Origin: Breznakibacter sp. | Lineage (GTDB): Bacteria; Bacteroidota; Bacteroidia; Bacteroidales; Marinilabiliaceae | Direction: 5' to 3' | DNA: 34,817 bases | Assembly (NCBI GenBank): GCA_018055415.1 | Contig: JAGPHP010000008.1 | Coordinates: forward strand, 1 to 34,817 | Shown: piece by piece, positions 1 through 34,817 of the stretch | How the letters are laid out: the number at the start of each line of letters is the position of its first letter | Position numbering within the stretch: position 1 is the first letter of the stretch | Translations under genes and position numbers: made by a program | Notes under the pieces: generated by a model | The model's database searches: none | The model's input: the letters and a program-made list of their open reading frames with translations, nothing else | Told to the model about the DNA's origin: nothing

Positions 1-414
<414 letters not shown>

Positions 415-783
415 TTAGAAATGAGATATTTAAAAAATATATTTTTATCTCATCTAAGGCAAACATATTTAAATGATTTGTGTTCGATGTACGAGATTAA
501 TCTCTTTCGCAAAGTTTCAGACGCCATAAATGAACGGATATATCATCAGCACAACCATTTTTCTCTGGTAGAGACCTACATTTATCGCGTCTCGATTCAC
601 AATTTGTTATCTTAAAAAAATCTCAAATACCTACATTCTGTATCTAGCACACGTTAATTTTTCCAACACATTAACTCCTTCTTAAGAGCTATATTACATA
701 TACATTAGTGCTAGTTAAGTCATATACAATTCATATTTAACATAAATATATCACTGTTATGTCACAACTTTTATATCTTAAAG

Positions 784-827
784 GTGGAATATACGTGGGA
801 TATATATGGGATATACGTGGGATATAT
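784..827. repeat. Four tandem copies of an 11-bp unit (GTGGGATATAY)
   Basis: Four contiguous 11-base units are visible: GTGGAATATAC, GTGGGATATAT, ATGGGATATAC, GTGGGATATAT. They alternate so that a 22-base double unit repeats twice with only two differences. An 11-base spacing is close to one helical turn, which would place identical bases on one face of the DNA, as in arrays of binding sites. The array lies about 510 bases upstream of the MCP start. A role as an operator is inference only. Confidence 0.75.
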
Positions 828-1230
828 GCAAGATTAGGGTAGATTTTCCACGAAACTTGTATAACCTTAATACGAATTATAATTGTTGTAAATAATTGAT
901 TGTAGTAACCCATTTTTTTCAAACTCTTTCCCTATGAAAGGGATTTTGTGGTGAGATCATTACAGGAAGTGAAATTTTTGATTACAATGTATTCTTTTTT
1001 AAACCGATCTTATGACATGAAAATTATTACTGTAACTTGTGTAATTAGTGGACTTTAATTTTGAAAGCGATCTTAACTCAACTTTCATCTCAGCGCTGCG
1101 TACTCTTGTTTAATGGATAAATTCAAACTTTTTCAACAAACTTTCTTTATTATGTAACCGAATTATCAATGGGAACGTATTAAAAGTTCAAAATAATTAC
1201 TATTTTTATTAAGAGATTTGTTAATTTGTA

Positions 1231-1259
1231 TTGATTTTAGCTTTTAGTTATTATATTTG
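1231..1259 (+). promoter_or_regulatory. Candidate promoter of the chemosensory operon
   Basis: TTG at 1231-1233, an 18-base spacer, then TATATTTG at 1252-1259. This fits the Bacteroidota sigma-A type promoter consensus TTG-N17-23-TAnnTTTG at every defined base. Transcription would start near 1265, leaving a leader of about 75 bases before the MCP ATG at 1341. It is the best promoter match seen upstream of the long same-strand gene run. Confidence 0.55.
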
Positions 1260-1340
1260 GTTCCTATCTTTACCTCTGATTATTCAGAGTTTTTGTCCAT
1301 ATTGTAATTCGTTGATTAGTTTTTATTAAGAAATTTTTAT

Positions 1341-3047
1341 ATGTTGAAGTTAAAACTGAATATTGCTCAGAAACTTATTTATGGGTTTGGAACGATTCTT
1401 TTTGCCATATTCTTGAATGGTATCATTACTTTCTTCTCACTATCTAATAGTAGAGGACTGAATGAGGATGTGACCCAAGTTTACTCACCTTCGGTAGCAA
1501 TTTTAGATCAATATAACGCCATGATCGACCAATCGAAGATGTTGATCAGAAGTTGGGTGTTTGTTGATAAGCAACCTGGTGGCCCCGATAAAACTAAATT
1601 GGTTGTTATTCACGACTCTATCTATCCAGCCATAAAACAACAGATGAAAGCTATCTCTGTCAATTGGAAAGAGGAAGATGTGGCAAAGATGACCTCTGTT
1701 ATCAATAAAACGGATAGTCTTTTTACTTCGCATAAGTATGTTATGGAGAGCCTCTCTACATTTCAGTCATACGACGATGCGATGATCATGTTTGAAGTTG
1801 AACCAATGGTTACTGAAGGGGGAGACATTATAACGCTAAGTGATCAAATCAATGAAATTTTAAAAGGTCTAAGCAAAGAGTACAGTACAATCAATCAAGC
1901 TTCATTGGATGAGATGAACACTTCATTCTCTATCTTATCGTTCGTTATTGTTATTCTTTCATTAATAACTTTAGGTGCCTCGGTGGCCATGGGCTATTAT
2001 CTCTATAGCTCAATTGTTGTTCCTCTTCAAAAAGGTGTAACATTTGCCCAAGCCATTGGAAAAGGTGATCTCACTGCTACGGTTGATGTAAAACAAGATG
2101 ACGAAATTGGTGCATTAGCAGACGCCCTAAGAGATATGGCGGTGAATCTACGTCAAATTGTGGTCAGCATAAAAAATAATGCCAACGAGTTGGTTACCTC
2201 TAGTAGCTTATTAAAGTTTAGCTCAATACAACTAACAAAGGGATCTTCCGATCAAGCTGCTAATGCCGAGGAGGTTTCTACTTCGATTGAAGAGATGGTG
2301 GCAAATATTGAGCAAAACACAGAAAATGCTATTGCAACAGAAAAAATCACAGTTGAAACAGCTAAAGATGTATCTATAGCCGATCAACTCTCTTCTCAAG
2401 CAGCAAAAGCGATGAAGGAGGTTTCTGAAAAAATTACCATCATCGGAGATATCGCATTCCAAACCAATATTCTTGCGCTTAACGCGGCGGTTGAAGCGGC
2501 TCGTGCCGGAGAGCATGGTCGCGGATTTGCGGTTGTTGCGTCTGAGGTTCGTAAGTTAGCCGAAAGAAGTAAACTTGCTGCTAACGAAATATTTGGACTT
2601 GTAAATACTGGGTTAAAGGTGTCTAAAGAGGCTGGTGATAAAGCTCGTCTGTTAGTGCCTGATATTGAAAGAACAACACAATTGATCAAGGAGATTGCTG
2701 CTGCTAGTTTGGAGCAAAAAACGGGTGCTGATCAAATTAACTTAGCTATGCAACAGTTAAATAACATCACGCAAGAAAATGCCTCATCTTCAGATCAATT
2801 AACATCTAGCTCAGAGCAACTCTCTTATTTGGCTAATAGCCTTAAAGAGGCAATTGCTTTCTTCCAAATCGAGCTTGAAGAGGAGCAAAATGGTGAAATT
2901 GTTCCAACAGCTCCAACTCCTAGAGTTGAAAATAAAGCTAATACTTATATTCACGAGAGACCTAATTCAACTGTAACTCCAAGTAAATCATCAGATATTA
3001 TTAATCTTGGTAGAGAGTTTGATATTGATAATTACGAGAAGTTTTAA
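1341..3047 (+). CDS. Methyl-accepting chemotaxis protein with C-terminal CheR-tether-like pentapeptide
   Basis: The 568-residue transmembrane chemoreceptor should feed the CheA/CheW proteins encoded downstream. Order: cytoplasmic start, TM1 about 9-31, a roughly 165-residue periplasmic region probably of four-helix-bundle type, TM2 about 196-222, HAMP about 222-276, then the signalling coiled coil. The hairpin tip [16 protein letters not shown] lies near 385-400 and the preceding [13 protein letters not shown] is intact. The return helix carries the usual EIAAASLEQ and SSSEQL stretches, plausible methylation sites for CheR, CheB and CheD. A flexible Pro/Thr/Ser-rich tail from about 516 ends in NYEKF, fitting the x-aromatic-x-x-aromatic CheR-docking pentapeptide (NWETF in E. 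coli receptors). The ligand is unknown. It is the first gene of the operon and the only MCP in the window. Confidence 0.95.
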
Positions 3048-3062
3048 GTACTTATAACGTTT

Positions 3063-3365
3063 ATGGAAAATGTAAGCATTAAGCTTCATGATGATAAGTC
3101 AATTATCATTTTTAAAGGAGCCCTTAATATTAATTATATCTCCGCGATTAAAGGAGAACTAGAGGAGTTAATCTCTTTCGATAATGATATCGAGGTTCAC
3201 CTTGAGTCACCAGATAGTATTGATGTTACATTTGTTCAACTCTTGGTTGCACTAAGAAATTCGTGCAATGCAAAAGATTCAAAATTCAAAATAACAAGTC
3301 AACTCTCAGACGATGTCTTGGGACTGATGAAAAATGCAGGTTTAGAAGATTTATTTATTAATTAA
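3063..3365 (+). CDS. STAS-domain protein
   Basis: A 100-residue single-domain protein with the STAS fold pattern of anti-sigma-factor antagonists: a beta start (VSIKLHDDKSIIIFKGAL), a helix, then the loop-helix PDSIDVTFVQLLVALRNSC. In classical members this loop reads D-S-S-G-L and a Ser is phosphorylated by a partner kinase. Here it reads D54-V-T-F-V, so only T56 could serve. It lies 15 bases after the MCP and 13 before cheY, so it is very likely co-expressed. Given the SpoIIE-type phosphatase and SiaB-type kinase encoded later, it could be a second partner-switch component. It could equally be a scaffold that binds the array. Family call firm, role unknown. Confidence 0.8.
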   Translation: MENVSIKLHDDKSIIIFKGALNINYISAIKGELEELISFDNDIEVHLESPDSIDVTFVQLLVALRNSCNAKDSKFKITSQLSDDVLGLMKNAGLEDLFIN

Positions 3366-3378
3366 TAGAATCATAATT

Positions 3379-3744
3379 ATGGCAAAAACGGTTCTTATTG
3401 TTGACGACTCGGAAAGTATACGCGAAGTTGTAAACTTTACGCTTCAAAATGAGGGATACGACGTGTTAGTAGGGGTTGATGGCGAAGATGCGCTTAAATT
3501 CCTTGATGGACGAGAAATTGACATCATTATTACTGACCTTCATATGCCAAACCTTGATGGCTTAGGTCTTATCCGAAAAGTAAGAGAGATGGATACTTAT
3601 AAGCATATTCCAATTCTTTTCTTAACTACTGAATCTCAAGCATCTAAGAAGATGGAAGCTAAAGAGGCCGGCGCTACAGGTTGGATTATTAAACCTTTTG
3701 TTCCAGCGAAGTTACTAAGTGCAATTACAAGGGTTATTAGGTAA
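3379..3744 (+). CDS. cheY: CheY-type single-domain response regulator
   Basis: A 121-residue receiver domain with no output domain. Acidic pair D9-D10, phosphoacceptor D53 in IIITDLHMPNLDG, conserved T83/T84 in the LFLTTES strand, and K105-P106 in WIIKPF are all present, so it should accept phosphate from CheA. Because no flagellar motor gene is seen, its target is not evident. Candidates are a gliding-related or secretion-related partner, or the Sia/transport part of this operon. Its stop codon overlaps the next start (TAATG at 3742-3746), indicating translational coupling to the Hpt protein. Confidence 0.93.
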   Translation: MAKTVLIVDDSESIREVVNFTLQNEGYDVLVGVDGEDALKFLDGREIDIIITDLHMPNLDGLGLIRKVREMDTYKHIPILFLTTESQASKKMEAKEAGATGWIIKPFVPAKLLSAITRVIR

Positions 3745-4103
3745 TGGAAGAGATTATAAAAGGGTTTGTTGACGAAACTGTCAAAAATTTGGCAGAAACA
3801 ATTGAGTTTTGCTCAGTTGGGGATAGGTTGTTGGAGAAACGTGAGGTAGAAAAAGTATTCTTTGTTATGCACTCCCTAACAGGATCGGCGGCAATGTTCG
3901 GGTTTAATAATGTTGCGCAATATTCTTTATATACCGAGAGAGTGTATGATAAGATCCGAAAGGGCGAAAAACATATAACTCCCGAAATTAAGGATATGAC
4001 CGTTACTGTTTCTCAAAAAATAAAAAAGATTGTGCTAAAAGAGGATGTGAAAGGTGATCAACCTGAACTCATCGACTTTTTTAAAACACAGCTTGAAAGC
4101 TAA
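3744..4103 (+). CDS. Stand-alone Hpt (histidine phosphotransfer) domain protein
   Basis: A 119-residue all-helical Hpt domain. The phosphorylatable His is H43 in the motif HSLTGSAAMFGF, where typical Hpt domains read HxLKG, so the Lys two residues after the conserved Leu-Thr/Lys position is replaced by Thr. The same region of CheA in the next gene is HSLKGGGAMFGF, and the two share the AMFGFN run, so this looks like a duplicated copy of the CheA P1 domain. It could shuttle phosphate between CheA or another kinase and a receiver such as CheY or CheB. Coupled to cheY by a one-base overlap. Confidence 0.85.
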   Translation: MEEIIKGFVDETVKNLAETIEFCSVGDRLLEKREVEKVFFVMHSLTGSAAMFGFNNVAQYSLYTERVYDKIRKGEKHITPEIKDMTVTVSQKIKKIVLKEDVKGDQPELIDFFKTQLES

Positions 4104-4114
4104 AACTACGTTTG

Positions 4115-6208
4115 ATGATTGACAAGTTTAGGGGTAAGTTTGTAGAAGAGTCCTTAGATAATATTCGTGACCTCGAAGAGTCTCTCTTTTTATTAGAGGG
4201 TGACACTAAGAATCGCGAGATTATTGAACGGATCTTCCGTGCCATGCACTCGCTTAAAGGTGGTGGTGCCATGTTCGGATTTAACGATTTGAGTGAGTTC
4301 ACGCACCATTTAGAAACCGTTTTCGATTGGGTTCGTACGGGTAAGTTAGAGGTGTCTAAAGATCTCATTACCCTTACTTTTGAATCAGTAGATGAAATTA
4401 AAATTCTTCTTAATAAAGGTGACTTAACCGAAGAGTCTGACAAAGTTGAGTTAAGAGCAATTACCTCAAAAGTCAAAGGGTTCATTAATTTAAGTGGCAA
4501 AGTTGTTGCGTCAGCTTCCTCTCAGCAAAATGTGGCTGTAGTTGAATCACCAATCGAAACCTCGAAATCCTACTTAATTTCATTTATCCCAAATAAAGAT
4601 ATTCTTCAAAATGGAACCAATACGCTTTTCTTATTAGATGATCTTCATGGGATTGGCAATTTTGTTGTGCTTTCAAATTTTGATCATGTACCTACTTTCG
4701 AAAAACTTGATCCAACAACACACTACATCTCTTGGCAAGGGGTTCTTAATTCGGAAGAGAGTCTTAACGATATTAAGGATGTCTTTATCTTCGTTGAAGA
4801 TGAGTGTATTCTCGAAATCGATGAGATTTGCGTAGGTAATATTCTCGAGAATGAGGATTTTGTGCAGAAGTTCCAATCACATAAAAATGAGGGGAAATTC
4901 TTAAATAAAGAAGAGGTTCTTGCTTTTGGGAAAGCGCTCAGACCGCAAGTTGTTGTTGAGGCTGTGCCCAAAGCGGATGAGGATACTTTAGCTGCTGATA
5001 GACAAAAAGCCCATCTCAAAGAGAGTAAAATATCGAGTATTCGCGTGGCCTCTAAAAAGGTCGATGAGTTGGTGAATTTGGTCTCTGAGCTCGTTACCAT
5101 TCAGGCACAACTAAGCTTGTATGCCGAAAAGAGTGGCGATCCTGGAATACTTAATCTTACTGAGTCTGTTCAGAAGTTATCTCGACAACTTCGGGATAAT
5201 GCTTTTGAAATTAGTTTGATGCCACTGCAAGCCGAACTTCTAAGATTTCAACGTTTGGTTCGTGATCTCTCGAAGGATCTTAATAAAGAGATTAATCTCG
5301 AAATTGAAGGAGGAGATATTGAACTTGATAAGAATATTATAGAGCATCTTACCGATCCTTTACTGCACATGATTCGTAATAGTATCGATCATGGTATTGA
5401 AAATCCTCAAGAGCGTATCTCAAAAGGAAAACCAGCCCAAGGAACAATTAATTTTAAGGCCTATTACTCTGGACCTAGCGTAATCATTAAGCTAATTGAC
5501 GATGGTAAAGGTATCGATCCTATTCAAATTAAGAAGAAAGCCATCGCCAAAGGCTTGATAGATGCTAATGTTCAGCTAACAAACAAGGAGATATTTGACC
5601 TTCTCTTTTTGAGTGGTTTTACAACCAAGGAGTCTGTTTCTGATCTCTCAGGGCGTGGAGTTGGAATGGATGTTGTAAAACGAAAAATCTCCGAAATTAG
5701 AGGCGAGGTTACTATCGATTCGGTTGTTAATCAAGGAACTACCATAACATTGGAGCTTCCTATGACACTTTCAATTATTGATGGTTTGTTAGTAGCTTTA
5801 GCCGATAATCAATTTGTTTTACCTACATCAATTATTGAGAAGATCTTTGCAGTTAATGTGAAGGATTTGAAAATCAGCAATCATGTTATTGTCCTTGATA
5901 ATCAACAATATTCATTTATCTCATTGCGAGAGTTATTTCATGAAGAAGATATTGTTACAGGAAGAGAGCATATTATCTTAGTAAAAAATGATGATAAGAA
6001 GATTGCACTTTTGGTTGATGATATACTAGGTGAATATCAAGTAGTTGTAAAACCTTTAGGAAGGGTTTTAAAGAGTCAAGATATTATTTCTGGAGCCTCG
6101 ATCATGGGTGATGGAACGATCTCTTTGGTATTAGATATTCATCGCTTGGTTCACCATAATAATTTTAAGAGAGCAAGAGTTAAAAAATCTGGAACCGAAA
6201 ACTTGTAG
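4115..6208 (+). CDS. cheA: Chemotaxis histidine kinase CheA
   Basis: A 697-residue CheA with all core domains. P1/Hpt at about 1-105 with phosphorylated H45 (HSLKGG). A P2-like region at about 145-270 (YLISFIPNKDILQNGTN). P3 dimerisation helices at about 300-370. P4 ATPase at about 375-550 with N-box RNSIDH (N422), G1 DDGKGID (D462) and G2 GRGVGMD (513-519). P5, the CheW-like domain, to the end. It takes receptor input through CheW and phosphorylates CheY and CheB. I chose the ATG at 4115. An in-frame TTG at 4112 is one codon earlier and less likely. It sits 11 bases after the Hpt gene. Confidence 0.96.
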   Translation: MIDKFRGKFVEESLDNIRDLEESLFLLEGDTKNREIIERIFRAMHSLKGGGAMFGFNDLSEFTHHLETVFDWVRTGKLEVSKDLITLTFESVDEIKILLNKGDLTEESDKVELRAITSKVKGFINLSGKVVASASSQQNVAVVESPIETSKSYLISFIPNKDILQNGTNTLFLLDDLHGIGNFVVLSNFDHVPTFEKLDPTTHYISWQGVLNSEESLNDIKDVFIFVEDECILEIDEICVGNILENEDFVQKFQSHKNEGKFLNKEEVLAFGKALRPQVVVEAVPKADEDTLAADRQKAHLKESKISSIRVASKKVDELVNLVSELVTIQAQLSLYAEKSGDPGILNLTESVQKLSRQLRDNAFEISLMPLQAELLRFQRLVRDLSKDLNKEINLEIEGGDIELDKNIIEHLTDPLLHMIRNSIDHGIENPQERISKGKPAQGTINFKAYYSGPSVIIKLIDDGKGIDPIQIKKKAIAKGLIDANVQLTNKEIFDLLFLSGFTTKESVSDLSGRGVGMDVVKRKISEIRGEVTIDSVVNQGTTITLELPMTLSIIDGLLVALADNQFVLPTSIIEKIFAVNVKDLKISNHVIVLDNQQYSFISLRELFHEEDIVTGREHIILVKNDDKKIALLVDDILGEYQVVVKPLGRVLKSQDIISGASIMGDGTISLVLDIHRLVHHNNFKRARVKKSGTENL

Positions 6209-6213
6209 TTAAG

Positions 6214-6663
6214 ATGGCTAATGATACAATAAGAACTAATATTGCGGTGGTGGTCAAGAATGAACCATTTGCGTTTGATGCACTCAGAGTACGAAATATC
6301 CTTGAGGTAGGTCGTATTACGCGTGTGCCAAATGCAAAGGAGTTTATTCTGGGTGTCATCAATCATCATGGAAGTATTATTCCTGTAGCTGATTTTGCAT
6401 CAATACTTGGTAAAGGTTCTATTGAAATTCATAAAGAGTGCGCTATTCTTGTTGTAAGTAGTGACGATACTTTGGAATCGCAGATAGGATTTTTAGTCGA
6501 AGAGGTGAGAGAAGTTTTCGAAATAAAGGATGAGCAAATTGCAAAATCTGTTGCTGTTGATGGTGCTGGTTTGGTTGATAGTTTCGAGGGAACTGTGAGT
6601 AAAGATGGTGAGTTCATTCAATTGATAAATATTGATCAACTTATTACTGTAATAGAGAGTTAA
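6214..6663 (+). CDS. cheW: CheW coupling protein, first copy
   Basis: A 149-residue single CheW domain, the usual length for the family. It links receptor tips to the CheA P5 domain. Typical features: a beta-barrel start FAFDALRVRNILEVGRIT, then FILGVINHHGSIIPVADFA matching the family pattern of lGvinlRG.iiPvvdl, and GFLVEEVREVFEI near the end. The start ATG lies five bases after the cheA stop. It is followed seven bases later by a second, clearly different CheW, so the array here has two coupling proteins. Confidence 0.92.
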   Translation: MANDTIRTNIAVVVKNEPFAFDALRVRNILEVGRITRVPNAKEFILGVINHHGSIIPVADFASILGKGSIEIHKECAILVVSSDDTLESQIGFLVEEVREVFEIKDEQIAKSVAVDGAGLVDSFEGTVSKDGEFIQLINIDQLITVIES

Positions 6664-6670
6664 GAATATT

Positions 6671-7156
6671 ATGATGGATAACGAGATTAATTCATATCTG
6701 GTTTTTAGAATTGACAGTAATGAATTTGCTGCTCATGTAAGTAAAGTTGTTGAGATATTAGAGTATAAGCAGCCTTTGCCGATGCCTGATGCTCCTTCTT
6801 TTTTACTCGGAGTTCTAGAACATCGCGATGAGATGGTTCCAGTTGTGGATCCAAGCCGTAAGTTTGGATTAAATGCCTTAACTATCACTACGGCAAGTTG
6901 CATAATCATTCTTGAGCTAACGCATGCAACCACAAAACGTAATGTAAAGATCGGTGTTGTTGTTGATGCTGTTACCGATATTATTGAACCTGATGGTGAG
7001 GAGTTGAAGTCTATTCAAAATGATTTTAGACCTGACTATATTCTTGGAACTTACAAGAAAGATGATAAGTTTTATATGGTTTTAAATGTTGACAAGGTCT
7101 TTTCAACAAATGAAATTGTAGAGATGAGCACTATTATTACTGATGCTAAAAAATAG
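6671..7156 (+). CDS. cheW: CheW coupling protein, second copy
   Basis: A 161-residue CheW domain with FAAHVSKVVEILEYKQPLP, then FLLGVLEHRDEMVPVVDPS and GVVVDAVTDIIEPDGEE. It is diverged from the first CheW (for instance HRDEMVPVVDPS against HHGSIIPVADFA). Two CheW copies in one operon often reflect arrays with two receptor-coupling geometries or CheW-only rings. Which applies here cannot be told. Two ATG codons are adjacent (6671 and 6674) and either may be used. Confidence 0.9.
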   Translation: MMDNEINSYLVFRIDSNEFAAHVSKVVEILEYKQPLPMPDAPSFLLGVLEHRDEMVPVVDPSRKFGLNALTITTASCIIILELTHATTKRNVKIGVVVDAVTDIIEPDGEELKSIQNDFRPDYILGTYKKDDKFYMVLNVDKVFSTNEIVEMSTIITDAKK

Positions 7157-7161
7157 TTGTG

Positions 7162-8037
7162 ATGAGTTTAGATAAAAATAAAGATATGCAAAAAGAGTTG
7201 GAGTGCTTCAAAGCTGAGTTAAGCGACGCTGACTTCAAGATCTTTAGCGATTTTATTTATACTCAATATGGTATTAAAATGCCTCCTATTAAGAAGGTGA
7301 TGTTGCAAGGACGTCTTCTTAAAAGGATCAGAGAGTTAGGAATGAAGTCCTATACCGAATATAAAAACTATTTTTTTGGTAAAGAGGGACAAGAACGTGA
7401 ACTCTATAATTTTTTGAACGTTGTTACTACCAATAAAACAGATTTTTTTAGAGAACCTGTGCATTTCGATTTTTTGAGAAATAGTGTGATACCCGAATTT
7501 GTGTCTCATAAATTAGGTGGTCAGCAGTTTAAAGTTTGGAGTGCAGGATGTTCGAGCGGCGAGGAGTTATACACCATATCATTAGTTCTTAATGAGTATA
7601 AGAGAGAGAATATTGGATTTAATTACTCAATTTTAGGAACAGACATTTCGCATAATGTGATGGGAATTGCTGCTAAAGGGATCTACTCTGATAAAAAAAT
7701 TGAAACAGTGTCACTCGATCTTAAAAAGCGTTATTTCCTAAAGAGCAAGGATCGCGATAATCCTACCATAAAGGTTAGACCCGAATTGCAAAATAATGTC
7801 TCTTTAAAGTATTTAAATCTAATGGATAGTGTTTATGACATAAAAGAGATGTATAATGTTATTTTTTGCCGTAACGTGATGATCTATTTCGATAGACCCA
7901 CACAAGAGGCAGTAATTAATAAACTTTGTAGAAACTTGGAGCCAGGGGGCTATTTCTTTATTGGTCACTCCGAGTCTTTATCAGGAATGGATGTTCCACT
8001 ACAACATATTAAACCAACAATTTTTAGAAAAGTATAA
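7162..8037 (+). CDS. cheR: Chemoreceptor methyltransferase CheR
   Basis: A 291-residue SAM-dependent glutamate methyltransferase that methylates the receptor. The N-terminal helical CheR domain (about 15-100) is followed by the methyltransferase domain: SAM motif SAGCSSGEELYTI (G129-E135), the acidic ribose-binding D161 in LGTDIS, and FCRNVMIYFD (C236-N238). FFREP before the catalytic domain is typical. All key positions are intact, in contrast to the third CheR-like protein in this operon. It may dock on the NYEKF tail of the MCP. I chose ATG 7162; a GTG at 7159 directly before it is possible. Confidence 0.94.
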   Translation: MSLDKNKDMQKELECFKAELSDADFKIFSDFIYTQYGIKMPPIKKVMLQGRLLKRIRELGMKSYTEYKNYFFGKEGQERELYNFLNVVTTNKTDFFREPVHFDFLRNSVIPEFVSHKLGGQQFKVWSAGCSSGEELYTISLVLNEYKRENIGFNYSILGTDISHNVMGIAAKGIYSDKKIETVSLDLKKRYFLKSKDRDNPTIKVRPELQNNVSLKYLNLMDSVYDIKEMYNVIFCRNVMIYFDRPTQEAVINKLCRNLEPGGYFFIGHSESLSGMDVPLQHIKPTIFRKV

Positions 8038-8056
8038 ATTAGAAAAATATAGAAAT

Positions 8057-8956
8057 ATGAGTAACTTATCTGACAAACAGCTTTTACGTGAACTAAAAAC
8101 TCGCCTTGAGGAGAGTAGTATGTACGAAAATGAAATGAAGGAGCTGACTCGTGAATTACAAGACGTTACCAAAAGGCTACGTGAGTCGGAGGCACTTAAA
8201 AGCCACTTTATTTCTAATATTTCTAATGAGATAATAAATCCATTTACTTCCATTTTAGGATTGTCTAAGGCCATACTGTCTGTTGAAAAACAAGATTGGA
8301 AAAAAGTCGTTTCTATGGTGGCTCTAATTCACTCAGAGGCATTTAATCTTGATTTCCAATTGAGAAATATCTTTGTAGCTGCTAAAATTGAAGCGGGCGA
8401 AATTCAGCCTAACACTGCTAAAGTGAATATTAAAAGCCTTATTCAAACAGTGCTCGATGGTTTTACCATTGTCTCGCGAAAAATGGGCATTGAGATAATT
8501 CTCAATTTTAATATTGAGCATGGTTTTGGAAAAAATTTCTACTTCAAAACAGATTCTGAGAAGCTAAAATTAATCGTGAGCAATTTGGTTAACAATGCTT
8601 TAAAGTATAGTTATAAGGATAGCAAGATAATTTTAACTATTAGTGTTGATGAAGACCTATTGACTATAAGTGTACAAGATTTTGGTACAGGTATCTCGGA
8701 AAAGAATCAAAAGATCATTTTTGAAAGATTTAAACGTTTGGATACAGGTATCAACTCGATTAATCGTGGTCATGGTTTGGGATTGTCTATTACCAAAGCG
8801 TTACTGGATGTTCTTGGAGGTAATATCGAAATAAAGAGTGTTAAGGGAGAAGGCTCAACGTTTGCAATCTTCGTTCCTGAAGCCAAAAATTTGGTCGATG
8901 GATTTAGTGGAGATGGAAATGATACTTTCTTTGATGATGGTGAAGAGATTTTTTAA
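8057..8956 (+). CDS. Histidine-kinase-like protein without the phosphoacceptor His; possible CheY-P phosphatase
   Basis: A soluble 299-residue protein: a coiled coil (about 5-48), a HisKA-like dimerisation region (about 45-115) and a complete HATPase domain. At the place where HisKA reads F-I-S-N-I-S-H-E-x-x-T/N-P the sequence is FISNISNEIINPF, so the phosphorylated His is Asn (N57, codon AAT). The ATP site looks good: N-box NLVNNALKYS, G1 DFGTGIS, F-box FERFKR, G2 GHGLGLS. The E58-x-x-N61 pair fits the E/D-x-x-T/N motif that gives HisKA kinases phosphatase activity. Autophosphorylation is therefore unlikely, while dephosphorylation of CheY or a scaffold role remains possible. The reading frame is open back into cheR (to 7961), but the ATG at 8057, 20 bases after the cheR stop, is the sensible start. 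Confidence 0.85.
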   Translation: MSNLSDKQLLRELKTRLEESSMYENEMKELTRELQDVTKRLRESEALKSHFISNISNEIINPFTSILGLSKAILSVEKQDWKKVVSMVALIHSEAFNLDFQLRNIFVAAKIEAGEIQPNTAKVNIKSLIQTVLDGFTIVSRKMGIEIILNFNIEHGFGKNFYFKTDSEKLKLIVSNLVNNALKYSYKDSKIILTISVDEDLLTISVQDFGTGISEKNQKIIFERFKRLDTGINSINRGHGLGLSITKALLDVLGGNIEIKSVKGEGSTFAIFVPEAKNLVDGFSGDGNDTFFDDGEEIF

Positions 8957-8968
8957 GGCATTAAGTTG

Positions 8969-9442
8969 ATGGATAATAATTACTTACAACATTTTTTATA
9001 TCCTTCTTCACTTTTCGTAAGTAAAGAACCATACTTAGTCAAGACAATTCTTGGCTCTTGCGTGGCTATTTGCATATGGGACAAAAGACTTAAAATTGGG
9101 GGATTAAATCATTACATGTTACCAACTTGGAATGGTAATGATTTGGCATCTCCCAAATATGGAAATATAGCCATCGATAAACTTATTGAGAAGATGGTTT
9201 TTTACGGCAGTAGGGTCGAAGATCTACAAGCCAAGGTTTTTGGAGGGGGAGAGATGATGGATACTGGCAAAAGTAAAATGTTAATTGGTGAGCGAAATAT
9301 TCGAATTGCGAAATTAATGTTGGAGGAGCGAAAAATTCCAATCATTGCTTCGAGCACTGGTGGAAAGCTTGGAAGAAAGATATTATTCTTTACGGATACG
9401 GGTGAAGTAAGACATAAATTTCTGGAGAAGAAAATAATTTAG
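8969..9442 (+). CDS. cheD: Chemoreceptor glutamine deamidase CheD
   Basis: A 157-residue CheD, the usual length. It deamidates receptor glutamines to glutamates and can bind CheC-type phosphatases. The catalytic Cys lies in TILGSCVAICIWD (C31), with the upstream Thr (T26) and the His of GGLNHYML (H48) forming the expected triad. The KVFGGGEMMD segment is also typical. ATG 8969 was chosen over a TTG one codon earlier. Notably no cheC or cheX gene is found near it, although CheD often pairs with CheC. Confidence 0.93.
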   Translation: MDNNYLQHFLYPSSLFVSKEPYLVKTILGSCVAICIWDKRLKIGGLNHYMLPTWNGNDLASPKYGNIAIDKLIEKMVFYGSRVEDLQAKVFGGGEMMDTGKSKMLIGERNIRIAKLMLEERKIPIIASSTGGKLGRKILFFTDTGEVRHKFLEKKII

Positions 9443-9525
9443 TAAAAGCTCATTTCTCTTGCCTTAAGGTTCATTTTTTTTGTTTATTTTTCGTATCTTA
9501 ATATCATAATCGTAAAGATACTTTC

Positions 9526-10635
9526 GTGGAGAAAAAGATTCGTGTTTTAATTGTTGATGATTCAGCTGTAGTTCGACAAAGTTTGTCCTCAATCTTGGAG
9601 TCTGATCCAGAAATTGAGGTAATGGGAACTGCGGCCGATCCTATCATAGCTGTTAAGAAAATTATGAAGGAAGTTCCCGACGTAATTACGCTTGATATTG
9701 AGATGCCACGAATGGATGGATTGACATTCTTACGCAAGATCATGTCTCAACATCCAATTCCTGTGGTTGTTATCTCATCACTTACCACTGAAGGTACAGA
9801 GGTGGCCATGAAGGCTTTAGAGTATGGCGCTACTGAAATTATTGGTAAGCCCTCAATGAATGCAGCGGAGTTTATCAACGAATCAAAAATATTCTTGTGC
9901 GATGCCGTTAAAGCTGCTGCACAATCTAAACTTTCTCGAAAAAAGAATATTGTTAGCTCTGCACCTTCTACCATCTCTACTAAACCAGCGATGGCAACGA
10001 CTGTAAATCCAAAATATAGTGCAGACGTAATTTTAGAAAAACCAACAGGTCACTCTCAAATTGTTGATACCGACAAAATTATTGTTCTCGGTGCCTCAAC
10101 TGGTGGGACTGAGGCCATCAGACAGTTCCTAAAAACGTTGCCTGATACAGTTCCTGGTATTGCAATTGTTCAGCACATGCCTGAAGGTTTTACCGCCTCT
10201 TTTGCTAATAGTTTGAATAATATCTGTTCGTTAAAAGTCAAAGAGGCAGCTAATGGCGATAAGTTGTCTCAAGGCACTGTTCTCATTGCTCCTGGCAATA
10301 AGCATATGTTGCTTAAGCGTGTTGGTCGCGAATATTTTGTGGAGGTTAAAGAGGGGCCTTTGGTTAATAGGCATCGTCCTGCCGTGGATGTCTTATTTCG
10401 TTCTGCAGCACGTTATGCCGGTAAAAATGCTATTGGTATTATTATGACAGGAATGGGTAATGATGGCGCACGAGGATTATTAGAACTAAAAGAGTCTGGT
10501 GCGCATACCATTGCGCAAGATGAGGCTTCTTCAATTGTTTTTGGAATGCCCAAAGAGGCCATAAAGTTGAATGCCGCTGATAAAATTCTGCCGCTTGATA
10601 AAATTGCAGGATACTTAGTGAGCAAAACTACTTAA
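9526..10635 (+). CDS. cheB: Chemoreceptor methylesterase CheB with receiver domain
   Basis: A 369-residue CheB. The receiver domain at about 4-125 has D11-D12, phosphoacceptor D57 ([10 protein letters not shown]) and the K of IIGKPS. A roughly 50-residue linker follows, then the methylesterase domain at about 178-365 with the catalytic triad S191 (GASTGG), H217 (VQHMPEGF) and D313 (GMGNDGARG). Phosphorylation by CheA should activate demethylation and deamidation of the MCP, giving adaptation together with CheR. Translation starts at GTG 9526, since this is the first start codon matching the conserved beginning ([12 protein letters not shown]). The 83-base gap before it is among the largest in the operon but shows no convincing promoter or terminator. 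Confidence 0.95.
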
Positions 10636-10667
10636 TAAGGAGTGAAAGAAGTTATTAAACTTGAAAG

Positions 10668-12545
10668 ATGAAAAAAAGAAAGTTAAGTGAATTAATAAAT
10701 AGATATACTATAAGGGGGGGAGTTATTGGACTAACCCTTTTTGTTTTGACTCTCCTTTTTAGTTTAAACTCACAGCTATTTCTGAGCGGTAATAGAACCT
10801 TAGTGGATCTATTTATTCTGTTTCCTGGATTATGGGTTGCTTTGGCTTTACCTTTCGTGTTTGGTTTAGTGGGCTACTATTTATCCCAAAGTTTTGTTAA
10901 ACGAATAATTAAACAACAAGAAAAGATAGAGATTGAAGCGCATCGCTCAGTCTTTGTTCTCGACTTTGTTGAAAATTTACGTTCGGGTGATTTTGAAACA
11001 GATATTCCTGAGTTAAAGAATAACGATCAATTAAGTACATCCTTACGAAACCTTCGTGAATATCTTATAGAGAGTAAACACGAAGAGGGGCAACGACGAA
11101 TTGAAGAGAAACAAAGAGCTTGGGTTACTCAGGGATTTGCTCAATTTGGCGAATTACTACGTAATAATAATGATAACCTCGAAGCACTTTCATTAGATAT
11201 TATTAGCTATTTAGTTAACTATTTGAAGATTAATCAAGGAGGTTTCTTCCTAATTAATAGTAACGATGCTGGTGATAAATATTTCGAACTGAAAGCTTTT
11301 GTGGCTTATGATCGTCGCAAATTTGCCGACAAAATCATTAGTTGGGGTGAGGGTTTGATTGGTCGATGTGGTCTTGAAAAAGAGACTATTTACATGACCG
11401 ATATTCCTAATAATTATCTTAATGTAACTTCGGGTTTGGGTGAAGCCAATCCAAGAGCATTATTGATTGTACCACTGAAGATTAACGATGAAATATATGG
11501 TGTTATTGAATTGGCTTCATTTAATCCATTTGAGCCGTTCCAAATTGAATTTATTGAAAAGGCAGCTGAGAGTATTGCATCAACAATTGCGACGGTAAAA
11601 ATAAATATCCAAACAGCTAAATTACTCCGCGAGACTCAAATTCAAGCTGAAAAAATGCTTCAACAAGAGGAGGAGTTGCGTCAGAATCTAGAGGAGATGC
11701 AAGCTACTCAAGAGGAGTCTGAACGTCGTGAAATTGAGATGAAGGGTATTCTTGAGGCAATTGATCACTCTGTGATTAGTTGCGAATTTGAAACGGATGG
11801 AACTCTTCTTTCGGTAAATCAGATATTTCTTAAGACATTTAAATATTCTATTGAAGAGGTTGAATTCCAGAATATTAAGATCTTCTTTTTCAAAGATGAT
11901 CACGACCAGATTCAGAAAATTCTAGATGATCTAAGGGCGGGTAATAACTTTAAGAATAGACTTCGACGACGTACTAAACTTGGTGAAGAGATTTTCCTAC
12001 TTTCAACATTTACTCCTGTTATGGATAGCGAGGGTGAGATTATTAAAATCCTCTCTCTTGAAATTGATGTGACCGAACAAGTGAGAATGGAAGAACAGGT
12101 TAAAAATGCCAAAGATGAGTTGGGAATACGCTTGGAAGAGGCCAAAAATGAGGTTAAGGAGCAATTTAAGGTATTAGAGCAATCTCGTTTGCGCAATGAA
12201 AAGACTCTTGAGGGTGCATTAGATGCCATTGTTACTATAAATAATGATGGAACAGTTGAGTTCTTTAATCTTGCAGCAGAAAAGTTGTGGGGTTTTAGTC
12301 GTTCGGAGGTGATAGGGAATAATATATCCATGTTATTTTCGGCAGAAACAATTAGTTCTGAGGAGTTTGTGGCTGCCTACGTGAATCCTGCCGCTGAGAA
12401 AATTGTTGGAGAACGACGAGAAGTTCCTATTCGCAATAAATTTGGTGATGATGTAGCAGTTCTTTTCCTCTTATCTGAAGCAAAGGTGGGAGATGATCAC
12501 TCATATACTGCCTTTATCCAGAATATTGAGGTAGAGTTATTCTAA
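10668..12545 (+). CDS. Membrane GAF-PAS-PAS protein without an enzymatic output domain
   Basis: A 625-residue protein with two membrane segments near the N-terminus (about 17-38 and 46-72), a linker, a GAF domain (about 155-315), a coiled coil rich in Gln/Glu (about 325-355), PAS1 (about 355-480), a second coiled coil, and PAS2 (about 510-615). It ends shortly after PAS2, with no kinase, cyclase, phosphatase or MCP domain. The GAF domain contains GEGLIGRCGLEKETIYMTD and the SGLGEANP stretch, closely echoed in the genes at 14823 and 15607. It may sense a small molecule or redox state and pass this to a partner by coiled-coil contact, perhaps the phosphatase encoded at 15607. It follows cheB by 32 bases. 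Confidence 0.85.
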   Translation: MKKRKLSELINRYTIRGGVIGLTLFVLTLLFSLNSQLFLSGNRTLVDLFILFPGLWVALALPFVFGLVGYYLSQSFVKRIIKQQEKIEIEAHRSVFVLDFVENLRSGDFETDIPELKNNDQLSTSLRNLREYLIESKHEEGQRRIEEKQRAWVTQGFAQFGELLRNNNDNLEALSLDIISYLVNYLKINQGGFFLINSNDAGDKYFELKAFVAYDRRKFADKIISWGEGLIGRCGLEKETIYMTDIPNNYLNVTSGLGEANPRALLIVPLKINDEIYGVIELASFNPFEPFQIEFIEKAAESIASTIATVKINIQTAKLLRETQIQAEKMLQQEEELRQNLEEMQATQEESERREIEMKGILEAIDHSVISCEFETDGTLLSVNQIFLKTFKYSIEEVEFQNIKIFFFKDDHDQIQKILDDLRAGNNFKNRLRRRTKLGEEIFLLSTFTPVMDSEGEIIKILSLEIDVTEQVRMEEQVKNAKDELGIRLEEAKNEVKEQFKVLEQSRLRNEKTLEGALDAIVTINNDGTVEFFNLAAEKLWGFSRSEVIGNNISMLFSAETISSEEFVAAYVNPAAEKIVGERREVPIRNKFGDDVAVLFLLSEAKVGDDHSYTAFIQNIEVELF

Positions 12546-12562
12546 TTAAATAAAGGGCACTT

Positions 12563-13408
12563 ATGGCTATCTCATACAGTGATTTCCTGTTGGAACTTAA
12601 AAAGCATACTCCCTACGACTTTATGGAGTATTCGCATAACTCTATCCATAGGAGAATAACAAAAGTTCTAACCGATTATGCTCTTGATTTGGATTCGATG
12701 GTTGAGCGTATCAAGACGGACTCGGATTTTGTTGAGAAAATTGTTGAAGAAATAACTGTTAATACCACCGAACTTTTTCGTGATCCCGATGTGTGGGTAT
12801 ATCTTTATGAGAATGTATATCCAAAATTAAAGAATAAGAAGAGTATTAATATCTGGCATGCTGGTTGTTCGTCTGGTCAAGAGGTGTATTCCAATATGAT
12901 TTTGCTTAATGAGCTTGGATTACTTGATAAAAGTAAAATTTTTGCAACCGATTTAAATCAACGTGTATTAAACTCTGCAAAGTCTGGAAAATATAAATAT
13001 CGCTTTAATAAGAAGTATATTGACAATTTTACGCATGTAATAAGTAAGGTCTCTTTTCAAGGCGATAATCCAAATCCATTTGAAAAATACTTTGTCATTA
13101 ATGAGGAGGAAGACACCATGCAGATTTTATCGGAGTTTAGGAAAATTCCCGATTTCAAAAAGCATGATTTGGTAAGTGTACATAGCCCTTTTGCACACAA
13201 ATTCGATATAATTTTTTGTCGTAATGTATTGATTTATTTTAATACAGGTTTGCAAGATCGAATTGTAAAGTTGTTTCATGAGCACACTTTTGATGGAGGA
13301 TTTTTAATTCTTGGAGCTCATGAAAACCTAAGTGGGTTCTTTAAGACAAAATATATACGGGAAAGTTTTGTGTACAAACGCACAGGTATTTTTCATATGA
13401 AATTTTAA
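12563..13408 (+). CDS. Second CheR-family methyltransferase
   Basis: A 281-residue CheR homologue. Motif I is HAGCSSGQE (H99-E107; Q replaces the first Glu of the usual GEE), the acidic SAM-ribose residue is D130 (ATDLNQ), and FCRNVLIYFN (C219-N221) is intact, so SAM binding and catalysis are plausible. TTELFRDPDVW is the usual entry to the catalytic domain. The N-terminal helical part is recognisable but short. It follows the GAF/PAS protein by 17 bases and precedes a degenerate paralogue. Its substrate may be a protein other than the MCP, for example one of the GAF/PAS coiled coils. Confidence 0.88.
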   Translation: MAISYSDFLLELKKHTPYDFMEYSHNSIHRRITKVLTDYALDLDSMVERIKTDSDFVEKIVEEITVNTTELFRDPDVWVYLYENVYPKLKNKKSINIWHAGCSSGQEVYSNMILLNELGLLDKSKIFATDLNQRVLNSAKSGKYKYRFNKKYIDNFTHVISKVSFQGDNPNPFEKYFVINEEEDTMQILSEFRKIPDFKKHDLVSVHSPFAHKFDIIFCRNVLIYFNTGLQDRIVKLFHEHTFDGGFLILGAHENLSGFFKTKYIRESFVYKRTGIFHMKF

Positions 13409-13420
13409 TAGTTTTTCGTA

Positions 13421-14248
13421 ATGGCGATATCTTTGGGTATAAATGAGTTGAAATCGATGGTTGAATCGCTAACAGATAAGTTAGGGTTTGACTATTCTTT
13501 AATCTCCATATCATTTTTAAAGAGGCGATTGAACTTAGTCTTTGATGAATTGAATATCAAAAAGACAGAGTCTTTTATTGATAACTTAACTGATCGTGAG
13601 TTTGCAGATAAATTCTATTACAATTTAGCTGTTCCAACCTCTGAGTTATTTCGCGATCCCTCTTTTTGGCGATCATTGAGAAGTAAGGTTCTTAGTAATG
13701 ACGAAAATAGAGGTATTGTATGGTTTCCAGACGCCTCCTCTGGTGAAGAAATTTTTACACTCCTTATCCTGCTTTCTGAAATGGGATTGCTCGACTCCTA
13801 TGAGATACATTGTACTCATCAATCAAATGTTAAATTGCAAGAGATTGGACAAGGAATTTTGAAAGCTAAGAATATCGATATTAATGAAAATAATTTTAAG
13901 CGTTTTGGCACAAAAGGATCGCTCTCAGACTATTTTGATAATACCGAGCAAGGGCTTCAACTTAAGGCAATTTATGCCGGAAAGCTAGTGTGCCATAATC
14001 ATCATTTTATGCAGCATACTTTTATTAAAAAGCCATCAATTGTTATTTTTAGAAATAGCATGTTGTATTTTACCAAAAAAGGGGCGTGTGATGCCCTGAT
14101 TTCAATCTATAACGAAATGGCACCTAAGGGTTTTCTCGCGGTTGGTGTTAAAGAGAGTTTACATGGACCTGTATTGTCAAATATGGTTTGTTTTGACAAT
14201 GCAGAACAAATTTATATGCGTCATCCAGCTGCAGTCACTGAGTTATGA
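13421..14248 (+). CDS. Degenerate CheR-like protein, probably not an active methyltransferase
   Basis: A 275-residue homologue of the preceding CheR. The overall order is kept (helical N-terminus, PTSELFRDPSFW, then a motif I region), but the SAM site is altered. Motif I reads WFPDASSGEE, with Asp (D104) where active CheR has the first Gly. The ribose-binding Asp of TDL/TDI is His (H133 in CTHQSN). The CRN triplet before the IYF strand is FRN (R211, N212). I infer that it binds SAM poorly or not at all and may act as a partner of the active CheR at 12563, as a decoy, or as a pentapeptide reader. Its stop overlaps the next start (ATGA at 14245-14248). Confidence 0.82.
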   Translation: MAISLGINELKSMVESLTDKLGFDYSLISISFLKRRLNLVFDELNIKKTESFIDNLTDREFADKFYYNLAVPTSELFRDPSFWRSLRSKVLSNDENRGIVWFPDASSGEEIFTLLILLSEMGLLDSYEIHCTHQSNVKLQEIGQGILKAKNIDINENNFKRFGTKGSLSDYFDNTEQGLQLKAIYAGKLVCHNHHFMQHTFIKKPSIVIFRNSMLYFTKKGACDALISIYNEMAPKGFLAVGVKESLHGPVLSNMVCFDNAEQIYMRHPAAVTEL

Positions 14249-14823
14249 GTTTAGATAGAAAATATAAAGCGGTTGTAATTGGTGGATCTGCAGGCAGTTT
14301 TGCGGTAGTATCTAAAATATTAGCGCAATTAAATAAAGAGTTTCCTCTACCAATTATTCTTTGTTTGCACCGCCTAAAGCATGTGCGTTCTGGTCTTGTA
14401 GAAGGACTGAATCTGAAATCAAATATTGAGGTTGTAGAACCTTTTGATAAAGAGAAAATAATGGCTGGTCGGGTTTATTTGGCTCCTGCTAATTATCATC
14501 TCTTTCTTGATTTTGATTATACGTTTTCACTCTCCACCGAGGAGGTTTTAAATCATTCAAGACCTTTAATAGATCATACACTGAGTTCGGCGGGATTTCT
14601 ATATCGTGAAAAGCTTGTTGGAATACTCCTAACGGGTGCCAATAGAGATGGTGCTAAAGGGATGAAGGATATAGCCGATAAAAAGGGTTTTACTATTGTT
14701 CAGGATCCTTCTACTTGCGAAGTTGATACAATGCCCAAAGCGGCTCTTAAGATTATGTCACCCGATTTGATTCTTGATTACAATGGGATCATTAATTTTT
14801 TAAACTCTTTGGAAGCTTACTGA
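14245..14823 (+). CDS. CheB-type methylesterase domain without receiver
   Basis: A 192-residue protein consisting only of the CheB catalytic domain. The triad is present: S15 in VIGGSAGS, H42 in LCLHRLKHV, D135 in LLTGANRDGAKG. With no receiver domain it lacks the phosphorylation control of the first CheB. The flanking residues differ from classical CheB (GGSAGS for GASxGG, LHRL for QHMP), hinting at another substrate. Overlaps of four bases with the CheR-like gene before and one base (TGATG) with the GAF gene after suggest a coupled CheR/CheR-like/CheB/GAF unit. Related domains occur fused as CheB-CheR-PAS hybrids in other bacteria; here they are separate proteins. Confidence 0.87.
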   Translation: MSLDRKYKAVVIGGSAGSFAVVSKILAQLNKEFPLPIILCLHRLKHVRSGLVEGLNLKSNIEVVEPFDKEKIMAGRVYLAPANYHLFLDFDYTFSLSTEEVLNHSRPLIDHTLSSAGFLYREKLVGILLTGANRDGAKGMKDIADKKGFTIVQDPSTCEVDTMPKAALKIMSPDLILDYNGIINFLNSLEAY

Positions 14824-15590
14824 TGAAGAATTCAAGATTTGATTGGATAATTGGCTTGCCACTTGTGGGAATTGTTTTTATAGTTATAAAGTATCTATTG
14901 AATGATCTCCCTATTGATGCCACTTTTGTGATGGTTGATTTAATAGCAATTACCTCTATTGTACTATTTGCCGTATTGCACTTAAAGCGCTTCAACGATT
15001 GGGTATCGAAGATGGATAGTGATTGGCTTGAGCATCAGAAGCAGATTGATTATCTGCAATCTACTATCAAGAGGCAGCAAGATGTTATTAATGAGCATGA
15101 AGGTAAAGCACTTGAGGTTGAAAAGGATGCCGCAAAAATTCAGGCGATTATCACTCAGACTCGCTCACTTCAAACAATAAAAGGAGCTCAAGGACGAATT
15201 AAGAAGTTACTTCCGCTCTTAGCTGGTTATTATGAAGTTTCGGCGGGGGTAGTTTATACTCTTAATAAATCAACCTCTTTGTTCGATCCTGTTGAGAAAT
15301 ATGCCTTAGATAAGTCCATCGTGATTCCTTCGGTTGAGCGTGGAATTGGATTGTGTGGTGAGGTTATTTTAACAAAAGAGGTACGTGTAATTTCTTCCAT
15401 ACCCGACGAGTATTTGGTTGTAACAACTGGATTAGGCGAAGCAAAGCCCTGCTTTCTGACACTTCTTCCCATAATATTTGATGATAATGTTGTTGGACTA
15501 ATTGAGCTTGCTTCTTTTAAAATGCTTAAAATTGATGCTGGTTGGAATGAATTAAATAGTGAAATTGCTAATTTATTAGCAAAAGATTGA
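14823..15590 (+). CDS. Membrane GAF-domain protein without output domain
   Basis: 255 residues: two membrane segments (about 8-28 and 33-54), a coiled coil (about 60-105) and one GAF domain (about 108-252), with nothing after it. The GAF domain contains GIGLCGEVILTKEVRVISS and TTGLGEAKP, the same landmarks as the GAF domains at 10668 and 15607. It starts within the stop codon of the CheB-like gene and ends 16 bases before the SpoIIE phosphatase gene. It may form a mixed coiled-coil complex with the phosphatase, whose own layout (two membrane segments, coiled coil, GAF) is the same. Ligand unknown. Confidence 0.82.
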   Translation: MKNSRFDWIIGLPLVGIVFIVIKYLLNDLPIDATFVMVDLIAITSIVLFAVLHLKRFNDWVSKMDSDWLEHQKQIDYLQSTIKRQQDVINEHEGKALEVEKDAAKIQAIITQTRSLQTIKGAQGRIKKLLPLLAGYYEVSAGVVYTLNKSTSLFDPVEKYALDKSIVIPSVERGIGLCGEVILTKEVRVISSIPDEYLVVTTGLGEAKPCFLTLLPIIFDDNVVGLIELASFKMLKIDAGWNELNSEIANLLAKD

Positions 15591-15606
15591 TTATAATTGC
15601 ATACTT

Positions 15607-18219
15607 ATGCCTTTAACTGCCGATAGAAATAGTATTAAAAAACGGTTTAGTCTTAAACTTTTTAGTGAGTTAGAACTCTTTGTTCTGCACGTCACTACTA
15701 TGTTTGTATTGTTAATTACGTGGGCTGGATTTCTCTCATTTGTAAGTCAACCTTTTCATATTCTATCGATCATTCAACTACATAGCTCGTTTGTGGTTTG
15801 GCTTATTGATGCAATTATTGTGGCGCTTCCCTTTGCCATCATTTATAGTCGCAACTCCCGTTATCTATATGCTAAAAAGTTGGAGAGCGAGCTTAATGAA
15901 CTTAAGCGTAAAGTTGAATCAAACATTGAAACGGCATCACTAATTGGAGAAGGTCGTCTTGAGCAAATTGTTGCTGGGGATGACAAAATGGCTCAAACGC
16001 TGCTTCAAATGGGGCAGAAATTAAAAGAAAATAAAGTGAAAGAAGACTCCTTGCAGTGGATAACTAAAGGTAAGGAGATCTTAAACGATACGTTACGTTC
16101 TCATAACGACTTAGATAGCCTCTCGAGAGGGGTTGTGAAATTGATTGTAGATTATACTAAAGCAGTTCAGGGAACCATTTTTTTGTTGGATAATGGCGAC
16201 GTTCTTAGAAATGTCTCTACTTATGCGTACAATCGCTATAGATATCTAAATCAAGAGATCTCAATCGGGAAGGGGCTTATAGGTCAAGTTGCTTACGAAA
16301 AGCAGATGATTCATCGGACTGAATTACCAGACGATTACTGCTCTATTTCGAGTGGACTATTGGGTGATGCAAAACCAAAATCAATTATTATTATCCCTCT
16401 TTTGCAAGAGGAGGAGTTGCAGGGAGTACTTGAATTAGCCTTTATTGATAGCTTTTTGCCAAAATATAAGCTTCTTTTTGCCGAGGAGTTGAGTAACATG
16501 ATTGGTCGAACAATCTTTAATTTAAAAGTTACAAGACAAACAGAGATTCTTTTGCGCGAGTCGCAAGAGATGACAAAGGCTTTGCGTATCAATGAAGAGA
16601 AGCTTCAACAAAATGCGTTGGAGGTGCTTGCATCAAAGGAGCAGTTGGAAAAATCAAATGTTTTACTTGAAACTCAATTCGTGGAGGTTGAGAATGGCCG
16701 TAAACGTTTGCAAGCGTTATTGACGAATGCATCTGAATTTATCTCAATCTATGATAGCGAAAGAAGACTTATCTATGAGTCTCCATCGGTAAAGCGAATT
16801 CTAGGATATGACGATAGCGATAGTGTCTTGGGGATGGATCCTGATCTATTAACTCCAAGAGGTTTAAAAACGATAGGAGCACTTTTTCAGTTTCTTTATG
16901 ATACTCCTGGAGGGGAGATGACAGCCCAGTATAATTATCTAAAGAAGAGCGGGGAAAAGATATTCCTTGAAACAAAAGGGAAGAACTTATTACACGATCC
17001 CGCTATTAAGGGTATCATATTAAATACTCAAGATATTACCGAACGCAAACGGGCGGAAAAAGAGGAGAGAATGAAGAGTAGAATGCAATCTCTCTCTGAG
17101 AACTCTCCCGATATGATTATTCGTGTAAACCCTTTAGGAAGGCTAGTTTATTTCAACCCTGCACTTGCTAAATTCATAGGTGTCGAGAGTGTTGATCTTG
17201 TTAAGCGAAGAATCTATGATTTGCCTCTTGGAGAGCTCTTCTCTCAATTCGTTGAAGGAGCTTTGGACTCAATAAAATCGAATAATCTTCAAGTTGTTTC
17301 AGAGATTGAAGTTATTAGTGGTGAAGAGCTTAGAGTGATGGAGGTTAAGGCCATCCCTGAATTAGGTGACGATAAGGAGCTCGAAACAATCTTATTTGTT
17401 GTGCATGATGTAACCGAGTTGAAGTTAATAGAACAAGAGATAAAAGAGAAAAATAAAAAGATCTCTGACAGTATTAACTATGCTCAGAGGATTCAAACCT
17501 CAATTTTACCTGATACAAGAGTTTTACAGCACTATTTCCCTCGATCCTTTATTTTTTATAGGCCAAAGGATATTGTTAGTGGTGATTTCCCTTGGTTTTT
17601 TGTGAAGGACGATGTTTATTATATTGCGGCAGTTGACTGTACCGGACACGGGGTGCCTGGAGCTCTCCTCTCATTTATTGGGTACTTTTTATTAAATAAC
17701 ATAGTTAATATTGATAAAAATCAATCAGCTGCTGAGATTCTTGAGACTCTGCATCAGCTCGTTAGAACAACTCTTCGTCAAGATCAGGATGGGGCTAATG
17801 GTAGGGATGGTATGGATTTGGCTTTGTGTAAAATTGACTCTAAAAAGGGAGAACTTCAATATGCAGGTGCCCATCGACCACTCTATTATCTTCGTGATGG
17901 TGAGTTAATTGAGTATGCAGGATCTAGAAAAGCGATCGGAGGTATTCCTCTTGCAAAAAAAATTGAGAAGGAATTTGAAAATCATGTCATTAACTATCGG
18001 AAAGGTGATAAATTTTTTATATTTTCGGATGGATTACCAGATCAGTTAGGAGGCCCAGAAGGAAAAAAATATCAAGCTAAACGAATTCGAGAGTCGTTAA
18101 CAGAGAATAGTAATCAAACTATGGCACATTTTGCACGCTTTTTCTCACAAGATTTCCATGAATGGATTGGAAATGAGAAACAAGTTGATGATGTTTTGCT
18201 AATAGGAATAGAATTGTAA
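15607..18219 (+). CDS. Membrane GAF-PAS-PAS-SpoIIE (PP2C-type) phosphatase, SiaA-like
   Basis: 870 residues: two membrane segments (about 21-46 and 58-82), a HAMP-like linker (about 90-145), GAF (about 160-310), a coiled coil (about 310-365), PAS1 (about 365-485), PAS2 (about 490-615), and a SpoIIE-type PP2C serine/threonine phosphatase domain (about 625-870). Metal-binding acids are in place: D660 (SGDFPWFF), D677 (DCTGHGVPGA), D808 (FSDGLPDQLGG), D861-D862 at the end. It is directly followed by SiaB- and SiaC-like genes, so by analogy with Pseudomonas SiaA its substrate should be the phosphorylated SiaC-like protein. Sensory input may come through GAF/PAS and through the CheR/CheB-like neighbours. 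One departure from family consensus is GDFPW instead of GDFYW. Confidence 0.92.
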   Translation: MPLTADRNSIKKRFSLKLFSELELFVLHVTTMFVLLITWAGFLSFVSQPFHILSIIQLHSSFVVWLIDAIIVALPFAIIYSRNSRYLYAKKLESELNELKRKVESNIETASLIGEGRLEQIVAGDDKMAQTLLQMGQKLKENKVKEDSLQWITKGKEILNDTLRSHNDLDSLSRGVVKLIVDYTKAVQGTIFLLDNGDVLRNVSTYAYNRYRYLNQEISIGKGLIGQVAYEKQMIHRTELPDDYCSISSGLLGDAKPKSIIIIPLLQEEELQGVLELAFIDSFLPKYKLLFAEELSNMIGRTIFNLKVTRQTEILLRESQEMTKALRINEEKLQQNALEVLASKEQLEKSNVLLETQFVEVENGRKRLQALLTNASEFISIYDSERRLIYESPSVKRILGYDDSDSVLGMDPDLLTPRGLKTIGALFQFLYDTPGGEMTAQYNYLKKSGEKIFLETKGKNLLHDPAIKGIILNTQDITERKRAEKEERMKSRMQSLSENSPDMIIRVNPLGRLVYFNPALAKFIGVESVDLVKRRIYDLPLGELFSQFVEGALDSIKSNNLQVVSEIEVISGEELRVMEVKAIPELGDDKELETILFVVHDVTELKLIEQEIKEKNKKISDSINYAQRIQTSILPDTRVLQHYFPRSFIFYRPKDIVSGDFPWFFVKDDVYYIAAVDCTGHGVPGALLSFIGYFLLNNIVNIDKNQSAAEILETLHQLVRTTLRQDQDGANGRDGMDLALCKIDSKKGELQYAGAHRPLYYLRDGELIEYAGSRKAIGGIPLAKKIEKEFENHVINYRKGDKFFIFSDGLPDQLGGPEGKKYQAKRIRESLTENSNQTMAHFARFFSQDFHEWIGNEKQVDDVLLIGIEL

Positions 18220-18246
18220 CTATATTTGAGCTTAATTTCTATTTAC

Positions 18247-18834
18247 ATGGAATATATGGAGAACATTGAAGAAGGAAAGGGTTTTTTAGATTTCGCTTAT
18301 CAGTTGTATAAGACGATGAAGACGAATCAGATTAGTTTGGTGTACGAAGGAGAGGTTACTCAAGAGATCACTAAAACATTTACTGCTCTTACAGAGAAGA
18401 ACTTAGCTAAGAGTGCTGAGTCAAACACTGTGCAAAGAAAGGTCTTTAATGTAATGGTTGAGTGTTTGCAAAATATTAGTAAGCATGCCGATACAATTAG
18501 TGAAGAGGGAGATGATAGTAAGGAACGTCGTGGAATTGTTATTATCAGCAAAACCGATGATGGCTATAATATTATTACTGGAAACGTTGTGAAAACGGCC
18601 AAAGTAAGTGATCTTCAAGCAAGTTTGGAGCTGATAAATAGTCTTGATAAAGAGGGTTTATCAAATTTGTATAAGCAACAAATCGTAGAAGGACGTATAT
18701 CTGAAAAGGGTGGAGCCGGGTTAGGATTAATTGATATAGCAAAGAAAAGTGGCGAGAAGTTAGGTTATCAATTTAAAGAGATAAATAGTTCTGTATCATT
18801 TTTTATTCTAACCTCAACAATTAAAAGAGTATAA
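18247..18834 (+). CDS. SiaB-family protein kinase (DUF6272)
   Basis: A 195-residue GHKL-fold protein of the SiaB type. An N-box-like stretch NVMVECLQNISKHAD (N68, E72, N76, H80) and a glycine-rich lid GGAGLGLIDIAKKSG (from G155) mark the ATP site. Pseudomonas SiaB phosphorylates SiaC on a threonine, and this protein should do the same to the neighbour at 18861, opposed by the phosphatase at 15607. The frame can be extended to a TTG at 18226, but the ATG at 18247 fits better; another ATG at 18256 is possible. It starts 27 bases after the phosphatase stop. Confidence 0.85.
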   Translation: MEYMENIEEGKGFLDFAYQLYKTMKTNQISLVYEGEVTQEITKTFTALTEKNLAKSAESNTVQRKVFNVMVECLQNISKHADTISEEGDDSKERRGIVIISKTDDGYNIITGNVVKTAKVSDLQASLELINSLDKEGLSNLYKQQIVEGRISEKGGAGLGLIDIAKKSGEKLGYQFKEINSSVSFFILTSTIKRV

Positions 18835-18860
18835 GTACAATCTAGTAAATAAAGAATAAG

Positions 18861-19241
18861 ATGGAAGTTATAAATATAAAGGGTACTGAAGATACCCCGT
18901 TTGTGACACTTGATAAAGGAGCGAATCTGTTTCAAATCTCTGGCCGCTCATTGCCTGAGGATGTGAATCAGTTTTATAATCCTGTATTGAAATGGATAGA
19001 CGCCTATAAGGATGCTCCAAATGCAAAGACTGAGTTTGATTTTAAACTGGAGTATTTCAATACTGCATCATCGAAAGTTATTCTAGACATCTTGCTTAAG
19101 TTGGAAGAGATTATGGAAGCTGGACATGCTGTTGTTATTAGATGGCATTACCATGAAGATGAGGAAGATATGCGTGAAGCTGGAGAGGAGTATGCTGATA
19201 TTGTAGAAATACCATTTGAATATATTGTATTACCAGACTAA
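18861..19241 (+). CDS. SiaC-family regulatory phosphoprotein (DUF1987)
   Basis: A 126-residue SiaC-type protein, the normal family length. The segment FKLEYFNTASSKVILDILL contains T68, which matches in motif and number the threonine phosphorylated in Pseudomonas SiaC. The C-terminal part with paired acidic residues (HEDEEDMREAGEEYAD) followed by a VEIPFEYI strand is also typical. In Pseudomonas, unphosphorylated SiaC binds and activates the diguanylate cyclase SiaD. No such gene lies here, and the next gene is an ABC transporter, so the target is unknown. The 26-base gap before and the 15-base gap after keep it in the operon. Confidence 0.92.
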   Translation: MEVINIKGTEDTPFVTLDKGANLFQISGRSLPEDVNQFYNPVLKWIDAYKDAPNAKTEFDFKLEYFNTASSKVILDILLKLEEIMEAGHAVVIRWHYHEDEEDMREAGEEYADIVEIPFEYIVLPD

Positions 19242-19256
19242 TATTAATTATTTAGT

Positions 19257-22200
19257 ATGAGTGAAGAAATTCTAAAAGCACTTATGCAATTGTTTGGCCT
19301 TATAGCCAAGCAAGATGGTGGCGTTGAATCAAACGAATCTGAATATGTGCTAACTTTTCTTAAGCAACAGTTAAGCGCTGATGCTGTTGAGGAGTACTAT
19401 TCACTCTTTAAGCTTCATAGTACCGATAAGTCTGCAAAGGAGGGTGAGGAGGAGGGTAAAGTCCAGTTAACCTCCATGAAGGATTCCGTTAAGATTATCG
19501 GAATTTGTAAAAAAATTAATAAGCAACTTAACAAGGAGCAAAAGGCTGTTGTTTTAGTACGTTTGTATGAATTGGTAAATGCCGATGGTAAATTTACCGA
19601 TCAACGAATGGGTATTATTAACACCGTAGCCGATGTATTTAATTTCCCTAAGTCCGAAGTTGCAGAAGTTGAATCCTACGTGCTATACAATGATCCTGAA
19701 AAATTAAATTTTTCGGATCTTCTCGTTATTGATAACGAGGAGCAAGCTGGTTCATCTAATTACCATATAAAATCTCAAAGTTTGGATGGTAAAATCCTCA
19801 TTTTAAAGGTTTCAAGTGCTGGTTTATATTTTTTAAGATATACTGGTAATCAAGAGATCTTTTTAAATGGATTGTTGCTTTCCAATCAACGAATATATCT
19901 TTTCCCTAAGGGTAGTTTTGTTAAATTACCTAAGGGCAAACCTGTTTACTATACGGATGTAATCAGTCATTTCCTGACAGATGAATCAACGCCAAAAGTC
20001 TCTTATGTTGTAAATAATCTAAAGTATCAGTTTAAAAATGGTGCCATAGGTTTAAGAGATATTAATATTGCCGAAGAGCAAGGCAAGTTAATTGGGATAA
20101 TGGGTGCTTCGGGTGCGGGTAAAACAACACTATTGAATGTACTCTGCGGAAATGAAATCCCTACTGAAGGTGAGGTATTAATTAATGGATACAATCTTCA
20201 TGCGGGTGTTCCAGAATTAGAGGGAGTTATTGGTTATATACCACAAGATGATCTTTTAATTGAGGAGTTAACTGTATTTGAAAACCTTTATTATAATGCC
20301 AAGCTCTGTTTTAAAGACAAAACAGAGGAGGAGATCAATGGATTAGTTGAGGAGACACTCTCAAGCCTAGGTTTGTGGGAGCGTAGAGCCCTGAAAGTTG
20401 GTTCCCCCTTAAATAAAATGATCTCTGGTGGTCAGAGAAAGCGATTGAATATTGCCCTAGAGCTTATTCGCCAGCCCGCTATCCTTTTCGTAGATGAACC
20501 TACATCGGGTCTATCATCTCGTGACTCCGAGAATGTTATGAATCTTTTACGAGAATTGACTTTAAAGGGTAAGCTAATATTTGTTGTTATTCACCAGCCT
20601 TCGTCAGATATCTATAAGATGTTTGATAAGATGTACATTCTTGATACTGGCGGTTTCCCTGCTTATTATGGAAATCCATCAGAATCATTGATCTACTTTA
20701 AGCGCTTAGATGCTCAAATTAATAGTGATCAAGGAGAGTGTCCAACTTGTGGAAATTTAAATCCAGAACTTATATTTAATATTCTCGATGCCAATGTCAT
20801 TGATGAATATGGTAATTATACAAAAAAGCGAAAAACAACTCCCGAAGAGTGGTATGGTTACTTCAAGAAGAATATCGTTATTCCAACCGTTAAACAGGTT
20901 GAAGCTGCCCCTCCAAGAACTTTGAATATTCCGGCGTGGGTTAAACAGTTTCAGATTTATACCATTAGGGATTTCTTTTCGAAGATAAGTAATACGCAAT
21001 ACATTCTCCTAAACGTTTTGGAAGCGCCCATTTTGGCGTTCATCTTAGCTTATTTGATTAGATATATTGTTGATCCACTTAATAAACACTATATCTTCCG
21101 TCAGAATGAGAATATACCGCCCTATATCTTTATGGGTATTATTGTTGCTCTCTTTTTTGGGTTGATAATAAGCGCGGAAGAGATTTTTAAGGATGCTAAA
21201 ATTTTGAAGAGAGAAGCTTTTTTGAACCTCAGTCGATCAAGTTATTTGGCTTCAAAAATTGTGATTCTATTCTCTATCTCTGCTATCCAAATGGCTCTAT
21301 TTGTGCTAGTTGGAAACTATGTGATTGGTTTTAAGGGTATGACTTTTGAGTTTTGGTTAATGCTCTTTTCAGTAATGGCATTCTCAAATATCCTTGGTCT
21401 TATTATTTCGGCTTCATTTAACTCAATTATCACTATCTACATTTTAATACCTCTTCTTATCATTCCTCAGATGGTGCTTGGGGGCGCAATGTTTACTTTT
21501 GATAAGTTAAATAAGGATTTTACAAGTGTAGATAAGGTTCCTTTTGTTGCAGAATTGATGCCATCTAGATGGGCTTATGAAGGTCTGATGGTCAACCAAT
21601 TTAAAAACAATAACTACAAGAAGGATCGGTTTGATCTAGAGCTCAAACAGAGCAAGGCAGACTATATGCAGTCTTTATACAAAGACGAATTCCTTGAAGT
21701 TGTTGCTAAAACGAAGGATTATCTCGAGGCTCCTACCGAAGGAGATAAGGCTGCGTTTGAGTCGGATGTGGAGCTTATTAATTATGAGGTTCATCGTCAA
21801 ATGATACTTTTACCAGTAATATCGTGCGATTTTACGGCTGAATTGACTCCAGAAAAATATAATTTATCAACTGTAGAGAAAGTTGAAAATTACATCGAAC
21901 AGTTTAGAGAGATATATGCCGTTGAGTTTACTCGAGCATTTACAGCCATTGATAAAATTGATAATTGGTTTATGGATAACGATCGTGAGCGATTCTTATC
22001 TATTAAGGATCAGTATTTTAACGAGAGTGTAAATGATATTGTAAAAAAGGTATTTGAGAAGAATAAGATACTTCGAGATGGCAACAGATTTGTTCAAACA
22101 GTTGAGCCAATCTATCAAATTCCTGAGCCAAAACATATCTTTGATTTCAGAACACATTTTTTCGCACCTAAAAAACATTTTCTTGGCATATATTTTGAGA

Positions 22201-22328
22201 CGCTCTGGTTTAATATCACAATAATATGGTTGTTTACAATTATTCTTTATGGTGTGTTGTATTATGATTTATTATTAAGATTATTAAATTTTCTTTCAGA
22301 CATCAAATTATTTAAGAAAAAGAGTTAA
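19257..22328 (+). CDS. ABCG-type ABC transporter with TerB-like N-terminal domain
   Basis: 1023 residues. First a TerB-like helical domain (about 5-145) with two acidic loops, KQDGGVESNESEY and NADGKFTDQR. Then a small beta-rich region (about 160-240), possibly FHA-like. Then an ABC ATPase (about 250-480): Walker A GASGAGKTT (K289), signature SGGQRKRLN (390 on), Walker B LFVDEPTSG (D413-E414) and H446. A CPTCGNLNPE motif (C495, C498) follows. The membrane half (about 575-1010) has about five segments, a large soluble insert of roughly 220 residues (about 755-977), and a last segment. ATPase-before-membrane order and MPSRWAYEGLMV fit the ABCG/White (ABC2) class. Substrate unknown; export of a lipid or envelope component is plausible. 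It is the likeliest effector of the adjacent SiaC switch. Confidence 0.88.
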   Translation: MSEEILKALMQLFGLIAKQDGGVESNESEYVLTFLKQQLSADAVEEYYSLFKLHSTDKSAKEGEEEGKVQLTSMKDSVKIIGICKKINKQLNKEQKAVVLVRLYELVNADGKFTDQRMGIINTVADVFNFPKSEVAEVESYVLYNDPEKLNFSDLLVIDNEEQAGSSNYHIKSQSLDGKILILKVSSAGLYFLRYTGNQEIFLNGLLLSNQRIYLFPKGSFVKLPKGKPVYYTDVISHFLTDESTPKVSYVVNNLKYQFKNGAIGLRDINIAEEQGKLIGIMGASGAGKTTLLNVLCGNEIPTEGEVLINGYNLHAGVPELEGVIGYIPQDDLLIEELTVFENLYYNAKLCFKDKTEEEINGLVEETLSSLGLWERRALKVGSPLNKMISGGQRKRLNIALELIRQPAILFVDEPTSGLSSRDSENVMNLLRELTLKGKLIFVVIHQPSSDIYKMFDKMYILDTGGFPAYYGNPSESLIYFKRLDAQINSDQGECPTCGNLNPELIFNILDANVIDEYGNYTKKRKTTPEEWYGYFKKNIVIPTVKQVEAAPPRTLNIPAWVKQFQIYTIRDFFSKISNTQYILLNVLEAPILAFILAYLIRYIVDPLNKHYIFRQNENIPPYIFMGIIVALFFGLIISAEEIFKDAKILKREAFLNLSRSSYLASKIVILFSISAIQMALFVLVGNYVIGFKGMTFEFWLMLFSVMAFSNILGLIISASFNSIITIYILIPLLIIPQMVLGGAMFTFDKLNKDFTSVDKVPFVAELMPSRWAYEGLMVNQFKNNNYKKDRFDLELKQSKADYMQSLYKDEFLEVVAKTKDYLEAPTEGDKAAFESDVELINYEVHRQMILLPVISCDFTAELTPEKYNLSTVEKVENYIEQFREIYAVEFTRAFTAIDKIDNWFMDNDRERFLSIKDQYFNESVNDIVKKVFEKNKILRDGNRFVQTVEPIYQIPEPKHIFDFRTHFFAPKKHFLGIYFETLWFNITIIWLFTIILYGVLYYDLLLRLLNFLSDIKLFKKKS

Positions 22329-22365
22329 ATTAAACTGTTATTTGAATTCTTTAAAATTAAAAGTC

Positions 22366-23304
22366 ATGAATAAAAAAATAAGCTTGTTTGCATTTGCTGT
22401 TGTCTCTTCTGCAATGATGTTAGGTTGTTCTGGCAACTCTAGTAATTCGCAAAGTGATGAGTTAAAAGTTCCTGAGGGATTAGTGTCTGATGCACCTTTA
22501 AAGTTATCAGAAGAGGCTATGGGAAGTGTTGTTCAGAATATCTCATCACCTGTTGAGATGGCAACATTGATAAAATCAACAGGAGTTGATTTTTCGCAAA
22601 AGATTCTTAATTCTACCGATAAGGCGGATGGGTATAACACAAGTTTTAAGAGAGCATTGAACCTAGGCGTTTATAGTGCTGACTTAGGTTATATTAACAT
22701 CTTTGATAAAAATACCATTGTTATTTCGTATTTGATGTCAATTAAAAACTTATCTGAAGGAATTAAAGTCGGTCAGTTTTTCGACTTCAATACATTAAAG
22801 AGTGTTGCAACGAATAGCTCTAATTTGGATTCGTTGATGCAGATTTCAATGTCGAGCTTTAATAAAATGGATGCTTATTTGCGTTCACAGAACAGAAGCA
22901 ATGTTAGTGCTTTGATTGTTACTGGTACTTGGATTGAGGGTCTGTATATTACAGCCAATGTTATTGAGCAAACAGCTAAGAAAGATGCGTTTATTAATAA
23001 AATAAATAAGGATCTTGTAGATCGTATGGGTGAGCAAAAGGATATTGTTGATATTTTACAAATTTTCTTGCAAAACTATCAGTCAGATCCTAACTTTGCA
23101 AAGCTTTCAGAGCAGATTCAAGGACTTAAAGATGCCTTTAAAGGGGTAACAATTACAACTGAAGTGGGAGAACCTACAAAAGTTGAAAAGAATGGTGTGT
23201 TAATGATTGAGCAAAATGAGATTAGTCATGTTAACATCACTCCAGAACAGTTAAAGGCAATTATTGAGCAAGTTAAAGTGATTAGAGCGATTATTGTATC
23301 GTAA
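22366..23304 (+). CDS. Predicted lipoprotein of unknown function
   Basis: A 312-residue protein with a lipoprotein signal peptide: MNKK, a hydrophobic stretch, and MLGCSGN with the acylated Cys at C21. The mature part begins with a Ser/Asn-rich linker and is mostly predicted helix (for example RALNLGVYSADLGYINIF and LIVTGTWIEGLYITAN). I do not recognise a named domain. The frame extends to a TTG at 22342, but the ATG at 22366 gives a proper signal peptide. It starts 37 bases after the transporter gene and precedes the last operon gene, suggesting it works with the transporter at the outer or inner membrane. Confidence 0.85.
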   Translation: MNKKISLFAFAVVSSAMMLGCSGNSSNSQSDELKVPEGLVSDAPLKLSEEAMGSVVQNISSPVEMATLIKSTGVDFSQKILNSTDKADGYNTSFKRALNLGVYSADLGYINIFDKNTIVISYLMSIKNLSEGIKVGQFFDFNTLKSVATNSSNLDSLMQISMSSFNKMDAYLRSQNRSNVSALIVTGTWIEGLYITANVIEQTAKKDAFINKINKDLVDRMGEQKDIVDILQIFLQNYQSDPNFAKLSEQIQGLKDAFKGVTITTEVGEPTKVEKNGVLMIEQNEISHVNITPEQLKAIIEQVKVIRAIIVS

Positions 23305-23346
23305 TTAACAAGGTATTAGGTACAGACGAAATATAAACGATTATAT

Positions 23347-23784
23347 ATGAAAAAGATAATATTTATCATAGTGTCACTTTTTACATTCTCAACTTTTGCC
23401 TCGTATGCGCAATGTGGTGATGATGTGATGAAGCAAGCATTGAAAGAGATGGGCAATGCTCAGTATCTTAAAGACTTTTCGGTTGATTTAGTGAAAGTTA
23501 AAAAGGACGTTAAAACAGTTGGGGTTCAGTTCTCGGTGGTTCTTAATAGCAAGAGTGTTTATAGCTTCAATGTTGTTAATGGCTCTGCAAATAGCGACCA
23601 GTTGATAATGCAGCTATATGATGGCGATAAGCTATTAGGAAGTAACTTTGATAGCGGAAAGTTTTATAAGGCATTTCAGGTTAGTATCGGAACCACTAAA
23701 GTGTATAAGTTAGTATTCTCATTTAGAGGAGGCGAAGAGGGTTGTGGTAAGGCCGTAATGTCTTTAGTAAATCAAGGTCAGTAG
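23347..23784 (+). CDS. Secreted or periplasmic protein of unknown function
   Basis: 145 residues with a Sec signal peptide (MKK, hydrophobic core, SYA before QCGDD; cleavage probably after A21). The mature protein of about 124 residues looks beta-rich (VGVQFSVVLNSKSVYSFNVV, QLIMQLYDGDKLLGSNF, VYKLVFSFRGGEEGCG) and has two Cys, one near each end, that could form a disulfide. No known domain was recognised. It is the last gene before the strong terminator at 23803, 42 bases after the lipoprotein gene. It is probably an extracytoplasmic partner of the lipoprotein or transporter. Confidence 0.82.
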   Translation: MKKIIFIIVSLFTFSTFASYAQCGDDVMKQALKEMGNAQYLKDFSVDLVKVKKDVKTVGVQFSVVLNSKSVYSFNVVNGSANSDQLIMQLYDGDKLLGSNFDSGKFYKAFQVSIGTTKVYKLVFSFRGGEEGCGKAVMSLVNQGQ

Positions 23785-23802
23785 TCATTAAATATAATTT
23801 AG

Positions 23803-23829
23803 AAGAGCGACTAACATCGCTCTTTTTTT
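23803..23829 (+). terminator. Intrinsic terminator closing the chemosensory/Sia/ABC operon
   Basis: A perfect 8-base stem AAGAGCGA / TCGCTCTT with a 6-base loop (CTAACA) is followed by an uninterrupted T run to 23829. It lies 19 bases after the stop of the last operon gene and 12 bases before the next start. It is the first convincing terminator on the plus strand since 1341. Confidence 0.9.
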
Positions 23830-23840
23830 GTTTTTACAAT

Positions 23841-24374
23841 ATGGTGAATAATTCGGAACTCGTAGATAAACTAAAGCAAGGTAGTATTGCATTGCTTAAT
23901 TTAGATAGTGGATTATATGTAGTTGCCTCTTCGCTTCACGAACAGGCGGTAAGTAGGCTTAGTGATTTGGGTATTATTGGGGGAGAGTCCATCCTTATGC
24001 TCGGTAAAAGTACCATTTTGGATGATTATATTTTAGATGTTCCAGAGATGGCAAATACGTTACTTGAGTTATCTGATAAGCCGCTTAATCTACGTTTTAA
24101 AAAGTGGAAGGAAATACCCTCTTTGACAAAGTTATTTGCGGATGGTATTGTTGTTCAAATCTCAACAGAGCCAATTCTTCAACGTTTATTAGGTTCGCTA
24201 AAGGGGGATCTTGTATCCATTTTGGTTGAGAATCGAAGTGCCAAGGCTATTAAGGTTGTTTCTGCGATGGTTGATTATGTTGTTGATGGGGCAGTTGTAA
24301 AGACCCCACAATCTGTTTTGCCTGGTATTATTGAGTTTGATGAGAAAGGTGCTTTAAAAGTAATAAGAGAATAA
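23841..24374 (+). CDS. Degenerate YrdC/Sua5-like protein
   Basis: A 177-residue protein that follows the layout of YrdC/Sua5 threonylcarbamoyl-AMP synthase domains. It opens with LKQGSIALLNLDSGLYVVAS where the family has LkqGGvv..PTDTvYGLa, then HEQAVSRLSDLG, and ends with VDYVVDGAVVKTPQSVLPGIIEFDEKGALKVIRE, resembling the family's vDlilDgG..STVvdl.....vlReG. The basic K-G-R segment and the S-x-x-N motif needed for the reaction are not seen, so it is probably a paralogue with another role. It stands 4 bases before the thioesterase gene. Confidence 0.6.
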   Translation: MVNNSELVDKLKQGSIALLNLDSGLYVVASSLHEQAVSRLSDLGIIGGESILMLGKSTILDDYILDVPEMANTLLELSDKPLNLRFKKWKEIPSLTKLFADGIVVQISTEPILQRLLGSLKGDLVSILVENRSAKAIKVVSAMVDYVVDGAVVKTPQSVLPGIIEFDEKGALKVIRE

Positions 24375-24378
24375 ATTT

Positions 24379-24810
24379 ATGGAGTTTATATTTAATCATA
24401 TCGACAAGGTTCAAATCAGATTTAATGATATTGACATGTTAGGACATGTTAATAATGCTGTAATTGGTGAGTATTTTGATATTGGTAGGATGAACTATCT
24501 ACACCGTATCTTTGGTGGTTCTGTTAAGTTGGAACAAGAGTCTCTCGTCATAGCATCGGTTAAAACTGATTTTTTTGTTCCTGTACTTCTTGGTTATACT
24601 ATTGAGGTTAGAACCAAGATTCATGAACTTGGAGGTAAAAGTTTAAAAATGGTTCAGTACATTATTGATTCGAATGGTGTTAAGTTAGTTGAAAGTCATT
24701 CTGTAATGGTTGCATTTTCAGTTGATTCTAAAGCTACTATTCAAATTCCCGAACAGTGGCGCGAGTGGATCAGAAAGATTGATAATGATTGTGTAGATAC
24801 GAGAAAGTAG
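24379..24810 (+). CDS. Acyl-CoA thioesterase, hotdog fold (4HBT/YbgC-like)
   Basis: 143 residues forming one hotdog domain. It probably hydrolyses acyl-CoA or acyl-ACP thioesters in the cytosol; chain-length preference cannot be read. The active-site strand-helix RFNDIDMLGHVNN carries the conserved Asp followed by GHVNN, as in the 4-hydroxybenzoyl-CoA thioesterase family. FDIGRMNYLHRIF and the later VKTDFFVPVLLG strand also fit. It begins 4 bases after the YrdC-like gene. Confidence 0.88.
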   Translation: MEFIFNHIDKVQIRFNDIDMLGHVNNAVIGEYFDIGRMNYLHRIFGGSVKLEQESLVIASVKTDFFVPVLLGYTIEVRTKIHELGGKSLKMVQYIIDSNGVKLVESHSVMVAFSVDSKATIQIPEQWREWIRKIDNDCVDTRK

Positions 24811-24872
24811 TTTTAGATTTTGACACTTTTTGTTGATAAGATGAAACTTTGATCATATAACTATTTGGAATA

Positions 24873-25808
24873 GTGGAGATTTTTTCGAATATAGATTTTG
24901 ACAGACTGCCTGCTTCAGCTGTAACCATTGGAATGTTTGATGGTGTTCATGTTGGTCATCAGGAGTTATTAAAGGTGCTTAAAGAGAATGCTACTCGGTT
25001 AAATGTTCCATCGGTAGTGGTTACTTTTTGGCCACATCCAAGAATTGTGCTACATCAGGATGAAGATTCGCTCAGGTTTTTAACCTCTGTAGAGGATAAG
25101 TGCCTGCTTTTTAATGATCTGGGGATTGATTTTGTGGTAGTACTACCATTTACACCTGAACTCTCACAGCTATCTACCGAAGAGTTTATTGCTCAAATTT
25201 TGGTTGATAAGTTATCTGTTAAGCATTTGGTCGTTGGTTATAATCATCGTTTTGGCAAGGGAAAAAATCACGATTTTTCGGAGTATCAACTTTTAGCTGA
25301 CAAATATAAATTTGGTATCACAAAAGTAGAGCCTGTAATAGTTGACAGCGTTAAAGTGAGCTCTACTCAAATACGCAATTATTTAATATCGAGTCAACTT
25401 ATTGAGGCCAATCGTCAGCTTGGCTATGAGTATTCACTTAAAGGTGAGGTTGTTACTGGCAATCAGTTAGGCCGACGAATTAACTATCCAACAGCAAATA
25501 TCTTATTAGAAAATAACCAAAAGCTTATACCTGCAGATGGGGTTTATGCTTGTCGATGTCACTTAAATGGCAAATGGTTGTTAGGTATGGTTAATATTGG
25601 CTTACGTCCTACTATTTCAAACAATCCTGATAATAGAACCATTGAAGCGCATATATTAGATTTCAATGAAGATATTTATGGCGAACGTCTTGATTTACAT
25701 CTAGTTTCAAAAGTCAGAGAGGAGATTAAATTTCCATCAATAGATCATCTTAAGGAGCAGCTCTTGAAGGATGAGAGAGAAGTTAGGACTCTTTTCAAAT
25801 TGCTATAG
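24873..25808 (+). CDS. ribF: Bifunctional riboflavin kinase / FMN adenylyltransferase
   Basis: 311 residues, the usual length. It phosphorylates riboflavin to FMN and adenylylates FMN to FAD. The N-terminal nucleotidyltransferase half has GMFDGVHVGHQELL, then GYNHRFGKG and SSTQIRNYL. The C-terminal flavokinase half has GNQLGRRINYPTANI and GMVNIGLRPT. The start is GTG at 24873. No better ATG lies upstream in frame, and the first residues (EIFSNIDFDRLPASAVTIGMFDG) fit the family beginning. The 62-base gap before it contains no convincing promoter. It is followed by recG after 8 bases. Confidence 0.96.
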   Translation: MEIFSNIDFDRLPASAVTIGMFDGVHVGHQELLKVLKENATRLNVPSVVVTFWPHPRIVLHQDEDSLRFLTSVEDKCLLFNDLGIDFVVVLPFTPELSQLSTEEFIAQILVDKLSVKHLVVGYNHRFGKGKNHDFSEYQLLADKYKFGITKVEPVIVDSVKVSSTQIRNYLISSQLIEANRQLGYEYSLKGEVVTGNQLGRRINYPTANILLENNQKLIPADGVYACRCHLNGKWLLGMVNIGLRPTISNNPDNRTIEAHILDFNEDIYGERLDLHLVSKVREEIKFPSIDHLKEQLLKDEREVRTLFKLL

Positions 25809-25816
25809 TTTCATAT

Positions 25817-27913
25817 ATGAGCGACTTATCAAAGATAAGACTTTCAACTTTAGCAGGTATAGGCGCTAAAAAAGCAGATCTTATCCGAACGGGTATAGGG
25901 GTTGATAATTGTGAAGAGCTTCTCTATTTTTTTCCCTATAAATGGGTTGATCGTACACGTGTTGTCACAATCCGAGAAATTGATGTGAATGCTCAATTTG
26001 TTCAAGTAAAGGGACGATTTAACTCGCTTCGTTTTGTTGGTGAAGGAAGAGGGAGACGGTTAGTGGGAAACTTCTTTGATGAGACAGGAAGTGTTGAGAT
26101 TGTCTGGTTTCAGGGTCATAAATACGTTACGGATAACATTGACCCTCGAGTCGAGTATATTCTCTTTGGAAAGCCCTCTATTTTTAATGGTAAGATAAAC
26201 TTCTCACACCCCGAACTAGATAAAATAGTTCCGGGTCAGCCACTAGATTTAGGTTGGCAAGCTTTTTATTTCACCACCGAAAAGATGAAGCATGGCTATG
26301 TGAACTCTAAGTTCCTTCAACGTGCGATCTTCCAGATTTTTAAAACCTATCGAGGTGCTTTTGATGAGACTCTTCCAGACTATGTTATTAAAAAATATGC
26401 CTTAGCACCTATCACTGAGGCTATTAAGGAGATTCATTTCCCTGAAAGTATGCCAAAGCTCGAAAGGGCTCGATTTAGGATGATTTTCGAAGAGCTTTTT
26501 TATATTCAAATAAACACATTACGACTTAGAAGTTATCGGTTGACGCAAGTGGCTGGTTCACATTTTGGGTCAGTAGGGGATCTCTTTAATAACTTTTACA
26601 AAAACCATCTTCCGTTTACACTTACCGATGCTCAAAAGCGTGTTATTAAAGAGATACGCCGTGATTTAGGAAGTGGCAAGCAGATGAATCGCCTTTTGCA
26701 AGGTGATGTAGGTAGTGGAAAAACATTGGTAGCTCTTATGGTGATGCTTTTGGCCGTTGATAATAATTTTCAGGCTTGCATGATGGCGCCAACTGAAATT
26801 CTTGCTAATCAGCATTTTGAAAGCATTGCAAAATTGTTAGGAGACATGGATGTAAAAGTGGCTCTCCTTACGGGGAGTACTAAAAAGCGGCAACGCGAAT
26901 TACTTCATAGTGGGTTGCGAGATGGCTCCATTCATCTTCTTATTGGCACGCACGCTCTTCTAGAAGATAGTGTGACGTTTAGCAATCTTGGTCTTGTGGT
27001 TATCGACGAACAGCATCGTTTTGGTGTGGAACAACGTTCAAGGTTATGGACAAAAAACCATGTCCCACCTCATATTTTAGTTATGACGGCAACGCCAATT
27101 CCTCGAACATTGGCTATGACGCTCTATGGAGATTTGGACGTTTCTGTACTCGATCAGTTGCCACCAGGTCGTAAGCCTATCTCTACGCGTCATCACTACC
27201 ATAATCACCGCGATAATCTCAATCAATTCTTGCGATCGGAGTTGCAAAAGGGGCGACAAATCTATGTGGTTTATCCGCTCATTGAGCAGTCTGAAACCAA
27301 AGATTACAAGAATCTCGAAGAGGGTTTTCACTATATGGAGAGTGCCTTCCCAGAGTATAAAGTTTGTATGGTACATGGTAAAATGAAGCCTAAGGAGAAG
27401 GATGCAGCAATGCAACTTTTTGTCAATAAAGAGACGCACATCATGGTGGCTACTACCGTTATTGAGGTGGGTGTTAATGTGCCGAACGCATCTGTTATGA
27501 TAATTGAAAGTGCCGAGCGTTTTGGACTTTCGCAGCTTCATCAACTTCGTGGACGTGTGGGGCGCGGCGCTGAGCAGAGTTACTGTATTTTAATGACAGA
27601 TTTTAAACTCTCGGCAGAGTCACGCGAGCGCATGGCCATTATGGTACGAACCAATGATGGATTTGAAATTGCAGAAGCTGATCTCAAAATGCGTGGGTAT
27701 GGTGATCTGGAAGGTACTCAACAAAGTGGTACACCATATGAACTTAAAATTGCTAATTTGGGTAGAGATGCCCATATTATTCAGCCAGCACGAGATATTG
27801 CCATGCAAATTCTAGAGGCTGATCCACTTCTTCAAGCTCCCGATAATCAAGTCATCAAGCTTCAAATTGAGAAGCTAAACCGAGCTAAGGTTAATTGGAG
27901 AGGTATTAGCTAG
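25817..27913 (+). CDS. recG: ATP-dependent DNA helicase RecG
   Basis: A 698-residue RecG, full length. It remodels stalled replication forks and Holliday junctions by branch migration. The N-terminal wedge (OB-fold) domain at about 60-160 is followed by the two helicase domains. Walker A is GDVGSGKT (near 295-302), Walker B is VIDEQHRFG (near 396), motif III is TATPIPRTL. The second domain carries VHGKMKPKEKD, ATTVIEVGVNVPNA and QLRGRVGRG, and the C-terminal part has the DGFEIAEADLKMRGYGDLEG stretch. It converges with the minus-strand acyltransferase gene across 33 bases, with no clear terminator between. Confidence 0.97.
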   Translation: MSDLSKIRLSTLAGIGAKKADLIRTGIGVDNCEELLYFFPYKWVDRTRVVTIREIDVNAQFVQVKGRFNSLRFVGEGRGRRLVGNFFDETGSVEIVWFQGHKYVTDNIDPRVEYILFGKPSIFNGKINFSHPELDKIVPGQPLDLGWQAFYFTTEKMKHGYVNSKFLQRAIFQIFKTYRGAFDETLPDYVIKKYALAPITEAIKEIHFPESMPKLERARFRMIFEELFYIQINTLRLRSYRLTQVAGSHFGSVGDLFNNFYKNHLPFTLTDAQKRVIKEIRRDLGSGKQMNRLLQGDVGSGKTLVALMVMLLAVDNNFQACMMAPTEILANQHFESIAKLLGDMDVKVALLTGSTKKRQRELLHSGLRDGSIHLLIGTHALLEDSVTFSNLGLVVIDEQHRFGVEQRSRLWTKNHVPPHILVMTATPIPRTLAMTLYGDLDVSVLDQLPPGRKPISTRHHYHNHRDNLNQFLRSELQKGRQIYVVYPLIEQSETKDYKNLEEGFHYMESAFPEYKVCMVHGKMKPKEKDAAMQLFVNKETHIMVATTVIEVGVNVPNASVMIIESAERFGLSQLHQLRGRVGRGAEQSYCILMTDFKLSAESRERMAIMVRTNDGFEIAEADLKMRGYGDLEGTQQSGTPYELKIANLGRDAHIIQPARDIAMQILEADPLLQAPDNQVIKLQIEKLNRAKVNWRGIS

Positions 27914-27946
27914 AAGAACGTACCCTACTTATTTGATTTAGAATTT

Positions 27947-29458
27947 CTAGAATTTGAAATAGATAAATGGCTGAACCGATGTAGAGGTAAATTGGTACAC
28001 CAAAACAATGAATATGACAATTGAAAACACTTTAATAATTGCAGGCGTTTTAATGAAGAGTTCCACAAATTGATCTTCTCTTTTTTTGCTTATCCAATGT
28101 AACGAATAGCCCAAAGCTATTATTATTAGCGTCTGTTTATAGACAGTAAGAATTGGGATAATTGTTTCAGGCGAAAATGCATTTGTAATTCTAAATAGGA
28201 TAGATTGAGCGCACTCCATATCGTTTGCTCTAAATAGTATCCATGTTAGATTTATGAAGATGAATGTTAAAACCCATCCAATCCATTTTGGAAGTGAGAA
28301 CTTGAAGAGTTCTTCAATCTCATTAAAGAGCTTATTAGATATGAGTGCAACTCCGTGTAGGCCTCCCCAAATGATAAACTTAATACTTGCACCATGCCAT
28401 AATCCACCCAACAACATTGTGATTAATAAATTAATACCTTGGCGAAATTTTCCATTTCTATTACCGCCTAATGGAATATAAAGATAGTCTCTAAGCCATA
28501 GTGAAAGAGATATATGCCATCTGTGCCAGAAATCGGTAATAGAGGTTGCTTTGTAAGGCGAGTTAAAGTTCATTGGCAGTTTAAATCCAATTAAAAGTGC
28601 AACCCCAATGGCAATATCTGTGTAACCCGAGAAATCGGCGTAAATCTGAATGGTATAGCCAATGACGCCGAGTAGGTTCTCAAAGCCAGTATAACTCTCG
28701 GGTGACGCAAAAACCCTATCTACCAGATTGGAGGCAATAAAATCGCTTACAACAATCTTTTTAAAAACACCTCCCAATATGAGTAAAACAGCTTGCCAAA
28801 GTTCTCTTTCGGTAATGGCTACTTTATTGTAAAGTTGAGGAATAAACTCCCAAGCTCTCACAATTGGGCCTGATACCACCTGTGGAAAGAAACTCACATA
28901 AAAACCAAAATCGATCACGTTTTTTATGGATGCAATCTTTCCTCTATATACATCAACCAAATAACTAATGCCTTGAAATGTGAAGAATGAGACGCCGATT
29001 GGCAATAAAAAGTCTTCACTGAATTTTTTTCCACCAATAATATCGTTTGCAACTCCACCTAATGTAAATGGAATAATCTGTTTGTTAAGTAAATCGGTTA
29101 ACAGTTGGCATAAGAATGGTGCATATTTAAAGTATCCTAATATCATCAAAAAGAGTGATATGAAGATGGTAATGGTTATTTTTTTTCCAATTTTACCTCT
29201 CTGTTTCTCAATAATTTTGCCTCCAAAATAGCCTATTAAACTGCTTATTATCAGAAGCAAAAAGAATAGTCCACCAGTTTTGTAATAGAAGAAGAGACTA
29301 GCGAAATAGAGAAAGCTATTTCGCAATACAATTTTGTTATATAGAAGGGCATTTACAAGTAATACAATTCCCAAGAACACCCAAAATCCTAGATGTATAA
29401 ACAGGAAGGGGGATTCTGGATTATAAGTTAGAAGTTGTAAAATCCAATCAATTATCAT
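27947..29458 (-). CDS. MBOAT-family membrane O-acyltransferase (AlgI/DltB-like)
   Basis: 503 residues, almost entirely membrane segments. MBOAT enzymes move an acyl group across the membrane, typically for O-acetylation of an exported polysaccharide such as alginate. The hallmark His residues are H355 in LWHGASIKF and H368 in GGLHGVAL, and the preceding DFWHRWHISLSLWLRDY and YADFSGYTDIAIG segments are typical of the AlgI group. Its ATG overlaps the stop of the upstream SGNH gene by 4 bases, so the two are translationally coupled and probably form one acetylation unit. The target polymer is not evident here. Confidence 0.94.
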   Translation of the reverse strand: MIIDWILQLLTYNPESPFLFIHLGFWVFLGIVLLVNALLYNKIVLRNSFLYFASLFFYYKTGGLFFLLLIISSLIGYFGGKIIEKQRGKIGKKITITIFISLFLMILGYFKYAPFLCQLLTDLLNKQIIPFTLGGVANDIIGGKKFSEDFLLPIGVSFFTFQGISYLVDVYRGKIASIKNVIDFGFYVSFFPQVVSGPIVRAWEFIPQLYNKVAITERELWQAVLLILGGVFKKIVVSDFIASNLVDRVFASPESYTGFENLLGVIGYTIQIYADFSGYTDIAIGVALLIGFKLPMNFNSPYKATSITDFWHRWHISLSLWLRDYLYIPLGGNRNGKFRQGINLLITMLLGGLWHGASIKFIIWGGLHGVALISNKLFNEIEELFKFSLPKWIGWVLTFIFINLTWILFRANDMECAQSILFRITNAFSPETIIPILTVYKQTLIIIALGYSLHWISKKREDQFVELFIKTPAIIKVFSIVIFIVLVYQFTSTSVQPFIYFKF

Positions 29459-30882
29459 CTCTCCGAATTTTGTTGGTTAAGCCAAAATTGGTACTCATTT
29501 TCGATAGCTGTAAAAATTAAATTTGCCACCTCTTTTCCGCCTCTTTGATTAAAATGGGTATAGTCTGTGACGGCACGTTTGGGTTCTTCATCTGCCCATT
29601 TAATTATAGATCCTGAACCTCCCATGGCAGTGAACAGATCAAAGTAGAGAGCATTTGATTCTAAAGCCGCTAGTTTTTGAGCTTTCATTATGGGGGCAAC
29701 ACTTGCTCTCGTTTGTAGCACTCCATCAACCCGTTCGGCCGAATCACCAACCCCTACAACGATGATAGGGACATTGGGAATAAATTTTCTGATATGTTCA
29801 ATCTGATTCTTAATGAGTTGGGTGTAGAAACTAAAATCTTCGTTGGCTGGGGTGGGGAGTAGATTATCTCCAAATTGCAGTATGACAAGCTGAATGTCAG
29901 CTTCTTTAGCCATTGATGTTACGAGTGTCGAATCTCTGTCTAAAAATCGAGTAAATAATTGTCCGCGTAATGCAAGATTATCAACCTGAACCCCTTTCTC
30001 TCCATCTAGAAGAAAACCATGAATTGTTGGTGTCTCTTTGCTATTGAATTGAAATTCAAGGTGATGAAGTGGGTATGGGAATTGATATTTCAATATATTT
30101 ATCTCTTGAGATGCATTAAGTGTGTCTGTTTGATAAAGCGCTTTATCGGCAAAGCACCTAATAACTTGATTGGGTTTATTGCTTGATGCATATACTTTTG
30201 CAATTGTATAACTTTCTGTTTTTGAGAGCTTTGTTTCCCAGTGTCTAAAGATGATGGATGGATTTTCGCCCTCGAGATTCTCAACACAACTTCCAATTAA
30301 GCCATACGGAGTATCTGAAATTGAACGCTTTTCGTCATAGATCCAGTTTATTTTCCATTCACCTTTACTCTCAATATATACTGATGAGAGTTGCTTCACA
30401 GGATCAAGTCCTGTGATGAATCCGCATCCGACACCACCATATTTTTTTTGGTAATTATCTCTTAAATAGCGTGTTATTCTATCTCCATCGAGTTGCGAAT
30501 CTCCATAATGGAGAATGTGAATAGGTTTAACTTTTAAATTAATATCTTTTAGTGACGTAAAGAAATTAGAGAGTGTAATGATATCTCTGCTTTTAAAAAT
30601 AAAATTGTTTCTGGTTATGAGCGTGTCTGCAATAACTATCGTATCAGCGATTTTCGGTGCTATTACTTCTGGTTTAATAATGCTATCTATATTTACTTGA
30701 CTTGCAGTTTCTAGTTTCTGACTTGATTTCTCTGTAGGCAAAAGTGCTTGGGCTGATATCCATCTAATCGTCTTATTTTCATCTATTTTTAATCCATTTT
30801 CAGGAATGATGTATGTTAGCAACAATAAGATTGTGCCAATTATTAGATATAGATATAGAACTCTCCAAGGTTTAATATTCAT
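29455..30882 (-). CDS. Membrane-anchored SGNH-hydrolase-like protein, partner of the MBOAT acyltransferase
   Basis: 475 residues. An N-terminal membrane anchor (about 8-26) and a low-complexity linker are followed by an SGNH/GDSL-type domain that should lie in the periplasm. Block I is HYGDSQLDGDR with the probable nucleophile S129. LVILQFGDN resembles the later oxyanion-hole block, and TDYTHFNQRGG near the end gives the Asp-x-x-His pair. AlgJ/AlgX-like SGNH proteins complete the acetyl transfer begun by MBOAT proteins, so pairing with the next gene fits. The frame extends to a TTG at 30903, but the ATG at 30882 is preferred, also because the promoter-like element at 30901-30908 would overlap the longer version. 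Confidence 0.87.
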   Translation of the reverse strand: MNIKPWRVLYLYLIIGTILLLLTYIIPENGLKIDENKTIRWISAQALLPTEKSSQKLETASQVNIDSIIKPEVIAPKIADTIVIADTLITRNNFIFKSRDIITLSNFFTSLKDINLKVKPIHILHYGDSQLDGDRITRYLRDNYQKKYGGVGCGFITGLDPVKQLSSVYIESKGEWKINWIYDEKRSISDTPYGLIGSCVENLEGENPSIIFRHWETKLSKTESYTIAKVYASSNKPNQVIRCFADKALYQTDTLNASQEINILKYQFPYPLHHLEFQFNSKETPTIHGFLLDGEKGVQVDNLALRGQLFTRFLDRDSTLVTSMAKEADIQLVILQFGDNLLPTPANEDFSFYTQLIKNQIEHIRKFIPNVPIIVVGVGDSAERVDGVLQTRASVAPIMKAQKLAALESNALYFDLFTAMGGSGSIIKWADEEPKRAVTDYTHFNQRGGKEVANLIFTAIENEYQFWLNQQNSER

Positions 30883-30900
30883 ATAAAAATGCTGTGGTTT

Positions 30901-30908
30901 CAAAGATA
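30901..30908 (-). promoter_or_regulatory. Candidate promoter -7 element for the SGNH/MBOAT pair
   Basis: The minus strand reads TATCTTTG, a perfect TAnnTTTG match, 18 bases upstream of the preferred ATG at 30882. No clear upstream TTG box is seen at the usual spacing. The rest of the 190-base divergent gap to 31074 is AT-rich; no convincing plus-strand promoter for the cyd genes was found in it. Confidence 0.4.
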
Positions 30909-31073
30909 TTAAGTTTTTTTAATCATCTCTTATTTTTAATAAATCTTTCATTATACCCTTATTTACTACTTTTTAGAGCCTTTAAGTGAACAATTTTAGG
31001 TTATTCCTCTTTAACACTCTTTAAATATCTGAATTTTTATTAATTTGGTCTATTATTAAAGAATTTTCGACCT

Positions 31074-31286
31074 ATGAAACGATCAATGAAGGCAATCTTA
31101 AATTTTTATTTAGAGGGATTTAGAACCCTCACAAGTACTTCAAAGACATTGTGGCTCATTATTTTTGTGAAACTTTTTATTATGTTTTTTATTTTGAAGC
31201 TCTTTTTCTTTCCTAATTTTTTAAAATCGAATTTTACGAATGACTCAGAACGCGCAAATCATGTGATAGAGTCTTTAATCAAATAA
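31074..31286 (+). CDS. DUF4492 small membrane protein of the cytochrome bd locus
   Basis: 70 residues with one long hydrophobic segment (about 27-47, WLIIFVKLFIMFFILKLFFF), preceded by the amphipathic FYLEGFRTLTSTSKTLW. The pattern matches DUF4492 proteins, which in Bacteroidota are typically encoded directly before cydA. It lies 10 bases before cydA. A role in assembly or stability of the oxidase is a reasonable inference, but I know of no established function. Confidence 0.85.
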   Translation: MKRSMKAILNFYLEGFRTLTSTSKTLWLIIFVKLFIMFFILKLFFFPNFLKSNFTNDSERANHVIESLIK

Positions 31287-31296
31287 CGTTGCAGAT

Positions 31297-32895
31297 ATGA
31301 TGAACACTATTGAAATTGCTGCAGTTGAATGGTCGAGATGGCAATTTGCTTTAACGGCAATGTTTCACTGGATTTTTGTTCCCTTAACATTGGGTCTTGG
31401 ATTTTTGGTCGCTTTTATGGAGACCATTTACTACAAAACGGGTAACCCCGAATGGAAACGAATAACGAAGTTTTGGATGACTATTTTTGGTATCAACTTC
31501 GCTATTGGTGTGGCCACGGGTATTATTTTGGAGTTTCAATTTGGTACTAATTGGTCAAACTACTCTTGGTTTGTGGGAGATATCTTTGGCGCACCACTTG
31601 CCATTGAGGGTATTATGGCTTTCTTCTTAGAGAGTACGTTTGTGGCTGTTATGTTTTTTGGATGGGGCAAAGTATCGCCCAAATTTCACTTAGTCTCAAC
31701 ATGGTTAACGGCTATTGGGGCTAATTTATCGGCTTTATGGATTTTGGTGGCTAATGCATGGATGCAAAATCCCGTGGGAATGGAGTTTAACCCTGTTACT
31801 GCTCGTAATGAGATGGTCGATTTTTGGGCTGTCTTGTTTTCTGAAACGGCTGTGAATAAGTACTTGCATACAACAACTTCTGGTTTTGTGCTTGCTTCGG
31901 TTGTGGTGGTAGGTATTAGCTCTTGGTTTTTAATTAAAAATCGTCATCAAGAGTTTGCGAAGAAGAGCATAATCGTGGCTTCAACTTTTGGTATTTTAGC
32001 CTCTTTATGGCTAATTGGCACTGGAGATAGTAGTGCACGCGAAATTGCGCATAAGCAGCCAATGAAGTTTGCGGCTATGGAGGCTATTTATGATGGACAG
32101 AAACAGGCACCATTAGTAGCGATTGGTCTTTTCGGTAAAGTTCCAGAAAATCCAGCCTCAGCGCAAGCCGAAGAGAATTTTGGTGTTAAAATTGAAATTC
32201 CTAATATGCTTTCATTAATGACTTTCCTTGATCCGAACGCTTATGTTCCTGGAGTTAAGAATCTTATTAATGGAAACCCTGAGGAGGGAATTATGTCTGT
32301 TAAAGATAAAATCTTGCGTGGACATGAAGCTGTTGTTGCTTTGAAAGAGTTAAAAGTGGCTCAGAAGAGTGATCCCATAAAATTTGAACAGTTAAAAGCA
32401 AAGTTTGCTGATCCTTTATTTCAAAAGGAGTACTTCAAATATTTTGGATACGGTGCTTTTTATTCGGATGATGCTATTCAACTAGATAACAATGCCTATA
32501 AGGTTATTCCTCCAATTTCGCTAACCTTTTATGCGTTCCGAATTATGGTGTTTTTAGGGTTACACTTTTTAGCTCTCTTTATTGTGATGCTTGTGTTAAC
32601 TCTTAAAAACAGATTAGAAGGCAAAAAGATAATTCTTTGGACGGCGTTGTTGACCATCCCACTTGCTTACATTGCACAACAATCGGGATGGATTGTTGCC
32701 GAAGTGGGTCGCCAACCGTGGGTTATACAAGATTTGATGCCTACAATTAAGGCTGTTTCGGCTATTGATAGCACATCTGTGATAATTACTTTTTGGCTTT
32801 TTGCTATAACGTTCACGGCACTTTTTATTGCCGAAATTCGCATTATGCTTAAGCAAATTAAAAATGGACCTAAAGAAGATGGAGGAAACGAATAA
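31297..32895 (+). CDS. cydA: Cytochrome bd ubiquinol oxidase subunit I
   Basis: 532 residues, multi-pass inner-membrane protein. With CydB it oxidises quinol and reduces oxygen to water with high oxygen affinity. Haem ligands are visible: His of TAMFHWIFVPLTLG (H24, haem b595), H191 in KYLHTTTSGF and M417 in FRIMVFLG (haem b558). MAFFLESTFVAV carries the conserved Glu, and GWIVAEVGRQPWVIQD is a family signature. The quinol-binding Q-loop region (about 270-400) is not the long E. coli type as far as I can judge. Two ATG codons are adjacent (31297, 31300). The stop overlaps cydB (TAATG). Confidence 0.97.
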   Translation: MMNTIEIAAVEWSRWQFALTAMFHWIFVPLTLGLGFLVAFMETIYYKTGNPEWKRITKFWMTIFGINFAIGVATGIILEFQFGTNWSNYSWFVGDIFGAPLAIEGIMAFFLESTFVAVMFFGWGKVSPKFHLVSTWLTAIGANLSALWILVANAWMQNPVGMEFNPVTARNEMVDFWAVLFSETAVNKYLHTTTSGFVLASVVVVGISSWFLIKNRHQEFAKKSIIVASTFGILASLWLIGTGDSSAREIAHKQPMKFAAMEAIYDGQKQAPLVAIGLFGKVPENPASAQAEENFGVKIEIPNMLSLMTFLDPNAYVPGVKNLINGNPEEGIMSVKDKILRGHEAVVALKELKVAQKSDPIKFEQLKAKFADPLFQKEYFKYFGYGAFYSDDAIQLDNNAYKVIPPISLTFYAFRIMVFLGLHFLALFIVMLVLTLKNRLEGKKIILWTALLTIPLAYIAQQSGWIVAEVGRQPWVIQDLMPTIKAVSAIDSTSVIITFWLFAITFTALFIAEIRIMLKQIKNGPKEDGGNE

Positions 32896-34028
32896 TGTTT
32901 GAAAATTTATCGCACTTAGCATTACAACAATATTGGTGGATCCTAATTGCCACCTTAGGAGCAATTTTAGTATTCTTAATGTTTGTTCAAGGAGGGCAAA
33001 CTCTCTTTGGAAACATTGCAAAGACCGAGGTTGAAAAAACTATGTTAATCAATGCATTAGGCCGAAAGTGGGAGTTTACTTTTACGACACTTGTTACTTT
33101 TGGAGGTGCATTCTTTGCCTCGTTTCCACTCTTCTATAGTACCAGTTTTGGCGGTGCTTATTGGGTTTGGATGATTATTCTGTTTGCTTTTGTTATTCAG
33201 GCCATTGCTTATGAATTTCGAACACGTCCTAACAATGTTTTTGGAGCTAAAACCTATGAAACATTTCTTTTTATAAATGGGTTAATTGGTACAATCTTTA
33301 TTGGAACGGCAGTGGCTACATTCTTTACTGGATCTATGTTTTCGGTAAATGATATGAATCAATCTCAATGGGAAAATTCTCTTCGAGGAATTGAAGCTGC
33401 CTTTAATCTGCACAATCTTAGTTTAGGATTGGCAGTCTTCTTTTTGGCTAGAGTACTAGGCTTACTCTATTTTATTAATACTATTGATAATGAGAGTATT
33501 ATTGAGCGCTCTAAGCGTCATTTGTTGTATAATAGTGTGCCATTTCTGTTTTTTTTCTTGACGTTTGTGATTTGGTTGATGCTTAGAGATGGGTTTGCAG
33601 TAAATCCAAACAATGGGTTTGTTTCGATGGAGTCATTCAAATATTTTAAAAATTTGGTCTCTATGCCTCTTGTTGCGATTTTATTTTTGGTTGGTGTTGT
33701 GGGTGTTCTTTATGGCATTGCAGTTCCTTATCTATCAAATAGTACCAAAGGAATTTGGTTTGCGGGAGCAGGTACTTTTTTAACGGTCTTTTCTCTGTTT
33801 TGTTTGGCCGGATTCAATAATACCTCTTTCTATCCATCAACATTTGACTTGCAGAGCTCTTTAACCATTCAAAATTCTTCATCTAGCCATTTTACTCTAA
33901 CCGCAATGAGTTATGTTTCTCTTCTAATTCCATTCGTACTTGCTTATATTTGGTATGCTTGGAAAGAGATTAACAAAAGCAAAATTACTGCCGAGGAGAT
34001 GAATTCGCACGAAACACACATCTATTAA
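32895..34028 (+). CDS. cydB: Cytochrome bd ubiquinol oxidase subunit II
   Basis: 377 residues, multi-pass membrane partner of CydA. The beginning YWWILIATLGAILVFLMFVQGGQTLF resembles the first helix of CydB, which carries the conserved WF/W-x-L...GxxxLF pattern. GRKWEFTFTTLVTFGGAFFASFPLFYSTSFGGAYWVW and the IAYEFRTRPNN stretch are also typical. The start overlaps the cydA stop by one base. A further small open frame follows 10 bases after its stop. Confidence 0.94.
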   Translation: MFENLSHLALQQYWWILIATLGAILVFLMFVQGGQTLFGNIAKTEVEKTMLINALGRKWEFTFTTLVTFGGAFFASFPLFYSTSFGGAYWVWMIILFAFVIQAIAYEFRTRPNNVFGAKTYETFLFINGLIGTIFIGTAVATFFTGSMFSVNDMNQSQWENSLRGIEAAFNLHNLSLGLAVFFLARVLGLLYFINTIDNESIIERSKRHLLYNSVPFLFFFLTFVIWLMLRDGFAVNPNNGFVSMESFKYFKNLVSMPLVAILFLVGVVGVLYGIAVPYLSNSTKGIWFAGAGTFLTVFSLFCLAGFNNTSFYPSTFDLQSSLTIQNSSSSHFTLTAMSYVSLLIPFVLAYIWYAWKEINKSKITAEEMNSHETHIY

Positions 34029-34038
34029 TTTTTCTGAT

Positions 34039-34143
34039 ATGACACATCTAGTATCTATAATCTCGTATTTAACTTGGCCACTACTGATATATATTAGTTT
34101 TAAGGCCATTGAGTTCCTAATAAAAAAGTACGAAGCAATGTAA
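34039..34143 (+). CDS. 34-residue single-pass membrane peptide, candidate third bd-oxidase subunit
   Basis: A short open frame starting ATG 34039 encodes a peptide beginning MTHLVSIISYLTWPLLIYIS and ending IEFLIKKYEAM. It has one membrane segment (about 5-21) and a basic C-terminal tail. It begins 10 bases after cydB and ends 8 bases before the operon terminator, exactly where small bd-oxidase subunits (CydX in Proteobacteria, 30-40 residues) are found. Sequence similarity to CydX cannot be claimed by eye, so the role is inferred from size, topology and position. Confidence 0.65.
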   Translation: MTHLVSIISYLTWPLLIYISFKAIEFLIKKYEAM

Positions 34144-34151
34144 TAAAGTTT

Positions 34152-34180
34152 AAAAAGGAGGATATTTTCCTCCTTTTTTT
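34152..34180 (+). terminator. Intrinsic terminator of the cyd operon
   Basis: An 11-base perfect stem (AAAAAGGAGGA / TCCTCCTTTTT) with a 5-base loop (TATTT) runs into a T run ending at 34180. It lies 8 bases after the small membrane peptide gene and 36 bases before the next start. The A/T-symmetric arms mean it could also function on the minus strand. Confidence 0.88.
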
Positions 34181-34216
34181 GTATATTCATAGTTATTACT
34201 AACCAAAATATAACGT

Positions 34217-34817
34217 ATGAAAAAACTTTTCTTAATTCTAGCTATCACTTGTGTTGCTATTTTGCCCTTCGATCTTCTTGCTCAGGAAGAGAAGAGTTCG
34301 GATTTTGGGACATCTTTAAGTGTCGATCTATTTAGTCGATATAATTGGCGCGGTAAGAATTTAAGCGAATCTCCTGTAATACAACCCACCATGGAGTTTA
34401 CGTACAAATCCTTTGCTATTGGGAGTTGGGCAAGTTATACTACAACGCTTGGAGAGTTCCAAGAAGTTGATGCCTATCTGAGTTTTACAAAAGGGCCATT
34501 AACGCTCTATGTTTACGACTATTTCAACGTCATTGAAGGTGGCGGCCCTACTAATAATTACTTCGAATTTGATCCCGATTCCACAGCACATTCCATTGAA
34601 TTAATTGCCCAAACAACACCTTTTGGTGGTTTTCCACTTGCAGCAACGGTAGGTGTTTTTGTCTATGGAAACGATAGAGATATTAATGGAGATAATTACT
34701 ATTCAACTTATTTTGAACTTGCTTACCCATTTACTTTGCAAGGAAATAGTGTGAATATTTTTTGCGGTGCTACTCCTGCCGAAGGTTACTATTCTGATGA
34801 TTTGGATATTGTAAATG
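34217..34817 (+). CDS. Outer-membrane beta-barrel-like protein, N-terminal part (cut by window edge)
   Basis: 200 codons are visible, open to the right edge. A Sec signal peptide (MKKLFLILAITCVAIL... LLAQ before EEKSS) is followed by alternating beta strands. The stretch SVDLFSRYNWRGKNLSESPV, then IQPTMEFTYKSFAIGSWASY, resembles the TIGR02001/Gcw_chp family of outer-membrane barrels of unknown function, which share the D-x-x-S-R-Y-x-W-R-G pattern. Later strands (FTKGPLTLYVYDYF, GVFVYGNDRD) fit. It follows the cyd terminator and so is probably a separate transcription unit. Function unknown. Confidence 0.75.
   Translation, partial: MKKLFLILAITCVAILPFDLLAQEEKSSDFGTSLSVDLFSRYNWRGKNLSESPVIQPTMEFTYKSFAIGSWASYTTTLGEFQEVDAYLSFTKGPLTLYVYDYFNVIEGGGPTNNYFEFDPDSTAHSIELIAQTTPFGGFPLAATVGVFVYGNDRDINGDNYYSTYFELAYPFTLQGNSVNIFCGATPAEGYYSDDLDIVN

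Follow-up and report, generated by a model that had tools for sequence, protein, structure and literature searches.

The gene at positions 8057..8956 (+ strand) of the window encodes a pseudo-histidine kinase of 299 residues in an open frame, termed HKn here. The window is the whole stretch of DNA that was analysed, 34 817 nucleotides of Breznakibacter sp. contig JAGPHP010000008.1; the source genome (G000) is 2.65 Mb and 88% complete, and its nearest relatives belong to Marinilabiliaceae, order Bacteroidales. In all likelihood HKn does not act as a kinase but is dedicated to reading or dephosphorylating a phosphorylated chemotaxis signal. An Asn occupies the position of its phosphoacceptor His, and its gene sits between cheR and cheD as a standard component of the Bacteroidales CheR–CheD chemosensory system. 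A literature search, which was not exhaustive, returned no published description of the HKn family, and no description of chemosensory signal termination and adaptation in Bacteroidales was found in the literature searched. HKn is a concrete and testable candidate for the missing CheY~P phosphatase piece of Bacteroidales chemotaxis. If it is a phosphatase, it would provide a natural test of a HisKA phosphatase activity kept alone after loss of the His; in DivL both activities are lost.

Overall architecture of HKn

HKn is predicted to consist of a two-helix DHp domain and an adjoining HATPase_c domain with N, G1, F and G2 boxes. A long helix (residues 6–75), the start of which is conserved (residues 4–16), includes DHp α1 and is followed by α2 (residues 81–113), the CA ATPase domain (residues ∼118–276) and a C-terminal tail (residues 282–299) that is disordered in the model. 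No sensor domain was found, and HKn is a soluble protein. The Pfam match to HATPase_c has an E value of 8e-25; the HisKA match is sub-threshold (19.0 bits versus a cut-off of 26.9), and two further coiled-coil-like matches both fall below their cut-offs. The NCBIfam matches are to histidine kinases only, with none at cut-off. Pfam gave no match to a CheC or CheX domain, and the modelled fold is that of a histidine kinase. The AlphaFold model (pLDDT 79) has as its best structural match HK853 with its regulator RR468 (6rh0; Z score 24.7, r.m.s.d. 2.8, 229 aligned), and DivL is a near neighbour (4q20; Z score 24.5).

The H-box comprises residues 50–63 (8204..8245, + strand, HFISNISNEIINPF). The translated frame contains FISNISNEIINPFTSILGLSK, corresponding to N57-E58-I-I-N61-P62 at the H-box, with N57 at the position of the phosphoacceptor His. 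The original prediction, made from this sequence alone, had noted this replacement in an ISNEIINPF H-box, and both the frame and the residues are confirmed.

Conservation across orthologues

The alignment of HKn orthologues contains 122 sequences (∼62 effective sequences at 80% identity) and extends down to 34–37% identity. The His of active HisKA kinases is missing from every one of them: Asn is found at position 57 in 122/122, as are N61, which is the Asn at +4 from the His position and the HisKA phosphatase residue, and P62, while E58 is present in 121/122, with one Gln. Conservation within the protein is highest around the H-box and in the latter half of α2. The ATP-binding boxes, which had been predicted to be intact, are likewise invariant or strongly conserved in the 122 sequences (N176/N180/K183, D208-x-G210-x-G212, F222/F225 and G238-x-G240-x-G242). 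Every paralogous kinase retrieved from G000 (L002–L008) has His in the H-box, and a pattern scan of all fetched loci returned 89 Asn, 49 His and nothing else at that position. No His-bearing orthologue was seen in the cheR-x-cheD slot among the fetched loci. A sequencing error or local mutation at N57, for which this alignment had been proposed as the check, is thus ruled out. A merely decaying site would vary, so the near-invariance of N57, E58, N61 and P62 points to selection, and the alignment indicates that HKn is a fixed and selected pseudokinase family.

Operon organization and distribution

The first half of the operon runs MCP, STAS, CheY, Hpt, CheA, CheW, CheW, CheR, HKn, CheD, CheB. 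The chemoreceptor (MCP; 1341..3047, + strand), which ends in a tether-like NYEKF, is followed by a small STAS protein (3063–3365) that precedes cheY (3379..3744, + strand). CheY is a single REC domain and is the favoured candidate partner of HKn. A stand-alone Hpt protein (3744–4103) is encoded between cheY and cheA (4112..6208, + strand; Hpt, dimerisation, HATPase and CheW-like domains); in the neighbourhoods read, no such Hpt was recognised outside Marinilabiliaceae-type loci. The receptor methyltransferase gene cheR (7159..8037, + strand) is the upstream member of a conserved cheR-HKn-cheD unit, and the tether-binding subdomain of its product aligns without gaps with that of Salmonella CheR. 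Between cheR and the start of HKn lie 20 bases, and between the end of HKn and the ATG of cheD lie 12. The cheD gene (8966..9442, + strand), of the receptor deamidase family, is located directly 3′ of HKn, and its product is without the Met-Phe pair typical of CheD proteins that bind CheC. Next come cheB (9526..10635, + strand; REC and methylesterase domains), an alternative candidate receiver-domain partner of HKn, and an adjoining GAF-PAS gene (10668..12545, + strand), the product of which has a -V-E-L-F end that is conserved across Bacteroidales.

The same arrangement recurs elsewhere. In nearly every neighbourhood read, cheR lies 5′ of HKn and cheD, if the contig extends that far, lies 3′ of it; cheB is the next gene past cheD in most clusters. 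Two stand-alone cheR-HKn-cheD cassettes (L173 8147–10429 and L174 8048–10381) are located away from cheA and cheY; neither Hpt nor CheA adjoins them and there is no cheB alongside either. HKn was found in 67 of 295 Bacteroidales genomes (E ≤ 1e-45), all 67 of which also contain CheD, from a total of 80 CheD-positive genomes. Among the 13 with CheD and no HKn, two (G196 and G308) have cheR-cheD-cheB clusters, G280 has a different che cluster, and in the remaining ones read (G102 left out) cheD is solitary or divergent. In a 149-genome Bacteroidales subset, HKn is present in 38 of the 42 CheA-positive genomes and in none of the 107 CheA-negative ones. The four exceptions (G077, G153, G079 and G139) have che clusters with no cheD adjoining cheA; these clusters were read directly, as the HKn profile search gave no separation from ordinary kinases below ∼180 bits in these genomes.

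A single-sequence search of 395 genomes of the phylum at E ≤ 1e-45 returned no orthologue outside the source genome itself, a cut-off that is too strict for distant HKn proteins: L234 and L235 were missed by it and were reached via a CheD search. This search covered 340 genomes of the class; beyond Bacteroidales, HKn stands beside cheR and cheD in two of the three further CheD-bearing genomes. The H-box Asn is also found in the distant proteins (RNEINNPL in L234 and MNEIINPL in L235).

Known CheY~P phosphatases

No protein of the operon matches CheZ, CheC, CheX or FliY. This absence, which the original prediction had noted for the operon, extends over the order: among 149 Bacteroidales genomes including G000, CheC is found in none, CheZ exceeds its cut-off in none and CheX has one borderline match in a genome (G070) other than the source genome. 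Control searches for CheC, CheZ and CheX were positive in the expected genomes. The G070 match lies on a short stretch (L197) with GC-rich-looking frames and may be contamination.

The phosphatase gap is real for the order, yet it is also present in CheA-positive genomes that have no HKn; none of CheC, CheX and CheZ was found in the four such genomes, which implies that some systems need neither these proteins nor HKn. Conversely, a CheC-like gene (8292–8921 of L234; 20.8 bits versus a cut-off of 22) shares an operon with HKn. The idea that HKn merely fills the absence of CheC, CheX and CheZ is weakened by both observations. Together with the stand-alone cassettes, they show that the HKn gene follows cheD and cheR, not the mere absence of a phosphatase.

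CheC/CheX/FliY and the CheC–CheD pair have in common with HKn the ExxN spacing, a close link to cheD and a presumed action on CheY~P; their fold is unrelated. The HKn loci also differ from the CheC–CheD system in their CheD. In species with CheC, CheD carries a signature Met-Phe pair (PMC3513319), whereas the CheD proteins examined here have Leu/Val/Met followed by Leu/Ile/Met, with Phe in only 3/118. Any contact between CheD and HKn would therefore differ from that made by CheC.

Functional implications

Work on four HisKA kinases assigned separate roles to two residues: phosphatase activity alone depends on the Thr/Asn at +4, and kinase activity alone on the Glu/Asp at +1 (Willett and Kirby, PMC3510030). 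Of the E58/N61 motif that had been put forward as a phosphatase signature, the N61 half agrees with this work and the Glu half does not, since the acidic residue is specific to the kinase reaction; the retention of E58, which is useless to a kinase without its His, is not accounted for by these experiments. Loss of the His has had different outcomes: CrdS H371A retains the greater part of its phosphatase activity, giving a regulator half-life of 2.6 min compared with 53.5 min for the regulator alone and 0.7 min with the wild type, and PleC H610A has lost its phosphatase activity (PMC3510030). Bifunctional HisKA kinases in their phosphatase state (HK853, CrdS, NtrB and EnvZ) share with HKn the DHp and CA fold, the E-x-x-T/N motif, the ATP boxes and the regulator-docking helix. 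HKn differs from them in its family-wide Asn for His, its lack of a sensor domain, its -E-x-F tail and its place within a chemotaxis operon. Judged by its motif residues, HKn fits a kinase-minus, phosphatase-plus protein.

Our preferred reading, a tentative one, is that HKn has no kinase activity, binds CheY~P, probably as a phosphatase, and is coupled to CheR/CheD adaptation. With Asn at the phosphoacceptor site, the usual autophosphorylation would not be possible. In this model CheY~P most likely docks on the DHp helix of an HKn dimer as RR468 does on HK853, and N61 would then speed its dephosphorylation, the E58-x-x-N61 spacing being that of the two-residue ExxN motif of CheX (PMC3510030). 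The state of HKn may be coupled to CheD and/or CheR, which are encoded on either side of it, possibly with the -E-x-F tail acting as a docking peptide. The level of CheY~P would thereby feed back on receptor modification, as it does with CheC in Bacillus (PMC3513319), and HKn would take the place that CheC, to which it is unrelated, has in CheC–CheD systems. A bolder version is speculative and rather unlikely as a whole: a histidine-kinase fold would have been turned into a CheY~P-operated adaptation arm in Bacteroidales, which binds and dephosphorylates CheY~P, signals to CheR/CheD via a receptor-like tail and replaces the CheC–CheD switch.

The proposal that a kinase fold has been reduced to a phosphatase thus gains from the fixed loss of the His, the invariant N61, the conserved H-box and the lack of known phosphatases; the further proposal that it fills a gap is harder to maintain, given that HKn tracks cheD and cheR, that some CheA-positive genomes have neither and that L234 has a CheC-like gene. 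The preferred reading has against it DivL, PleC H610A, L234, the four CheA-positive genomes with neither HKn nor a known phosphatase, the absence of HKn from G196 and G308, and the CheD proteins that lack Met-Phe.

We considered the alternatives in the order of a DivL-like reader, CheB~P as the target, a scaffold or tail mimic, a trans-kinase and a relocated phosphoacceptor at H50. The first, a possible but less probable reading, is that HKn uses its DHp face to recognise CheY~P (or CheB~P), leaves the phosphate in place and informs CheD/CheR or the array. DivL, a pseudo-histidine kinase of Caulobacter, resembles HKn in its fold and in having lost the His of a HisKA domain that is itself maintained by selection. 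It retains a Thr at the +4 position. It differs in having Tyr and not Asn at the site, PAS domains, poor ATP binding and DivK and CckA as partners; it is phospho-specific, binding DivK~P and even stabilising it, with neither kinase nor phosphatase activity (PMC4211667). With this counter-example, retention of the motif alone does not separate a phosphatase from a reader. In B. subtilis, moreover, CheY~P-dependent CheC–CheD binding outweighs the phosphatase activity of CheC (PMC3513319), and the association of HKn with cheD and cheR points the same way. Against a reader that only binds stand the invariance of N61, whose specific role in the HisKA proteins tested is phosphatase catalysis (PMC3510030), and the retention of all ATP boxes, in which HKn departs from DivL.

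The target could also be CheB~P, with HKn tuning receptor demethylation within a CheR–CheD–CheB set. The position of cheB directly past cheD in most clusters favours this, but we consider it improbable: no cheB adjoins the L173 and L174 cassettes, and the divergence of HKn follows CheY better than CheB. After removal of shared divergence, HKn distances track CheY most (partial r of 0.48, compared with 0.17 for CheB and 0.06 for CheR), although this comparison is a weak hint only, since common descent and the selection of a single CheY from each locus both confound it.

The C-terminal tail

A feature that is new in this analysis is the conserved and apparently disordered -E-x-F tail of HKn, which resembles the tether of the chemoreceptors that these operons encode. 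The acidic tail (residues 282–299, 8900..8953, + strand, GFSGDGNDTFFDDGEEIF) is kept to its last residue, with F299 in 117/122 and E297 in 105/122. At the same loci, MCPs end in -[YF]-E-[KRST]-F (E-x-F in 84/97) and GAF-PAS proteins in -V-[ED]-L-F (E-x-F in 74/88), the latter matching the -E-[IL]-F of HKn. For comparison, an E-x-F end occurs in four among several hundred CheA, CheB, CheD, CheR, CheW and CheY proteins of the operons. Known CheR/CheB tethers are characterized by negative charge, a Phe in last position and an aromatic residue fourth from the end (PMC7390727). The MCP tail fits this consensus. Aromatic residues at both positions 2 and 5 of the canonical pentapeptide are found in only 1/140 HKn-type C-termini, and the HKn tail, which lacks the fourth-last aromatic, is by its sequence like a canonical CheR/CheB tether but is not one. 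In G308, which has lost HKn, a GAF-PAS-like protein (L218) ends in FIQSVQ and the ELF is missing; the parallel loss is suggestive, as a single case.

The tail raises the possibility that HKn is chiefly a scaffold or receptor-tail mimic, docked by -E-x-F on CheR (or on CheB or CheD) so as to sequester or place adaptation enzymes, with the regulator face secondary. Its conservation to the last residue, its sharing with MCPs and GAF-PAS proteins and its rarity in other operon proteins are in line with such a role, as are the negative charge and terminal Phe of known tethers (PMC7390727). The aromatic that dominates at the fourth-last position of those tethers is absent, though, and neither the invariant H-box nor the ATP boxes would be required if HKn were purely a scaffold; we consider this reading improbable.

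Possible residual kinase function

With intact ATP boxes and an Hpt gene (3744–4103) in its operon, HKn might act as a trans-kinase, its ATPase domain phosphorylating a foreign His such as that of the Hpt protein or of a mixed-dimer partner. Phosphorylation in trans occurs in R. sphaeroides, from CheA4 to CheA3 (PMC3591291). CheA3 also parallels the preferred reading of HKn, as a histidine-kinase-type phosphatase of a chemotaxis regulator (PMC3591291); unlike HKn, it has CheA architecture and a phosphorylatable P1 domain. A trans-kinase is very improbable, given the cheR-HKn-cheD cassettes that neither Hpt nor CheA adjoins and the lack of a stand-alone phospho-acceptor common to all HKn loci. 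Hardly credible is a relocation of the phosphoacceptor to H50 (8204–8206), seven residues or two helical turns before N57, which is His in 114/122 HKn sequences and variable in the ordinary kinases fetched: the other eight orthologues, otherwise normal, have Asn there, and position 58 still carries the Glu with which the canonical His works.

Downstream part of the operon

After CheB the operon continues with GAF-PAS, CheR2, CheR3, CheB2, GAF, GAF-PAS-SpoIIE, DUF6272, SiaC and a TerB-ABC transporter. Following the main cheR/cheB set, the region 12563–14823 contains two more CheR-like genes and a gene for a CheB methylesterase that has no receiver domain. The second of the CheR-like proteins matches CheR weakly, and its SAM-binding loop is altered. 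The region 15607–19241 encodes a phosphatase of GAF-PAS-SpoIIE (PP2C) type, a SiaB-like protein of the DUF6272 family and a SiaC-family phosphoprotein. These make up a partner-switching set like SiaABC, through which the chemosensory pathway may have a second output.
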